A stretch of 64,000 bases of DNA from Actinomycetes bacterium (lineage in GTDB: Bacteria; Actinomycetota; Acidimicrobiia; Acidimicrobiales; Acidimicrobiaceae), in the NCBI GenBank assembly GCA_021819725.1, contig JAKAQR010000008.1:70360-134359 (forward strand), written 5' to 3'. The translations under genes and the position numbers were made by a program. Below the pieces are notes generated by a model. That model was not told the DNA's origin. It was given only the letters and a program-made list of their open reading frames with translations, and did not search any database. Shown here one piece after another: positions 1 through 64,000 of the stretch. Every line of letters begins with the position of its first letter. The stretch's first letter is position 1.

Positions 1-2
1 CG

Positions 3-608
3 CAGTCGGTACGGGATGCCTATGGCGAGGTGCTCTTTCGTTTCGTTTTTCGCAGCCTCTATCGGCTCCGACTCTTCAATGGTGATCCGCACCCAGGTAA
101 CTACCTCTTTCTCAAGGACGGTCGCATTGGCTTCTTGGACTTCGGATTTACCAAGGAGTTCACCCAAGCGGAGATTGAACTCTTTGAGTCGATGATTCAG
201 GCGATGGTGCTCGACCGGGATAAGCCACGTTTTGCCAAAATCGTCTATGCAGCTGGACTCGTCACCAAGGACGATCTCGATCCAGAGGCGATTGCCGACT
301 TCTTCCGGGATTTCTATGACATCGTCGCCGATGATCGTGTGTTTTCGGTGACGAGTGCCTACGCGAGTGCTTTGCTACGACACACCTTTGATCATAGCCA
401 TCCCGTCGCTAAGTACTTGAATGTCCCCCGCGCATTCGTGGTCCTCCAGCGCATCAACCTCGGGCTGTATGCACTGCTTGGCTATCTTGGGGCAACGGCG
501 AACTGGCGCGCGATAGCGAGCGAGATCTGGCCATTCGTGGCGGCGCCGCCGACGACGCCGATCGGCGAGGCGGAACAGCCATGGTTACAGCGGCATCCCC
601 CGCAGTAG
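3..608 (+). CDS. ABC1/UbiB-family atypical kinase, C-terminal part (5' end outside window)
   Basis: The reading frame is open from base 3 and ends at TAG 606-608, so only about the last 200 residues are visible. It carries the catalytic-loop motif NGDPHPGN (visible residues 26-33; the family usually has HADPHPGN, so the first His is Asn here) and the metal-binding GFLDFG (43-48). This is typical of the ABC1/AarF/UbiB family of protein-kinase-like ATPases, linked in bacteria to quinone or lipid metabolism. The rest is helical with a hydrophobic stretch near the end (RINLGLYALLGYLG). Substrate unknown; family assignment is firm. Confidence 0.88.
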   Translation, partial: QSVRDAYGEVLFRFVFRSLYRLRLFNGDPHPGNYLFLKDGRIGFLDFGFTKEFTQAEIELFESMIQAMVLDRDKPRFAKIVYAAGLVTKDDLDPEAIADFFRDFYDIVADDRVFSVTSAYASALLRHTFDHSHPVAKYLNVPRAFVVLQRINLGLYALLGYLGATANWRAIASEIWPFVAAPPTTPIGEAEQPWLQRHPPQ

Positions 609-660
609 TGACAAAGATTGTCTCACGACTTAAGAAACCTAACCATAATCTATCGCAAAA

Positions 661-695
661 CTTGAGTGTGAACGACTAAGGAAATCTGGTATACT
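661..695 (+). promoter_or_regulatory. HspR (HAIR)-like operator and -10 element before hsp20
   Basis: Bases 661-681 read CTTGAGT, seven bases, ACTAAGG. The HspR-associated inverted repeat is CTTGAGT-N7-ACTCAAG, so the left arm matches fully and the right arm 5 of 7. A TATACT -10 hexamer follows at 690-695, placing the repeat over the -35 region, where a repressor would block transcription of the Hsp20 gene. Operator assignment is inferred from sequence only. Confidence 0.5.
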
Positions 696-765
696 CGGGA
701 ATAGATGCTGCGATGCCAGCATTGATAGGAGTGAGCAGTGGTGCTGCTCTTGATAAAGGAGGTTC

Positions 766-1188
766 ATGATGGTTATGCGTATTGATCCTTACCGGGAGTT
801 CGATCGGATGTTCCAGTCGCTTGTGCAACGAGATACGAGGGCGGCAATGCCGGTCGATGCATTTCGAGTCAACGATACCTATGTCGTGCAGTTCGATCTT
901 CCTGGGATCGACCCACAGGGACTCGAGGTGACGGTGGAGCGCAATGTCTTGACAGTTCGTGCCAACCGTGAGATCAAGCACGATGATCACGAACAGATGG
1001 TAGTGGCCGAGCGCTTTAGTGGTTCGCTGGAGCGGTCTTTGTATCTCGGGTCTGATCTGGATCCGCAGGGCGTGGTAGCCGATTACGCCGACGGCGTGTT
1101 AACGGTGTCGATCCCCGTCCACGAGGCGGCGAAACCGCGACGGATTGCGGTGAACCATCAGCAGGCGACGACCGCGATCGCGGGCTAA
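766..1188 (+). CDS. Hsp20/alpha-crystallin small heat shock protein
   Basis: 140 residues, usual size for an actinobacterial small heat shock protein. The alpha-crystallin domain spans about residues 25-125: VDAFRVNDTYVVQFDLPGID starts it, and the conserved end motif is A-D-G-V-L-T-V-S-I-P (residues 108-117). It is an ATP-independent holdase that binds unfolding proteins in the cytoplasm. A strong AAAGGAGG at 755-762 supports ATG 766 (ATG 769 is equally possible). It stands alone between a HAIR-like operator upstream and a strong stem-loop downstream, which fits a single heat-shock transcript. Confidence 0.95.
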   Translation: MMVMRIDPYREFDRMFQSLVQRDTRAAMPVDAFRVNDTYVVQFDLPGIDPQGLEVTVERNVLTVRANREIKHDDHEQMVVAERFSGSLERSLYLGSDLDPQGVVADYADGVLTVSIPVHEAAKPRRIAVNHQQATTAIAG

Positions 1189-1205
1189 GGAGAGTCCTTG
1201 CAATG

Positions 1206-1233
1206 CTCCGGCCCGCCAATGGGTGGGCCGGAG
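1206..1233 (+). terminator. stem-loop terminator after hsp20
   Basis: CTCCGGCCC (1206-1214) pairs perfectly with GGGCCGGAG (1225-1233) around a 10-base loop. The following bases are only moderately T-rich. It separates hsp20 from the next gene. Confidence 0.6.
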
Positions 1234-1296
1234 GAATGTTTAGTCGTTCGGTGCTGCTGTAGAGTGAGACGGATGCGATAACGAAGGATGTGCGCG

Positions 1297-2244
1297 ATGC
1301 GGATTGGACTGACAGGAAGCCACGGGTTGATCGGATCAGCCCTTGTAAGCGCGCTCGTCGAGAGTGGCCACGAGGTGACGGCGATCGAGCGACGGGGTTC
1401 CTCCGAGCGACGGGGCGCCGACATGCACCAGACGCAGTCTGATGAGAGTATTCCCACTCCCTTCTTTGACCCCGATGGTGGCGAGGGAGATCTTCGCGCT
1501 CTGGAGGGTTATGATACGCTGATCCACCTGGCAGGTGCGCCAATTGGTGAGCATCGCTGGGACGCGCGGGTTCGCTCTCGTATCTATGCCTCGCGGGTCT
1601 ATGGGACTCGCTCGCTCGTGGAGGCGCTCAAGACCCTTGAGCAACCTCCTGCCACGCTGCTCTTTGCGTCGGCTTCGGGCATCTATGGAGACCGGGGGAG
1701 CACAATGCTGACGGAGGAGTCAGAACCCGGGAAAGGCTTCCTCGCAAAGGTGGTCGCTGACTGGGAGTCTGAGGCGCGCATGGGAGAGTCGATCGCCAAA
1801 CGGGTGGTGCTGTTGCGCACCGGGTTGGTCCTTGATGCGAAGGGTGGTCTGCTCGGGCGTCTTTTGCCACTCTTCAAGCTTGGCCTCGGTGGCCGCCTCG
1901 CTACTGGCGAGCAGTACATGAGCTGGATTACGCTCACCGATGAGGTTCGAGCGATCCAGTACTGTCTCGACCACGAGACGGTGCGAGGACCGGTGAACCT
2001 CGTCGCCCCAAACCCGGTCACCAACCGGGAGTTCACCAAGGTGCTCGCCGGAGTTCTCGGTCGTCCGGCGATCTTTACGGTACCTGCGCCCGCGTTAGAA
2101 CTCGTGCTTGGCAAGGAGATGGCGCGCGAACTCGCTCTCGTCTCTCAGCGCATTACCCCTAGCGTCCTCGAAGCCTCGGGATTCTCGTTCTCCTCTACCC
2201 AGCTTGAGGAGGCGATGAGGGGGCTCATCGCCGCGACCCGTTAG
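1297..2244 (+). CDS. TIGR01777/YfcH-like NAD-dependent epimerase-family protein
   Basis: About 315 residues. The Rossmann motif GLTGSHGLIG follows the start directly, LIHLAGAPI sits near residue 75, and the substrate-loop motif SASGIYG near 130 replaces the usual YxxxK region, as in the TIGR01777 subgroup. The C-terminal 50 residues match the DUF1731 tail (PAPALELVLGKEMARELAL). ATG 1297 was chosen over ATG 1288 because AAGGA (1284-1288) lies 8 bases before it. The fold is that of short-chain NAD(P)-binding epimerases; no substrate is established. The stop overlaps the convergent PaiB-like gene by 4 bases. Confidence 0.9.
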   Translation: MRIGLTGSHGLIGSALVSALVESGHEVTAIERRGSSERRGADMHQTQSDESIPTPFFDPDGGEGDLRALEGYDTLIHLAGAPIGEHRWDARVRSRIYASRVYGTRSLVEALKTLEQPPATLLFASASGIYGDRGSTMLTEESEPGKGFLAKVVADWESEARMGESIAKRVVLLRTGLVLDAKGGLLGRLLPLFKLGLGGRLATGEQYMSWITLTDEVRAIQYCLDHETVRGPVNLVAPNPVTNREFTKVLAGVLGRPAIFTVPAPALELVLGKEMARELALVSQRITPSVLEASGFSFSSTQLEEAMRGLIAATR

Positions 2245-2876
2245 CCTTCTTGCTCCTTTAAGAGCTCCTGCATCCGGGTGGCTAGGGTGGTTTGACCGAG
2301 CTGACTGAAGGAAGAGATGACCGCCTCGCGATCTTCGATCGGTTTGTTCTGAGAGAGTTTGCGGATGCCGCGCAGCTCGCTGACCGTGATGGTGAAACCA
2401 ACGATGGCCTTGAGCTGGTTGTGGATGTAGTCTTGCGGACTCCGATCGGGGCTCCAACCAGTCGGGGCGGGAGGTTCAAAACGCGCCGTGAGTGTCGTGA
2501 CTAACCCCAGCAATTCTTGTGCATCGTCGAAGAACTCCACCGAGCCGGTCGCCTCAACCCGTGAGTAGTTCCAGGTCGGCACGTGCTGTTGGTTTGCGGC
2601 GGTGCTCTGATACCATCTCGGTGACACATAGCCATGTTCGGCACGAAAGACGGCCATCGCCGCAAACTCAGGTCGTGATTGGCGCCACTGGGGGTTAGTG
2701 CGAGTGAGGTGCCCCTTGATCAGTAGCTCTTCTCTTTCGCGCATCACGAGTAGGGGCAGGGCAGTGGTCATTGGTCCCGTAGGGCCAACGGTGATCAGAT
2801 CTCCAAAGGGATACTCCTCGGCCATTGCGAGGAGCGTCGGTACGTTATCGGTGTAAAAGATTCTTGCTGGCGACAT
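2241..2876 (-). CDS. PaiB-like FMN-binding split-barrel protein
   Basis: 211 residues, the usual size for the PaiB / FMN-binding negative transcriptional regulator family. Recognisable blocks in order are IKGHLTRTNPQW (about 53-64), YVSPRWYQS (about 83-91), VPTWNYSRVEATG (about 98-110) and, near the C-terminus, AIVGFTITVSELRGIRKLSQN. The family folds as a flavin-type split barrel; in Bacillus PaiB was described as a repressor of sporulation and protease genes, but here the role is unknown. Convergent with the epimerase gene and divergent from the hydrolase. Confidence 0.85.
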   Translation of the reverse strand: MSPARIFYTDNVPTLLAMAEEYPFGDLITVGPTGPMTTALPLLVMREREELLIKGHLTRTNPQWRQSRPEFAAMAVFRAEHGYVSPRWYQSTAANQQHVPTWNYSRVEATGSVEFFDDAQELLGLVTTLTARFEPPAPTGWSPDRSPQDYIHNQLKAIVGFTITVSELRGIRKLSQNKPIEDREAVISSFSQLGQTTLATRMQELLKEQEG

Positions 2877-2980
2877 GCCATCACTCTAGCCAAATTCCCC
2901 TGACCAAGGCGCGGTCCCCGCTGGTACCTGCACTTCTGTTTCTTGGGTGGATCCCCAGGCCATCCAATAGGATGGGTGCT

Positions 2981-3754
2981 ATGCCCCCTAGACGATCAAT
3001 TCACGTAGAGATTCTGAATCAGGACGCATCTGCCCCTCGGGTGGTGACCATCCATGGTGCAATGGATCGAGGCAACTCTTTTCGTGCGCTCGCTAAGTTG
3101 CTTCCCTCGATCGAGGTGGTCATCTGGGATCGGGCGGGCTATGCGCATTCGATCGATGTTGCACCGGCTGGGGCTGAGGACCATTTGGCGGATCTTGTTG
3201 GGATTCTCGATGACAAGCCAGCGCTCGTCTTTGGCCACTCTCTCGGAGGGACCTATGCACTGTGGCTGGCATCGCTAGGGCATCCTAATCTCCTTGGCGT
3301 ATCGACCTTCGAGTCTCCGCTTCCGGGAGGCGCTTGGTGGGGAAAGGGCTGGGACATCGATCCCCATGACGCCGCCTTAGGCCGAGTCCCTCCCGAACGA
3401 TCCGAGGCGGTGGCCGAGAGATTCCTGCGACGGATGATCTCCGACGCGACTTGGGAGCTCCTGCCAGAACGCACCAAGGCTTTGCGACGGGCTGAGGGAG
3501 CGGCCTTTATTCTTGAGCTGGGGCAACTCGTCGATGGAGCAGTGCGCTTTGACCTCGATGCTATTAAGACCGACGTGGTCGCTGGAATCTCCTCGCGTCC
3601 CTCCAGCCATCATCAGTTGGGGTTGGCCAGACTTGTAACGGCGACTGAAGCCACTACCTATTGCGTGCGCAACTCGCGCCACGGGGCTCACCTGACCAGT
3701 CCAGACGCGCTTGTTGAGGTCTTGGGCCAGCAATTAAAAATCCAGGACCGTTAA
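2981..3754 (+). CDS. alpha/beta-hydrolase family protein
   Basis: 257 residues. The oxyanion region VTIHGAMDRGNSF is near residue 19, the nucleophile elbow GHSLGG near 86-91 (Ser88), and the catalytic His is probably in NSRHGAHLTSP close to the C-terminus. ATG 2981 is preferred to the in-frame upstream codons because AGGA at 2969-2972 is 8 bases before it. No signal peptide is seen, so it is probably a cytoplasmic esterase-like enzyme; substrate unknown. Ends 28 bases before the convergent kgd stop. Confidence 0.85.
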   Translation: MPPRRSIHVEILNQDASAPRVVTIHGAMDRGNSFRALAKLLPSIEVVIWDRAGYAHSIDVAPAGAEDHLADLVGILDDKPALVFGHSLGGTYALWLASLGHPNLLGVSTFESPLPGGAWWGKGWDIDPHDAALGRVPPERSEAVAERFLRRMISDATWELLPERTKALRRAEGAAFILELGQLVDGAVRFDLDAIKTDVVAGISSRPSSHHQLGLARLVTATEATTYCVRNSRHGAHLTSPDALVEVLGQQLKIQDR

Positions 3755-3782
3755 AGGACTTACGGGTAGATCCGTTGACCTG

Positions 3783-6700
3783 CTAGTTCAGCGGCTTGGA
3801 GACGGCTCGCTCGAGGATGTCGCTCTGTTCGAGGGCGTGCATCGCTGCTGACCCGGTGGCTGGTGATCCGGTTGCAACACGGGAGACGTGGACCAGGGTC
3901 AGTCGGTGTGCACCGGCGCGGTGCAGTCGCGCGTGGGCAAAAGGCCAGGCACCCATGTTCTCTGGCTCCTCCTGTAACCAGACGAGCTCGGTCGCTGATG
4001 GATAGCTCTCGATCAACTCGGTGATCTCGCGCTCTGGCCAGGGGTAGAGCTGCTCGACGCGCACAACGGCGGTAGGAACTGAGGTGGTACGGTCCCGCTG
4101 AGCGAGGGCTTCGTAGCCGATCTTGCCCGAACAGAGAACGATGCGCCGAACATCGAAGCGGCCAGCGGAGTCCTGCAGCCAATGCGGATCGTCTACTAAT
4201 GGTTGGAAGGATCCGCTGGTGAACGCCTCGACTGGGCTGCGCGATTGCTTGGCCCGCAGCAAGGACTTTGGCGTGAGGATGATCAACGGTCGCTGGTTGG
4301 TCCGCTCGACCTGGGCTCGCAGCAGGTGGAACAGCTGCGCTGCGTTGGTCGGGTTAGCGATCGTCATATTCGGCCCCGCTGCCAGGGAGAGGAAGCGCTC
4401 AAGCCTGGCCGAGGAGTGTTCCGGACCCTGTCCTTCGTACCCATGCGGCAACATCAGCGTCAGACCTGACTCCTGTTTCCACTTGTCGTGGGCAGCGGCA
4501 ATGAACTGGTCGATCACGATCTGGGCACCGTTGGCAAAGTCGCCGAACTGCGCCTCCCAGATGGTGAGTGCCTTCTGGTGGATCAAGGAGTAGCCGTACT
4601 CAAACGCCATGGCTGCGTACTCGGAGAGCGAGGAGTCGTAGATCATGAAGCGACCAGGCGAAGTGCCATCGGTTGGCGCCTCGGCGTCATCGCGTATCGC
4701 GGCGAGGGGTTGGTAGGTGGCACCAGTCTCGTAGTCATACAGGGCAGCGTGGCGGTGCGAGAAGGTCCCACGCCGCGAGTCTTGGCCGGAGAGACGCACG
4801 TCATGCCCATCGAGCATGATCGTAGCGAAGGCGAAGGCCTCTCCAAGGGCCCAGTCGACCTCACCTTCGGCATAGAGCTCTGCGCGAGCCTGGAACTGCT
4901 TTGCCAGTTTGGGGTGCAGCGTGAAACCTTCCGGGGTGCGGTTAAGGATCTCTACGACATAGTCGAGACGCTCCTTGATCACCCCTGTCGAGACGGTCTG
5001 TACCGCGACGTTTTGGGGTGGTGGTGCCGGCAGATTGGTAGGTTTGGGCGGTGCCGCCTCTCGAGTCTCTACCAGCGCCTGCTGAAGTCGTGCGAGATAG
5101 GCGTCGAGAGCCTGTTCGCCCTCCTCCACGGTGATAGCTTTGGATCGTACGAGGCGTTCAAGGTAGAGCTTGCGCACTGAGGGCTGCGTATCAATAACCC
5201 GGTACATCACCGGCTGGGTGTAGCTAGGCTCGTCGCCCTCGTTATGCCCATGGCGTCGATAGCAGACCATATCGACCACGATGTCTTTGTGGAAGGCTTC
5301 CCGATAGTCCATGGCGATCTGCGCAGCTCTAAGCACCGCTTCGGGATCGTCGCCGTTGACGTGGATGATCGGGGCCTGAATCATCTTGGCGATGTCGCTG
5401 GCATAGACAGAGGATCGTGCTTCGTTGGGGTTGGTTGTGAAACCTACCTGGTTGTTGATGACCAGGTGAATCGTTCCACCTGTTCGATAGCCGGGGAGTT
5501 GTGAGAGGTTGAGTGTCTCGGCAACCACTCCCTGTCCGGCAAATGAGGCATCTCCGTGTACGAGAATACCGAGGACGGCGAACTCGAAGAGATTGCCTCG
5601 AAGATCTTGGGTGGCACGCACCATCCCCTCGACGACGCCGTCGACGGCTTCGAGGTGTGAGGGGTTTGAGGCGAGAGTGATGGGCACTGCGGTGCCGTCG
5701 GGGGTGTAGTAGGTGCCCTCGAAACCCTTGTGATACTTGACGTCGCCAGAGCCCTGGACCGATGTTGGGTCCAGGTTGCCCTCGAACTCCTCAAAGATCA
5801 TGCGATAGGACTTGCCAACGATGTTCGCAAGTACGTTGAGCCGACCACGGTGGGCCATGCCGAGTATGGCAGAGGTGATGGAGGCGCGTACTCCCTGATT
5901 GAGAACCTCAGTGAGGAAGACGATGGCACTCTCCGCACCCTCGAGTCCAAAGCGCTTTTGACCGATGTAGCGAGTAGAGAGGAACTTTTCAAACGCCTCA
6001 GCATCGTTGAGGGTGGTGAGGATGCGGAGCTGATCTTCCTTGGAGAGGTTCGGATGAACCCCTTCAACGCGGTTTTGTATCCAATGCTTCTCTTCGGGGT
6101 TCTGGATATGCATGTACTCATAACCGATTGAGCCACAGTAGCTATCGCGAAGGAGCTGCAGGATCTCTGCGAGGCTTGACTCGGTCGTGCCCGCGAGACC
6201 ATCGGTGAGAAATACACGGCTGAGATCCCAGAGGGTGAGTCCGTAGGTCTCTGGGTCTAGCTCCGGGCTCATCGTAGGCTTGACGAGATTGAGTGGATCC
6301 AGGTGAGCCAGGAGGTGACCGCGTACGCGGTAGTTGTTGATCAACGTCTGCACATGGATCTGCTTCTCGGCGCGCTCCGATGCGTCCCCAGTCAGGGATC
6401 CATGGTCTGGGGACCAGACCGCCGGTGGATAGGCGACATCGAGGGAGGAGAAGATGTCCTGATAGAAGTGCTCCTTGCCCTCAAGGAGTGCGGCGACGTC
6501 GGCCAGGAACTGACCGGACTCGGCCCCTTGGATGATGCGATGATCGTAGGTTGAGGTGAGGGTAACGGTCTTGGAGATTCCAAGCTCACCTAGGGTGCGG
6601 GGATCGGCGGCGCCGAACTCGACTGGATAGCCAATGGCACCAACGCCGATGATGGCGCCCTGCCCATTCATCAATCGTGGAATCGAGTGTTCGGTTCCGA

Positions 6701-7649
6701 TCGTCCCGGGATTCGTGATGCTGACGGATGCTCCTTGGAAATCGTCGACCGTGGCTCGGTTCTCGCGGACCTTGGCGATCAGCTGATCGTAGGCGCTGAG
6801 AAACGCAACGAACGTTTTGGATTCGATGTTCTTTAAAACTGGTACCATCAGTGTTCGTTGCCCATCACGTCGTACGATATCGACTGCGACGCCGAGGTTG
6901 ACGTGTTCGAAGGTCCGGATCGAGGCCGCAGTCCCATCAGTTGCGGGCACGAAGCTCGCGTTCATTCTGGGGTGTTTGGTGAGTGACTTGATGATGGCCC
7001 AGGTGATCAGGTGGCCAAAGCTGACCTTCGGGCGGCCCTCACGGCTCAGTTGGTTGTTGATGATGGATCGGTTGATTTCGAGTGCCTTCGCGGGTATCAC
7101 GCGCACGCTCGTTGCGGTTGGCAAGGTGAGCGATTGATCCATGTTGCGCGCGAGGGCGAGGGCGGCTCCGCGGAGTGGACTCAAGGTGGCGTCGTCGACA
7201 CTCTCTGGAGAGACTGGCTTGTCCACGGGCGACGTAGCTGGGGTAGCTGCGGTAGCTGCGGTGCGCGTCGGTGTGGTGCCATCTGTCGGCGAAGAGGTTT
7301 GAAGGTTGCCATTTGTCGCTGGTTGCATCGGGCGTACTGGTGCTGCTGGACTCGTGGGGGCTGCTGGACTCGTGGGTGCTGGACTCCGAGCGATATCGTC
7401 AGGCGCTACGGTGGTGGTGGTTGCTGGTGTGGCCCCGGTGGGGTTGGCAGCAGCTGCATGGCCGTTGCGGCCCTCGGTGGCAACCGCGTCGGTCACGGTA
7501 GAATTGGCGAACCTTGGTGCAATGTTTCGGCTCTTGAAGTATTGTTGCCAACTTGGTGGCACCGATTCAGGGTTGTCACGGTAGTGGTCGAGCATCTCCT
7601 CGACGAGCCAGTCATTGGGTCCAAAGTCAGTTTCAAAGGTATCTGCCAC
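3783..7649 (-). CDS. kgd: multifunctional 2-oxoglutarate metabolism enzyme (2-oxoglutarate decarboxylase/E1 fused to E2 domain)
   Basis: 1288 residues, slightly longer than the mycobacterial homologue. The N-terminal GPNDWLVEEMLDHYRDNP motif is diagnostic, then a Pro/Ala/Thr-rich linker (about 50-145), an acyltransferase (E2-like) domain ending in YDHRIIQGAESG (about 370-382), and the thiamine-dependent E1 part with GMAHRGRLNVLANI, NPSHLEAVDGVVEG and GDASFAGQG. It decarboxylates 2-oxoglutarate in the TCA cycle and can act as the E1 of the oxoglutarate dehydrogenase complex. The start is GTG with little Shine-Dalgarno; TAGACT lies 8 bases upstream on the same strand, so a leaderless mRNA is possible. 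No regulator gene (GarA-like) is adjacent. Confidence 0.97.
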   Translation of the reverse strand: MADTFETDFGPNDWLVEEMLDHYRDNPESVPPSWQQYFKSRNIAPRFANSTVTDAVATEGRNGHAAAANPTGATPATTTTVAPDDIARSPAPTSPAAPTSPAAPVRPMQPATNGNLQTSSPTDGTTPTRTAATAATPATSPVDKPVSPESVDDATLSPLRGAALALARNMDQSLTLPTATSVRVIPAKALEINRSIINNQLSREGRPKVSFGHLITWAIIKSLTKHPRMNASFVPATDGTAASIRTFEHVNLGVAVDIVRRDGQRTLMVPVLKNIESKTFVAFLSAYDQLIAKVRENRATVDDFQGASVSITNPGTIGTEHSIPRLMNGQGAIIGVGAIGYPVEFGAADPRTLGELGISKTVTLTSTYDHRIIQGAESGQFLADVAALLEGKEHFYQDIFSSLDVAYPPAVWSPDHGSLTGDASERAEKQIHVQTLINNYRVRGHLLAHLDPLNLVKPTMSPELDPETYGLTLWDLSRVFLTDGLAGTTESSLAEILQLLRDSYCGSIGYEYMHIQNPEEKHWIQNRVEGVHPNLSKEDQLRILTTLNDAEAFEKFLSTRYIGQKRFGLEGAESAIVFLTEVLNQGVRASITSAILGMAHRGRLNVLANIVGKSYRMIFEEFEGNLDPTSVQGSGDVKYHKGFEGTYYTPDGTAVPITLASNPSHLEAVDGVVEGMVRATQDLRGNLFEFAVLGILVHGDASFAGQGVVAETLNLSQLPGYRTGGTIHLVINNQVGFTTNPNEARSSVYASDIAKMIQAPIIHVNGDDPEAVLRAAQIAMDYREAFHKDIVVDMVCYRRHGHNEGDEPSYTQPVMYRVIDTQPSVRKLYLERLVRSKAITVEEGEQALDAYLARLQQALVETREAAPPKPTNLPAPPPQNVAVQTVSTGVIKERLDYVVEILNRTPEGFTLHPKLAKQFQARAELYAEGEVDWALGEAFAFATIMLDGHDVRLSGQDSRRGTFSHRHAALYDYETGATYQPLAAIRDDAEAPTDGTSPGRFMIYDSSLSEYAAMAFEYGYSLIHQKALTIWEAQFGDFANGAQIVIDQFIAAAHDKWKQESGLTLMLPHGYEGQGPEHSSARLERFLSLAAGPNMTIANPTNAAQLFHLLRAQVERTNQRPLIILTPKSLLRAKQSRSPVEAFTSGSFQPLVDDPHWLQDSAGRFDVRRIVLCSGKIGYEALAQRDRTTSVPTAVVRVEQLYPWPEREITELIESYPSATELVWLQEEPENMGAWPFAHARLHRAGAHRLTLVHVSRVATGSPATGSAAMHALEQSDILERAVSKPLN

Positions 7650-7829
7650 GCCTTATAAGTCTAGTCATCTTTGCCGGTCGAAGAAAACTCGATGCAGCTG
7701 CGACCGGTGGCGCAAGGCGACGACAGTTGGCAAAGGTTCGAGGGGCTGGGGTTGGGTCTACCTCGAACCTCGTTGGGATTGCTCCTGGCGCGTGTCAAGT
7801 ATTTGACGCCATGCGTCGAAGTTCTAGGA

Positions 7830-9080
7830 ATGGGTAATGGAAGACCACGTTTTGGTGTGATCGAAGGTACGGATACCGTTCAGAGCATCGAAACCACGCG
7901 ACAGGATGTTCTTCAATTGCGCGAGTATGTCCGCACAATTTTGAGTGGCCAGCGTTCCTTTGAGATGCGGTTCCAATCGATCGCGAATGTCTTTGGGCCG
8001 AGAGTCGTGGGTTACGAGATGCTCACTCGTTTTGATGTTCCCGCGAAGATCACACCCGATCAGATCTTCCTCGAGGCAGATGCGATCGGGCTCGGCGCCG
8101 AATTAGAGGCTCTGATTCTCGCGCGGGCCCTCAAGGAGCGTCGTCGTGTACCCCGTGACTGTTTTGTCACGGTAAACGTCAGCCCACATCTGCTCGGTCA
8201 ACCGATCCTGCGGAGGGTCTTCGATCGGGATCTGAGCGGTATCGTCGTAGAGCTCACCGAACACGTCCGTGTGCTCGATGTGGAGGCACTGCGCGACTCG
8301 CTGACATGGTTGCGTGCGCGTGGTGCGCTCATAGCGATGGATGACGCTGGATCAGGGTATGCCGGACTGCAGATGATCACGCAGGTCCGTCCAGATATCG
8401 TCAAGCTCGACCGGGAATTGGTGAGCGATATCGATACCGACGAGGTGAAGGCACTCATGTGCGCCTCCTTCGGCGATTTCGTGGGACGGCTCGACGGCTG
8501 GCTGTTGGCGGAGGGGGTCGAGACCCAAGCGGAGTTGGCCCGCGTGGTGCAGATCGGTGTGCCGTTGGTGCAGGGATGGGTGATTGGTCGCCCGGCACGA
8601 CAGCCAGAACCCTTACGGGCCGACCTCGCTGAATGGTTGCGCTCCTATCACGACTCACGTCGCGCCCGGGTCGATTGCCTCTCGATGCTGATGGATCCCG
8701 TTCTGGTCAAGGCCGAGACACTCGTCGAGTCCAGCCCGACCTCGCCGGTGGATAGGGCGACGAGTCCCGTCGCTGCTGGTGATACCTGCGAAAAGCTCGC
8801 AGTCTGTGTCGTCGGGCGCAATCATGAGCTTGTTCGCGTGCTCGTTCCTGATCTGGGCGGATGGCGCGTATTGGTCACACCCATGGTGGCCCATCCGGAG
8901 GAGGGGATTCGAGAGGTAGCGGTGCGGGCGATCAATCGTCCGGTAGCTACTCGTTTCGATCCCATCGTCTGCGTTGGTGAGCAACGCGAGCCTGTTGGCA
9001 TCATCCGGATGGAGCGGATTATCAGTTTTCTCGCTGATGTCTTCTCGGCCGGAGGTTCGGCAATGGAGGGTGTCTGTTAA
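7830..9080 (+). CDS. EAL-domain c-di-GMP phosphodiesterase with C-terminal CBS-like region
   Basis: The EAL signature is EML (Glu63 counted from ATG 7830) in VVGYEMLTRF. The metal/substrate residues NVS, ELTEH, DDAGSGYAGL, VKLDREL, AEGVE and VQGW all follow in order, so an active phosphodiesterase degrading cyclic di-GMP is expected. No GGDEF domain or transmembrane segment is present. After about residue 290 comes a segment (RVLVTPMVAHPEEGIREVA ... PVGIIRMERII) resembling the CBS-like tail of some EAL proteins. The frame is open back to a TTG at 7671 and an ATG at 7692, but homology begins only near 7900; a TTGACG/TAGGAA promoter-like pair at 7803-7830 makes a late start more likely. Divergent from kgd. 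Confidence 0.88.
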   Translation: MGNGRPRFGVIEGTDTVQSIETTRQDVLQLREYVRTILSGQRSFEMRFQSIANVFGPRVVGYEMLTRFDVPAKITPDQIFLEADAIGLGAELEALILARALKERRRVPRDCFVTVNVSPHLLGQPILRRVFDRDLSGIVVELTEHVRVLDVEALRDSLTWLRARGALIAMDDAGSGYAGLQMITQVRPDIVKLDRELVSDIDTDEVKALMCASFGDFVGRLDGWLLAEGVETQAELARVVQIGVPLVQGWVIGRPARQPEPLRADLAEWLRSYHDSRRARVDCLSMLMDPVLVKAETLVESSPTSPVDRATSPVAAGDTCEKLAVCVVGRNHELVRVLVPDLGGWRVLVTPMVAHPEEGIREVAVRAINRPVATRFDPIVCVGEQREPVGIIRMERIISFLADVFSAGGSAMEGVC

Positions 9081-9107
9081 TCTGTGCCGCTCAGGCCTCA
9101 GCGTACG

Positions 9108-9611
9108 TCATGTTCGTTCGGCTTGGTAGAGCTTGGGGAGGAGGGCGATGAGTCGAGTCAGGGTACTCTGCGGTGTCTCACCCTCTTGTTCACGCAGCGT
9201 CAGCGAGGCCACCGATCGATAGATGGCGATCCGCGTCTCGAGTAGGGTTTGGAGATCTCCGCTGCGAGCGAGAGGGCGATCGGCGGTGGCTCCGATACGC
9301 CTGATGGCGGTCGTTGCACCGATCTCGAGGTAGATGATGTAGGTAGACCTGAGGAGCTCCTGGGTGTCCTCATGCATGATCGCGCCTCCTCCCAGTGCGA
9401 GGACGGTGGAACGCTGGGCGGCTACGGTCGCGATGACGTGGTGTTCGAGTTCGCGAAAGTTGGGTTCCCCCATTGTGGTAAAGAGGGCGGCGATGCTTTG
9501 GCTAGTCGCCTCCTCGATCAGGGTGTCGCTGTCGTAGAAGGCCGTCCCCAGATGGTCTGCGAGGAGGCGACCCAGTGTGCTCTTGCCAGCACCCATGAAA
9601 CCAATGAGCAC
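9108..9611 (-). CDS. aroK: shikimate kinase
   Basis: 167 residues. The P-loop GFMGAGKST starts at residue 4, the shikimate-binding Asp is in YDSD, FRELE carries the binding Arg, LALGGGAI follows, and the lid is RPLAR. It phosphorylates shikimate in the aromatic amino acid pathway. The start is GTG 9611, which leaves only three residues before the P-loop strand; the frame is open upstream for 20 more codons but offers only ATT/ATA/ACG there and no clear ribosome site. It lies apart from the aroC-aroB-aroQ genes at 23.8-26.7 kb. Confidence 0.93.
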   Translation of the reverse strand: MLIGFMGAGKSTLGRLLADHLGTAFYDSDTLIEEATSQSIAALFTTMGEPNFRELEHHVIATVAAQRSTVLALGGGAIMHEDTQELLRSTYIIYLEIGATTAIRRIGATADRPLARSGDLQTLLETRIAIYRSVASLTLREQEGETPQSTLTRLIALLPKLYQAERT

Positions 9612-10106
9612 GATCTGGGGCCAATCTGGTGATTCCTTGTTGTTTGTAATCGTTATCGTTCTCCGCTGTCAGTGAATCATCGTGTAGGAGCCTAACGCCA
9701 AGTACGCAAACGATGATCATTTGCAGCTGGCTCGTTGTCGGGACGATCTTCGTGGTGTTGCCCCGTGGTGTTGATGGTGTGTCCTATGGATGACGACGCT
9801 ACTTGCATGCAAACGATTGGCTCTTGCGAGGGTTCATGTTGGCGACCATTGCTACCTCGCTCGGTGTGGTAGGGCCTCGTGAAGCCCGCATGCGCCAAGG
9901 TTGGCTGCGCTCCTTTTTTGCGCTTCGCTCGCGCTCGTCAATAGATCACCAGGCGTTCTATAGGCGGCAGTCCATGGGTCGGTTGGCGGGTGAGCACCGC
10001 GGGGTGTTTGGGTCGAAAAACGATTAAGGGAATCAGCAAGTGTACCGAAGCTTTGGTAGACCTCGACCGAGGTCTGTGGGTTCCCAAGATGGAGGATGTC
10101 GACGCG
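9612..10106. other. gene-free stretch with two inverted repeats near its right end
   Basis: No convincing coding sequence on either strand; the longest open frames have no recognisable protein features. The only structure seen is TACCGAAGCTTTGGTA (10042-10057, one mismatch) followed directly by AGACCTCGACCGAGGTCT (10058-10075, perfect). Confidence 0.5.
10058..10075. promoter_or_regulatory. perfect palindrome before DUF1059 gene (possible operator)
   Basis: AGACCTCG-AC-CGAGGTCT has two 8-base arms with no mismatch and lies 32 bases before the DUF1059 start. A second, imperfect palindrome abuts it on the left. It could be a repressor site or an RNA hairpin; there is no T-tract, so a terminator is less likely. 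Confidence 0.35.
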
Positions 10107-10283
10107 ATGAAACGGTTCGCATGTGGAGATGTGGTAGCGGGTTGTAACTGGACGATGCAGGTGGCTGATGAAGGAGAGTTGATGTCCCTGATCGCCGATC
10201 ATGTGGCCGAGGCCCACGGCATTACCACCATCGATGATGAACTCGTGGCAGTCGTACGCGAGCATATCCAGCTGGTGAGCTAA
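10107..10283 (+). CDS. DUF1059 small protein
   Basis: 58 residues starting MKRFACGDVVAGCNW, matching the DUF1059 pattern (M-K-x-F-x-C-G-D-V-V-x-G-C) with the two conserved Cys at 6 and 13 and the AEAHG block near 37-41. ATG 10107 was chosen because GGAGGA at 10091-10096 precedes it by about 10 bases and because the family begins exactly at this Met. Function unknown; the conserved Cys pair suggests metal binding or redox chemistry. It is a free-standing small gene. Confidence 0.8.
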   Translation: MKRFACGDVVAGCNWTMQVADEGELMSLIADHVAEAHGITTIDDELVAVVREHIQLVS

Positions 10284-10560
10284 GACTTCGCGCGCACATC
10301 CAGCCCAGAACTGGTCTGCCTGCTTCGGTGACTGGCGGGTGATCACGCTATGCGTTCGCCCTGACACATGCCCTGCGTAGAGGCTCACTTCATGCGACGC
10401 CGTGCTCGCTGACGGGTGGGAGCATAGTCGTTGCCACTAGGGTATCTTGGCGATAGGTTCGGTGGCCATGGTGAGGACGTTCGATTGAGTAGAGGCAGAA
10501 CCCTCTCGATCAGGTGCGATGACCGATGGTGATGGCTGGTGGGAGAGGGAGAGATCGGTT

Positions 10561-10992
10561 ATGACGTCCTATGATCCTCGGGAGTTCATCCCGCATCGTC
10601 CGCCGTTCTTGCTTGTTGACCAGATCACCGATCTCGATCCTGGTTCCTCGGGTCGTGGGATCTACCGTATCCCCACTGATCTCGCGGTGCTCGCTGGCCA
10701 TTTCCCAGGTAACCCCGTCTTGCCTGGCGTGTACCAGGTGGAGGCGATTGCTCAGCTTGGTGCTGCCGTGGTGCTCAGTGATGAGCGCTATGCGGGGTCG
10801 CTGCCTCTCTTTGGGGGTATTGATCGCGCCCGATTTCGGAGAGTGGTACGGCCTGGCGATCTGCTGGAGCTGACGATTGAGATGACGAGCCTCTCGGCAC
10901 GCGCCGGCAAGGGCCAGGGCCGCGCCACGGTAGAGGGTGAGCTATGTGCCGAGGTGGGCCTGTTCTTTATCATCGCTCCTGCTGGATCCTAA
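10561..10992 (+). CDS. fabZ: 3-hydroxyacyl-ACP dehydratase, FabZ type
   Basis: 143 residues. HRPPFLLVD (about 11-19) and the catalytic hot-dog segment HFPGNPVLPGVYQVEAIAQ (His about 46, Glu about 60) are both present. It removes water from 3-hydroxyacyl-ACP in type II fatty acid synthesis. ATG 10561 is preferred over the in-frame ATG 10519 because the family starts here and a GAGAG-rich ribosome site precedes it. Its stop is one base before the xth start, so the two are probably co-transcribed. Confidence 0.9.
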   Translation: MTSYDPREFIPHRPPFLLVDQITDLDPGSSGRGIYRIPTDLAVLAGHFPGNPVLPGVYQVEAIAQLGAAVVLSDERYAGSLPLFGGIDRARFRRVVRPGDLLELTIEMTSLSARAGKGQGRATVEGELCAEVGLFFIIAPAGS

Positions 10993-10993
10993 G

Positions 10994-11761
10994 ATGCGGT
11001 TCGCAACCTGGAACGTGAATTCACTCCGAGCTCGACGTGAGTTGGTTGCTCAGTGGCTCCGTGAGCAGCAACCCGATATCCTTTGCCTGCAAGAGACCAA
11101 GGTGAAGGATGCGGAGTTCCCGGAAGATCTCTTCGCAGAGGTCAACTATCACGTTGCCCACTGGGGCGTTTCGGCTTGGAATGGGGTTGCTTTGGTCACC
11201 CGTGAACCAGTCGAGCAGCTTGGCCTCGGGATCGTTGACGATGCAGAAGAGGCGCGCTGCATCACCGGAATCGTTGGGGGTATCAGAGTATTCTCGGTCT
11301 ATGTTCCTAATGGTCGCTCTCTCGATGACCCCCACTATGTCTACAAGTTGGAGTGGCTCGAGTTACTTCGCCAACGCGTCGCGGAGGAGCTACAGCGGGG
11401 TCCAGTGATCATCGCTGGGGATTTCAATATCGCCCCTACCGATGCAGATGTCTATGACCCAGCCGCTCTCGAGGGCGCCACTCACGTGAGTGAACCCGAA
11501 CGGATGGCCCTGCAGCGGCTGCTCGATCTCGGGTTGGTCGATTGTGGGGCGAGGCAGCCCTCCGATGAACCCAGCTTCACGTGGTGGGACTATCGTCAGG
11601 GAGCCTTTCGGCGTGGCATGGGTATGCGGATTGATCTGGTTCTGGCGTCGGAGTCACTGCAGCAGAGAGTGCGTTCCGTGGCGGTCGATCGAGCAGCGCG
11701 CGCTGCGACCAAGCCATCGGATCACGCACCGCTGGTGGTGGAGTTCGAGGATCACGACTAG
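10994..11761 (+). CDS. xth: exodeoxyribonuclease III-family DNA repair nuclease
   Basis: 255 residues of endonuclease/exonuclease/phosphatase fold. Family blocks in order: MRFATWNVNSLRAR at the start, QETKVKD (metal-binding Glu), VYVPNG, IIAGDFNIAPTD, FTWWDYRQGAF and SDHAPLVVEF (catalytic Asp-His). It cuts at abasic sites and trims 3' ends. Immediately follows fabZ. The stop overlaps the convergent uvrD2 stop by 4 bases. Confidence 0.94.
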   Translation: MRFATWNVNSLRARRELVAQWLREQQPDILCLQETKVKDAEFPEDLFAEVNYHVAHWGVSAWNGVALVTREPVEQLGLGIVDDAEEARCITGIVGGIRVFSVYVPNGRSLDDPHYVYKLEWLELLRQRVAEELQRGPVIIAGDFNIAPTDADVYDPAALEGATHVSEPERMALQRLLDLGLVDCGARQPSDEPSFTWWDYRQGAFRRGMGMRIDLVLASESLQQRVRSVAVDRAARAATKPSDHAPLVVEFEDHD

Positions 11762-13608
11762 GGAACCCGAAGGAACTCTCCCCAGAGACGGTCGATGAGC
11801 TCAGGCGACTCCCTGACGAGCGGGGTACTCACGAGGGCGGCGACCGATTCCCTATCGGAGGGACGAAGGCGCGCGAGTCTGCGAACGTCGGCGTCTGAGA
11901 GGACGAGATAGGAGGCCAACTGACGCTCCTTGGCGACGGTTACACGCCAACGGTCCAATCGGGTTGCGATGGAGGGGTGGGCCTGCGAGTGGGGGATTCG
12001 TGTGTGGGGCTTCACCTCTGCGGAGTCGAGATGGGCGAGTAGGGTCGACGGTCCGCGACTGGGTTTTGACCAACTGATGGTGAGCGAGTCAGTCGCTCTC
12101 GTCATCGCCACATAGAGAAGTCGTCGTTCTTCAGCGAGTGCACTCGAGGAGAGCCCGTGGCGAGAGGGGTAACTCTTCTCGCCAATACCGACAAGGTGCA
12201 CATGGTACCATTGGAGGCCCTTTGCGCGATGGAAAGTGGTGATGCTCACCGCATCGACTCCCTTGATCTGGAGTCCACGTAGCAGCTCTTCGAGGGCAAG
12301 ATAATCTGACCTGGGGTCCTGCCGTCGGAGTTCGTTCGCCACTTCAAGCAGTATCCGTAGGTTGGGGGTGCGAGTCGGTGTTGAGGAGAGGAGCGCCTCC
12401 TCGACGGTGTCGCAGATCTCTGTGATCTGGAGGCGTTCTGTGCGCGCGCTTCGCATGAGTGCAATCACCTCTGGGGCTGAGGCGAGTGGGGTCAGCCCGA
12501 GGACACTGTGGGGGATATCGAAACGGCGAAAGGCCTCCTCGATCGGGGATAGTTGGCGAATGGTTCGCGCGAGGATCGCCATTGAGGAGTAGGGAATGTC
12601 GCGATGAGCCAGCTCCACCACTGCCCTGGCGGCACGCAATCCCTCCGCGGCTACCGAGTCCGTCCCGAAGAGACTGGGGAGCTGACCTCCCTGGCGCTGC
12701 GCCCGCATGCTGATTCGCCGATCATCACTGGCGACAGGGCTGGCCGCTGCAACGAGCGCGGCGGTGCTGCGATAGTTGGTGGAGAGGGTGAGGTGGGTCA
12801 GTGTTGGGATGTGGCTCGAAAGCTGCGTCATCAGCGCCGGATCCGATCCGTTCCAGCCATAGATCGCTTGGTTCGGATCTCCGACGACGGTAAGTCCTGA
12901 GAGGTTATTGCCCATCCATCTCTCAATGAAGCGAAGCTGGAGGGGGTTGACGTCTTGAAACTCATCGATGTAGACCCAGCGAGCCTGGAGGCGGAGGGCT
13001 TCGCCGACGCCGTCATCGCGTGTGACGAGTTCGGTGGCGATCCGTAGAACATCGGTCAGGTCCATGAGGCGTTGGCGCGCCTTGGCGCGCTCAAGAGCCA
13101 CGAAGATGGCGATGAGCTCATCAGGGTTTGGCACTGCGATGATGGTTGGGTTGCGCTGGAGACCCTCAGCGTCATGGCCGAGCGCACGAAGGCGCTCGAT
13201 CTCAGCCATGACGCCACGACGACGAGCCTCGGGGAGGCGCAACCCGAGGTCGGCTAGGAGTGTCGTCGTGTCACCGATGAGATGCGGGAGCGGCCTACCC
13301 AGCATCGCTGAACCCTCACGAACCAACCCAAGGGCATGGGAGTGAAAGGTGCCACAGGCCGGTGGTGGTCCGTCGAGGAGTCGATAGAGCCGCCGTGAGA
13401 CCTCCCATGCGGCGGCCCGCGTGAAACTGATCGCGACCGTTTGGGTACTGCGGTTCGCTTGCGTGGCGATCTGGTAGGCAATTCTGTGAGTGATCACGCG
13501 AGTCTTGCCTGAGCCAGCCCCAGCAACGATGAGCACCGGCGCGGCCGCCATGACCGCTTCGCGTTGTTCGGAGCTCAGACCCTCAAGGAGTTGTGCTGGA
13601 TTTGGCAT
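11758..13608 (-). CDS. uvrD2: UvrD2-like superfamily I DNA helicase with C-terminal HRDC domain
   Basis: 616 residues. Motif I GAGSGKT is at 30-36, Ia in AISFTRAAAWEV, motif II DEFQD at 215-219, motif III GDPNQAIYGW, motif IV TNYRS, motif V TTFHRAKGLQW and motif VI LLYVAMTRA. The last ~70 residues (WRVTVAKERQLASYLVLSDA onward) look like an HRDC domain, characteristic of actinobacterial UvrD2, a 3'-5' DNA helicase; the tetracysteine motif of the mycobacterial protein was not seen and the protein is shorter. It begins 3 bases after the radical SAM gene stop and is the last gene of a three-gene leftward operon. Confidence 0.92.
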   Translation of the reverse strand: MPNPAQLLEGLSSEQREAVMAAAPVLIVAGAGSGKTRVITHRIAYQIATQANRSTQTVAISFTRAAAWEVSRRLYRLLDGPPPACGTFHSHALGLVREGSAMLGRPLPHLIGDTTTLLADLGLRLPEARRRGVMAEIERLRALGHDAEGLQRNPTIIAVPNPDELIAIFVALERAKARQRLMDLTDVLRIATELVTRDDGVGEALRLQARWVYIDEFQDVNPLQLRFIERWMGNNLSGLTVVGDPNQAIYGWNGSDPALMTQLSSHIPTLTHLTLSTNYRSTAALVAAASPVASDDRRISMRAQRQGGQLPSLFGTDSVAAEGLRAARAVVELAHRDIPYSSMAILARTIRQLSPIEEAFRRFDIPHSVLGLTPLASAPEVIALMRSARTERLQITEICDTVEEALLSSTPTRTPNLRILLEVANELRRQDPRSDYLALEELLRGLQIKGVDAVSITTFHRAKGLQWYHVHLVGIGEKSYPSRHGLSSSALAEERRLLYVAMTRATDSLTISWSKPSRGPSTLLAHLDSAEVKPHTRIPHSQAHPSIATRLDRWRVTVAKERQLASYLVLSDADVRRLARLRPSDRESVAALVSTPLVRESPELIDRLWGEFLRVP

Positions 13609-13611
13609 CGG

Positions 13612-14967
13612 CTACCGTGGCTGCGCGGGGGCGGCACAGCAGAACCAAGGTTCGCTCATGATGGCGGTGCTCGGTGCACGTACCCGTGCCGTTGGAGCGC
13701 TCGGTGTAGACAATCCATTGGCCTCATAGGTTGCGGCGTAGATACGCCGAAACGTTGTGCCAAAGGTATCCTCACCGGCTTGGGCGGCAATCTGGTATAG
13801 CCGATCGCGCAGATAGGGTAGGCGCTCATCGCGGTAACGAACGGTGTAGCCCATCACTCGGGCATCGTAGGGGCCAAAATCCGTGTCATTGACTGGTAGC
13901 AAGGAGTTGGTCGGCGTGAGCAGTTCGATCGAGTACTGGATCGGTTCAACCACGTCAACTAAGTCGGAGTCGACGATGAAGTCAACGATAGCAACGAGGT
14001 CACTCATTGTCGTCCAGGGGGTAAATGGCACGAAGGTCGGATGTAGAGCGATGCCATTGGCATAGAGGAGATCTCTTGCGATTGGCACATCGGCGCCAGT
14101 GTGGCCCTTGTCCAGGTGACCGAGCACGTCATCGTTAAGGCTCTCCACGGCGGAGATGACGAAGTTGACGTGACTTGCCGCCAACGTGGGGATGAGGTCG
14201 CGGTGACGAAGGATCTCAGCGATTTTGGTGGTGATATCGAAGGTGACCCATGGCGCCTTCTCGGCCAAGGTGGTGAGCACCTTCAATGAGTGCTTGGGAG
14301 CGTTGAGAAAGTCCGGATCGCCAAAGCTGAGATGCTGGGCACCCGCTTCGATCTGCGCGAGACCATCCGTGATGACCGCCTCCGCATCGTTGATGGCAAT
14401 TCTTCCGTTCCAGGTGGCAGCCACCGGGCAGTGAAGGCATCGGTGTCGGCAACCTACCGAGGTCTCGAGATAGCCGGTCACAAGGTCGTGGCCAGCGATG
14501 CTGACACTGCGATAGCTATCGAGTGGCATAAGCGGTGTTCGATTGACACGATAGGATCGTCGATTGGTCGCCTTGGCGGTTTGCGTGTGGGCTTGGGTAT
14601 CGATGAAGGAGGATTGCACCAGCGCAGCAAGCTCGGAGGCGGTCGCTCGGTCCAGCCAGAGGGCCTCCGGTGGACGGTGGAGCGACTCCCGCAGTGCCGT
14701 GGCATAGAGCCCGACGACGATCAGCTGACGTTCTGGTTGATCGGGTTCGAGGGCGGCAAGGAGATCCCTGGCGACGAGCGCGCCGGTGAGCATCGGTGCC
14801 GTGAGGATGACACGTGTGGCATGGCTCATCGCATCGGCGGCGACCGTCAACGGAACCTTTGACAGGTCGAGAACTTCAAGACGTCCTTCAGGCAACTCCG
14901 CTGCGACCTCGGCGGCAAGCTGTGGCTGGTGGCCGAGTTCGTACGTGGAGATGAAGAGTACCGACAT
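13612..14967 (-). CDS. radical SAM protein with C-terminal Cys-Cys (CCAAP) tail
   Basis: 451 residues. An N-terminal ~140-residue alpha/beta domain (MSVLFISTYELGHQP, strands like VILTAPML and LIVVGLYAT) precedes the radical SAM core, whose CxxxCxxC is C173-C177-C180 in GCRHRCLHCPV. The protein ends WFCCAAPAQPR, with adjacent Cys 443 and 444 (codons TGC TGT) eight residues before the stop. This matches the architecture described as CUAEP/CCAEP-tail radical SAM (seleno)proteins, with Ala for Glu, so both positions are ordinary cysteine here. The reaction is unknown. It lies 36 bases after an ATP-grasp gene and 3 bases before uvrD2; the ATP-grasp gene is the likelier functional partner. Confidence 0.85.
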   Translation of the reverse strand: MSVLFISTYELGHQPQLAAEVAAELPEGRLEVLDLSKVPLTVAADAMSHATRVILTAPMLTGALVARDLLAALEPDQPERQLIVVGLYATALRESLHRPPEALWLDRATASELAALVQSSFIDTQAHTQTAKATNRRSYRVNRTPLMPLDSYRSVSIAGHDLVTGYLETSVGCRHRCLHCPVAATWNGRIAINDAEAVITDGLAQIEAGAQHLSFGDPDFLNAPKHSLKVLTTLAEKAPWVTFDITTKIAEILRHRDLIPTLAASHVNFVISAVESLNDDVLGHLDKGHTGADVPIARDLLYANGIALHPTFVPFTPWTTMSDLVAIVDFIVDSDLVDVVEPIQYSIELLTPTNSLLPVNDTDFGPYDARVMGYTVRYRDERLPYLRDRLYQIAAQAGEDTFGTTFRRIYAATYEANGLSTPSAPTARVRAPSTAIMSEPWFCCAAPAQPR

Positions 14968-15003
14968 GAGACCAGTCTACCGGGCCGCGTTTACTGGATT
15001 GGT

Positions 15004-16221
15004 TTACTGGGTTGAGTCGATCACGATTCTGAGTTGGGCGCTCGCGTCTGCGAGGGTATGTTGCACGCTCGCATGGCTCAGCCCTTCTGCGAAAATAAAG
15101 CCGAGATAGCGATCGGTCAACGGCGGTGGATAGACCATGGTCCCTGGGTTGACGGTGATCTCGATACCGGTGACACCGCTGGTTGCGAGCGCCGCCTCGA
15201 GACCCCTGACCTCGCGGAAAATACCTCTCGCTGGTGTCGCTATCATGTAGATGCCCACCGACCGGTTCCGACGCCTGATGGGGCTCGTGTCTCCAAGGGC
15301 TCGTTGTAAGATGATGTCCTCAAGGCGCTGTCCGTCTCCAAAGCGAATCGCTGCGGAGCAACGGCCGCCGATCGATCGAGGGGCGAGTTCGAGGATGGTT
15401 GCATGCCCCTTGGCGAGACGCAATTCAGCGTGGAGAGGGGTGTCCGCCAACCCAAGGGCACGAGCGCCGCGCTCCACTGTGCTCGTGAGTTCGTGCTGCT
15501 GGGCCGGTGTGAGCCTGGCTGGCCCGACGTAGGTCGACTCCCAGAAGTACGGGCCTTCACCGATGTCGGGTTTTGCAAAGATCATGAGAACCTCAAGATC
15601 CTCACCGTTGAGGATACCTTCGATGGCGAACTCGGGCCCTTCGACGTAGCTCTCGAGGAGCAGCGGCGTGCCCGGGTCGATCACTCCGTTGAGGATCTCC
15701 AGATCCTGGCTAAGCGTTGCGCTGTTGACCCGGATGACCCCGCGTGATGCTGTTTCCCGTGGGGGCTTTACGATGAAGCGTTCCCCGAGATCTGCGACGA
15801 GGTCATCGATTGCCGCGGTGCCGAGCTGCGAAAGTGCCTCCAGCGTCGTGAAGAGGTGCTTTGGCTGGCTGAGTTCCGCTTCGTCGAGGGCTCTGCGTAA
15901 GGAGAGCTTGTCGACGGCACGCTCGACGGCCTGGGCTCGGCCGACGGTGAGGCCGAGTCGATCACTGAGGAGTGCAGCGAGGCGAGTAGAGGGTTCATCG
16001 ATGCCAATGATGAGCGTCGGTGCGAGGTCGAAGAGTCGGTCGACGAGTTGTGCTAACTCCTCAGCATCTGGTGGCATCGTGCTCACATGAAGACTTGCAT
16101 CTCCTAGGGGAAGGCTTGCGTCAGTGAGCAAGGTAAGCCGTTGTGTGGTGCGCGCCCCCGCCTGTAAAAAGGCGTCTGCTCGATAGCTCTCGGCTGGCAC
16201 GACGAGGACGATGTGTTGCAT
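15004..16221 (-). CDS. ATP-grasp domain ligase of unknown substrate
   Basis: 405 residues. An N-terminal alpha/beta domain (1-95) is followed by an ATP-grasp fold. FIVKPPRETASRG near 149-161 holds the ATP-binding Lys152, LLLESYVEGPEFAIEG is the strand-loop over the nucleotide, and ILELAPRSIGGR near 283-294 is the Mg2+/phosphate site. The order and C-terminal domain resemble the carbamoyl-phosphate-synthase-like and L-amino-acid-ligase group, which join a carboxylate to an amine or thiol through an acyl phosphate. First gene of the operon with the CCAAP-tail radical SAM gene. No Shine-Dalgarno precedes ATG 16221. Substrate cannot be told from sequence. Confidence 0.88.
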   Translation of the reverse strand: MQHIVLVVPAESYRADAFLQAGARTTQRLTLLTDASLPLGDASLHVSTMPPDAEELAQLVDRLFDLAPTLIIGIDEPSTRLAALLSDRLGLTVGRAQAVERAVDKLSLRRALDEAELSQPKHLFTTLEALSQLGTAAIDDLVADLGERFIVKPPRETASRGVIRVNSATLSQDLEILNGVIDPGTPLLLESYVEGPEFAIEGILNGEDLEVLMIFAKPDIGEGPYFWESTYVGPARLTPAQQHELTSTVERGARALGLADTPLHAELRLAKGHATILELAPRSIGGRCSAAIRFGDGQRLEDIILQRALGDTSPIRRRNRSVGIYMIATPARGIFREVRGLEAALATSGVTGIEITVNPGTMVYPPPLTDRYLGFIFAEGLSHASVQHTLADASAQLRIVIDSTQ

Positions 16222-16338
16222 GTGTCTAGAATGGTACTACGAACGATAGTGATTGCGTTCAACACGACGGGTCGGTGCTCATGTGCTTGGCTGTTTCGTC
16301 GTGGAGAGACCACTTCAAAGAAGTGAGGAATGGGAGCG

Positions 16339-16956
16339 ATGAGCGATTTTCGGGTAACAGATGCGGCGGTAGGAGTGGTGTTGGAGGCGTTGGCCGACGA
16401 GGGCTCGTCTGAGACACTCGCACTTTGGGTCGAGGTCGCTGGTAACGACGGAACATCATTCATGTACGATGTCTATTTCCAGGAGTTAACGCAGGTGGAT
16501 CCCCAGGACCTACAGCTCCGTTTTGGTGAGCTCAATGTGGTCATTCCTCAAGACTCCATCTCACGACTTGCAGGAGCGACCATGGAGGTCGGCAGCGACG
16601 GCGAGCTGGCCATCACGAACCCGAACACCCCAACCCCTGAGGCTACCGACCTACCCGATCTGGGTCCGGACGCACTCGCCAATGACCTCGCCCTGCGGGT
16701 TAACGCTATCCTCGAAGAGCAGGTGAATCCAGCGATTGCTGCGCACGGCGGGTATGCCGAGCTCGTGGGAGTCGTTGAAGAGCGTGCCTATGTGTTGATG
16801 GGCGGAGGTTGCCAAGGTTGTGGCTTGGCGGCCATGACACTGTCGCAGGGTATCGCCACGGCGATTCAGGATGCAGTTCCAGAGATCATCGACGTCGTTG
16901 ATGTCACCAACCATGCTGCTGGCAACAATCCCTACTACCAACCTGCCAAGAAATAA
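16339..16956 (+). CDS. nfuA: NfuA-like iron-sulfur cluster scaffold/carrier
   Basis: 205 residues in two domains. The first (1-100) is a degenerate A-type (HesB/IscA-like) domain with no cysteines. The second (about 120-190) is a NifU C-terminal domain with the cluster-binding CxxC in GGGCQGCGLAAMTL. This two-domain order is that of NfuA, which delivers 4Fe-4S clusters to target proteins. ATG 16339 is used because GAGGA at 16325-16329 is placed correctly for it and not for ATG 16330. Radical SAM, NifJ and GltD-like proteins in this window would all need such clusters. Confidence 0.88.
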   Translation: MSDFRVTDAAVGVVLEALADEGSSETLALWVEVAGNDGTSFMYDVYFQELTQVDPQDLQLRFGELNVVIPQDSISRLAGATMEVGSDGELAITNPNTPTPEATDLPDLGPDALANDLALRVNAILEEQVNPAIAAHGGYAELVGVVEERAYVLMGGGCQGCGLAAMTLSQGIATAIQDAVPEIIDVVDVTNHAAGNNPYYQPAKK

Positions 16957-17340
16957 GCGATCAGGCAACACGAGGGGGTTGCACGCAGGTTTGGTTGCGG
17001 TCGCATACAACTGCAACGCTCCAGCCAGACCTGACGCATGGTACATCGCCTTGTGAGACCGCTGAGCGCGCCAGCAGGCAGAGGTGTCAGCGGGTTCCCA
17101 AGCTGAGGCTATGGGGACGAATCGCACCGTGCTGCGTGGGGCGAGGAGTTCACGTCGTGATGAAGAGCCCTTTGCGGGCCGTCTGGAGCCAAGCGCGGTC
17201 ATCGAGTCTGCCCTTCTCTCTGGCGTCGCTTGATCGCGGCTACCGTGCTGGAGTTGGGCCCATCATCAGTTTCGCCACTTGACTGCTCAGGTGCACTATG
17301 GTTGAGCGAGGAGGGCAAGGACGATGCCAGCCAATGCAAA
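16957..17340. other. gene-free stretch between nfuA and the yceI terminator
   Basis: Open frames here have no start site with a ribosome-binding sequence and no recognisable protein motif. No RNA gene was recognised. Confidence 0.45.
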
Positions 17341-17364
17341 CACCCCGCCGGTGTCGGCGGGGTG
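17341..17364 (-). terminator. stem-loop terminator downstream of yceI
   Basis: CACCCCGCC (17341-17349) pairs perfectly with GGCGGGGTG (17356-17364) around a six-base loop. It lies 38 bases beyond the yceI stop on the minus strand and is followed there by TTTG. Strong stem, short T-run. Confidence 0.65.
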
Positions 17365-17401
17365 AAGTGCGTTCTCGATCAGTGGTGCTTGTCGTTGGCG
17401 A

Positions 17402-17956
17402 TTAGGCCTTAACGAGTTCGGCCTCTAGATTGATGGTCACCTTGTCTCCAACAACGACACCGCCGCCGTCTACTGCGGCGTTCCACTCGATGCCAAAGTC
17501 CTTCCGCGAGAGTTCACCGGTAGCGCTAAAGCCAGTGCGCACACCGCCATAGGGGTCGGCCTGTGTTCCATTGAACTCAAGGTCGAGTTCAATGGGCTTG
17601 GTGACCCCGCGGATGGTGAGGTTCCCAAGCAGCTTCCAGTCGTCCCCGTTGGGGCGGATTGCGGTGGAGGCGAATTCGATCGTCGGGTACTTGTCGGACT
17701 CGAAGAAGTCAGCACTTTTGAGATGGTTGTCTCGGGTCTCGTCTCGGGTCGTGATGGAGCTGGCATCGATCGAAGCGGTGACGGAACTCTTAGTGACATC
17801 CTCATCGATGGTGACACTCGCGGTGAACTTCTCAAAATGGCCACGAACCTTTGAGACCATGAGATGTCGAACGGTGAACTCTACGCTCGAATGGGCGGCA
17901 TCGAGGTTCCATACCCCTGGCTCGATCCCAAGATCCTTTGCTGACGTACTTGCCAT
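17402..17956 (-). CDS. YceI-family lipocalin-like protein
   Basis: 184 residues. Typical YceI blocks are VWNLDAAHSSVEFTVRHLMV (about 14-33), VRGHFEKFTASVTIDED, SADFFESDKYPTIEFAST and RKDFGIEWNAAVDGGGVVV near the C-terminus. The family forms a barrel that binds isoprenoid-like or fatty ligands. There is no signal peptide, so this copy is probably cytoplasmic. A good AGGAAGA ribosome site precedes ATG 17956. Divergent from a MarR regulator 73 bases away, which is its likely regulator. Confidence 0.93.
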   Translation of the reverse strand: MASTSAKDLGIEPGVWNLDAAHSSVEFTVRHLMVSKVRGHFEKFTASVTIDEDVTKSSVTASIDASSITTRDETRDNHLKSADFFESDKYPTIEFASTAIRPNGDDWKLLGNLTIRGVTKPIELDLEFNGTQADPYGGVRTGFSATGELSRKDFGIEWNAAVDGGGVVVGDKVTINLEAELVKA

Positions 17957-17985
17957 GTCTTCTTCCTTTCGCTTGTCGGTTAGAC

Positions 17986-18027
17986 TGATGGTTCAATTGT
18001 AGACGAAATAATTGCGGGTGCAACCAT
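17986..18027. promoter_or_regulatory. imperfect inverted repeat in the yceI-marR intergenic region (possible operator)
   Basis: A TGGTT...AACCA outer pair surrounds a CAATT...AATTG inner pair in the 73-base divergent gap. MarR-family proteins usually bind such repeats and control themselves and a neighbour. The arms are short and broken, so this is tentative. Confidence 0.3.
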
Positions 18028-18029
18028 TT

Positions 18030-18506
18030 ATGCAAGAGTGTGCGAATTCATCAGTCCACGCAGTTACCTTGAACGCTTTCAGGTCGCTGCTCGGCGCCCA
18101 TGCGCGACTTCTGTGGCAGCTTGATCTTCAACTCAATGAACGCCATGGGTTGAGCTTTGCCGACGTTGAGGTCATGTTGCATCTTCAAGCAGCTGTAGGT
18201 GGAGAGCTGCGTCTCTCTGAACTTGCACAACTCGCCTTGTTGTCGCGCAGTGCCCTGTCGCGAAGAGTGGATTCCCTCGTCGCCCAGGGCTGGGTCTTGC
18301 GTCGTAGCTGTCCTACTGACCGCCGGGGAACCTTTGCGGTGCTGACTGAGTCCGGCAGAGAAAAGCTCAAGGAGTCGGTCCCGACTCATGATGAGGTCCT
18401 AACGCAGATGTTGACCAATCGACTCGATGTGGCGGAATTGGACTCGCTGAGGGCGGTGCTTGATCGGGTTGTTGCGCATCAAGAGGAGCTTCGCCAACAG
18501 GCGTAG
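18030..18506 (+). CDS. MarR-family transcriptional regulator
   Basis: 158 residues from ATG 18030. The winged-helix core covers about 45-115: FADVEVMLHLQ, LRLSELAQLALLSRSALSRRVDSL (recognition helix) and the wing RSCPTDRRGTFAVLTESG. It carries one N-terminal Cys (MQECAN), which could serve redox sensing as in OhrR-type members, but this is speculation. No Shine-Dalgarno is visible; the frame is open back to TTG 18012. Divergent from yceI. Confidence 0.9.
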   Translation: MQECANSSVHAVTLNAFRSLLGAHARLLWQLDLQLNERHGLSFADVEVMLHLQAAVGGELRLSELAQLALLSRSALSRRVDSLVAQGWVLRRSCPTDRRGTFAVLTESGREKLKESVPTHDEVLTQMLTNRLDVAELDSLRAVLDRVVAHQEELRQQA

Positions 18507-18761
18507 CCCAGATCCTTGAAGAAGAGGCCGGTCGCCAAGCAACTGTGACGCTTCGCCACGCTGGTTCGCACGCCTATTCGGTGATTGCAAGGCTGCGTCG
18601 CTGGCCATGTTCTCCACCAGCGGATGGGGGGAGACTGGTGGCGCTAGTTCAAATCGTTCTTGCAGGACCGGAGCTCTTGTACTGCGCCGAAACCCTTGTA
18701 CTGCGATGTTGCGTTGCGTTTGGCGGCCGAGGTTGACCGGCTGACTCGCTGGTGCGTGAAC

Positions 18762-19511
18762 TCAAGCTGATGGCATCGTGAAGGTCTCATGAAACCTGGC
18801 GAGAAGGTCGGGTTTGAGACCAAGTTCGATGAGGTAGTTAGTGACTGAGCCGTAGCTGGTGTTGAGGAAGTCGAGGGTCTTCTCGGCAGTCTCTGGGGTC
18901 GAGGCCACCACCGTTGCGGGGAGATCTTTCCAGCTTGCTCTGTCGATGTCGGGATCGTTCGCGGCGAGTACACGACGTAGCGCATACTGGGTGAGGGCGT
19001 AGTCGGCTGCGATCTGGGCATCTGGCACCTGTGCCATGGAGAGCGTCAACATCGCCACGATGCCAGTTCTATCTTTCCCTGCAGCACAGTGAAAGAGGAG
19101 TGGCCAGTTATCGGGGTCCAAGATGATCGCCATCGCTTCGCTGAGCGAGTCCGGTCGACTCGTCAGAATCGCTCGATACACCTGGGCAAGGTAGTCGGGG
19201 TCCAGGCGGTCGAGGTCGGATTCGACGGAGACATCGATGAGGGGTAGATGGAGGAGGCGCTGGCCTTGGGCTGACTCGAGATAGCCCTGTTCTTGGCGTT
19301 CTTCGTTCGATCGGAGATCGATCACGGTTTTGAGGCGAAGATTCGCGAACAGTTGGTTCCTCGACGCATCGGAGAGGCGAAAGAACGCCTCCGATCTGAA
19401 GAGGAGACCGCTACGAGTGACGCGTCCATCTACCGTTGGATAGCCACCGAGCTCTCGGAGGTTATAGAGGCCATCCCAGGGGAGGAACTGGCTGGGTAGG
19501 TCAGTGGTCAT
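18762..19511 (-). CDS. tyrosine/serine (MptpB-like) protein phosphatase
   Basis: 249 residues. The protein-tyrosine-phosphatase P-loop HCAAGKDRTG is at 141-150, with Cys142 as nucleophile and Arg148 as phosphate ligand. The N-terminal NLRELGGYPTVDGRVTRSGLLFRS and VIDLRSNEER are typical of the lipid/tyrosine phosphatases related to mycobacterial PtpB. It may act on phosphotyrosine, phosphoserine or phosphoinositides; no secretion signal is seen. It stands alone, with a strong stem-loop upstream between it and the pilin gene. Confidence 0.9.
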   Translation of the reverse strand: MTTDLPSQFLPWDGLYNLRELGGYPTVDGRVTRSGLLFRSEAFFRLSDASRNQLFANLRLKTVIDLRSNEERQEQGYLESAQGQRLLHLPLIDVSVESDLDRLDPDYLAQVYRAILTSRPDSLSEAMAIILDPDNWPLLFHCAAGKDRTGIVAMLTLSMAQVPDAQIAADYALTQYALRRVLAANDPDIDRASWKDLPATVVASTPETAEKTLDFLNTSYGSVTNYLIELGLKPDLLARFHETFTMPSA

Positions 19512-19524
19512 GGTTCCATGTTAG

Positions 19525-19557
19525 AGGCCGACCCCCTCAGATCGAGGAGGTCGGCCT
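19525..19557 (-). terminator. stem-loop after the pilin gene
   Basis: AGGCCGACC (19525-19533) pairs perfectly with GGTCGGCCT (19549-19557). It lies 43 bases past the pilin stop on the minus strand and before the phosphatase start. The T-tract is poor. Confidence 0.55.
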
Positions 19558-19599
19558 GATGGTTTCATCAGAAGTGGTGAGCCAACAGGTGTTATCGGC

Positions 19600-20139
19600 C
19601 TACCAACCTGCGCTCGCAGCCGAGCTGTGCCAGCCAGAGCCAGCGGTGGTGCTAATGGTGGGTGTTGCTGCGCAGGATGTTATTGGGCTCGTTCCCGAGT
19701 AGTAGTAGGTACCTGCTCCAGCCCCGAGTGCGACATCTTCGATCGCGAAGCTGGTCCCGGATGCGGCTGTTTCCGCCAGACAGACAGAGGTCTCTGGTGT
19801 TGCGCTTGAACTCGAGCCTGACGAAGTGCTGCCGGATGAACTCGGAAGGAGGACGCTAATCGTGTTGTCAGTGAGTGCCTTCGTGTAAGCCGGATCGAGC
19901 TTTATCAGCCCCGCACTATCCACGTAACTCTGGTTGTTGGTATAGGCCACCGACTCCGAGGTCAAAAGGTTCCGTAGGTCGGTCTCTGTGGCCTTATTCT
20001 GGGCCGAGGTTCGGGCTCCGAGAAAGGTAGGGATCGCGATCGCGGCGAGAATACCCATGATCAGGATGACCACCATCAACTCGATGAGTGTAAACCCGGA
20101 CTCATCACTTTTTGTTAATTTCCGATAGATCTGAGACAT
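19600..20139 (-). CDS. pilA: type IV pilin-like major subunit (class III signal peptide)
   Basis: 179 residues from ATG 20139, which follows AAGGAG by 7 bases. The type III signal is DESG|FTLIELMVVILIMGI: cleavage after Gly15, Phe at +1 and Glu at +5 of the mature protein, then about 20 hydrophobic residues. The body has a Ser-rich segment (SSSGSTSSGSSSS) and a pair of cysteines (VCLAET and ITSCAAT) that may form the C-terminal disulfide loop. It is exported, cleaved by the prepilin peptidase encoded divergently next door, and assembled into a pilus or pseudopilus. Confidence 0.93.
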   Translation of the reverse strand: MSQIYRKLTKSDESGFTLIELMVVILIMGILAAIAIPTFLGARTSAQNKATETDLRNLLTSESVAYTNNQSYVDSAGLIKLDPAYTKALTDNTISVLLPSSSGSTSSGSSSSATPETSVCLAETAASGTSFAIEDVALGAGAGTYYYSGTSPITSCAATPTISTTAGSGWHSSAASAGW

Positions 20140-20326
20140 CCTTTTCTCCTTGCTGGCTTTCACGTCTCCGTGCACCGGAATTCCGGTACCTCCTCTGCTT
20201 CGGCGCGCTGGATGGGAAAACTTGAATGAAATAAACGCTGCAAGTGAGAATTATCTGTTGTGGGAGGCGCGGCTGCGGTTGGCGCGCTATTCAACTCGCC
20301 CGCGATTTCGTCCGAAGGCACTAATC

Positions 20327-21073
20327 ATGGGTGTGGTGATCGGTCTTGTCTTTGGCCTCATTGGTGGATCGGCGATGACCTCACTGACCTATCGGATTCC
20401 CGAGGGGCTCCCGCTGATGATGGACCGATCGAAGTGTCCATCGTGTTCGCACCCGATTCGAGCTCGCGATAACGTGCCCGTGTTTGCCTATCTGTGGTTA
20501 CGGGGGCGTTGTCGTGACTGTTCGGCGTCCATCCCGTGGCGCTATCCCCTGACGGAGCTAGCGGGTGCAGCGATCGGGGTGGTTGCGGCACTCACTCCCG
20601 TCGATACGCTCGACAAGTTCAGCTGTGGTCTGGCACTCCTGGTCGGGCTTGGGGCCGCCGTGATCGATCAGAGGACCTATCGGATTCCGAATGCGTTAAC
20701 CTATCCAGCGGCACTCCTTCTCCTCGTGCTCGGCATCGCGAACGCGTGGATCTCTGGTCGGTGGAGCCCCTTCGTCCTCACCATCGGCCTTGCCGTAGCG
20801 ATCCTCGTGTTCTTTGTTCTCCTGCGGGTTGTTTCACGCGGAGGCATGGGTCTCGGCGATGCGAAGCTTGCGGCAGTCTTGGTCCTTGGTGTCGCAGCGT
20901 TCGGTATTTGGAGTACCGTTCTCGCTGTCCTTGCGAGCTTTTTTGCTGGGTCAGTGGTGGGGGTTGGTTTGATACTCGCAAAACGGTCTAACCTTCGAGC
21001 ACAACTCCCTTTTGGACCATTCCTCACCGTTGGGTTTGTGCTCACTACTCTTAGTGTTGTTATTTTTCACTGA
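20327..21073 (+). CDS. pilD: prepilin peptidase (A24 family)
   Basis: 248 residues. The cytoplasmic zinc-type loop has CPSC (37-40) and CRDC (62-65). The two catalytic Asp residues are Asp114 in VIDQRTYRIPN and Asp178 in GMGLGDAKL. About seven transmembrane helices are visible. It cleaves and N-methylates type IV prepilins at the inner membrane. ATG 20327 has GAAGG at 20314-20318; the longer frame upstream crosses the pilin promoter region. Divergent from the pilin gene and 72 bases before pilMN. Confidence 0.93.
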   Translation: MGVVIGLVFGLIGGSAMTSLTYRIPEGLPLMMDRSKCPSCSHPIRARDNVPVFAYLWLRGRCRDCSASIPWRYPLTELAGAAIGVVAALTPVDTLDKFSCGLALLVGLGAAVIDQRTYRIPNALTYPAALLLLVLGIANAWISGRWSPFVLTIGLAVAILVFFVLLRVVSRGGMGLGDAKLAAVLVLGVAAFGIWSTVLAVLASFFAGSVVGVGLILAKRSNLRAQLPFGPFLTVGFVLTTLSVVIFH

Positions 21074-21145
21074 TAGCGGGGCAATTGGTCAACTTTGTCG
21101 CCGTTTTGGCCGATGCCCTCTTGGGAGTTTAGCGAGGATTCAAGG

Positions 21146-22849
21146 ATGGAAAAACTCATACTCTTAGAGATCGGAGCATTCTCCATCAAGGCATGCGAGA
21201 TCGAGGTGTCTCGGCGTTCGCGACCACCGCTTTGGCTCGCCCATCGCGTCTTGCCCGATGGGGCGCACGAGCATCCTGAGAAGGTGGTGGAGACGCTTCG
21301 AGGTCTGCTCCGAGAGGCAGGTACCCGAACCAAGGCGACACGGTTGATCGTGACCGATCCGGATCTTGTGGTGCGAAGCCTCAATGTTCCGAGCTCCGAC
21401 AAGCATGAGCTGGAGATGACCTTTGGATTCGCGATGACAGAGGTCTTACCACTTCCCCTCGATGAACTTGTGGTCGATTATGAGACCGCGACTAAGGGGC
21501 GATCGCCGAACCCGAACGTCGTCATGGCCGGTGCTCCCAAGGCCACCATCGCTAAGGCGATCGATGTTGCCGAACGTAGTGGCTTGCGTGTCGATTGGGT
21601 CGATGTGGGGCCGCTGGCGGCGGCACGCGCCGTGAGTGAGCTCTCGAGAACCGAAGGCGAGGGCTATTACCTGGTGGTGGTCGGGGCCACCACCACCACG
21701 ATCGAGGTGGTGGTGGGAGACCAACCACAACTCGTTCGTTCGATCAGGATGGGTGGCGAGCTCATCACCCAAGAGATCGCTCGACGCCTAGAGGTGGCGT
21801 ACGAGGCGGCTGAGGGTCTCAAGAGAGCGATAGCGATCCAAGCATCAGAGGAGATCCATCAGCTCGACGGGTTCGCCACAGCAGATGGTATCGTCGCCGA
21901 TGGTGTGCGCGCCATTGTGCAAGAGGTTGCCTCCTCGATCGATTACTTCGCTATTCAAAGGGGCTACACCGACATCGACCGGCTGGTGCTCGTAGGTGGC
22001 TCATCGGCGGTCGAGCGGCTTGGCGTGGAGCTGGGCGACAAACTCGCCCTGAAGGTGGAACGACCGGGACCACGACAGGTGCTCAGACTCATCGAAGCCG
22101 ATGCTTTTGTGGAGGATTCATCGAGCAACTGGGTCGAAATGACTGGCGCGGTGATGCGCGCACGCACCCATGACAAAGGAGTCAAGTATGTCAATCTCCT
22201 CCCTGCGCGTGTCCGAGCACGCCGTCAGCATCGCCGCCAGCTCATGCTGGTCGGCGCGGCGGGCGTGGTGCTGATTGGCGCGGGTGCATTGTTGACCCTC
22301 CAGCGCTATCAACAGCTCCAACAGGTCCAAGCGACGCAAACATCGTTGACGACGCAGCTTGGCGTGCTAAGCGGCCAGATGGCTCGGTACGCAACGTACG
22401 GTGCCCTCGCCCAAGGAGTTCGTTCAGCTCGATCGACGGTGACCCAGCAGCTTGCGTCATCGATCGATTTTCCCCAGCTGTTGACCCAGATCGCCGGGGC
22501 TACCCCATCTGACTCGTGGCTGACCAGTCTCAGTATTGGCGCACCGACCACCTCGACGGGAGGTGCTTCAGGGCTAGGTGTCAGCTTTAGTCTCGAAGGT
22601 TGCTCACAGCTTGCACCCGCCCATTGGCTCGACTCGATGAGTAAACTCAGTTTCCTCGAGAACCTCTGGGTCTCCTCGTCGACCTTGACGCCACCAGGGA
22701 ACACCACTCCGTCCTGTGGCGTCGGCGTTCCCTCTGCTGAGATGGTTGAAGCTGGCATGACAACCTATCAAGGGTCGGCCATCATCTCGAATAACTTTGC
22801 TCAGTACCGAAGTGCGTCGTACCTGCGACAGTTGGGGGCATCCTCATGA
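21146..22849 (+). CDS. pilMN: PilM-PilN fusion protein of the type IV pilus assembly platform
   Basis: 568 residues. Residues 1 to about 340 are an actin-like PilM ATPase (LLEIGAFSIKACEIE at the start; DRLVLVGGSSAVERLG as the second phosphate/adenosine motif). From about 346 the sequence becomes PilN: KYVNLLPARVRARR, one transmembrane helix (LMLVGAAGVVLIGAGALLTL, about 364-383), then a coiled coil and periplasmic domain. In most bacteria these are two adjacent genes; the PilN NLLP motif is normally what PilM binds. GAGGA precedes ATG 21146 by 7 bases. Overlaps pilO by 4 bases. Confidence 0.85.
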   Translation: MEKLILLEIGAFSIKACEIEVSRRSRPPLWLAHRVLPDGAHEHPEKVVETLRGLLREAGTRTKATRLIVTDPDLVVRSLNVPSSDKHELEMTFGFAMTEVLPLPLDELVVDYETATKGRSPNPNVVMAGAPKATIAKAIDVAERSGLRVDWVDVGPLAAARAVSELSRTEGEGYYLVVVGATTTTIEVVVGDQPQLVRSIRMGGELITQEIARRLEVAYEAAEGLKRAIAIQASEEIHQLDGFATADGIVADGVRAIVQEVASSIDYFAIQRGYTDIDRLVLVGGSSAVERLGVELGDKLALKVERPGPRQVLRLIEADAFVEDSSSNWVEMTGAVMRARTHDKGVKYVNLLPARVRARRQHRRQLMLVGAAGVVLIGAGALLTLQRYQQLQQVQATQTSLTTQLGVLSGQMARYATYGALAQGVRSARSTVTQQLASSIDFPQLLTQIAGATPSDSWLTSLSIGAPTTSTGGASGLGVSFSLEGCSQLAPAHWLDSMSKLSFLENLWVSSSTLTPPGNTTPSCGVGVPSAEMVEAGMTTYQGSAIISNNFAQYRSASYLRQLGASS

Positions 22850-23421
22850 AAATCACTCGATCGACGATCACGACGGTTCTGGCTGGCGCGCTAGCCGTCA
22901 TCATTGGAGTGGGGTGGTACTTTGGCCTGTATGCGCCGCTGGCTGCCCATATCGCCACTACGCAGACCCAGGTGGGTGTAGATCAGTCTCAGCTGGCCAA
23001 CGATCGAGTGCAGCTGTCGCAGCTGATCGACGACAAACATCAGGCACCTCTTCTACGCGCACAGCTCAGAGCTCTTACTTCGGCGTTGCCCACCACCTTC
23101 TCTCTCGCCTCCTTCATCAGTCAGGCTGATGCAACGGCCAGTAAGGCTGGTGTGCCGTTGCTCCAGATCACCCCATTGCAGCCAGGTGCGGCGCCGAGTA
23201 CTGGGGCCAGCTCGGCGATCGTACCAGGGGTCAGTTCGGTTGCCTTCACGGCAGAGGCGACGGGTACATTCGTGGCGTTGATGCATTTTTTGCACGGCCT
23301 TGATCATCTTGGAGAACTGGTCAATATCTCGACCATCCAGTTATCGTCACTCTCTGGTGGCGCTAGCAACAACCCCAAGATCAATCTTTCGTTTACCGGT
23401 GTCGTGTATTACCACCGCTAG
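22846..23421 (+). CDS. pilO: PilO-like type IV pilus assembly protein
   Basis: 191 residues. One N-terminal transmembrane helix (TTVLAGALAVIIGVGWYFGLY, about 9-29) is followed by a coiled-coil stretch rich in Gln/Asp (HIATTQTQVGVDQSQ...) and a ferredoxin-like periplasmic domain (LPTTFSLASFISQADATASKAG, then FVALMHFLHGLDHLGELVNI). This is PilO architecture, and the ATGA overlap with pilMN fits translational coupling and a PilN-PilO complex. Identification rests on architecture and position more than sequence identity. Confidence 0.8.
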   Translation: MKITRSTITTVLAGALAVIIGVGWYFGLYAPLAAHIATTQTQVGVDQSQLANDRVQLSQLIDDKHQAPLLRAQLRALTSALPTTFSLASFISQADATASKAGVPLLQITPLQPGAAPSTGASSAIVPGVSSVAFTAEATGTFVALMHFLHGLDHLGELVNISTIQLSSLSGGASNNPKINLSFTGVVYYHR

Positions 23422-23432
23422 GAGGTGTGAAG

Positions 23433-23801
23433 ATGACCAGCATGGAGATCGCATCGCTTCTCGAAGAGCCCCGGGTGCCAGAGGTTGGACAAGAGGAGAC
23501 ACGGCATCGGCGACCACGCCTTCTGGTCGTGGTGGTAGGGGTAATCCTCCTTGTGGGACTTGGTGTTGGCGCGTACTTTGTGCTGGCGGGACACCCGCCA
23601 TCGACTAACACCGCAGTGGCTGATACCCAACGCCCGAGCGTTCCCTCGTCCGAGACGGGACGATCAGCACCAGCGCCGGTGGTGGCCCACGCCACGGCCA
23701 GCGCACCGGTCCCGAGCAGTGAGTATTTCACTGTTAAGAACCCATTTGTGCCCAAGATGATCCAGACTGGTCCGGGATCCTCGACCCTGCCTTCTGGCTG
23801 A
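23433..23801 (+). CDS. single-pass membrane protein of the pilus locus
   Basis: 122 residues. A charged cytoplasmic start (about 1-27, ending RHRRPR) leads to one transmembrane helix (LLVVVVGVILLVGLGVGAYFVL), then a Pro/Ser/Ala-rich linker and a short end EYFTVKNPFVPKM. A F-x-x-K/R-N-P-F-x-P end is reminiscent of PilP/GspC-type proteins, and the gene sits where pilP would be, but similarity is too short to name it. AGGAGG at 23420-23425 supports ATG 23433 rather than GTG 23427. Probably the last gene of the pilus operon. Confidence 0.6.
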   Translation: MTSMEIASLLEEPRVPEVGQEETRHRRPRLLVVVVGVILLVGLGVGAYFVLAGHPPSTNTAVADTQRPSVPSSETGRSAPAPVVAHATASAPVPSSEYFTVKNPFVPKMIQTGPGSSTLPSG

Positions 23802-23844
23802 TGCTGCCGGGGCGATCACGTTCGTGGGCTGCTAATCTCTAGCC

Positions 23845-25071
23845 ATGCTTAGGTATCTCACGGCTGGTGAATCACACGGCCAATCGTTGGTCGTGATCGT
23901 CGAAGGGCTCCCTGCCGGTTTGGAGGTCACCGTTGAACAGGTTGGTGCCGAGCTTGCTCGCCGGCGACTCGGCTATGGTCGCGGCCCGAGAATGCGCTTT
24001 GAGGCGGACGAACTCGTGTTGCTGGCGGGGGTACGTCATGGCCGCACGTTGGGCTCCCCCGTCGCGATCGAGATCAAGAACTCGGAGTGGGAGCGCAAGT
24101 GGACCGAAGAGATGTCCCCTGCGCCGGGATATCCGACTAAGAAGTTGACCAAGCCGCGCCCAGGTCACGCGGACCTTGCCGGGATGCTCAAGTATGGTTT
24201 TGACGATGCTAGGGACGTGCTGGAGCGAGCCTCCGCACGAGAGACGGCGGCACGTGTGGTCGCTGGAGCGCTTGCGAAGGCGTTGGTTGCTCAGATCGGG
24301 ATCCAGATCCTCTCGCATGTGGTGCAGATCGGAGAGGTCAAGTCCGATAGGAGTAGCATCCCGTCGCCATCGGACCTCAATCGTATCGATGACTCAGAGG
24401 TGCGCTGTCTCGACAAGGAAGTTGCGGGACGGATGATCGCCGAGATCAAAGCGGCCGCCAAGGTTGGTGACTCGCTGGGGGGGTCGGTCGAGGTCGTCGC
24501 TCACGGGGTACCCGTGGGCCTCGGTAGCCACGTGCATTGGGATCGCAAGCTCGACAGCCAGCTCGCCGGCGCCCTGATGTCGATCCAGGCGGTCAAGGCG
24601 GTGAGCATCGGTGCTGGCATCGAAGTCGCCAGACGTCATGGATCTGATGCACACGATGCCATCCAGTTCGATCCCACCACCGGGCAGTATCTGCGCCCCA
24701 CCTGGCTTTCGGGCGGCATCGAAGGGGGCATATCCAACGGAGCTCCTGTCGTTGCCGAGGTGTGGATGAAGCCATTGGCGACACTGAATCGCCCAGTGCT
24801 TGAGACCGTTGACACCATGACCAAGGAGTCAGCATTGTCATTCAAGGAGCGCACAGATGTCGTTGCGGTGCCGGCGATGGGTGTGGTTGCAGAGGCGATG
24901 GTGGCACTGGTGTTGGCAAACGAGGTGACGCGCAAGTTTGGCGGTGATTCGGTGGCGGAGTTGGTGCGCAATTGGCAAGGATTTTGTGATCATCTTACGG
25001 CGACACCGTCGGCGGTGATTCGGTCTGATGCTGGGGAGTCGGCCGAGCATAAGCATCTCATAGATGAGTGA
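23845..25071 (+). CDS. aroC: chorismate synthase
   Basis: 408 residues. Signatures: GESHGQSL near the start, RRRLGYGRGPRM (about 39-50), RPGHADLAGMLKY, SARETAARVVAGA, GIEGGISNGAPV and the C-terminal RTDVVAVPAMGVV. It converts EPSP to chorismate using reduced FMN. Overlaps aroB by 8 bases, starting an aroC-aroB-aroQ operon. Confidence 0.97.
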   Translation: MLRYLTAGESHGQSLVVIVEGLPAGLEVTVEQVGAELARRRLGYGRGPRMRFEADELVLLAGVRHGRTLGSPVAIEIKNSEWERKWTEEMSPAPGYPTKKLTKPRPGHADLAGMLKYGFDDARDVLERASARETAARVVAGALAKALVAQIGIQILSHVVQIGEVKSDRSSIPSPSDLNRIDDSEVRCLDKEVAGRMIAEIKAAAKVGDSLGGSVEVVAHGVPVGLGSHVHWDRKLDSQLAGALMSIQAVKAVSIGAGIEVARRHGSDAHDAIQFDPTTGQYLRPTWLSGGIEGGISNGAPVVAEVWMKPLATLNRPVLETVDTMTKESALSFKERTDVVAVPAMGVVAEAMVALVLANEVTRKFGGDSVAELVRNWQGFCDHLTATPSAVIRSDAGESAEHKHLIDE

Positions 25072-26173
25072 ATTCGAGCCACAGCCGGCCTTTGTGAACG
25101 TCGCTGATCTCGATGGGGACCATGGCCAACCACGAGTGTACGACCTAAGCGTAGGTGGTGCGCAGATCCCGGTACTTCTTGGCGCCCATGCATGGGATTC
25201 CTTGGGGGAGTTGATCCCTACTCATTGGTCCCAAGTCGTGCTCATCACCCAGAGCGCGATCCCTGGGAACTTCGCACTTGATTCCGATGCGACGTGGGTG
25301 TTCATCCCCGCTGGCGAAGCGGCCAAGAAGGCATCCGTGGCCGAGGAACTAGCCCAGCGGTTAGTGGAGTTAGGGTTGGATCGCCGATCAGGACTGATCG
25401 CCGTGGGCGGTGGAGTCGTTACCGACCTCGTGGGCTTTGTCGCCTCAACCTATATGAGAGGTATCGAGTACCTGAACGTCTCTACGACGTTGCTTGGGAT
25501 GGTGGACGCGGCCATTGGCGGCAAGACAGCGGTCAATCTGGCTGGAGGGAAGAATCTGTATGGTTCGTTCTGGCAGCCGAGTGCCCTCGTGTGCGACCTG
25601 ACTTTCTTGACCACGCTGCCGCGGCGTGAATGGTTGAGCGGAGCTGGTGAGTTAGCGAAATACAGTTTTTTGACATCGGAGCCAATCGCAGGCTTGGGGT
25701 TGGCTGATCAGATCTACGCGGCTCAGCGTCTCAAGGAGTCCTTTGTCGCAGGTGACGAGCGCGAGGCGGGACGTCGGAGCCTCCTCAACTATGGGCACAC
25801 CCTCGGACATGGCATTGAGGGAGCCATGCTTGCCAAGGGATCACATGGCGATATCTCCCACGGTGAGGCGGTGGCCGTGGGTCTGGTCTTCGCTGCGCGA
25901 CTGGCGGAGCGTCTCGGCCGCATTGATGAGGGACGTGTGATCGAGCATCAGCGTGTCGTTGCGGCGTACGGGTTGGAATCCAAGCTTCCGTTCGGACTCG
26001 AGATCGACGAGCTGTTGCGCTACATGCGCCACGATAAGAAGAACTACGGGGGCTTCAGCTTCGTTCTCGATGGTCCAGCGGGACTTGAACTCGTCCACGA
26101 TGTCGACGAATCCGTGATTCGCCGCACACTTGAGGAGTATCCAAGAAGGGAGGCCAAGGATGGAACCCACTGA
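25064..26173 (+). CDS. aroB: 3-dehydroquinate synthase
   Basis: 369 residues. NAD-binding GGGVVTDLVGFVASTYMRG (about 111-129), STTLLGMVDAAIGGKTAVN, the zinc-ligand region NYGHTLGHGIEG (His about 244 and 248), HGEAVAVG and DKKNYGG are all present. It forms 3-dehydroquinate from DAHP. Start ATG 25064 lies inside the end of aroC and the stop inside aroQ, so the three are translationally coupled. Confidence 0.97.
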   Translation: MSEFEPQPAFVNVADLDGDHGQPRVYDLSVGGAQIPVLLGAHAWDSLGELIPTHWSQVVLITQSAIPGNFALDSDATWVFIPAGEAAKKASVAEELAQRLVELGLDRRSGLIAVGGGVVTDLVGFVASTYMRGIEYLNVSTTLLGMVDAAIGGKTAVNLAGGKNLYGSFWQPSALVCDLTFLTTLPRREWLSGAGELAKYSFLTSEPIAGLGLADQIYAAQRLKESFVAGDEREAGRRSLLNYGHTLGHGIEGAMLAKGSHGDISHGEAVAVGLVFAARLAERLGRIDEGRVIEHQRVVAAYGLESKLPFGLEIDELLRYMRHDKKNYGGFSFVLDGPAGLELVHDVDESVIRRTLEEYPRREAKDGTH

Positions 26174-26654
26174 AGCACGCCCTAGGAGCGGGGTCGCATT
26201 GCGTTTGATCGTGTTGGTGCATGGACCCAACCTGAACCTACTTGGTCTGCGACAACCCGAGATCTATGGAACCACGACACTCGATGAGCTTACGCAGTTA
26301 GCAGCGCAGACGGCCACAGAGCTAGGTTATGGGTTCGTGAATCACCAAACCAACAGCGAGGCGGAGCTCATCGATGTGATCCATGCGCTTGGTGCTGAGA
26401 CTGCGGCACTGATCCTGAATGCGGGTGCCTTCACCCATTACTCTTGGGCGATCGCGGATGCCATCGCTGCAAAGCGTGTTCCCACGATCGAGCTGCATAT
26501 CTCCAACCCGGCAGCGCGTGAGGATTTTCGCACTATCTCTGTGCTCTCGGCGGTAGCGAGTGGATCGATTGCTGGATTTGGCTCGATCGGGTATGTCTTG
26601 GCGGTCCAGGCGGCGGCCCTGCTCGACCAGGGAGGCGACAGCCGCCGCGGCTGA
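26160..26654 (+). CDS. aroQ: 3-dehydroquinate dehydratase, type II
   Basis: 164 residues. Type II signatures are HGPNLNLLGLRQPEIYG with catalytic Tyr, NHQTNSEAELIDVIH, ILNAGAFTHYSWAI and ELHISNPAAREDFR. ATG 26160 has GGGAGG six bases upstream and gives the usual family length; it overlaps aroB by 14 bases. It carries out the third step of the shikimate pathway. A short CAGCCG-CCG-CGGCTG hairpin overlaps its stop. Confidence 0.96.
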   Translation: MEPTEARPRSGVALRLIVLVHGPNLNLLGLRQPEIYGTTTLDELTQLAAQTATELGYGFVNHQTNSEAELIDVIHALGAETAALILNAGAFTHYSWAIADAIAAKRVPTIELHISNPAAREDFRTISVLSAVASGSIAGFGSIGYVLAVQAAALLDQGGDSRRG

Positions 26655-26826
26655 GGATTCGCTGGGTCTTGGCCATCTGTATCCAGATAGCGTCCACGTT
26701 GGCATTAGTATCGTCTAAGGATTCCCTAACTCGTGGCGTGGTCGCGCCGGATCCTTGCCAAACGATGGTATCGGTGGTGAACGCGGACAGCGGACCGACA
26801 TGAGTGGGACATAAAGAAGGAGAGCC

Positions 26827-27483
26827 GTGTCGTCGAGACCGCGTAACAGAGCTGACTATACCCTTGCGGCGGAGACCCCAAAGAGGAAGCAACGGCGTCT
26901 GCTCTGGGCGGTGCTGATCGTGGCCGTCGCCGTCATCGTGGAGTTGTTGATTGTCTATCCCAACAAAATCACCAAGGTGGAACAGCAGGCGGACTTTAAG
27001 TCCTTTGTCGTCTCGATGCGCAGTGACGTGCTTGGATGCCAAGTCGCCTTGCAGGACGGCTATCATGCCCTTGCACGGATCCATGGTGGAGATACGAAGC
27101 AGCTGAGTGTGGCCAACACCATTCTTCAACAGGACGAGGCCTACTGTACGCTGGCCGTAAACTCGGATCTGTACAACCTAGCAACGCTTTCACCCCCGAA
27201 TGATCTGAATCAGTTCAACTTGACCCCGGTCGCCCACAACCTCTATGCTTGGGCCTATCCCGGTGCGGCTGGCATCTTGGCTGACTCCGAGACGTTGCTC
27301 ACCCAACCGGACAACCAGGGAGCGATCCAGAACTTGCGGACTCGTGTGCACAACATGGATATGCTGCTCAAGTCCGTCAACAGTGACTTAAGCAAGGTCT
27401 CAGCTCAGCTGCACCTTACGCCCCAAACGGTGAGTTTGAATCCCTTAACGGATATGCCATCCTTTGTCCGTGCCCAGCTATAG
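26827..27483 (+). CDS. single-pass membrane protein of unknown function
   Basis: 218 residues beginning at GTG 26827 with AGGAG just upstream. The basic N-terminus (RNRADYTLAAETPKRKQRR) is followed by one transmembrane helix (LLWAVLIVAVAVIVELLIVY, about 25-44), and then an outside domain of helices with two Cys (GCQVAL, YCTLAV) about 39 residues apart. No family recognised. It follows aroQ by 172 bases and is convergent with nusB. Confidence 0.65.
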   Translation: MSSRPRNRADYTLAAETPKRKQRRLLWAVLIVAVAVIVELLIVYPNKITKVEQQADFKSFVVSMRSDVLGCQVALQDGYHALARIHGGDTKQLSVANTILQQDEAYCTLAVNSDLYNLATLSPPNDLNQFNLTPVAHNLYAWAYPGAAGILADSETLLTQPDNQGAIQNLRTRVHNMDMLLKSVNSDLSKVSAQLHLTPQTVSLNPLTDMPSFVRAQL

Positions 27484-27529
27484 CATTTGGGTGGTGTTCG
27501 TATCCCGATGACCCTGAAGGGGGAGGGCC

Positions 27530-27658
27530 ATGATGCTGACACTGGCGACCCTGTCAGTGATCGTTGCATCGTGTGACAGCGGGTTAGCGCGATGCTGGCG
27601 GATGAGGGCGATACTGGCTAGCGACCGCCCCAAGAACGCCATTGAGGAACTTGGGTGA
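27530..27658 (+). CDS. possible 42-residue lipoprotein-like small ORF antisense to nusB
   Basis: ATG 27530 is preceded immediately by a purine-rich AAGGGGGAGGG (27517-27527). The product begins MMLTLATLSVIVASCDSG, a short hydrophobic segment ending in VASC that resembles a lipobox, then a basic stretch. Its 3' 75 bases overlap the end of nusB on the other strand. Coding status is uncertain; the ribosome site is the main evidence. Confidence 0.3.
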   Translation: MMLTLATLSVIVASCDSGLARCWRMRAILASDRPKNAIEELG

Positions 27659-28021
27659 GTCCTCAGTCGAGAGGAGGTCACCGAGTCTGAGCGCCTCTGC
27701 GATGACTACCGAGGTCGGGATCTCAGGTTTGAAGCGTAATTCCCAGACCCCAAGGGTCAGGATCGAGCGGTCGACAGGGTTGAGTCGACTGAGGCTCCAG
27801 TCATAGAGGTGCTCTGCGATGATTGCTTCGATGACGACCTGCTCGCGATCGATAGCCGCAATGCGCTCGGTCACAAAAGGGGGATAGGAGCGGGCCTTGT
27901 CCCCCAAGACGGCCATCGGGGACAGCTGGCGGAGCAAGGATTCATAGAGGATACTGATCACTTGTTCTCTGAGTACACGCGAATGCTCAACGGCATCGGC
28001 GTGTGAGCGGTGTTGCGTCAT
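27584..28021 (-). CDS. nusB: transcription antitermination factor NusB
   Basis: 145 residues. The C-terminal NusB core is clear: LSRLNPVDRSILTLGVWEL (about 81-99), PTSVVIAEALRLGDLLSTED and SPKFLNGVLGAVAS. It works with NusE in rRNA antitermination. Three bases downstream of efp, and therefore in one operon with efp. Confidence 0.92.
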   Translation of the reverse strand: MTQHRSHADAVEHSRVLREQVISILYESLLRQLSPMAVLGDKARSYPPFVTERIAAIDREQVVIEAIIAEHLYDWSLSRLNPVDRSILTLGVWELRFKPEIPTSVVIAEALRLGDLLSTEDSPKFLNGVLGAVASQYRPHPPASR

Positions 28022-28024
28022 GGT

Positions 28025-28591
28025 CTAGGCACGGGTGAGATATTCACCGCTTCTGGTGTCAACTTTGATGCGGTCTCCCTGGTTCACGAAGAGCGGAACC
28101 TGTACTACGTACCCAGTCTCTAAGGTTGCTGGCTTGCGGGCACCAGAGACTCGATCCCCCTGGAGCCCGGGTTCAGTCGCTGTAATTGTGAGCTCGACGG
28201 CCGCAGGGAGCTCGACGCCGACGATGGTGCCCTCGTAGGTGGAGATCGTCGCGGTAGCGTTTTCGACGAGAAAGTTCTTGGTCGTTCCGAGGGCGGCATC
28301 GGAGACACTGAGTTGTTCGTAGGTCTGAGAATCCATGAAGATGTAGTCGACCCCATCGTTGTAGAGGTACTGCATCTCGCGCTTGTCGATGATCGCCTGC
28401 TCGATCTTCTCGTCGGCACGATAGGTGCGATCAATCACGGCCCCGGTGCGGAGATTCTTCAGCTTGGTGCGGACGAAGGCTCCCCCCTTGCCAGGCTTGA
28501 CGTGTTGAAACTCGATCACCGTGAAGAGACCGTCGGAGATCTCCAGGGTCATTCCATTCTTCAAGTCGTTGGTGGTGGTTGAGACCGACAT
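28025..28591 (-). CDS. efp: translation elongation factor P
   Basis: 188 residues, three beta-barrel domains. The modification loop is KPGKGGAFVRTKL (Lys at the tip), domain II contains MDSQTYEQL, and the C-terminal RIKVDTRSGEYLTRA is the family signature. It relieves ribosome stalling at polyproline. No modifying enzyme (EpmA-like) was seen nearby. Between pepQ and nusB, the common bacterial order. Confidence 0.97.
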   Translation of the reverse strand: MSVSTTTNDLKNGMTLEISDGLFTVIEFQHVKPGKGGAFVRTKLKNLRTGAVIDRTYRADEKIEQAIIDKREMQYLYNDGVDYIFMDSQTYEQLSVSDAALGTTKNFLVENATATISTYEGTIVGVELPAAVELTITATEPGLQGDRVSGARKPATLETGYVVQVPLFVNQGDRIKVDTRSGEYLTRA

Positions 28592-28680
28592 CGATTGCTC
28601 CTCGTATTGGGTGACTGGTACGCGTATGGCTAACGGCAGGAATTGCCCTGTCGGCCCATTCTACCTGTCAGATGGCTGAT

Positions 28681-29850
28681 TCAGCCGAGGCTGATCCCCA
28701 CTTCTGCGGAGTTGGAGAGAGCAATGGGCGAGGTTGACGTGGTCAGATACAGATCTTCAAGTCTGATCCCGAAGTCTTCGGCGTAGTACAGCCCAGGCTC
28801 GACCGTGATGCACATCGTCGGTTCAACGGCGATATCGACCGCTGTTGAGGTGAAGGGGAACTCATGGATCTCAAGACCAACCCCATGCCCGACCCCATGA
28901 AGGAGGTGCTCTTCGACTCCTTGATCTTGTAGATACGCACGGGTCGCCACCTCCACGGCATTGACGGTGTTGCCCGGTCGCAACTGGGCGACACCGGCGG
29001 CCTTCGCCGCCAGGACGATCTCATAGGCACGGCGATAACGGTCGGGGGGATCGCCGAGGTAGAAGGAGCGCGTCGAATCCGAGCAATAGCCATCAACCAT
29101 CGCCCCGAAGTCGATGACGACTGGCGTAGGAGCCTCGATCCGCTGGCGAGTCGGTTGCGCATGGGGGAGTGAGGTGCGCCCACCAGACGCCACGATGGTC
29201 GGGAACGATACCCCTTCGCCTCCGCATTCACGCACGTAGTACTCAAACCAGCCGGCGAGTTCGAGTTCGGTGGGGGCGCCGGCTAGGTGGGAGAGCGTTT
29301 TAGTGATGGCGCGATCGGCAATCTCAGCGGCAGAACTGATAGAGGCGATCTCGCCATCCTCCTTGTGGGCCCGCATCATCGCAAGTGAAGCCGAGATGTC
29401 GGTGAGTCCCAGACCAGACTTCTCGAGTGCGAGATAGTTGGTCAGTTGAAGAGATGCCAAATCCACGACAATTTGGCCCGCTATTGCAAAGGTGATAAGT
29501 AATCCTTCAGGACCGAGGATCGGACGGGTGCCGATCTGAACATCAGCACCATGTCGTTGTGCCTGTAGGGCAGCTTGTTCGAGGTACCGTCCATCTGTAC
29601 ACAGATAGGTCGTCGGTTCTGGATGGCGTCGAAGCAGGAGGGTTCCGTTGGATCCGCGAAAACCGGTCAGGTAATGAATGAGCTCTAGATGGTCGCTGAA
29701 CAGGAAGTCTGCACCACAATCATCCAGAATCTGGGTGATCTTAGCGAGACGGGTGGTGCCAGCAACGCTCCCAAGGTCTTCTGAGGGGTTCCTGTGAATT
29801 GCCCGGGAATTGCCGGTTTGCGTATGCAAATAATTTGATCGCATTGTCAT
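28681..29850 (-). CDS. pepQ: M24-family Xaa-Pro aminopeptidase/dipeptidase
   Basis: 389 residues. The creatinase-like N-terminal domain (FLFSDHLELIHYLTGFRGSN) precedes the pita-bread catalytic domain with all five metal ligands: VIDFGAMVDGYCSDSTR (two Asp), GVGHGVGLEIHE (His), TVEPGLY (Glu) and IRLEDLYL (Glu). It cleaves bonds next to proline. GGGAGAA lies before ATG 29850. First gene of the leftward pepQ-efp-nusB group; divergent from ctaB. Confidence 0.93.
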   Translation of the reverse strand: MTMRSNYLHTQTGNSRAIHRNPSEDLGSVAGTTRLAKITQILDDCGADFLFSDHLELIHYLTGFRGSNGTLLLRRHPEPTTYLCTDGRYLEQAALQAQRHGADVQIGTRPILGPEGLLITFAIAGQIVVDLASLQLTNYLALEKSGLGLTDISASLAMMRAHKEDGEIASISSAAEIADRAITKTLSHLAGAPTELELAGWFEYYVRECGGEGVSFPTIVASGGRTSLPHAQPTRQRIEAPTPVVIDFGAMVDGYCSDSTRSFYLGDPPDRYRRAYEIVLAAKAAGVAQLRPGNTVNAVEVATRAYLQDQGVEEHLLHGVGHGVGLEIHEFPFTSTAVDIAVEPTMCITVEPGLYYAEDFGIRLEDLYLTTSTSPIALSNSAEVGISLG

Positions 29851-29886
29851 CTAGGTTCTCCCTCTGTGCTAGATTGATCTCTATTG

Positions 29887-29899
29887 GTAGAGACTCTAC
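29887..29899. promoter_or_regulatory. short perfect palindrome between pepQ and ctaB
   Basis: GTAGAG-A-CTCTAC, six-base arms, in the 141-base divergent region, 36 bases from the pepQ start. It may be an operator; short repeats of this size also occur by chance. Confidence 0.25.
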
Positions 29900-29991
29900 T
29901 GCGTGCTGATGGGGTACCACGAGTGTGTCAGTAGTGTGTCGTGTGTGTGCAGGGGCTATGTGTGTTGAAACGCGAAGAGGATGAGGTCTAG

Positions 29992-30897
29992 ATGAGAACC
30001 TTGCCGTTGTCTGAGGGCAGTTGGGACTGGACCAAGACGGTCAAAGGCTATGTCGGCCTCACCAAGCCACGCATCATCGAATTGCTATTGATCACGACGG
30101 TGCCAGCGATGGTGGTAGCCAAGCACGGGCTGCCCTCGCTCTGGTCCATCGTCATCACGGTGGCTGGCGGTACCCTCGCTGCTGGCGGTGCCAACGCAGT
30201 GAACATGTGGTACGACCGCGACATCGATGCGCTGATGAAACGAACCAAGAACCGGCCGCTGGTCACTGGTGCTGTCTCGCCGACCGGAGCCCTGATCTTT
30301 GCGATCGCTTTAGAGATCGTCGCCTTTACGATGCTCTCCGTCGGCGACAACGTGCTCTCCGCTTCACTAGCCCTCTCTGCCGCGCTCTTCTATGTCTTTA
30401 TCTATACGATGTGGTTGAAGCGCTCGACTTCGCAAAACATTGTGATCGGCGGGGCTGCCGGTGCGGTCCCCGTTCTTGTCGGCTGGGCTGCGGTCACCGA
30501 TTCGCTCTCCCTCGCTGCCTGGCTCATGTTCTTGGTCATCTTCATCTGGACTCCACCCCACTTCTGGGGTTTGGCCTTCCGTTACTCCGATGACTACAGC
30601 GCGGCGGGAGTGCCGATGCTTCCGTCGGTGGCGACGCGAAAGCGTTCTGCACGTGATATCTTGATCTACACCTTTGTGCTAGCCGCGACCACCGGCGCAC
30701 TCGGATTCGTCGCTCATCTCGGATGGGTCTACGCTGTTGCTGCGATCGCTCTCAACGCCGGCTTTATCGGCTATGCGATCAAGCTCTACCGAGATCTCAC
30801 CCCCAAGGTTGCGATGCGTATGTTCTCGTATTCGATCACGTACTTGTCGTTGCTCTTTGTTGGGATGGCAGTCGATGTGGCGGTGCGGGGTCACTGA
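29992..30897 (+). CDS. ctaB: protoheme IX farnesyltransferase (haem O synthase)
   Basis: 301 residues, UbiA-type prenyltransferase. The first Asp-rich motif is NMWYDRDIDALMKRTKNRP (about 75-93) and LTKPRIIELLLITTVPAM begins the first helix; about eight to nine membrane helices follow. It adds a farnesyl chain to haem B for haem A/O oxidases, matching the downstream aa3-type oxidase genes. First gene of the respiratory cluster. Confidence 0.96.
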   Translation: MRTLPLSEGSWDWTKTVKGYVGLTKPRIIELLLITTVPAMVVAKHGLPSLWSIVITVAGGTLAAGGANAVNMWYDRDIDALMKRTKNRPLVTGAVSPTGALIFAIALEIVAFTMLSVGDNVLSASLALSAALFYVFIYTMWLKRSTSQNIVIGGAAGAVPVLVGWAAVTDSLSLAAWLMFLVIFIWTPPHFWGLAFRYSDDYSAAGVPMLPSVATRKRSARDILIYTFVLAATTGALGFVAHLGWVYAVAAIALNAGFIGYAIKLYRDLTPKVAMRMFSYSITYLSLLFVGMAVDVAVRGH

Positions 30898-31517
30898 TGG
30901 CGGTTCATGAGCCTCTTGAGCGACCACGGGTCTCCCGTTTTGGCCCTCGAGTTTGGATCTTTTTGCTGGTGGTATCGGCGATCGTGGTGGTAGCCTATGC
31001 AGTCTACGCTGCATCGCTCTCTGGAGGCAGTTCAACGACCGCGTCGGCCTCGCTTGGCTCGCTCCCCGAGACCAGTTCTGGTACGTCGCCCCTCGTCGGC
31101 AAACCCGTCCCGGGCTTTTCGTTGCCAGAGTTGACCGCTGATGCCAAGCCAGCTTCGGGCTCAGTCTCCCCGGCGGATTTCGCGGGACATCCTCTGGTCA
31201 TCAACTTCTTTGCCTCGTGGTGTACGGCGTGCCAGGCGGAGACGCCGATGGTGGCTTCCGTTGCTAAAGAGTTCGCTCAGAAGGTCGACTTCCTTGGGAT
31301 CGATGAGAATGATACCGCGGCCAAGGCCGAGGCCTTTATTGCGAAGGATCATGTGGACTATCCTGTCGTCACCGATCATGCGTCGCTTCAGGGCAAGTAC
31401 CTCCTGATAGGTTTGCCGACGACGGTCTTTGTAGCAGCAAGCGGCAAGGTAGTGGCAGTGGTACAGGGTCAGATGACCTCGCAGGTCTTGACGCATTGGC
31501 TTTCGCGGATTGAATGA
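30897..31517 (+). CDS. membrane-anchored thioredoxin-like (TlpA/ResA-type) protein
   Basis: 206 residues. Starts within the ctaB stop (TGATG). One transmembrane helix (VWIFLLVVSAIVVVAYAVYA, about 18-37), a Ser/Thr-rich spacer, then a thioredoxin fold with the redox motif FFASWCTACQAETP and the cis-Pro segment LIGLPTTVFVA. It faces outside the membrane. In this position it probably reduces cysteines needed for copper or haem insertion into the oxidase (CuA site). Length and order are typical of ResA/TlpA. Confidence 0.88.
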   Translation: MAVHEPLERPRVSRFGPRVWIFLLVVSAIVVVAYAVYAASLSGGSSTTASASLGSLPETSSGTSPLVGKPVPGFSLPELTADAKPASGSVSPADFAGHPLVINFFASWCTACQAETPMVASVAKEFAQKVDFLGIDENDTAAKAEAFIAKDHVDYPVVTDHASLQGKYLLIGLPTTVFVAASGKVVAVVQGQMTSQVLTHWLSRIE

Positions 31518-31640
31518 GGCAAGTTTCTGGTGAGTCATCACCGGAACCGGCCAAGGGATCGTTGAGGTCCTTGGTCGCAACCCTTGTGAGGGGTGTCGGG
31601 TTGGATATGGGAATATTGGGATTGAGAAAGGGGGTGAAGG

Positions 31641-32321
31641 TTGAATAAGGGTGCAAGAATTTCGATTGTTCTTGTCTCTGCCGCAGTCGCTGTTGGATTG
31701 ATTTTGTTTGGTATCTTTGGGTATCTGCGAACCTATCCGCCAACGGTTGTGTTTACACCTTCTCCTACACAACCACATACGGTTGATGTGACGTTACAGG
31801 TTGAGGGAGCAGTAGGAACAGGGCCTCACCCAAACTGGGTGGGCTGGTATGCAAAGGATGCACAGGGCAAGTGGGTGCGTACCACCCTCTACCAGGTGCC
31901 TGAGAAGACGTATGTGCACGTGACGGTCTATGAGTATGATTCGGGCGGTCCGCTTCGTAATCCATACTGGGGAAAGATCACGGGTACGGTTGGAAACGAT
32001 GCTGTTCTCAATGGCAAGAGAGTGAGCGTGCTTGATGCGGCGGCAGGCAATGGCGTCGCGCATACCATGGTCGCTCCTGCGTTGAATCTGTCGGTCCCCA
32101 TGTGGGGGCTGTCCGGTACCGAGAAGACCTTCTGTCAGTCGGGGCCGTGCACGCTAGCGAACGCGCACAACACCGAGACCTTTACCTTCTATACCGGCAA
32201 CCATCCTCATAACTATCGTTGGCAGTGCTTCATTCCCTGTGGTGTTGGCTTCTTGAATGGGAATGGTGGTCCGATGGCCGAGACTGGGTATATGGCTGGT
32301 TTCTGGAAGGTGGTGGCCTGA
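31641..32321 (+). CDS. membrane-anchored cupredoxin-like protein
   Basis: 226 residues from TTG 31641, supported by AAGGGGG six bases upstream. One N-terminal membrane helix (ISIVLVSAAVAVGLILFGIFGYL) leads to a beta-rich external domain. Possible copper ligands are AHTMV (His about 137), QCFIPCG with Cys pair in a C-x3-C spacing, and GPM nearby. This recalls the CuA loop of subunit II, but the usual loop His is missing. Its stop overlaps the ctaC start (TGATG), tying it to the oxidase. It may be an electron donor or copper-holding subunit; not a named family. Confidence 0.65.
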   Translation: MNKGARISIVLVSAAVAVGLILFGIFGYLRTYPPTVVFTPSPTQPHTVDVTLQVEGAVGTGPHPNWVGWYAKDAQGKWVRTTLYQVPEKTYVHVTVYEYDSGGPLRNPYWGKITGTVGNDAVLNGKRVSVLDAAAGNGVAHTMVAPALNLSVPMWGLSGTEKTFCQSGPCTLANAHNTETFTFYTGNHPHNYRWQCFIPCGVGFLNGNGGPMAETGYMAGFWKVVA

Positions 32322-33238
32322 TGGCGGTAACCCAAGAGGACATGAACGAGCGCAAGGAGTATGCGAAGAAGGCCGGTTGGCGTATCTTTGCGATCTGGCT
32401 CGTCCTGTCGTTGATCGGTATAGCGCTGGTGCTCTACGTGTGGGGACCGCATATGCCCCCGGGCGATATGACGACTTCGGCTGCCAGCCAGCAGTTCGAC
32501 TTCAAGGTGTTGACTGCGATGGTCGTTCCGGTGTTGTTGATGGTCTGGGTCTATGGGGCCTGGTCGTTGATCAACTTCCGTGCCACCAAGGAGGATCGTG
32601 GGGACGGGATTCCACTACGCGGAAACCGCAAGGTCCAGGGTATTTGGTACGTTGGTTCTGCGGTCCTGGTTCTCTTCCTAGCTGGATTCGGTACCTATGA
32701 GTTGATCAACGGGAATGGCGTTGGCACTGGCGAGGGACCTTCCCCGATCTGGAAGCCGACGGCGAAGCACATGTTGGTGGTGCAGGTTATCGCCCAGCAG
32801 TGGCGCTTTACCTACCGTTGGCCTCAGTTCGGCGGGATGGAGACCACTTCGATCGATCTCCCAGCGAATACGACCATCCAGTTCGACGTGACCTCACTTG
32901 ACGTGATTCACGACTTCTGGGCCTATCAACTTGGCGTCAAGGCCGATGCGAACCCGGATGTCAATAATGTTGCCTACACCACGACCTCAAATCAGCTGGG
33001 TCGTTTCACGGTTCGTTGTGATGAGCTCTGTGGTATCTGGCATGGAGCTATGTATAACTATGGACACGTGGTATCGAAGTCGGCGTTCTACACATGGGCG
33101 TCGAATATGGAGGCACAGAACGCTTCGGTGACGAAGCTGTTGCCGCCTTTCGCGACTACTTATACTCCCTCGTACTCCGGTGCAGGTGGAGGTTATTATC
33201 CTTCGTATGACCCTAACGGTCATGCGGTGACGTACTAG
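32321..33238 (+). CDS. ctaC: cytochrome c oxidase subunit II
   Basis: 305 residues. Three hydrophobic helices precede the external cupredoxin domain. The CuA ligands are complete: His197 in DVIHDFW and C233-D-E-L-C237-G-I-W-H241-G-A-M244. The aromatic patch is AQQWRFTYRWP. It accepts electrons from cytochrome c or a cupredoxin and passes them to subunit I. There is no fused cytochrome c domain; a Tyr/Gly-rich tail ends the protein. Fourth gene of the cluster. Confidence 0.95.
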   Translation: MAVTQEDMNERKEYAKKAGWRIFAIWLVLSLIGIALVLYVWGPHMPPGDMTTSAASQQFDFKVLTAMVVPVLLMVWVYGAWSLINFRATKEDRGDGIPLRGNRKVQGIWYVGSAVLVLFLAGFGTYELINGNGVGTGEGPSPIWKPTAKHMLVVQVIAQQWRFTYRWPQFGGMETTSIDLPANTTIQFDVTSLDVIHDFWAYQLGVKADANPDVNNVAYTTTSNQLGRFTVRCDELCGIWHGAMYNYGHVVSKSAFYTWASNMEAQNASVTKLLPPFATTYTPSYSGAGGGYYPSYDPNGHAVTY

Positions 33239-33251
33239 AAGGAGCTTGTAA

Positions 33252-35201
33252 ATGGCAATTGACATGACGCCAGCTGCCGGGGTGGGTTCTCCAACCGACC
33301 TCGAAGCTCGGGGCCTCAAAGCCGCCAAGCCTTGGTTTACTGGCAATATGCTGACCGCCCTCATTGGTGGAGCGATCGGCTACGCCTTTGGCCACTGGCT
33401 GGGTAACGCCATTGCTTCGAACTACTCCGTTGTGGCTGATGGTGCTGGCAATGAGGTGGCGATCTACCTCTCGCTGATCATCGGTTGTCTTGGGTGGTTC
33501 ATAGGGCTTGGTGCGCTGAACTATCCTGTCCAGAAGCTTCTGGGACTGGAGCCGATCGATCCTCCGAAGAGTGAGAAGCGGTCGTTTTGGGAGCATTTCA
33601 CGTACTCGACGGATCACAAGGTCGTCGGTGTGCAGTATCTGTTCGGCATGTTGCTCTACTTCCTCGTTGCAGGGTTGTTGGCACTTGGTATTCGCACCGA
33701 GTTGCTCTCGCCGGTGAACCATATCTGGGCACCGGATACCTACATCGAGATCGTGGGTGAGCATGGCACCATGATGATGATGATGATGACCTCTATCATC
33801 ATGGGTCCGTTCGGTAACTATCTGATTCCGCTCATGATTGGGTCGAAGAAGATGGCGTTTCCACGACTCGAGGCCTCGTCCTTCTGGTTCACGGTTCCGT
33901 CGTTCTTGATCCTACTCTCTGCTCTGTGGCAGGGTGGGTTTCAGTCTGGTTGGACCGGGTACGCTCCGCTATCGATTCAAGGAGGTCCAGGTCAAAGCGA
34001 CTATGATGTTGCCTTCGCCTTGATGGCCCTGTCGATGATTGCGGCGTCGATCAATATGACCGCCACCATTATCAACTACCGAGCACCGGGTATGCGCTGG
34101 TCGCGGATGCCGATCCTTGCCTGGGGTATGATTACGGTGGCCTTCACGATGTTGCTCTCTGTGCCGGTCCTCTTCGATGGGCTCTATGTGATGAGTCTTG
34201 ACCGTGGAGTGCGTACCGCGATGCTCTATGCGGGCCATGGAGGGAGCTCCTTCCTTTGGGAGAATCTCTTCTGGTTCTTTGGACATCCCGAGGTCTACCT
34301 GTTGGCGTTGCCGGGCTTCGCCCTCACTGTTGAGTTGCTCCCCGTCTTTGCGCGTAAGCCGGTCTTTGCGTTGAAGACTTCGACAGCGGGTCTCATCGGA
34401 GTGGCGGTGTTGAGCTTCTTCGTGTGGCAGCATCACCTCTTTATGTCGGGGATGAACCCGGATATGCGTCCGTTGTTCATGTTGACGACAGAGCTGATCT
34501 CCATTCCTACTGGGTTCTTGTATCTGGTGGCAATGGGTACGGTCTGGCGTGGCAAGATCCGCTTCGAGGTTCCAATGCTCTTCCTGTTGGCAGTGTTCTG
34601 GAACTTCCTCTGGGGTGGTGTGACTGGCGTCTATAACTCTGACGTTCCAGTGGATGCATTGGTGCACGGAAGCTTCTTCGTCATGGCGCACTTCCACTTC
34701 ACGATTATGGGGCAGCTCATCTTCGCGGTCTTTGCGGGCGTCTATTACTACGTCCCCTTGATCTTTGGTATCAGGTTGAACGACAAGCTTGGAAAGGTCA
34801 GTTTCTGGATCATCTTTGTGGCCTTTAACTCCACCTTCCTGCCGTTGTTCATGATCGGTCTGTTGGGTCAGCCCCGACGTGTCTTTGAGTATGCGATTCG
34901 TCTGCAGCACCTGAACCAGTGGGTCTCGGTCTCCTCGTATGTCTTGGGCTTCGGTATCTTGTTGTACGTGTTCAACCTCATCTGGTCGCTCGCGGTCACC
35001 AGGACGCCTGCTGGTCCGAACCCGTGGGAGTCTCGAGGTCTCGAGTGGCAGGTGGGTTACCCAGTGCCACGTGATAACTTCGTGAAGATTCCCGTCGTGC
35101 ATCGTGATCCGTACGGTTACGGGACCGGTGATGATACGCCAGTGGCTGACTTGAATCCCGTGGGTGATAAGGCTGCTGTGGTGACTGGAGGTGATGCATA
35201 G
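33252..35201 (+). CDS. ctaD: cytochrome c oxidase subunit I (divergent aa3 type)
   Basis: 649 residues. Two extra N-terminal helices (about 33-100) precede the 12-helix core. Haem/copper ligands are present: His171 (GEHGTMM), H345-P-E-V-Y349, His394/395 (WQHHLF) and His480/482 (AHFHFTIMG). Two proton-channel markers differ: at the site of D in IGAPDMAFPRxN the sequence is IGSKKMAFPRLE (Lys200, Glu207), and at the Lys of PTGxK it is PTGFL (Leu423). Glu347 in the HPEVY motif remains. It reduces oxygen to water in the membrane. Start ATG 33252 has GAAGGAG upstream. Confidence 0.95.
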   Translation: MAIDMTPAAGVGSPTDLEARGLKAAKPWFTGNMLTALIGGAIGYAFGHWLGNAIASNYSVVADGAGNEVAIYLSLIIGCLGWFIGLGALNYPVQKLLGLEPIDPPKSEKRSFWEHFTYSTDHKVVGVQYLFGMLLYFLVAGLLALGIRTELLSPVNHIWAPDTYIEIVGEHGTMMMMMMTSIIMGPFGNYLIPLMIGSKKMAFPRLEASSFWFTVPSFLILLSALWQGGFQSGWTGYAPLSIQGGPGQSDYDVAFALMALSMIAASINMTATIINYRAPGMRWSRMPILAWGMITVAFTMLLSVPVLFDGLYVMSLDRGVRTAMLYAGHGGSSFLWENLFWFFGHPEVYLLALPGFALTVELLPVFARKPVFALKTSTAGLIGVAVLSFFVWQHHLFMSGMNPDMRPLFMLTTELISIPTGFLYLVAMGTVWRGKIRFEVPMLFLLAVFWNFLWGGVTGVYNSDVPVDALVHGSFFVMAHFHFTIMGQLIFAVFAGVYYYVPLIFGIRLNDKLGKVSFWIIFVAFNSTFLPLFMIGLLGQPRRVFEYAIRLQHLNQWVSVSSYVLGFGILLYVFNLIWSLAVTRTPAGPNPWESRGLEWQVGYPVPRDNFVKIPVVHRDPYGYGTGDDTPVADLNPVGDKAAVVTGGDA

Positions 35202-35860
35202 TGGCAACTGATGTACAATCAGCCGATGCTCAGCCGGTCATCGATGAGGAGCAGTACTACCATGACGCCCAGTTAGGAGCGCTCTGGACGGCTTCGCGTA
35301 CCTTGATACCGGTGGTAGCGGCGACCTTTGGTGGCATCTACTTCGCCTACTTCTACCTGCGGTCGCTCAACTCGAATGGGTTGTGGGATCCGCATGGGCA
35401 GACGGCGTCGAAGATCATCGGATTATCGATACTGTTGTTGGTCCTTGTTGGGACGGCCTTTCAGTTGATGGCGGGACGACGGCTACGCAGAGGATTCAGT
35501 ACGGACTTCATCGTCGGTGCTGCTTCGAATGCGTTGTTCCTGGTGATCGCCACCGGTCTGCAGATCTGGGAGCTCACACGGCTCCCATTTCCGCCAGCAG
35601 CGAGCGGGTATTCCGGGGTCTTTATCGCGTTCGCACCAATTAATGCACTGGTTATTGGGCTCAGTGCCTATTGGGTGTTTACGTTGATGATGCGTGCGAT
35701 CAGGAGCTATAACTTCTACCGTGCTGATGGTGGTATTGGGGTATCGGCGCATCGTGCAGCCGAGAACTTCCGGGCCAACCTCGATGGTTTCGGAGCCTAT
35801 AGCATCTTCTTCGCGCTGTTGTCGATCCTGTCCTGGTACCTGTTCTACGTCCTGCATTAG
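35201..35860 (+). CDS. ctaE: cytochrome c oxidase subunit III
   Basis: 219 residues from GTG 35201, overlapping the ctaD stop by one base. Five membrane helices; features of the subunit III family include FAYFYLRS early on, LIATGLQIWEL-like helix (LVIATGLQIWEL) and the C-terminal LSILSWYLFYVLH. It is short and diverged, so it was identified mainly by length, helix count and position after subunits II and I. Confidence 0.85.
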   Translation: MATDVQSADAQPVIDEEQYYHDAQLGALWTASRTLIPVVAATFGGIYFAYFYLRSLNSNGLWDPHGQTASKIIGLSILLLVLVGTAFQLMAGRRLRRGFSTDFIVGAASNALFLVIATGLQIWELTRLPFPPAASGYSGVFIAFAPINALVIGLSAYWVFTLMMRAIRSYNFYRADGGIGVSAHRAAENFRANLDGFGAYSIFFALLSILSWYLFYVLH

Positions 35861-35960
35861 GAGGGCGTTCGCACGGTCGATGTTGTTGGTTAATCGGTAG
35901 TTACGAGTTGGAATCAGAGGGAGTCGTGTTCACGATGGTGAGTAGAGAGGTGAGTGTTCG

Positions 35961-36761
35961 ATGATTTCGTTTATTGTCATTGGTCTCCTCTCGCTTTCGT
36001 GCGTCCTCGGCGGCGGGTATCTCGTCCGGCGAGCAGGCAGCGTTCGGGGTATTCGGGGGAGGTTGGGACTCGCGGTGGTTGCACTCGGTGTCCTGATGAA
36101 CCCTGTCGCCGTCGACTTTGCTACCCACTCTCTCTGGTTCCATTCGTTGCTGCTGGTGCTTGTCTCGCTCTGGCTCATCTTGGTGGTGCTCTCCAAGGAG
36201 GTTATCCGCGGTATCGACCGGATCAAGGATCGGGGTCGCTGGGCCGAGCTGGGTCTCCAGTGGGTCTGGGGGCTGGTCGTACTCCAAGATATCCTGCTCT
36301 GGGTTGGCTTCCAGGATGGCTTTGAACACGCTGCGGTGAATGACCCGTTACTTTTGGCAGTATTGACGTACCTTGAGGTTATTACCTCGGGTGCGATTAT
36401 CTATGTGCTCTCTGGTGATGGTCGGCCACGGGTGACGCATGTACGTCAGGTGATCATCGCCTGGTCGTCTGCGATGGTGATCATGGCGTTAGGAGTCTCG
36501 TTGGGGCTCTCCGGTCCTTGGTTCGGTTTCGTCTCCGCTTCGGCTGCGGCGTTGCACCAAGAGGCGGAGCAACAGATTGCCGCCGTCATCTTCGTCATCC
36601 TGGGAGGTGCTCCGTGGTTCCTCATCGGTACGCAGAAGATGCGACTGTGGTTGGAGTCAGAGGAGCGTGAGGCGGTGGTGAGCTTTGCCTCTCCGGTGCA
36701 TCGTTTCGGACGTTCGGTTAAGGTTAATCAGGTGAGGCGGGGGCGCGTTGAAGGGAGGTGA
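35961..36761 (+). CDS. CtaG-like (caa3-type) cytochrome oxidase assembly membrane protein
   Basis: 266 residues, about seven membrane helices. Features shared with the CtaG_caa3 family are His-bearing helix ends (DFATHSLWFHSLLLVLVSLW) and a late helix with E-A-E-Q-Q-I-A-A-V-I-F, comparable to the DQxLAGxxM motif. The tail is basic and cytoplasmic. CtaG proteins help copper insertion into subunit I; the place right after the oxidase genes agrees. Similarity is moderate. Confidence 0.65.
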   Translation: MISFIVIGLLSLSCVLGGGYLVRRAGSVRGIRGRLGLAVVALGVLMNPVAVDFATHSLWFHSLLLVLVSLWLILVVLSKEVIRGIDRIKDRGRWAELGLQWVWGLVVLQDILLWVGFQDGFEHAAVNDPLLLAVLTYLEVITSGAIIYVLSGDGRPRVTHVRQVIIAWSSAMVIMALGVSLGLSGPWFGFVSASAAALHQEAEQQIAAVIFVILGGAPWFLIGTQKMRLWLESEEREAVVSFASPVHRFGRSVKVNQVRRGRVEGR

Positions 36762-36764
36762 ATG

Positions 36765-36890
36765 ATGTTCGGAAGTGTAACTGGGTATACAGCTGGTGCT
36801 GATATGACTTTTGCCATCCCGATTGGTATCTTTGCTCTGTCGGTGCTCTATGGCTTCTTCGCTCGGAAGAAGTTGTCAAAGCGCCGGTAG
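36765..36890 (+). CDS. 41-residue single-helix membrane protein of the oxidase cluster
   Basis: GGGAGG at 36753-36758 is six bases before ATG 36765 (ATG 36762 also in frame). The product has a short outside start, one helix (FAIPIGIFALSVLYGFFA) and a basic end ARKKLSKRR, stopping at TAG 36888-36890. It follows the CtaG-like gene by 3 bases and is followed by a terminator hairpin, so it is the last gene of the operon. Size and topology resemble small accessory subunits such as CcoQ or subunit IV, but no sequence family is recognised. Confidence 0.65.
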   Translation: MFGSVTGYTAGADMTFAIPIGIFALSVLYGFFARKKLSKRR

Positions 36891-36910
36891 GTCGGCAAGT
36901 GGTGAGGTGT

Positions 36911-36945
36911 GAGTCCCGGTGTTGCCGGGGCTCTTCCTCGTTTTG
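36911..36945 (+). terminator. rho-independent-like terminator of the oxidase cluster
   Basis: GAGTCCCGG (36911-36919) pairs with CCGGGGCTC (36925-36933) with one G-T pair and a five-base loop, then TTCCTCGTTTT. Confidence 0.7.
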
Positions 36946-37062
36946 GGGCCCAATGGTCGGTCACCCTCGTGTTCTGGTTCGATAACGCGGCGGGTGCGTG
37001 AGCCGAATCGGTGTCGGCCGGATCTCAATGGCAGGGGCGTGTCAGGGGCCAGATGACACGAC

Positions 37063-37113
37063 TAGGATCGTATCGACCGTTAACTGAGTCCCGTGAGGCT
37101 CGGACGGAAGGAG
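37063..37113 (+). promoter_or_regulatory. pyr operon leader: -10 element and PyrR-binding RNA hairpin covering the ribosome site
   Basis: TAGGAT at 37063-37068 is a probable -10. The transcript then forms CCGT (37077-37080)/ACGG (37104-37107), a three-base bulge TAA, CTGAG (37084-37088)/CTCGG (37099-37103) and a ten-base loop TCCCGTGAGG. The loop and bulge fit the known PyrR RNA consensus (UCC-G-GAGG). The lower stem touches the AAGGAG Shine-Dalgarno (37108-37113), suggesting translational repression by PyrR plus UMP, as described in Mycobacterium smegmatis, rather than antitermination. Confidence 0.75.
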
Positions 37114-37117
37114 ATGC

Positions 37118-37648
37118 ATGTCGCGTAGTTCGGTACTGCTAGACGGGGTTGATGTGGAGCGCGTGGTTGCGCGCATGGCCCATGAGATTATTGAGCGGCT
37201 CCATCTTTCACCCGCCTCTGATCGACTGTCCTTGTCGGTCGTCGGTATACGTTCCGGTGGTGTGTGGTTGGGACAGAAGCTCAGCGATCGCTTGATCGAG
37301 TATGCGAAGCTTGAGATCGCCTTCTCCGAGATCAATATCGCCTCCTTCCGTGATGATCGTCCGAGGACGGCGGTCCTTGATGCGGCAGGGGTCGACCAGC
37401 GACTCCCAGCCGAGGGTGGCGTGGTGATCCTCGTCGATGACGTGATCCAGAGTGGGAGGACGGCTCGGGCTGCATTGGAGGCCATTCTCTCGAACTACCG
37501 GCCGGCACTGATTCAATTGGCCGTCCTGGTCGACCGCGGCCATCGGGAACTGCCGATCTGCCCAGATTATGTGGGGAAGAACCTGCCCTCGGCGCTGTCG
37601 GAGTATGTGGCCGTGACCCCTCAGGGTGTCACGATTCATCGGGCATAA
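37118..37648 (+). CDS. pyrR: PyrR, RNA-binding pyrimidine regulator / uracil phosphoribosyltransferase
   Basis: 176 residues. The PRPP-binding loop VILVDDVIQSGRTARAAL (about 106-123) and LSVVGIRSGGVWLGQ are diagnostic; the C-terminal VDRGHRELPICPDYVGKN is typical of PyrR. It senses UMP and binds pyr mRNA, and may have weak uracil phosphoribosyltransferase activity. A matching RNA hairpin lies directly upstream. First gene of pyrR-pyrC-carA-carB-pyrD. Confidence 0.96.
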   Translation: MSRSSVLLDGVDVERVVARMAHEIIERLHLSPASDRLSLSVVGIRSGGVWLGQKLSDRLIEYAKLEIAFSEINIASFRDDRPRTAVLDAAGVDQRLPAEGGVVILVDDVIQSGRTARAALEAILSNYRPALIQLAVLVDRGHRELPICPDYVGKNLPSALSEYVAVTPQGVTIHRA

Positions 37649-37661
37649 GGAGGCATTCGGA

Positions 37662-38996
37662 GTGCAGACGCTCTTCACCGATGGGATCGTTTTTACGGGG
37701 CACGAACTTCGAGCGGCTGATGTCCTCGTAGTGGATGACCGTATCGTCGCGATCGGACCAGGCTTGAGTCGAGGTGATGTTGAACGCATTGTCGACTGTG
37801 AGCAGCGGGTGCTCGCACCCTCCTTCATCGATCTTCATGCGCATCTACGGCATCCAGGGATGGGTGAGGCTGACGATCCGGCCAGCATCGCCGCTGCCGG
37901 GCTTGCCGGTGGCTTTGGTGTGATTGTCGCGATGGCCAACACGGTACCCGCAATCGATTCGCTTCCTCGATGGGAGAAAGCGTTAGCATCCTACGTTGGG
38001 CTCCCGGTCGAGGTGGTCCAAGCAGCGGCCGTCACGATGGGCCGTGAGGGTCAGGAGTTGGTGGATTTCGCCGCGCTTGCCCAGGCGGGTGCGGTGGTGT
38101 TTAGCGATGATGGATCCGGTATTCAACGCAGTGATGTGATGCGCGATGCATTGGAGGCATCCGCGTCTTGGGATGTCGTCATCGCGCAACACAGCGAGGA
38201 TGCGCTGTTGGCCTCCGGTGGGTCCGTCAACGATGGGCCTTTCGCCCAGGAGCTAGGGTTGTCCGCGATACCTGAGGTTGCGGAATCGGTGATGGTTGCC
38301 CGCGATATCGAACTGCTCAAGGTTATTCCGGGACGATTGCATCTCCAGCACGTGACCTCGCGGGAATCGCTTAACCTCTTCCGGCAGGCCAAACGTGAGG
38401 GCCTACGAATCTCGGCCGAGGTGACGCCCCATCATCTCCTGCTCTCTGATCGATACGTGGCATCGGGAGATCCGAACTTCAAGGTCAATCCTCCGCTGCG
38501 TTCGGTAGCGACGCAGATGGCGTTGGCCCAAGGGTTGTTGGATGGAACCTTTGATGTGCTCGCAACGGATCATGCCCCCCACCCTCCGTCGCGCAAGGAT
38601 CTCCCCTTCGCTGATGCGGCCTTTGGCATGCTGGGTCTCGCCGAGGCCATGGCGGCCGCTTGGACGGCGCTTGGGCGTGGTTTTGGGGATGAACAGGTGC
38701 GGGTGGAGTTTGGCCACGAGCCTTCTGGGCCATCGTGGAAGGCGCTTGGTCGGTTGTTGGGCTCGCTCACCTCTGGGCCGGGCCAGATTTTAGGTCGCTC
38801 AATAGGCTTGGATGCTGGCAAGCCCGCGGATCTGGTAGTGATCGATCCCAATCGAGGGCCAAGGGAGGTCCCGAGTCGGTGGTACCGCTCGCCGAACTCC
38901 CCCTACCGTCAGGAGACTCTCATGGGTCGAGTCGATGCGCTTTGGTTGGCGGGTAGGCAGATGGTCGCAGATGGTGAGGTGATTGTCGGTGTCTGA
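37662..38996 (+). CDS. pyrC: dihydroorotase (class I)
   Basis: 444 residues from GTG 37662, with AAGGAGG eight bases upstream. Metal-binding DLHAHLRHPG, a later His in VIAQHSED, LHLQHVTS, and the catalytic Asp in LATDHAPHP. It closes carbamoyl aspartate to dihydroorotate. In related actinobacteria pyrB (aspartate carbamoyltransferase) lies between pyrR and pyrC; here the gap is only 13 bases and pyrB is missing. Confidence 0.96.
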   Translation: MQTLFTDGIVFTGHELRAADVLVVDDRIVAIGPGLSRGDVERIVDCEQRVLAPSFIDLHAHLRHPGMGEADDPASIAAAGLAGGFGVIVAMANTVPAIDSLPRWEKALASYVGLPVEVVQAAAVTMGREGQELVDFAALAQAGAVVFSDDGSGIQRSDVMRDALEASASWDVVIAQHSEDALLASGGSVNDGPFAQELGLSAIPEVAESVMVARDIELLKVIPGRLHLQHVTSRESLNLFRQAKREGLRISAEVTPHHLLLSDRYVASGDPNFKVNPPLRSVATQMALAQGLLDGTFDVLATDHAPHPPSRKDLPFADAAFGMLGLAEAMAAAWTALGRGFGDEQVRVEFGHEPSGPSWKALGRLLGSLTSGPGQILGRSIGLDAGKPADLVVIDPNRGPREVPSRWYRSPNSPYRQETLMGRVDALWLAGRQMVADGEVIVGV

Positions 38997-40239
38997 GGGT
39001 AAGCGCAACGAGGATGATGCTTCACCGCTCCAGCAGCCCCACCCTGATCTTGGAGCCCAAGACTCCTTGAGGTACGCAGGATCGGAGCGGTTCAAGGGCG
39101 AGGATCTGCACACGACACCGGGTTGGCTCGTTCTTAAAGATGGCACACGCTTTCCTGGTGAGTTCGTGCATACCGCTCAGTCCACCCCGGTGGAGCCGGT
39201 TACGGCTGAGGTGGTCTTTAATACCGCGATGAGTGGGTACCAAGAGGTGATCAGTGACCCCTCGTACTACGGCCAGATGGTCTGTTTCACGACCGCCCAA
39301 CTCGGAAACTACGGGGTGACCGCGGCTGATTTCCAGAGTGAGAGGGTCTGGGTGGGGGCGGTGCTTGCGCCGCGCTACACCACCCGCGTCTCGAACTTTG
39401 CGGCTGAGCGTTCCCTCCTTGAGGTGCTGGAGCTTGCTGGAGTGCCACTCTTTGTGAACTTCGATGCGCGGGCTCTAGTGCGCCATCTTCGCGATGTGGG
39501 TGCGATTCCAGGCCGGTTGACGACCGAGGATCCAGAGGTGGCCTTTGCCCAGGTCCGTGAGGCCGTCGGTACCGACGGCAAAAACCTGGTCGACGAGGTG
39601 TCGACGACGTCGGGGTATACCATCGCACCGCTCGCTGGGTCACCAGCTGGGTCGATGGCGCGACTTGTGGTGATCGACTACGGGATCAAGCGAGCGATGT
39701 TAGCGAGCTTGCGGGGTCCGTGGGAGATCGTGGTGGTCAACGCGGCTCTTCGCGCGAACCAGATCCGCTCCCTTAATCCCTCGGCGGTGTTTCTCTCCAA
39801 TGGACCTGGCGATCCAGGTGCACTCGGTGAGAAGGTGGATACCATCGCCGCGCTCTTGGGGGAGGTACCGATTGCCGGGATCTGTCTCGGCCACCAGTTG
39901 CTCGGTCTGGCCCTTGGTGCTAGGACCTACAAGCTCAGGTTTGGTCATCACGGTTCTAATCATCCGGTTGCTCGTCTGGGTGATCAAAGCGTTGCGATCA
40001 CCGCGCAGAACCACAACTATGCCGTCGATGAGGGTTCGCTCGCCGATCTATCGGTGAAGGTGGAGATCACCCATCGCAACCTCTTCGATGGTGTGGTCGA
40101 GGGCTTTCGCTGTCCCGAGCTACGGGCGCTCAGTGTCCAGTATCATCCGGAGGCGGCCCCTGGTCCCCTCGAGGAGCGCAGTTATATGGCGTCTGCGATC
40201 GCTGGCCTCATCGACGGGGAAGGAAACGCGCATGCCTAG
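38989..40239 (+). CDS. carA: carbamoyl-phosphate synthase small (glutaminase) subunit
   Basis: 416 residues from GTG 38989, overlapping pyrC by 8 bases. The CPSase small N-domain starts only at about residue 49 ([14 protein letters not shown]), so there is a polar N-terminal extension of about 45 residues unlike most CarA; a later start is possible but no better ribosome site was found. The glutamine amidotransferase triad is Cys in GICLGHQLL and His/Glu in [10 protein letters not shown]. It supplies ammonia to CarB. Confidence 0.94.
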
Positions 40240-43200
40240 GGTGGCGGGGATTGCATCGGTGTTGGTGATCGGGTCAGGGCCTATCGTGATTGGGCAGGCC
40301 AGCGAGTTTGACTACTCCGGCGTGCAGGCCTGTCGGGTGCTCCGCGAGGAGGGCATTCGGGTGATCTTGGCCAACTCCAACCCAGCGACCATTATGACCG
40401 ATCCTGAGTTCGCGGATGCCACCTACCTTGAACCTCTCACCCTGGACGTCATGATCAAGATCATCGCAAGAGAACGACCCGATGCCTTGCTCCCGACGCT
40501 CGGTGGCCAGACCGCACTGAATCTTGCGATGGAGCTTGACGCCAGTGGCACCCTTGCGCGCTATGGCGTGCGGATGATCGGCGCGAAACCGGAGGCGATT
40601 CAGGTCGCTGAGAGTCGTGAGGACTTTAAGCAGCTGCTCATCTCGATGGGTTATGAGCAGGCTACCATCAAGGGCGGCATCGCTCGCTCCATGGAGGACG
40701 CGAGGGGTATTGTGACCAGCCTCGGTTTCCCGGTGATGCTACGGCCATCCTTTATTCTCGGGGGAGCAGGCACGGGCATTGCTCGCTCCGAGGAGGAGTT
40801 CCAGTTGATGATGGAGGCCGGTCTGCAGGCCTCTCCGGTCAACGAGGTGCTCATCGAGGAGTCGATCGCTGGCTGGAAGGAGTTCGAGCTCGAGGTCATG
40901 CGCGACGCCCGAGATAACTGTGTGGTCGTCTGCTCGATCGAGAATTTTGACCCGATGGGGGTCCACACTGGGGACTCCATTACGGTGGCACCGATCCAGA
41001 CGCTGACAGATGCTCAGTACCAGGAGATGCGATCGCTCTCCTTTGCGGTACTCCGTGGGGTGGGTGTCGAGACCGGTGGATCCAATGTCCAGTTCGCGGT
41101 CGACCCCGCTACCGGCCGGATGGTCGTGGTGGAGATGAATCCTCGGGTATCGCGCTCCTCGGCCTTGGCCTCGAAGGCGACGGGCTTCCCGATCGCGAAG
41201 ATCGCAACCAAGCTCGCCCTCGGCTATACCCTGGATGAGATTCGCAACGATATTACGGTGGTGACACCAGCGAGTTTTGAGCCAGCGCTTGACTATGTGG
41301 TGGTCAAGATCCCGCGTTGGGTCTTTGAGAAGTTCGAGGGAGTTCCCGAGGTCCTCTCGACGTCGATGCAGTCAGTTGGCGAGGCGATGGCGATCGGCCG
41401 TAGTTTTGCTGAGGCGCTACAAAAGGCACTCCGTTCCATTGAGCGCTCGCGGGATGGACTCAACGCCGACGAGGGCGAACGACCCTTTCGGCAGCTGCGT
41501 GATGAGGAGCTGCGTGAAGAGTTGGCGATCGCCTCGCCGAGTCGTATCTTCTTGGTCGCCGAGGCGCTCTATCGTGGCGTGGGCATCGATGAGGTGCACG
41601 CCACGACACGTATCGACCGTTGGTTTCTGGGTGAGATCGATCGCATCGTTCGCATTCGGCGTTGGTTAGAGGGTCTGTCGGGAGACCTCGCGAACCTCGG
41701 TCGTCGCGAGCTGCTCACCGCACGGCGTGCCGGTTTCGGTGATGCACAGCTGGGTTATCTCTTCGGGGTCGACCCATCGCAGGTGCGGTCGCGGCGCCTC
41801 AGTCTTGGGTTAGCGACGACGTACCAATCCGTTGACACCTGTGCAGGGGAGTTCGAGGCCCACACGCCCTACTTCTACTCCTCCAATGAGGAGGCGACGG
41901 AGGTCACCGGGTTTGGGGTCCCGACGGTGATCATCCTCGGCTCTGGCCCGAATCGGATCGGTCAAGGGATTGAGTTCGACTACTGCTGTGTGCACGCGAG
42001 CTTCGCGCTCCAGGAGATGGGGTACCGGACGGTGATGGTGAACTCCAATCCTGAGACAGTCTCGACCGATTATGACACCTCCTCACGGCTCTACATGGAG
42101 CCTTTGGCGCTCGAACACGTATTGGACGTCATTGAGACTGAGCGGGCGCAGTCGGATCTACGTGGGGTCTTTGTCGCCTTCGGTGGGCAGACACCTCTCA
42201 AACTCGCTCGTCATCTCGATCCGGAGCTCATCCTTGGCACCTCTGGTGCAGCGATCGACCGTGCAGAGGATCGGAACCGGTGGTCAGCGTTATGTGAGTC
42301 GTTGGGTATTCTCCAGCCACCCGGAGCTACGGTGACGAACCTTGAGGAGGCACTCGCAGCGGCAGCCAAGGTCGGTTACCCGGTACTCATTCGCCCTTCG
42401 TATGTCCTTGGTGGCCGGGCGATGGAGATCGTGGCGAACGAGACTGACCTGCGTCATAGCTTCGCTCGCCTCGCTTCGCTCGCCGATGAGGGCCAGATCT
42501 CGCAGTCGCGCCCCGTGCTCATCGACCGGTTCCTCGAGGATGCGATCGAGGTGGATGTCGACGCTGTGCGCGACAGCACGGGAGAGGTGCTTATCGGTGG
42601 CATCATGGAGCACGTTGAGGAGGCCGGCATCCACTCTGGTGACTCCGCCTGCGTACTACCACCGGTGACGCTAAGCCCGACAGTGTTGGCGCGGGTTGAG
42701 GAGATCATACGGGCGGTCGCCAATGAGCTAGAGGTCGTCGGTCTCATCAATATGCAGTTTGGCATCAAGGATGAGACGGTCTATGTGATCGAAGCCAATC
42801 CGCGTGCCTCTCGCACCGTTCCCTTCGTCGCCAAGGCCACCGGCATCCCCTTGGCCAAGATTGCGGCGCGGGTGATGGTGGGAGAGACCCTTGCCCGGCT
42901 GCGGGATAGTGGGGTTCCGACCAGTCGACGCGGTTCGCATTACTCGGTCAAGGAGGCGGTCCTTCCCTTCCATCGTTTCCCGGGGGCCGATTCGTTGCTG
43001 GGTCCCGAGATGCGATCGACCGGTGAGGTGATGGGGGTTGATACGACCTTTGAGCTCGCTTTTGCAAAATCACAGATCGCCGCCGGTACCGTGCTCCCCC
43101 ATGACGGTATGGTTTTCTTGTCCCTCGCCAATCGGGACAAGGCGAGTGGCTTAGCCCTGGCTCGACAGCTCGTTGATCTTGGTTTTACACTCGCTGCGAC

Positions 43201-43534
43201 CTATGGCACGGCAGGCTTTCTTCGAAGCAACCAGGTCCCGATCGAGATCCTTGTTGACAAGGTACACGAGGAACGGGTCAAAGATATCGGCACCGCTCGG
43301 GACGGCTCTGTTGACGCCGTTTGGCTGTTGAACTCGAGACAGGTCGTCTTGGTCATCAACACACCGGAGGGTTCGGGGCCGAGAGTTGATGGCCAGCGTA
43401 TACGAGCGAGCGCGCAACGCCTCCGGGTCCCCTGTATCACGACGATGTCAGCTGCGCTAGCGGCCCTCGGTGGGATTCGTGCGCTACGGGCCTCTGGGTA
43501 CGCGGTGGCGCCAATTCAGGAGTATCACGGGTGA
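40232..43534 (+). CDS. carB: carbamoyl-phosphate synthase large subunit
   Basis: 1100 residues from ATG 40232, overlapping carA by 8 bases. Two homologous ATP-grasp halves begin [20 protein letters not shown] and [20 protein letters not shown]. Metal/ATP sites [20 protein letters not shown] and [19 protein letters not shown] are both intact, and an MGS-like allosteric domain follows at the C-terminus ([14 protein letters not shown]). It makes carbamoyl phosphate for pyrimidines and arginine. Confidence 0.97.
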
Positions 43535-44457
43535 CCGACGCGGTTGACCTTGGTGTCACCCTCGGTACACAACGCCTGCGGAACCCTATTATGACGGCGG
43601 CGGGTACCGCTGGCTATGGGGTTGAGTTCTCCAACGTCATCGATCTCAGTGTGCTTGGTGCCCATGTGGTCAAGTCGCTCGCTATCTTTGCTCACGCGGG
43701 TAACCCGAGACCACGACTCGCACCCCTGCCAGGTGGCATGTTGAACGCGGTGGGATTGCCAGGTCCTGGTGTTCAGGGTTGGTTGCGCGAGTACTACCCT
43801 CCGCTGCTCCGGTCAGGTGCGAACTTCGGGGTGAGTATTTGGGGGAGGACCATCGACGAGTATGTCGAGGCGCTCGAGGTGTTGCTCGCGGGAGCCCCAG
43901 AGGTCGCCTTTGTCGAGCTCAACATCTCCTGTCCGAACACTGAAGCAGGTGATCGGCTGTTTGCTCATGATGCCAAGGCAACCACGGCTATCGTTCGTCG
44001 ATGCCGGCGGGTCTGCACGCAGGATCTCTTTGTCAAGCTCTCTCCCAATACCGAGCACGTGGTCGAGGTCGCAACCGCGGCGATAGAGGCCGGGGCGAGC
44101 GGTCTCGTCGCCATCAACACCGTCTTTGGGCAGTGGTTGCGAGGTGGGGAACCTGTGCTCGGTACGCGCCGCGGTGGCGGTCTCTCTGGCTCGCAAATTC
44201 ACGGAATCGCTTTGCGTATTGTTGCTGACCTACGAGCCCACTTCCCTGATATTCCTATTGTTGGGGTAGGCGGTATTAGTACCGTGGATACTGTTATTAG
44301 CATGCTGGCGGTAGGGGCGGATGCTGTGCAAATCGGGACGGCCAACTTCGTCGACCCTCGCCGCCCGCAATTGCTTGTTGAGGAGCTAGCGGCTAGGCTG
44401 AGAAGCATCGGCAGTGACTCCCTTCGCGAATATCTGATGGATCTCCGAAACTCATAG
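43531..44457 (+). CDS. pyrD: dihydroorotate dehydrogenase, class 1 (catalytic Cys)
   Basis: 308 residues from GTG 43531 (GTGA overlap with carB). FMN-binding [13 protein letters not shown] near the start, the catalytic loop [14 protein letters not shown] with Cys about 134, [15 protein letters not shown], and [20 protein letters not shown]. The Cys places it in class 1, and the sequence is like the 1B type that works with the PyrK electron-transfer subunit, yet no pyrK is adjacent. Last gene of the pyrR operon. Confidence 0.93.
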
Positions 44458-44634
44458 CTGCTTCGTTCCGCCTGTTGGGCAAGCGGTCTGGCAGATGATC
44501 TCGGGTGTGTCGGTGTTGCGAGGGGACTCAATGGTGAGTGGGGCATCTTGTGAGATGGAGTGTCTCGTACCAGGCACTGTGAGCTGGAGTCGTCTTGTGC
44601 CAGCGGTGCTCGATGTGGCTCATGGAGAAGGCGG

Positions 44635-44640
44635 TTGACA
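44635..44640 (+). promoter_or_regulatory. TTGACA -35-like hexamer before pyrF
   Basis: A perfect TTGACA lies 85 bases before the pyrF start and just before the 20-base tandem repeats. No good -10 is found at the right distance, so this is weak. Confidence 0.25.
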
Positions 44641-44665
44641 CTGGGAGGGCGTCGATCGTCTTGGC

Positions 44666-44705
44666 GGTACATGACGTTCGTAGGTGGTACATGACGTTCG
44701 TAGGT
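44666..44705. repeat. two perfect tandem copies of a 20-base unit before pyrF
   Basis: GGTACATGACGTTCGTAGGT occurs at 44666-44685 and again at 44686-44705 with no mismatch or spacer. The second copy ends 19 bases before the pyrF ATG, next to its ribosome site. Confidence 0.9.
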
Positions 44706-44724
44706 AGGGTGGCGAGAGGAAGTA

Positions 44725-45423
44725 ATGGGAGAAGCAATGCATGCACCAACGCGAGAACGCTTTGCGTTAGCATTAGATCGTGATGACGCCGTCGCGGCGC
44801 TTCGATTGGCAAGTGGCCTTCGAGAGTATTTTGCGATTGCAAAGGTGGGTCTGGAACTTTTCACGGCAGCCGGGCCTTCAGTGGTTTTTGCACTGAGGGA
44901 GGCAGGGTTCAGGGTCTTTATCGACCTTAAGCTCCACGATATTCCTACGACGGTGTATCGTAGTGCTCGTGTCTTAGGATCACTTGGACCGGCTTTTGTT
45001 ACCATGCACGCCGTTGGCGGTGTAGAGATGCTGCGCATGGGCGTCCAGGGGTTGATGGAGGGTGCCACTAATGCAGGCGAGGATATGCCCATTGCCCTGG
45101 CGGTAACGGTCTTAACCTCTGAGCCGACCGAGGAGGAGGGCCGGCTTGAGACGCGCATCTCAACGGCGCTCGCGGCAGGCGTCCAGGGGTACGTTGCTGG
45201 TGCAGAGGATCTCAGCGTGACAAAGAGAGTTGCACCGAGGATGATCTCGATGGTCCCTGGTATTCGTGCAGAGGGTGGTCCGGCTCACGATCAGGCACGC
45301 TCGGCCACCGTTAAGGAGGCCTTCGCAGCGGGGGCCGACTATCTCGTCATCGGGAGGATGATCACGGAGGCAGCGGATCCGATCGCGGTCGCAGCGTCCC
45401 TTCTGGCAGGGCTCGAAGGGTGA
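44725..45423 (+). CDS. pyrF: orotidine 5'-phosphate decarboxylase
   Basis: 232 residues. The catalytic motif DLKLHDIPTTV is near residue 66-76, the phosphate-binding end is AAGADYLVIGRMITEA, and VPGIRAEGG lies before it. It makes UMP from OMP. GAGAGGA precedes ATG 44725; ATG 44737 is an alternative start. It is separated from pyrD by 267 bases containing a tandem repeat, so it may have its own promoter. Followed by mihF. Confidence 0.95.
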   Translation: MGEAMHAPTRERFALALDRDDAVAALRLASGLREYFAIAKVGLELFTAAGPSVVFALREAGFRVFIDLKLHDIPTTVYRSARVLGSLGPAFVTMHAVGGVEMLRMGVQGLMEGATNAGEDMPIALAVTVLTSEPTEEEGRLETRISTALAAGVQGYVAGAEDLSVTKRVAPRMISMVPGIRAEGGPAHDQARSATVKEAFAAGADYLVIGRMITEAADPIAVAASLLAGLEG

Positions 45424-45494
45424 GAAACCTGGGTTTTTTCTGTTTTCTTGTCAAAACGGTCCCTTTCGGCCCTGGTGTCTGCTAATTTGCGGTT

Positions 45495-45830
45495 ATGCCA
45501 TTGCCACCACAGTTGACACCAGAACAGAGGGCCGCAGCACTTGCAAAGGGTGCTGAGGTGAGAAGGGCCCGCGCCGAGGTGAAGGAACGCCTGAAGTTGG
45601 GGAGCTTGCCGCTAGCGGACTTGCTCGCCGATGCTGAGAACGATGAGGTCGTCGGGAGGATGAAGGTGCTTTCAGTGCTCGAGTCACTTCCAGGGATCGG
45701 TAAGGTCAAAGCCCGCCGGATTATGGAAGAGATCGGCATCGCCGAGACTCGACGTGTCCAGGGGCTAGGAGCGGTGCAGCGCAAGCGTCTCATTGAGGAG
45801 ACCAAACGCAAGCCTCCCGTCGAGGAGTAG
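45495..45830 (+). CDS. mihF: actinobacterial integration host factor (mIHF)
   Basis: 111 residues. The basic coiled N-terminal part (QLTPEQRAAALAKGAEVRRARAEVK) and the helix-two-turns-helix DNA-binding region LESLPGIGKVKARRIMEEIG are characteristic of the actinobacterial IHF, an essential nucleoid protein unrelated to HU-type IHF. No Shine-Dalgarno precedes ATG 45495. Position between pyrF and gmk is the conserved actinobacterial arrangement. Confidence 0.95.
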   Translation: MPLPPQLTPEQRAAALAKGAEVRRARAEVKERLKLGSLPLADLLADAENDEVVGRMKVLSVLESLPGIGKVKARRIMEEIGIAETRRVQGLGAVQRKRLIEETKRKPPVEE

Positions 45831-45841
45831 GATCAGGGCCA

Positions 45842-46393
45842 CTGATCGTCGTCCTCTGTGGGCCCGGAGGGGTCGGTAAGGGGACGGTCGCAGGCGAGGT
45901 GGTCAAACGACTTCCGGTACTGTCACTCTCCCGGTCGTGGACGACCAGGGAGGCTAGGCCCGGTGAGTCGGTTGATGCCTATACGTTCGTGAATCGCGAG
46001 CAGTTCTTAGCGGCTGCTCGCGATGGGTTCTTTCTGGAGTGGGAGGAGTTCAACGGGAATCTCTATGGGACTCCACGTGCCTCTCCTCGTCCTGGAAGCG
46101 TGCTCCTGTTGGAGATTGATGCCAAGGGTGCGCGTACGGTTCGACGCCTCTCGCCCACTGCGTTGATTATCGGCCTTGAACCACCTTCCTTGGCGACGTT
46201 GGGTGAACGGATGGCCCAACGAGGCGATGATACCCGCCATATCGAGCGTCGACTCGCTATCGCCGCCGACGAGATGCGTGTCGCGCGAGACGTTGCCGAT
46301 TGGATAATCGTCAACAACGACCTTCCAGAGACGGTCGATTCGGTGGTGGAGAGGATCGAAGACTGGTTGGCGACGAGGACGCGTGGTGAGTGA
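45842..46393 (+). CDS. gmk: guanylate kinase with apparent CTG start
   Basis: 183 residues if read from CTG 45842: (M)IVVLCGPGGVGKGTVAGEVV, then LSRSWTTREARPGE (GMP site), VNREQF, EWEEFNGNLYGTP and ERRLAIAADEM. It phosphorylates GMP to GDP. The P-loop lies before the first in-frame GTG (45899); between the in-frame stop at 45794 and 45899 there is no ATG, GTG or TTG. CTG 45842 has GTAGGA about 9 bases upstream and gives the family's normal length. It starts 11 bases after mihF. Confidence 0.88.
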   Translation: MIVVLCGPGGVGKGTVAGEVVKRLPVLSLSRSWTTREARPGESVDAYTFVNREQFLAAARDGFFLEWEEFNGNLYGTPRASPRPGSVLLLEIDAKGARTVRRLSPTALIIGLEPPSLATLGERMAQRGDDTRHIERRLAIAADEMRVARDVADWIIVNNDLPETVDSVVERIEDWLATRTRGE

Positions 46394-46455
46394 GAAGATT
46401 GTGTGGTGGCACCATATCCCTCGATGGAGCTGCGCGAGCGATCGCTAGAAGGTTC

Positions 46456-46499
46456 CTCGTCCCCGTTCCACTTCCTTTGTGGGGAGAGTGTTCTTTTTC
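46456..46499 (+). terminator. terminator after gmk
   Basis: CTC-(G)-TCCCC (46456-46464) pairs with GGGGA-GAG (46481-46488) with one bulged G, followed by TGTTCTTTTTC. It ends the mihF-gmk transcript before the inserted region. Confidence 0.6.
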
Positions 46500-46931
46500 G
46501 AGCCGCTGGTTCGACTCGGTAATCGCCCGCGGCGTACAAGTTCCGATACATAGCTGACCGGGCGTGCACTACTGCGTTCCCAACGTCACGTAGTATCGCA
46601 ACCGGTTGCAAGGATAGCCAAAGCCTCAGCCCTGTGCATGCTTGACGCATGGGCGATGCGCTCGCGACCGCCCTATTCCTTGGTCCGTAAGCGCCGTGCC
46701 AGATGAACAGCTCTGCATGCGTGCACCATCGATCAACTGCTAATTTCCGCGGGCCCTGCTTGCTTCGATAGTATTGGGAGTATTGCAGCGAGGAAGGTAG
46801 ACCATGGAGTGTGAGAAGCGAGTGGGGCGTGGACAGCAACGACGGTCGAATCAGGGGTCATGGTGTGCTGTTCGCAACGTCATCATCTGGAGAACGGTCA
46901 GAGGGGATGCTCGTAAGGAGCTGGGGAACCG
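46500..46931. other. gene-free stretch at the left edge of the inserted region
   Basis: No convincing coding sequence or RNA gene was seen. It ends in AAGGAG (46915-46920), the ribosome site of the next gene. Confidence 0.45.
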
Positions 46932-48559
46932 ATGACCCTGCCTGACATCACTCCGTTACCCGACTTGTTGCGCGGACGATCGCTCACCGGACCAAGCCGT
47001 TCGAGGAGGCCAATCTATCTCGATCTGCTACCACCTTGCAATGTCGCCTGTCCCGCTGGGGAGAACGTGCAATCGTGGCTTGCTCATGTCGACGCTGGTC
47101 AATTCGAACAGGCATGGCGCCAGCTCGTCCTCGATAACCCGTTTCCATCAATCCATGGCAGGGTCTGCTACCACCCGTGCGAGAGCAGTTGTAATCGGGT
47201 AGAGCTCGACAGTGCAATCTCGATTCATGCGTTAGAGCGATTTCTTGGTGACAGCGCTTTGGATCATGGTTGGGAGTTTGAACGTCCCAGCGAGCATACT
47301 GGTAAGCGTGTTCTGGTCATCGGTGCGGGACCGAGTGGCCTCTCTGCCGCCTACCACCTGGCACGACGTGGCCATGAGGTCGAGATTCATGACGCCGGTT
47401 CGGAGCCTGGTGGGATGATGCGCTATGGCATTCCCGCCTATCGGCTCCCCAGGGAGGTACTCACTGGAGAGCTGGAGCGCATAGCTTCCCTTGGCGTCCG
47501 AATCATCGGAGACCACAGAGTCGTCGACCTAGAGGAGGAGCGTCGCGAGGGCGGTTTCGACGCGGTATTTGTGGCGATTGGTGCACACCTCTCCAAGCGG
47601 GTGGATATACCAGCCCGCGACGCTGGTCGCATCCTTGACGCGGTCTCGTTCTTAGAGGATGTTGCTGCGGGTGAGTCTCCAGTGATAGGGAGGAGAGTCG
47701 CTGTCTACGGTGCTGGCAATACCGCTATGGATGTGGCCCGAACCGCCCGACGGCTTGGAGCGGATGAGGCGATGATTGTCTATCGCCAAACCCGTGCGCA
47801 GATGCCAGCGCATGAAGAAGAGGCCACCGACGCCGAACAGGAAGGGGTGCGAATTAACTGGTTGCGGACGATTACCGCCTTCGATGCTCCCGAACTCACC
47901 GTCGAGGTGATGGAGATCGATGAACAGGGAGTTCCACATCCGACCGGCCGTTTTGAGCATCTTGCGACGGACACCCTGATCCTGGCGCTGGGCCAAGAGA
48001 CCGAGAGTGGTTTCTTGCGTTCGATTCCAGGGGTGGAGTTTAGTGCCGACGGAACCGTGAAGGTCTCCGACTCGATGATGACCGGTCACCCGGGGATATT
48101 CGCCGGTGGCGATGCTGTCCCTGCTGAACGTACGGTGACGGTAGGAGTTGGACATGGCAAGAAGGCGGCACGACACATCGATGCGTGGCTCGCACATCGA
48201 CATGATGTGGACCAACCCAAGCCACAGACCGCCACCTTTGATACCCTCCATCTCTGGTACTTCGGTGCTACACAGCGCCGCACCCAGGCCGAGCTTGCGC
48301 CGGATGAGCGGGTCGTCGACTTCGCTGAGGTTGTGGCGGGGCTATCGGCAGAGGAGGCGACCTATGAAGCTGCTCGTTGTCTCTCCTGCGGGAACTGCTT
48401 TGAATGCGATGGCTGCTTAGGGGCCTGCCCGGAGGATGCGGTGATCAAACTTGGGGTGGGTCAGCGCTACCGTTTTGACTACGACCGTTGTACCGGCTGC
48501 GGGAGCTGCTTCGAGCAGTGCCCGGTTCACGCTATTGAGATGATTCCTGAGGTGCGGTG

Positions 48560-48560
<1 letters not shown>
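46932..48560 (+). CDS. GltD/NfnB-like NAD(P)H:ferredoxin-type oxidoreductase with C-terminal 2[4Fe-4S] domain
   Basis: 542 residues. The N-terminal Fe-S domain has PCNVACPAGENVQSWL and CYHPCESSCNR; FAD is bound at VIGAGPSGLSAAYHLARRGH (about 129) and NAD(P) at VYGAGNTAMDVARTARRLGA. The C-terminus adds two ferredoxin clusters, an unusual first one (CLSCGNCFECDGCLGACP) and CTGCGSCFEQCP. It probably moves electrons between NAD(P)H and ferredoxin. Its stop overlaps nifJ by one base, so the likely partner is the pyruvate:ferredoxin oxidoreductase. Confidence 0.88.
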
Positions 48561-52128
<3,568 letters not shown>

Positions 52129-52132
<4 letters not shown>

Positions 52133-53136
52133 ATGTATCGACCACCTACATGGGTATTGACCTGAAGAATCCCATTGTCGCCTCGGCATCGTCGTTGACC
52201 TACACCCTCGACGGGGTGCGACGTCTCTCCATGGGAGGCGTCGGTGCGATTGTCATGCACTCACTGTTCGAGGAGGAGTTGCTTGCCGATGCAGAGCAAC
52301 GAGCTCGACTCCTGGAGGTCGGATCCGAGAGCTTCGCTGAATCGTTATCCTACTTTCCTGATCCGTTGCCATCCAAGAAGGCTACGCACTATCTCCGGTT
52401 ACTCGAACAGGCTGTGACCACGGCTGAGGTGCCGGTGATCGCGAGTCTCAACGGCGCGACACCTGGCGGTTGGACCGCGCATGCCCGAGAGATTGAGGAC
52501 GCTGGTGCGGCGGCGATTGAGCTCAACATCCATATGGTGCCTGTTGGTCCAGGTATCGATGGACGCAGAGTCGAGGACCTCCATGTCGAGATCCTCCAGC
52601 AGGTGAAGGCCGCGGTGCGCGTGCCCGTTGCGGTGAAGTTGAGCCCCTTCTTTAGCTCCGTTGCGGAGATGGCATCCCGTCTCGATGAGGCTGGCGCCGA
52701 TGCGGTGGTGCTTTTTAGCCGGTTCCCGCATCCTCGGATCGACCCCGAGGCACTGGAGGTGATTCCTAGCGTTGATCTCTCAAATCCTGTCGAGTCTCGT
52801 CTTCCACAGACCTGGGTGGCGCTGTTGCATGGACATCTCCAGGCTGCCATCGGAGCGAGTGGCGGGGTCGAGGGGGTTGAGGACGTCGTGAGCTATCTTC
52901 TTGCCGGTGCTGATGTGGTGATGACCACCTCAGCGCTCCTTCGTCATGGGCCAGCGTATGCCGAGAGTCTCGCGGAGGGGCTTACACTATGGATGGCCCG
53001 GAAGGGGTTTGTGGCACTTGATCAGGTTCGGGGCCTACTCGCGGTTTCCCAGGGCAACGATGCCGCCACATGGCAACGGGCACAGTACGTGGATACCCTT
53101 CGCGTCGCCAATGCGAATTGGCAAGGCCCTTGGTGA
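52129..53136 (+). CDS. dihydroorotate-dehydrogenase-like flavoprotein without catalytic Cys
   Basis: 335 residues, TIM barrel. MGIDLKNPIVASASSLTY and VPVAVKLSPFFSSVAEMA resemble DHOD/PreA. At the place of the catalytic loop (N-x-S-C-P-N) it has ELNIHMVPVGPG (about 130-141), so neither the class 1 Cys nor the class 2 Ser is present. It overlaps nifJ by ATGA. True pyrD lies at 43531-44457, so this copy likely has another role, perhaps a PreA-like partner of the GltD-like protein. No extra Fe-S motif is present. Confidence 0.85.
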
Positions 53137-53688
53137 TGTCGCAATAGGGGCACACGGTCGTGGTCTTGCGTCGCATACGTGAATAGCGTCACTGCCTTCT
53201 CCGACCTCGAATGACCTCATGGCCCCTTGTCGGCATCCGTGAGAAGCTGCTGATCGTGTGAGGGCCGGCTAGTGATAACCGTAACGGGATCTTCGGAAAG
53301 AAGCGCTTGGGCGACATCAGAGGCGACGAGGAATCGGTAGCTGGTTGCGAGGGTGGTTGGTTGGAGCGGGACCTTCATTTCAGGGCGACCCGGTATGTTC
53401 TGCTGTACACTTTTCCTCACCACAGGAAGGCAATTGTTTTCAGGCGATCTTGCTGAGGTGAACTTGCTCACCCCACCGCGGTGGCGTTGCGAAGAACGGT
53501 ACGCAAGACGCAGCCGGTAGGAACCGGCCAGATCGAGGCCAATAACCGTGAGATCTCTTGGGGACGCCTTCTCTTGCGAGGATGGAGTTGCGATAGTACA
53601 GGTGAAGCTTCGCTCTGTGGTGCTTGTCCGGGCAGGCCCATGGGCGAGGTGGATCGCGACTACCATACAACCCTCTGGTTTGCTCCTT
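53137..53688. other. decayed stretch, no intact gene recognised
   Basis: Open frames on both strands lack coherent protein features. One short minus-strand stretch resembles the start of a DUF429 protein (separate entry). Confidence 0.4.
53473..53563 (-). pseudogene. possible frameshifted DUF429-like remnant
   Basis: On the minus strand one frame reads TVIGLDLAGS and the next frame, overlapping it, reads PTGCVLRTVLRNATAVG before a stop. DUF429 proteins begin with a similar VxGxDxAGSxxxPTG. The match is short and needs a frameshift, so this is weak. Confidence 0.2.
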
Positions 53689-54015
53689 TTACGGTTGATG
53701 GAAGATCCTGTGACTCCCTAGTCTTCGCCAACGTACTGCGGGTACCGCCTCACCCTTAGCGTCTTGCAAGGTTATCCATTGCCAGGTTGCCCGACCATCT
53801 GGACCGCTAAAGCTCCACGTCATCTCGAAGACACCCGGAGCGTTCACGACGGGCTTGACGCGCAGGTTGGCTGGCCACGTAGCCAGACCCTTAGTCTCGA
53901 CGAATCGTTCACAGGCTATGTTAAACTGGCGAGCCGCATCGCGAAATAGCTGGCGTTCTTGTTCGGAGAGTCGCCGATAGTCGGCCTTGAACGGATCGGT
54001 TCTCTCGAATCTCAC
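53689..54015 (-). CDS. RelE/ParE-superfamily toxin-like protein
   Basis: 108 residues. Basic-aromatic composition and the order FERTDPFKADYRRLSEQERQ, VFEMTWSFSGPDGRATWQWI and VRWRRLGSHRIF fit the RelE/ParE/HigB fold of type II toxins, which cut mRNA at the ribosome or poison gyrase. It overlaps the upstream AbrB-type gene by 4 bases (ATGA), the usual antitoxin-first coupling. Which target it has cannot be told. Confidence 0.78.
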   Translation of the reverse strand: MRFERTDPFKADYRRLSEQERQLFRDAARQFNIACERFVETKGLATWPANLRVKPVVNAPGVFEMTWSFSGPDGRATWQWITLQDAKGEAVPAVRWRRLGSHRIFHQP

Positions 54016-54299
54016 GAGTCAAGTTCGCCCAGCAGTTCGTCGATGCCGTCCGCGTCAGTGACATGCCCGGAGGCGATGGCTTCGTCGGCCTCGCGTTCTA
54101 GCTGCTGCCAACGCTCGGACCAGAACCACGCCTGGTCCATTGGCACTGCGAGGTGTGGACGAAGAACGATCTCTCCGTCGCGCTCGATCACCTCGACCTG
54201 TGCACCTGCCTGGTCCAAGCCTAAGCGGCGCCGGATCGCTGGTGGAATTGCGATTACCCCCCGACTCTGGACCACGATAAAAGTCTTCTCTTTAGCCAC
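54012..54299 (-). CDS. AbrB/MazE-type antitoxin
   Basis: 95 residues from GTG 54299 (an ATG nine codons earlier, 54326, is also in frame). The swapped-hairpin DNA-binding domain covers 1-50: FIVVQSRGVIAIPPAIRRRL and VEVIERDGEIVLRP. The acidic helical C-terminus (EREADEAIASGHVTDADGID) should wrap the toxin. TATGCT lies about 8 bases before GTG 54299, so the mRNA may be leaderless. The pair is within the inserted region. Confidence 0.8.
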   Translation of the reverse strand: MAKEKTFIVVQSRGVIAIPPAIRRRLGLDQAGAQVEVIERDGEIVLRPHLAVPMDQAWFWSERWQQLEREADEAIASGHVTDADGIDELLGELDS

Positions 54300-54315
54300 A
54301 TTGACAGCATAGCAG

Positions 54316-54328
54316 TAATGCCGCATTA
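54316..54328. promoter_or_regulatory. palindrome in the toxin-antitoxin promoter
   Basis: TAATGC-C-GCATTA is a perfect inverted repeat just upstream of the candidate -10 TATGCT (minus strand, about 54307-54312). It is a plausible site for autorepression by the antitoxin or the complex. Confidence 0.4.
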
Positions 54329-54413
54329 TTTGCCAGTTGTAGATACCCGAGTCAAGCCACGGGAATCGGATTGCCCAACCGTGAAAAGTTTTGAGAGCAA
54401 CCGCGAGCTTCAT

Positions 54414-54773
54414 TGCTCAAGCGTTCCGTGATGTTTGTGTGATGTTCAATTTCCCCGGGATCTCTGTCTATGGATCGTGCTTGCGTCAATGCTGTGCTTA
54501 GGCCTCATCGGTTGCGCTGTGTTTGGCATCGATCTTCCCGGCCAACTCGGTGCCGTATACGAGAGTCGCCTCCATCAGTTCTCGGCACAATCCGAAAACC
54601 GCTGCCACTCATGTGATGCGTGTCGCCACAGGAAGGGCATCGCCTGCCAAACCCTTCATGACCTGCCATATTTCGGGAATACTGATGGCATAGGCAAGGC
54701 GAGGGGCAGTTTCATCGCGAAAGCTCATCAGGGTTCCAACAGTTGTCGTAGAGATACACCATAATGATAAGTA
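54414..54773. other. gene-free stretch between the toxin-antitoxin pair and the IS607 recombinase
   Basis: No intact gene. A plus-strand frame contains RCHSCDACRHRKGIACQTL, faintly like a transposase zinc ribbon, but nothing around it supports this. Confidence 0.35.
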
Positions 54774-55438
54774 ATGAACCTGCGTGATTGGGCACTGTCC
54801 CAGGGTATACATCCACAAACCGCATATAGATGGTATCGGACAGAGAAGTCGCCTGTCCCAGCACCCAAGGTTGGCCAGCTCATCCTGGTTGGAGATTTAG
54901 CATCGGAAGATCCAAAACATGGATCGTCGGTTATCTATGTGCGAGTATCCTCCTCTGACCAGAAACCAGACCTAGACAGACAAGTGGCACGAGTACTAGC
55001 TTTCGCTACCGAACATGGTTATTCGGTGGACCGCGTAGTAACCGAAGTTGGCTCCGCTCTCAATGGACATGGACGCAAGGTTTTGTCACTATTGAGTGAT
55101 CCAGAAGTGGAAAACATTCTGGTTGAGCACCGAGATCGCCTCTGTCGGTTTGGAGCCGACTTCATAGAGGCCGCGCTTGCGGCCCAGTCAAGGAACTTGG
55201 TTGTGGTAGACTCAGCCGAGGTAGACAACGACCTTGTCCGCGATGTCACAGAGTTACTCACATCGTTGTGTATCCGACTACATGGACCTAGGGATCACCT
55301 TGGCGGGCGATGTAGAGTCACAGCCGTCTATATCCAAGTCTGCCGTTATATCTGCGCGAGTGTCTTCCGCGGATCAGAAACAAGACCTAGACCGTCAGGT
55401 AGCCAGAGTCCTTGCCTGGGCAACAAATCACGGGTACT
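54774..55438 (+). mobile_element. IS607-family insertion sequence remnants (two partial recombinase copies, no tnpB)
   Basis: The region joins a nearly complete IS607 serine recombinase (residues 1 to about 170) to a second, different recombinase fragment in another frame from 55285. No TnpB gene or clear element ends were seen. Base composition here is more A/T-rich than in the flanking operons. Confidence 0.75.
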
Positions 55439-55658
55439 GAGACCGAGGGGCCGCGTGCGAAGAGACCTCAAGCTCTGTCCATTAGTGGGCAGATGTTTTA
55501 GCACAGAGATGATTAGCACAGAGGTGAATCCATTGCAGACGACTAGAATAGCGGTCGTGGTAGGCCGGTATTTGCTGGTGTGTCACGGAGCGTCCGCCCC
55601 GGTTGCAGAGTTCTACATCATACAGAGCTCTACGACAGACAGAGTTCTACAACATTGA
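54774..55658 (+). CDS. tnpA: IS607-type serine recombinase (TnpA), C-terminally truncated and fused to foreign sequence
   Basis: The first ~170 codons are authentic: MerR-like HTH MNLRDWALSQGIHPQTAYRW, then the resolvase domain VIYVRVSSSDQKPDLDRQVA with catalytic Ser, DRVVTEVGSALNG, HRDRLCRFGADFIEAAL and VRDVTELLTSLCIRLHG. Normal TnpA proteins end about 20 residues later. From about 55285 the frame runs out of phase through a second recombinase fragment and non-coding bases to 55658, so the last ~120 residues are not native. Probably inactive or of changed activity. Confidence 0.8.
   Translation: MNLRDWALSQGIHPQTAYRWYRTEKSPVPAPKVGQLILVGDLASEDPKHGSSVIYVRVSSSDQKPDLDRQVARVLAFATEHGYSVDRVVTEVGSALNGHGRKVLSLLSDPEVENILVEHRDRLCRFGADFIEAALAAQSRNLVVVDSAEVDNDLVRDVTELLTSLCIRLHGPRDHLGGRCRVTAVYIQVCRYICASVFRGSETRPRPSGSQSPCLGNKSRVLRPRGRVRRDLKLCPLVGRCFSTEMISTEVNPLQTTRIAVVVGRYLLVCHGASAPVAEFYIIQSSTTDRVLQH
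55285..55440 (+). pseudogene. fragment of a second IS607 recombinase
   Basis: In the frame starting 55285 the product reads LGITLAGDVES ... SAVISARVSSADQKQDLDRQ and VARVLAWATNHGY, then TGA. It aligns with residues about 33-80 of the first copy (SSDQKPDLDRQVARVLAFAT) but differs at many bases, so it comes from a different element. It lacks HTH and C-terminal parts. Confidence 0.8.
55499..55528. repeat. two tandem 15-base repeats
   Basis: TTAGCACAGAGATGA (55499-55513) is followed directly by TTAGCACAGAGGTGA (55514-55528), one mismatch. It lies between the IS607 remnant and rpoZ. Confidence 0.85.
55606..55656. repeat. three tandem 17-base repeats immediately before rpoZ
   Basis: The core CAGAG(T/C)TCTAC recurs at 55606, 55623 and 55640, spaced exactly 17 bases. 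The middle core contains the palindrome AGAGCTCT. The array ends one base before the rpoZ ribosome site GAGGAG (55657-55662). Confidence 0.88.
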
Positions 55659-55668
55659 GGAGCCAACT

Positions 55669-55953
55669 ATGGAACGTTCAAGATCGATGCTTATGCCACC
55701 GATCGAGGTCCTTCTTGAGGAGACAGGATCAAAATTTATCCTCGTCTCCCTTGCAGCCAAGCGAGCGCGCCAGATCAATGAGTACCGTAGTCGGCTCGGC
55801 GATGGCCTTGGAACGTTGATCCCACCGCAGATGGAGTCAGATGCTGCGAAGTCACTCTCCCTGGCCTTCGATGAGATCGCCGCTGGCAAGATTGTCCCAG
55901 AATTTCCTGAGGAAGTAGTCGAGGAGCCGATCGACGACGACGAACCAGAGTAA
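55669..55953 (+). CDS. rpoZ: RNA polymerase omega subunit
   Basis: 94 residues. The omega signature is MPPIEVLLEETGSKFILVSL and AAKRARQINEY, followed by a short acidic tail (EEVVEEPIDDDEPE). It helps assemble RNA polymerase. GAGGAG is six bases before ATG 55669. In actinobacteria rpoZ normally follows gmk; here about 9 kb of other genes lie between. Followed directly by coaBC. Confidence 0.93.
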   Translation: MERSRSMLMPPIEVLLEETGSKFILVSLAAKRARQINEYRSRLGDGLGTLIPPQMESDAAKSLSLAFDEIAAGKIVPEFPEEVVEEPIDDDEPE

Positions 55954-55960
55954 TACCCGA

Positions 55961-57148
55961 AGCCCCCGTGTCGTCGTTCTCATCACCGGGGGTGTCGCGG
56001 CGTTCAAGTCACTTGAGGTCATTCGCACGCTGATCGACTCGGGTTACGAAGTGGAGACGGTCCTCACTGAGGCTGCGGAGCAGTTTGTCGGGGTTCAAGC
56101 CGTCGCCGCTACGGCCCATAGGCCCCCCTACCGTGTGATGTTTGGGGCCTCACCATCCCCGCACACCGAGTTAGCCGAGTGGGCTGACCTTGTGGTGGTG
56201 GTGCCAGCCACCGCTGATTTCCTGGCCAAGATGGCCAATGGTTTTGGGGATGATCTTGCTTCGACACTGATCCTTGCTTTTGATGGCCCGGTCGTGCTCG
56301 CACCAGCGATGCATTCAGCGATGTGGGAAGCCAAGGCGACCCAACGCAATATCGCCACCTTGATCGCAGATGGCGTGCATGTCATCGGACCGACACAGGG
56401 CCGACTCGCTGGTGGTGACGTCGGTGTTGGGCGTCTCGTCGATCCCTCGTGGGTTGTCGAGGCAGTCCGATACTGGCTCAAGCCAACCGCGAAGTCGTTG
56501 TCGGGTTGGCGGGTGACGGTATCGGTTGGCGGTACCCGCGAGCCGATTGACGCTGTCCGCTACGTCGGCAATCGCTCGAGCGGACGTCAGGGGTATGCGC
56601 TCGCCAAAGTGGCAGCCGTCGCCGGTGCATCGGTGCGCTGTGTCGCCACCGTGGATCCGCCGATGCCGCCCGATCTGATCGAGGTGATCCGGGTTGAGAG
56701 CGCCGAGGAGATGTTGGCGGCCATGCGCAGCGCGCAGTCGGAGGCTGACCTGTTGATCATGAGTGCTGCTGTCGCTGATTATCGGATCGCAGAGCCCTTC
56801 GCTGGTAAGGTCAAGCGGGCCGATCGGGATCGGCTGGAGTTATCGTTGACTCCGAACCCGGATATCTTGGCTGAGCTTGTCGCCCATCGTACCAAAGGGC
56901 AGCTCATTGTCGGATTCGCGGCTGAGGTTGAGAGGCTTGAGGAGAGCGTGGCTCATAAACTTGCCACCAAGGGTGTCGACCTCATGGTGGGCAACAATGT
57001 GGCTGTTCCAGGGTCGGAGTTTGGTTCTACGACCAATGCGGTCTATCTCCTCGATCGTCTGGGGCGTTCCCAACACCTCCCTCTCGCCAAAAAGACGGAG
57101 ATCGCGAGTGCTATCCTCACGGCGATTGCCGCACTGACTGAGGTCTAG
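55961..57148 (+). CDS. coaBC: phosphopantothenoylcysteine decarboxylase/phosphopantothenate-cysteine ligase; start codon not identified
   Basis: About 395 residues. The flavoprotein (CoaC) half begins RVVVLITGGVAAFKSLEVIR and contains VVVPATADFLAKMANGFGDD and LAPAMHSAMW. The CoaB half has VTVSVGGTREPIDAVRYVGN, SSGRQGYALAKVAA and LIMSAAVADYR. It carries out two steps of coenzyme A synthesis. From the in-frame stop at 55916 to GTG 56051 there is no ATG, GTG or TTG, yet the conserved N-terminus lies in that stretch. The coordinate given is the first codon of family-like sequence, not a proven start. Confidence 0.88.
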   Translation, partial: SPRVVVLITGGVAAFKSLEVIRTLIDSGYEVETVLTEAAEQFVGVQAVAATAHRPPYRVMFGASPSPHTELAEWADLVVVVPATADFLAKMANGFGDDLASTLILAFDGPVVLAPAMHSAMWEAKATQRNIATLIADGVHVIGPTQGRLAGGDVGVGRLVDPSWVVEAVRYWLKPTAKSLSGWRVTVSVGGTREPIDAVRYVGNRSSGRQGYALAKVAAVAGASVRCVATVDPPMPPDLIEVIRVESAEEMLAAMRSAQSEADLLIMSAAVADYRIAEPFAGKVKRADRDRLELSLTPNPDILAELVAHRTKGQLIVGFAAEVERLEESVAHKLATKGVDLMVGNNVAVPGSEFGSTTNAVYLLDRLGRSQHLPLAKKTEIASAILTAIAALTEV

Positions 57149-57181
57149 ACTGGGTGCAGATTTGCAACTGTTGGGAGCATT

Positions 57182-58369
57182 ATGCGTTCATACCTATTCA
57201 CTTCGGAGTCCGTGACTGAGGGGCACCCCGATAAAATGGCCGATCAGATCTCTGACGCCATTCTCGATGAGATACTCACCCAGGACCCGGTCTCTCGTGT
57301 CGCCTGCGAGACACTCCTTACCACCGGTCTCGTCGTCGTAGCGGGGGAGATCACTACCGAGGGTTATGTGGACATCCCGAAGATCGTGCGTCGCACGATC
57401 TGTGATATCGGTTATGACAACGAGACCTATGGTTTTGACGGCAACACCTGTGGCGTGGTGGTCTCTCTCGACGAACAGTCGCGTGACATCGCTAACGGTG
57501 TGCTGACGGCCTACGAGCGGCGGGCCGGTCAGGGTGATCCACTCTCGTCACTCGGTGCTGGTGACCAGGGGATGATGTTTGGGTTCGCCTGTGATGAGAC
57601 CCCTGATCTGATGCCGTTGCCGATCTGGATTGCTCACCGCCTCGCACAGCGATTGACGGAGGTGCGACGCGCGGGACTGTTGCCGTACCTGCGTCCAGAT
57701 GGTAAGACTCAGGTCACGGTCGAGTACGAGGGTTATCGTCCGGTCCGTATCGATAAGGTGCTCATCTCTACGCAGCATCAGGCGGGTATCGACCTAGAGA
57801 CGTTACTCAAGCCAGACTTGACCTCCATCGTCATCGAACCAATGCTCCCTCGCGGTATCGACGTAGACGGCATGGAGGTGCTGACGAACCCCACCGGCCG
57901 GTTCGAGATCGGTGGGCCCCATGCGGATACTGGTCTGACCGGTCGCAAGATCATCGTCGATACCTATGGTGGGGCTGCAAGGCACGGCGGAGGGGCCTTC
58001 TCGGGGAAGGATCCCTCAAAGGTCGATCGATCAGCTGCCTATGCAGCCCGTTGGGTTGCCAAACATGTGGTCGCCTCCGGAGCGGCGAGTCGTTGTGAGG
58101 TCCAGATCGCTTATGCGATCGGTGTTGCCCACCCGGTCTCCATTATGGTCGACACCTTTGGCACTGAGGTCGTTGACCCCGCCAAGATCGAGACAGCGAT
58201 CCGCACGATCTTCGACCTTCGCCCTGCCGCCATTATTGAGGCGCTTGATCTTCGTCGTCCCATCTATCGACGTACTGCCGCCTATGGACACTTTGGTCGC
58301 ACCTCGGCTGGTTTTACCTGGGAGGAGACCTCGCGATTGGATGCCTTCAAGGCGGAGCTTGGCCTCTAG
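57182..58369 (+). CDS. metK: S-adenosylmethionine synthetase
   Basis: 395 residues. Signatures: [20 protein letters not shown] at the start, [15 protein letters not shown] (about 121-135), [20 protein letters not shown] and [20 protein letters not shown]. It makes SAM from methionine and ATP, used among others by the radical SAM protein. GGGAG precedes ATG 57182. Between coaBC and priA, the usual actinobacterial order. Confidence 0.97.
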
Positions 58370-60338
58370 CGTCGTTGAAGTCGTCGTCGAGATTGTCGGG
58401 CGGCCGGGACCGTACCGCTACCGCTGGCCGACGCAACTCGGCACCCCCCAGCTTGGTGATGAGGTCATCGTCGAACTGCAGACTAGGCGCATTGTCGCAT
58501 GGGTGGTTGCCATCACCGTCGATGACACCACGGCGGAGCTCAAGGAGGTCCTGCGGCGTCGGCGTCCAAGTGTCAGTCGCCGCGTCTTTGAACTAGCCCT
58601 GCTGGCATCGCGGTGGTATGTCTGCTCACCGGTCTATTTTCTTCGTAAGTCGAGGAGTCGCCGGATACGAGATGCAGCCTCCGTGATTGCGGTGTTGAAC
58701 GAGCGCTACGCCGATGGGGTGGGGGATCCAATCGACGTCTCTCAAGAGGGTGCTCCGGGTCGTGGCATCTCGGCTGATGGCGGCAGGAGTGCTAGCGACT
58801 TCGCCAGCTGCACCAGTGCTAACGGTACCCGTTCCAACGCCAACAGCGCCGACACTCCAGGTGGAGAAGGCGAGGGGGATGACGAGGCACCGTTGTGGTA
58901 TGGTGCCCTCGGTGAGCTACTCCCCTGGCCGGTCACGTTAGCCCCTATTGATCTCCTTTGGCACGCGATTGGGGTCAGTTCGGTTGAGGCGGCACTGACC
59001 TATGTGCGCGCGCATGCGGGGGCCAACGGCATCATTGTGTGCCCGACGCAGCGCCAACGCGAACGGATGTTGCTGGCGCTGATGCAAGAGGGCCATAACG
59101 CTGGCGATGTGGAGACTGACTGGTCCAAGATCGCGTTGGGGGAGATCGAGGTTGTGGTGGGGAGCCGTTTTGCCGCCTTCGCGCCGTTGGACCCGGTCGA
59201 CTATCTCGTCGTTCTCGATCCTGTCGACCCAAACATGCGAGAACAGTCGTCTCCGTATGCTGGTGGTCTCGAGGTCACCCGACTACGAGGGGCTCTCGAG
59301 GGGATCCGAGTGACGGTCATCACTGCCGCTCCACCGTTGGCAGTGGCGGCCAGCGCGAAGGTCTATCGCGAACCGTTTCGGATTGAGGCCCAACGGTGGC
59401 CGAGATTCGATATCGTACGGACGGCGGAGCTCGATCCGGGTCGCGGCGTGGTCGGTGCGATCATCGATCGAGGTCTGGGGCGCGACCCGTCGCGGCGTCT
59501 AGCGGTGATCGTGCCGAGTGCTGGCTGGCGTGGCTGGCTTCGTTGTCAGAGTTGTCAGACACTCCAGCGCTGTCCAACGTGCCACATCCCCCTTGCACCA
59601 CTGCCTCTCGAGGTAGAACGTCCGGGGGTGAGTGAACGCCTCGCGTTGGTGCGACACGGCATGGTTGTCGATGCGATGCGGTGTCCAAGTTGTCAGGATC
59701 GCTTTCCGCTGCGCTGTCTTCAGTGCGCAAGTCGGAAGGTAGCGATGAGTTCGCTCTCGGCGGAGCGGGTGCGCGCGTTGCTGGCTGGCGCTACCAACGT
59801 CGCGGTGGAGGTGATCACTGGCGATGGGGATCCCTCACCGACATGGAAGATCGTCGTTGGTGGCTATGGTCTGCTCGACCGCATTGAAAAGAGTGACGTG
59901 GTTGCACTCCTCAACGTTGAGTCTTTCTATGGTGTCTCCTCGCTGGAGGGCCTCGCTCTTGCACTCTACTATTGCAATCGTGGTGCGGCGCTCGCCGATC
60001 ATCTCCTTCTCTTCACCGATGGCGCCGACGATGATCTCCTTGGCGGTCTCACCGCACGCAATCTTCGACCGCTCTATAAGCGGGAACTGGCGTCACGCCA
60101 ACGTTTGGGGTTGCCCCCATCGAGGTCCATCGCACGGTTGAGCGGGCTACGGGCCCGCCAGCTTGTGGATGCACAACCGCGTGAACTGTTCGAGGGTATT
60201 GAGGTGATCATCGAGTCTGATTCGAGTTGTCTTTTCGTTGCTGATAAGGCTATTGACCTGCATGAACGGCTGGCCAAGGGCAACTGGCCAAGCGATAGCC
60301 GCAGCTGCCGCTTCCGCTTCGACCCGTTGGAGTTGTGA
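58359..60338 (+). CDS. priA: PriA-like primosomal protein, actinobacterial helicase-motif-poor type
   Basis: 659 residues from TTG 58359, which overlaps metK by 11 bases and has AAGGCGG upstream; the first ATG is far inside. The 3'-DNA-binding N-domain ([20 protein letters not shown]) is followed by a Gly/Ser/Asp-rich spacer (about 135-180). The zinc region has [13 protein letters not shown] and [15 protein letters not shown]. No Walker A (GxxxxGKT) or DEAH-type box was found, as known for actinobacterial PriA. It likely helps replication restart without helicase activity. Confidence 0.87.
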
Positions 60339-60391
60339 GAAAACTGAAGGTTTTCGGTATACAGATGGCGGCATCGTCGAGTTCGAGGTTC

Positions 60392-60419
60392 TTGGTTACT
60401 GGGATGAGTACGGTAGAAT
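60392..60419 (+). promoter_or_regulatory. promoter-like pair before the membrane-SCO gene
   Basis: TTGGTT (60392-60397) and TAGAAT (60414-60419) with a 16-base spacer, 45 bases before ATG 60465. Confidence 0.4.
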
Positions 60420-60464
60420 CGGAGGAGTCGCGGCTCGCGCCGTGGATGCATAAAGGAGTAAAAG

Positions 60465-62234
60465 ATGCCTGGGATGGGGAATCCGAGCCTTGGCTCATTT
60501 GGGCTAGCGGCTCCGTTCTATCACCGTGTCGCGTTGGAGGCACTGTTGCTGGCGGTGGTCGCCTTTGTCTTGATTGCCGCGCGTTTCCTGCTCTATGGTA
60601 CCGCGTTTCGTAGCACGCCGGCACTCGCGGTGCGAGGTGGAGATGAGGCCGGTGTCGCTGTGCGGGTTCGGGAGCCGCGTGCACGTGCCGTCTTGCGTTA
60701 TGGTTTTGGCGCACTCTGGATTCTCGATGGGCTGCTGCAGCTGCAGAGTGCGATGCCTTCGTCGATGATCTCCCAGGTGGTAACGCCAACCCAGGTGGGT
60801 CAACCCCATTGGCTGGTGACCCTCATGGGGTGGGGGACCGACGCTTGGATTCGTCACCCTATCTGGTCGGCCTCAGGGGTGATCTGGCTGCAGATCGCGA
60901 TTGGGCTCTGGCTTGTACTGGGGCGAGAGGGCTGGTTCGCTCGCCTTGGCTATGTCTTGGCAGCCGGATGGGGCCTCTTTGTCTGGGTTTTTGGGGAGGC
61001 GATGGGGCAGACCTTTGGTCACGGTGGCTCCTGGCTCTTTGGCGCTCCTGGTGGAGTCTTGTTCTATGCCGTTGGGGCGCTCATCCTGCTCGCGCCCTAT
61101 GCCTGGTGGCAGCGGGACAAGCTCCCCCGTTGGGTGCTCGCTGGTATCGGTCTCATGTTGATCGCTTTTGGGGTTCAGGAGGCGTTGCCTGGTCGAGGCT
61201 TTTGGAGTTTCCAGATCCCTGACATGGTCAAGTCGATGGCGGCCGTTCCCCAGCCCGCCATCATCGCCGGGAGTCTACGAGGATTCCATCGGCTGTTGGG
61301 CGCTCATGGGAGCGAAGTCCTCAACGGCCTGACGGTGGCGATACTCGTCATGGTTGGTATCTCGTTGATCTTACGACGGGGTCTCCGAGTAAGCGTCCCC
61401 GTCTTTGCCGTCTTTTCCGTCTTGGTCTGGTGGTTCGTTCAAGATCTCGGTTTCCTTGGAGGTACCGGCACTGATCCCAACTCGATGATCCCCGAGTTGC
61501 TCCTGGTGGTTGCGATGGTGATGGGGCTCTCCTCTGCGGAGGTGCCCGAGCATGCGCCAGTGCATCTGTGGCCAGAGACGCTGGGTCAGGCGGGCCGACT
61601 CTTTGGCATGTGGGTCGTCGTCCTCGCCGCCGTGGGCTTGGTGCCGCTTGGTTTCTCGGCAGCCGATACCAGCTACTCGATCGAGGCGGCGCTAGCGACC
61701 TCTGGTGCGCCTTTTCAGATCGATCGGCCGGCGGCACCCTTTACACTGCTTGACCAGTCGGGTACTCCGGTCTCATCGTCGCAGTTTAAGGGTAAGACGT
61801 TGATCGTGACCTTCTTGGATCCGGTCTGTACCGACACCTGTCCTCTCATCGCCTCTGAACTGCGGCAGGCTGATGAACAGCTCACGCCGGCTGAGCGAGC
61901 CAACACGGACGTAATCGCTGTCGCGGCTAATCCAATCTTTCACTCGGTGAGTGCAGTGCATCTGTTCACCGACCGCGAAGGCATGGCATCCTTGCCGAAC
62001 TGGTACTTCTTGACCAGTCCATCGCTCAAAAGCTTGGCTGCTGTTTGGCAGAGCTATGGTGTGGGACTCTCGGTGCCCCAAAATGGGGTGATGGTGGTCC
62101 ACCCTGACCTGGTCTACATCGTGGATCGTGCGGGAGTCGAGCGGTGGATGATTCCGGCAGATCCCTCCGATACCAATGCGATCCAGTCGAGTTTTGCCTC
62201 ATTGGTGGATTCACTCGTGAAGGGAGTGCAGTGA
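60465..62234 (+). CDS. multi-pass membrane protein fused to a SCO1/SenC-like copper chaperone domain
   Basis: 589 residues. About nine to ten membrane helices cover residues 15-410, with no family recognised for certain. From about 425 a SCO/thioredoxin-like domain starts (APFTLLDQSGTPVSSSQFKG). Its copper-binding pair is C455-T-D-T-C459 in FLDPVCTDTCPLI; GLSVPQNGVMVVHPDLVYIV carries the later part, though the usual His is not certain. SCO proteins insert copper into CuA of oxidase subunit II. AAGGAG (60452-60457) precedes ATG 60465. It is 25 kb from the oxidase genes. Confidence 0.8.
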   Translation: MPGMGNPSLGSFGLAAPFYHRVALEALLLAVVAFVLIAARFLLYGTAFRSTPALAVRGGDEAGVAVRVREPRARAVLRYGFGALWILDGLLQLQSAMPSSMISQVVTPTQVGQPHWLVTLMGWGTDAWIRHPIWSASGVIWLQIAIGLWLVLGREGWFARLGYVLAAGWGLFVWVFGEAMGQTFGHGGSWLFGAPGGVLFYAVGALILLAPYAWWQRDKLPRWVLAGIGLMLIAFGVQEALPGRGFWSFQIPDMVKSMAAVPQPAIIAGSLRGFHRLLGAHGSEVLNGLTVAILVMVGISLILRRGLRVSVPVFAVFSVLVWWFVQDLGFLGGTGTDPNSMIPELLLVVAMVMGLSSAEVPEHAPVHLWPETLGQAGRLFGMWVVVLAAVGLVPLGFSAADTSYSIEAALATSGAPFQIDRPAAPFTLLDQSGTPVSSSQFKGKTLIVTFLDPVCTDTCPLIASELRQADEQLTPAERANTDVIAVAANPIFHSVSAVHLFTDREGMASLPNWYFLTSPSLKSLAAVWQSYGVGLSVPQNGVMVVHPDLVYIVDRAGVERWMIPADPSDTNAIQSSFASLVDSLVKGVQ

Positions 62235-62277
62235 AGGATCTCCAAGCCCCAGGCGCGCCTCCTGCTACTGGAAGTCC

Positions 62278-63447
62278 ATGCCGTGCATGGAGGGTGAGCG
62301 TCGCCTGGTGAAGATTCGACCACTTACGAAGTTGGCCCTCTCTCTGGGGGTAGGGAGTCTTGTCCTGGCAGCGTGTGGCAGCTCGTCGGTTGCGGTGAGC
62401 GCTCATCGTGGACCGCAATCACTCGCTGCGAACTATGCCACGGTGCTCGAATCACCATCGGGTAACCTCTTTACTGAGGCGCAGGCCTACCAGCACGGGC
62501 AAGTCCTTGAGGCAAAAAGTGGCGTTCTCCGCCTGATGACGCCGCAGGGAGTCTCTACCCGCGGTGGAGTGAGCCTCGCGCTGACCCCAGGTGGGAGAAC
62601 CAGCTGGGCGGCGGTGATGGCTCACCTTGAGCTCTATGTGAGCCCGATCTATGTCGGGCCCATCGATGACTGGCACGCCGCTGAGCTTCCCACGGCGGTG
62701 GCGCCCTTCCCCGGATCGATCCTTCCTGTCGATGGCAACAATGCCATGGCGATCGTTGGTTCGAAGGCGCATGGGGCTGGTAATCAGGAACTCGTCAGAA
62801 TTAGCGCGACGGGTTCGGTGACGCAGATGCTGGCCACGAATCCCACCCTTTTGCACCTTGGGGCCACGGTGCACTGTGGAGCTCCCGTGTACGAGAGCCT
62901 TACGGGCTCCTTCTCAAATCCAACGCTGCTCGCGGCGTGTCGCTCCGGTTCGGAGGTCGCGTTCGTCTCCCCGTTGACGAGAAGTATCGTCGCCGAGCGT
63001 CCCCCAAAGGGGTACCGATACCTTGGATTCTCCGCAGTGGGGGACCTTACTAACGGAACCGAATCGGTGGCGGCAGCGGTGCTCGCCCCCGTTGGGGGTG
63101 GCGCCGATGAGGTCAGTCTGGTCGGATCGCCTGCTGGGGCGCCGATGGCCAAGCTTCATGGACGACCCATCGCCTCTCCCTCCTTTGCGGTCTCTGCGAG
63201 TGGCGACTGGGTGCTGGTTCCCTTGGCGGGCGGGAAGAGTCAAGTCATCGAGTACTCGCCAACCGGAGCCCTCCTCGCCGACCGAAGCGGACCAAAGGAG
63301 GGTCAGGGAATTGGGATCTCCAGTGGTGGTCATGCTCTCGTCGTTGCGGCTAATCCAAATGACACCACGATCACGCTCTGGCGTGATGGAACGCGCGGAT
63401 TTGTCAAGAGTGGCTCGCTCTCGATTCCAGAGGGTGTGAACGGCTAA
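62278..63447 (+). CDS. secreted lipoprotein of unknown function, probably beta-propeller-like
   Basis: 389 residues from ATG 62278, or 379 from GTG 62308, which fits better as a signal-peptide start (VKIRPLTKLALSLGVGSLVL). The lipobox is LAAC, followed by Gly/Ser. The mature part has repeated beta-strand-like units (LVRISATGSVTQML, VSLVGSPAGAPMAKL, QVIEYSPTGALLADR), suggesting a propeller. No family is recognised. It follows the membrane-SCO gene by 43 bases and may be in the same operon. Confidence 0.72.
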   Translation: MPCMEGERRLVKIRPLTKLALSLGVGSLVLAACGSSSVAVSAHRGPQSLAANYATVLESPSGNLFTEAQAYQHGQVLEAKSGVLRLMTPQGVSTRGGVSLALTPGGRTSWAAVMAHLELYVSPIYVGPIDDWHAAELPTAVAPFPGSILPVDGNNAMAIVGSKAHGAGNQELVRISATGSVTQMLATNPTLLHLGATVHCGAPVYESLTGSFSNPTLLAACRSGSEVAFVSPLTRSIVAERPPKGYRYLGFSAVGDLTNGTESVAAAVLAPVGGGADEVSLVGSPAGAPMAKLHGRPIASPSFAVSASGDWVLVPLAGGKSQVIEYSPTGALLADRSGPKEGQGIGISSGGHALVVAANPNDTTITLWRDGTRGFVKSGSLSIPEGVNG

Positions 63448-63874
63448 GCGAGACTGCTAGGGCTCGAGCGTGGCGGCGTCGCTTGATCCTGGCTGGATCT
63501 GGCTTCGTCTGTATCGGCGTCCCCGGCACCGTGACCTCTCGGCGTCGAGTGACTCACCCGGCACCAACCACGATCGTTGCTTCGACCATCGTGCGTGCGT
63601 GAGCAAGCTTTACCGACTCACGCGCTGGTCGCGCCCGCCCAGGCGACGTCGGCTGTGATATGGCCCAGTTTGTTGTGCGCTGGTGGACCCAGGCACCCAT
63701 GGTTGTAGGATCGCCTTGCTCTAGAAGATGACGACCCCTATGCTACGACAAGTTGAGATGATCATCGGTCTCCGAGGCGACCCGATGAACGAAAAGTGAT
63801 CGTGAGCCGGTGACGCCCGTTTCAAGAGCGCGAAGGACTGAGAGAGCTATGCCCGAGATCCCAGTCCAGAACTG
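63448..63874. other. gene-free stretch with one stem-loop
   Basis: No coding sequence or RNA gene seen. GCGTGAG (63597-63603) can pair with CTCACGC (63617-63623), a possible weak terminator between convergent genes. Confidence 0.45.
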
Positions 63875-64000
63875 CTAGACCATGGTTGCGGTCATGAGTC
63901 CGATCATGGTGTAGATGATGTGACTGGCTGCGATCGCGGTGATCTCAGCGTGGTCGTAACTCGGTGAGACCTCAACGAGGTCGGCACCGACGAGGTTGAT
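63875..64000 (-). CDS. speB: agmatinase-like ureohydrolase, C-terminal end (5' part outside window)
   Basis: The last 41 codons on the minus strand read [41 protein letters not shown], then TAG (63875-63877). GADxVEVxPxYDHxEITA is the conserved end of agmatinase/arginase-family enzymes, which hydrolyse agmatine to putrescine and urea. The metal site is outside the window, so the exact substrate is not certain. Confidence 0.85.

Follow-up and report, generated by a model that had tools for sequence, protein, structure and literature searches.

A radical SAM protein with a vicinal-cysteine tail and its ATP-grasp partner: a conserved gene pair related to ArsL

Radical SAM proteins that are related to ArsL and carry a Cys-Cys or Cys-Sec tail go together with ATP-grasp proteins of the L-amino-acid-ligase type in several phyla. 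The partnership is old and widely conserved, and we regard the pairing of the two genes on its own as close to certain. The pair probably builds a small amino-acid product. We describe it here from a 64,000-nucleotide stretch of an Acidimicrobiaceae genome, the whole of which is called the window below.

The gene pair in the window

The radical SAM gene (13612..14967, minus strand, ATG start) encodes a protein of 451 residues with the cluster motif CRHRCLHC at residues 173-180 and the tail SEPWFCCAAPAQPR. Direct reading of the C-terminal IMSEPWFCCAAPAQPR gives the vicinal cysteines as C443 and C444, with the codons TGC TGT (13636..13641, minus strand). The ATP-grasp gene (15004..16221, minus strand, ATG start, 405 residues) lies 36 bases (14968-15003) upstream. 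Coordinates, gap and the CCAAP tail with its vicinal cysteines are as the earlier note had described them. Downstream of the pair there is a gene for a UvrD-like helicase with an HRDC domain (11758..13608, minus strand), whose position is conserved in the window's family; we claim no functional link. A gene for an NfuA-like Fe-S scaffold protein of 208 residues is located on the other side (16330..16956, plus strand; 93.4 bits to NfuA TIGR03341, cut-off 269). With intergenic gaps of 3, 36 and 108 bases here, no precursor-peptide gene lies between these genes; the earlier note had found none nearby.

Profile comparison shows the radical SAM protein to be divergently related to NF040546, an uncharacterised NCBIfam family whose members have a CUAEP or CCAEP tail. 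The match is nearly full-length (protein residues 3-449, profile positions 1-463 of 468), and both share the CxxxCxxC motif and the W-F-C-C-A-x-P tail; the description of the window's tail as a cysteine version of CUAEP/CCAEP stands. However, the score of 349.7 bits is under the family cut-off of 500, which no genome among the 42 from the window's family reaches, and the tail is one letter off CCAEP, with Glu replaced by Ala and the Cys pair and Pro retained. Relatives named NF040546 occur in Acidimicrobiia and Solirubrobacteraceae. The Pfam Radical_SAM score (27.8 bits) is slightly below the threshold of 29.5, the cobalamin-binding PF02310, precomputed for many relatives, gives no match in the window's protein, and a PDB sequence search returns no match at E up to 1. 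In the literature search no paper was found on the CUAEP tail, and CCAEP gave unrelated papers only.

The AlphaFold2 model of the protein has a mean pLDDT of 93.7. The tail is partly ordered in it: residues 431-440 have a pLDDT of 91, with a strand at 435-437, and residues 441-450 only 64. The fold neighbours, compared by re-alignment of Foldseek's own matches only, belong for the most part to B12-type enzymes whose chemistry is different, and include AprD4, OxsB, MgmA, MiaB and RimO.

The ATP-grasp protein contains the domains ATP-grasp_4 (74.4 bits) and LAL_C2 (52.1 bits), both above the gathering score. Judged by domains and modelled fold, it belongs to the L-amino-acid-ligase (LAL) type within the ATP-grasp superfamily, and ligation is the predicted activity. 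Closest to it by sequence profile and fold are the L-amino acid ligases BL00235 (PDB 3vot), BacD/YwfE and RizA, and its nearest PDB relatives include 3vot, 3vmm (or 3wo1) and 4wd3. The comparison with 3vot gives a Foldseek E of 4e-30, a TM of 0.78 and 22% identity. The LAL_C2 domain and a similar E-x-x-x-R...GG loop are common to these ligases and the window's protein; however, its invariant cysteine after the loop GG, C288, is absent in BL00235.

Conservation of the tail and of the partnership

E439, W441, C443, C444 and P447 are invariant together with the cluster cysteines C173, C177 and C180 in an alignment of 84 sequences, in which the invariance of the Cys pair is partly a matter of choice, since the rows were picked with a Cys-Cys tail. 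The loci of relatives were not picked by tail. All 89 readable tails among 90 loci end in Cys-Cys (66) or Cys-Sec (23), and the C-terminal check proposed earlier yields no homologue with any other tail. Together with the alignment this rules out the Cys pair as chance or a local peculiarity. Literal CCAAP is found in 14 of the 89 tails, every one from the window's family, where the radical SAM gene is near-universal (38 of 42 genomes and all 20 near-complete ones).

In the Sec forms TGA stands at the second codon of the tail pair. Cys and Sec are exchanged repeatedly: a quick tree shows 10 or more changes. Of a 7-pair hairpin (SECIS), 35 TGA stretches keep 224 of 245 cells, but 69 Cys stretches, one of them from the window, keep 183 of 483. 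The window's own gene has TGT at this codon and no in-frame TGA, which rules it out as a selenoprotein gene; the best selB match in its genome is 206 bits, below the cut-off of 242.

An ATP-grasp gene lies within 520 bases on the same strand in 66 of the 90 loci (3 of them duplicates), upstream in 49 and downstream in 17; among Sec-tail loci the ligase is adjacent in only 6 of 23. The partnership reaches beyond adjacency. In the sample of the window's order all 53 genomes that carry the radical SAM gene have the ATP-grasp gene too, against 6 of the 145 that lack it (Fisher p 8e-42, the genomes not being corrected for kinship); in a second order the counts are 13 of 13 versus 3 of 137. A ligase match was also obtained in all 14 genomes reached through the loci, including 7 without adjacency, 3 of the 14 matches being partial. 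The co-occurrence in two orders rules out that the two are unrelated neighbours, and the pair conservation that the earlier note had asked about is borne out by adjacency and by co-occurrence. One of the 53 genomes, G059, matches both genes weakly and is probably not a true member.

The ligase-only genomes were searched again with the 84-row radical SAM profile. Within the window's order, G210 keeps the first 117 positions beside the ligase and G228 a 41-position remnant beside it, while the profile finds nothing in G092, G159, G055 and G108, the last two having weak ligase matches. Within the second order, there is no match in G707, and the matches in G639 and G684 are under 50 bits and were taken for other radical SAM proteins.

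Relation to ArsL and proposed pathway

ArsL (NF040542), a radical SAM protein that acts in the biosynthesis of the arsenic antibiotic arsinothricin, is the second-best family of the window's protein (185.9 bits, E 1.4e-54, residues 4-349). Five ArsL/RCCLKC proteins have the identical residue at 42 of the 73 near-invariant positions, among them C443 and C444; shared residues include G12, Q14, P15, D217, D219, T246, P317 and W318. Unlike ArsL, the window's protein is far under the cut-off of 450, ends in FCCAAP rather than RCCLKC, with Pro in place of the third tail Cys (the tails align across a gap), and is encoded by a gene conserved throughout its own family with no ars genes found nearby. 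Eleven ars-cluster queries gave no match in the 90 loci at E 1e-8, with 18 kb of the window included, and several matches in each of 5 ArsL loci. The substrate is, therefore, probably not the one that ArsL uses. Among 396 genomes of the phylum none has ArsL above its cut-off.

PMC8552651 reports that ArsL alone enables formation of hydroxyarsinothricin from As(III) in E. coli, and the transfer of 3-amino-3-carboxypropyl from SAM to arsenic by ArsL is stated in PMC12159101. An ATP-grasp gene is present in 15 of 16 RCCLKC/ArsL plasmid records, with gaps of at most 2.4 kb; these ATP-grasps may be a separate recruitment, because they share only about 23% identity with the window's ligase. No paper was found in a search for arsinothricin together with ATP-grasp. 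The ArsL relationship, the ATP-grasps of ArsL-type clusters, the invariant Cys of the ligase and the NfuA-like neighbour are absent from the earlier note.

We tentatively propose a two-enzyme biosynthetic module; pairing, ArsL-like SAM chemistry and ligation taken jointly fall somewhat short of an even chance. By analogy with ArsL, a [4Fe-4S] cluster on C173, C177 and C180 would cleave SAM noncanonically to the 3-amino-3-carboxypropyl radical. The radical would then attack a soft atom held in the active site by the tail Cys pair, giving an amino acid of the type 2-amino-4-X-butanoate. Redox or sulfur transfer had been proposed earlier for the tail; ArsL points instead to a Cys pair that holds a soft atom for a SAM-derived radical.

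As its fold and motifs suggest, the ATP-grasp enzyme would activate a carboxylate with ATP and join the new amino acid to another one, and C288 may handle the same soft atom. The ligase had been expected to make or activate the substrate; action on the radical SAM product is more probable than production of the substrate. NfuA may supply or repair the Fe-S cluster. For most hosts arsenic is an improbable choice of X, because no ars-cluster gene was found nearby; other metalloids, chalcogens and organic thiols are candidates. Some observations speak against the module: an exporter or third enzyme with broad conservation was looked for among the neighbours of the loci and not found, the ligase is seldom adjacent at Sec-tail loci, and the chemistry of most fold neighbours is of another kind.

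Alternative chemistries and meaning for the family

Instead of holding a soft atom, the tail might shuttle electrons or hydrogen atoms, with ordinary 5'-deoxyadenosyl chemistry on a small molecule first made by the ATP-grasp enzyme. We consider this unlikely; it is close to the view of the earlier note. Thioredoxin reductase has a Cys-Sec tail, and the repeated Cys/Sec exchange would suit a redox thiol; AprD4, OxsB and MgmA, which use 5'-deoxyadenosyl radicals, are among the fold neighbours. However, ArsL shares the tail Cys pair and the 42 near-invariant residues, and its reported chemistry differs in kind. Nor does a thioredoxin-type partner recur: AhpC/TSA or thioredoxin domains are found in 2 of 72 neighbour proteins.

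It is improbable that the substrate is inorganic arsenite, from which the pair would make an arsinothricin-like amino acid and cap it with a second amino acid. The ArsL homology, the arsenite-type vicinal thiols and the ligases in ArsL clusters speak for it, and mine drainage is a habitat of bacteria from the window's genus. However, almost every genome of the window's family has the gene, whereas an antibiotic locus would be patchy, and we reject arsenite as the general substrate on the absence of ars-cluster matches in the 90 loci.

Insertion of sulfur or selenium, with the enzyme's Fe-S cluster consumed and rebuilt by NfuA and the tail Cys/Sec carrying the chalcogen, is given a similarly low probability. 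NfuA rebuilds the Fe-S cluster of lipoyl synthase, MiaB and RimO are fold neighbours, and 45 of 87 loci have an NfuA-type gene in their neighbourhood. Where the locus is labelled Rhodospirillales, this gene precedes the radical SAM gene, upstream and on the same strand; the one such protein scanned has a different N-terminal domain, Nfu_N. However, NfuA is matched in 165 of the 198 genomes sampled from the order, of which 53 have the radical SAM gene, and is thus present in most genomes without the pair as well. Only three invariant cluster cysteines are seen outside the tail, hence there is no clear auxiliary cluster. The NfuA-like neighbour, divergent and often kept beside the pair, is a probable Fe-S supplier and not specific to the pair.

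Modification of a RiPP-type precursor peptide is very improbable and is rejected: radical SAM and ATP-grasp pairs do occur in RiPP clusters, but the window's genes stand too close together for a precursor gene to fit between them, the nearest ligase structures are free amino-acid ligases, and recurrent neighbours other than ATP-grasp and NfuA are lineage-limited among ORFs of at least 90 residues, a scope in which short precursors would be missed. In 72 of 84 same-strand neighbours listed, glycosyltransferases occur in 4 and every other Pfam family in at most 2.

In a broader version of the proposed module, which we regard as somewhat unlikely, the pair would serve a widespread, hitherto unrecognised housekeeping pathway in lineages of at least seven phyla. 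The aminocarboxypropyl group would be transferred to a non-arsenic soft atom and the ligase would form a dipeptide, the result being a small-molecule cofactor, a metallophore or a thiol/selenol-type metabolite of a new kind. ArsL-type arsinothricin clusters would have branched off as a specialised form, their products being peptide-capped as well. Apart from this broader version, we predict peptide-linked arsinothricin as the product of ArsL clusters that carry an ATP-grasp gene. The selenoprotein family NF040546, named but uncharacterised, now has a partner enzyme that is almost obligate and a relative whose chemistry has been reported, and the substrate of the family thereby becomes a testable question.

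The gene pair in the window and in other genomes

In the window, the ATP-grasp ligase gene, read from the window DNA and assigned with Pfam (16221 to 15004, minus strand), is followed after 36 bases by the gene of the radical SAM protein (14967 to 13612, minus strand) and, 3 bases further, by that of a UvrD/HRDC helicase (13608 to 11758, minus strand). A divergent NfuA-like gene (16330-16956, plus strand) lies 108 bases from the ligase start. The assembly (2.88 Mb, 82 contigs) holds one match for each gene of the pair and, judging by named relatives, is close to Ferrimicrobium; a protein of a relative named Ferrimicrobium sp. is 92% identical. The UvrD-like HRDC helicase (11758-13608) belongs to a neighbour cluster whose 20 loci are all from the window's family. 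Consecutive genes at 19600-23801, which from their translations we take to be Type IV pilin-like, prepilin-peptidase-like and PilM-like, are ordinary.

Among 90 loci of relatives, an ATP-grasp gene lies within 520 bases on the same strand in 66, upstream in 49 and downstream in 17, the latter, going by record titles, from Pseudomonadota, Nitrospirota and Acidobacteriota. In the other 24 it is 704 to 3394 bases away (3 loci) or absent from the stretch (21). Adjacency is rarer in the selenocysteine form, with 6/23 TGA loci versus 59/66 Cys loci. The earlier note had reported a Cys-Cys tail next to an ATP-grasp gene, and that observation stands; the failure of the two genes to co-occur elsewhere, which it had envisaged, was not found. 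Across 198 genomes of the window's order a ligase match occurs in 53/53 with a radical SAM match versus 6/145 without, for which the Fisher p of 8e-42 overstates the case, since genomes are not independent draws. The order of the Rhodospirillaceae-labelled host of locus L012 (150 genomes) gives 13/13 versus 3/137. All 14 genomes reached via loci contain one ligase match, partial in three; the pair is not adjacent in 7 of the 14 (G613 to G619). The pairing is kept although gene order varies by lineage, an argument for function. The radical SAM gene is present in 38 of the 42 genomes of the window's family, and in 20/20 of the near-complete ones.

Several single loci deserve description. In genome G228 (G228:C1:1198401-1200458) the ligase and an NfuA match are retained and the radical SAM gene is a 41-position remnant; apparently the partner was lost and the ligase was not. 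In L131, L138 and L139, loci of one family, the radical SAM gene encodes a Sec tail, the stretch contains no ligase, and a LytR-type gene lies nearby in the same direction (Pfam: L131 only). A protein weakly like DUF3109, below the gathering score, closely follows the radical SAM gene in about 10 Acidimicrobiales loci (e.g. L122:6381-7169), and a DUF169 (COG2043) gene precedes it in the same direction in one Nitrospirota locus (L005:7188-7916).

The cluster containing the window's NfuA-like protein, two members of which were covered by the Pfam scan, occurs in 45/87 loci. In Acidimicrobiales the gene usually points away from the ligase. The radical SAM gene and the ligase are on separate contigs in ten order genomes; an NfuA match adjoins the ligase in six (G079, G089, G125, G158, G188, G213), the best match is not beside it in three (G080, G189, G214), and for the tenth, G062, its position is not listed. 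In Rhodospirillales-labelled loci a member sits upstream of the radical SAM gene and is read in the same direction; the scanned example combines Nfu_N and NifU domains and shares 52% identity with the window's protein over the 81-residue NifU part. NfuA matches in 165/198 order genomes point to a general Fe-S protein. Hence, we regard NfuA as only a probable helper of the pair.

The C-terminal tail and its selenium form

The top NCBIfam match of the radical SAM protein is the CUAEP/CCAEP-tail family NF040546 (349.7 bits, cut-off 500), followed by ArsL of arsinothricin biosynthesis (NF040542; 185.9 bits, cut-off 450). Scoring 7999 candidates gave 7678 protein matches with an E of at most 0.001. 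Among the 120 matches listed, 66 have W[FY]CC in the last 60 residues; the remaining 54 all end ...EPWFC, as expected if a selenocysteine TGA is annotated as a stop. Read from DNA, the tail is recovered in 89 of the 90 loci, the contig of L019 ending early. Homologues lacking the Cys-Cys tail, the other possibility raised in the earlier note, were not found beyond forms with selenocysteine as the second residue: 66 loci have Cys (3 being duplicates of others) and 23 TGA, where loci from genome contigs, found partly via the tail peptide itself, are biased toward it and those from family-profile searches are independent of any single tail peptide. The motifs are CCAEP (50), CUAEP (22), CCAAP (14), CUSEP, CCSEP and CCAVP (1 each), and all CCAAP tails belong to the window's genus and two further genera of its family.

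In an alignment of 84 proteins chosen for the Cys-Cys tail, C173, C177 and C180 are invariant, together with Y9 and G12 of the N-terminal S-T-Y-E-L-G-H-Q-P and, in the tail, E439, W441, C443, C444 and P447. Fold neighbours of the AlphaFold2 model, which is good (mean pLDDT 93.7), are AprD4, OxsB, MgmA, CysS and TsrM, then RimO and MiaB. Residues 431-440 (mean pLDDT 91, strand at 435-437) versus 441-450 with the Cys pair (64) indicate that the stretch preceding the pair is ordered and that the two cysteines themselves are placed with less certainty.

The TGA of the relatives is selenocysteine by two lines, selB and a hairpin. Each of the nine TGA-type order genomes with tails read (L107, L109, L114, L116, L118, L119, L131, L138, L139) has a selB match, which exceeds the curated cut-off in eight and is a fragment in G214 (220.6 bits); selB is not confined to them, being above cut-off in 107/198 order genomes. 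The hairpin occupies bases 15-33 downstream of the TGA start; 35 TGA stretches keep 224/245 of its pair cells, with compensatory changes, and 69 Cys stretches keep 183/483. Shifting the pairing by 1 to 3 bases lowers the TGA value to 38-58%. The mean folding z-score is -0.79 in 32 TGA stretches versus 0.02 in 59 Cys stretches. The hairpin is compact and SECIS-like, its loop starting mostly with AGUU or AGGU (e.g. L009, L010, L018, L107, L151). A quick tree of 80 rows (3 ArsL) shows at least 10 switches between Cys and Sec; thus the two residues are interchangeable at the second tail position. The window gene has the Cys form.

The available parts of selenoproteome reviews of 2022 (PMC9312934) and 2026 (PMC13188914) list other radical SAM selenoproteins. 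CUAEP and UAEP are absent from the main text of the latter, and our literature search found no paper on CUAEP.

The ligase and the link to ArsL

The ligase has ATP-grasp_4 and LAL_C2 domains (Pfam). By profile its top PDB relatives are the L-amino acid ligase BL00235 (2.5e-67) and BacD, and by fold (model pLDDT 91.6) 3vot, 3vmm and 4wd3. C288, one of 20 positions invariant in 56 sequences, sits right after A280-P/A-R282-x-x-G285-G286, in a loop that from the ATP-grasp superfamily we take to lie on the active site's acceptor side. An equivalent Cys is found in 119 of the 120 homologues listed, the remaining one failing the search pattern. In the sequences and alignments compared, BL00235 and the ArsL-cluster ligases, unlike the window ligase, are without it. 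Two ArsL-cluster ligases compared are only about 23% identical to the window ligase, yet by profile 356 columns align with probability 99.8.

With five ArsL/RCCLKC proteins included in the radical SAM alignment, all five are identical at 42/73 near-invariant positions, C443 and C444 included. Because the tails align across a gap, their match depends on the Cys pair itself. According to the parts of PMC8552651 available, arsL by itself enables E. coli to produce hydroxyarsinothricin from As(III), and its authors propose transfer of a 3-amino-3-carboxypropyl group, which PMC12159101, likewise available in part, gives as a statement citing 2024 work.

Of 17 plasmid records with a relative, 16 are RCCLKC/ArsL types (e.g. 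L180, L181, L215, L216), and 15 of these have an ATP-grasp gene at most 2.4 kb away, in few lineages (Priestia 7, Pantoea 6, Alicyclobacillus 1, Klebsiella 1); the exception, a Pseudomonas amygdali cluster, has none annotated within 5 kb. The ATP-grasp genes suggest peptide-linked arsinothricin in those clusters; our literature search found no paper joining ATP-grasp to arsinothricin or ArsL. Queries with eleven ars-cluster proteins found nothing at E 1e-8 in the 90 loci, which span 4 to 18 kb apiece and 1.21 Mb in all, and each of five ArsL loci taken for comparison contains several of them. We also considered an antibiotic locus; the radical SAM gene does not look like part of one, as it is conserved and no transporter or resistance genes lie beside it.

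The chemistry we propose, by analogy with one relative of reported chemistry, would have about an even chance of being correct. That the radical SAM protein and the ATP-grasp ligase form a module is well supported.
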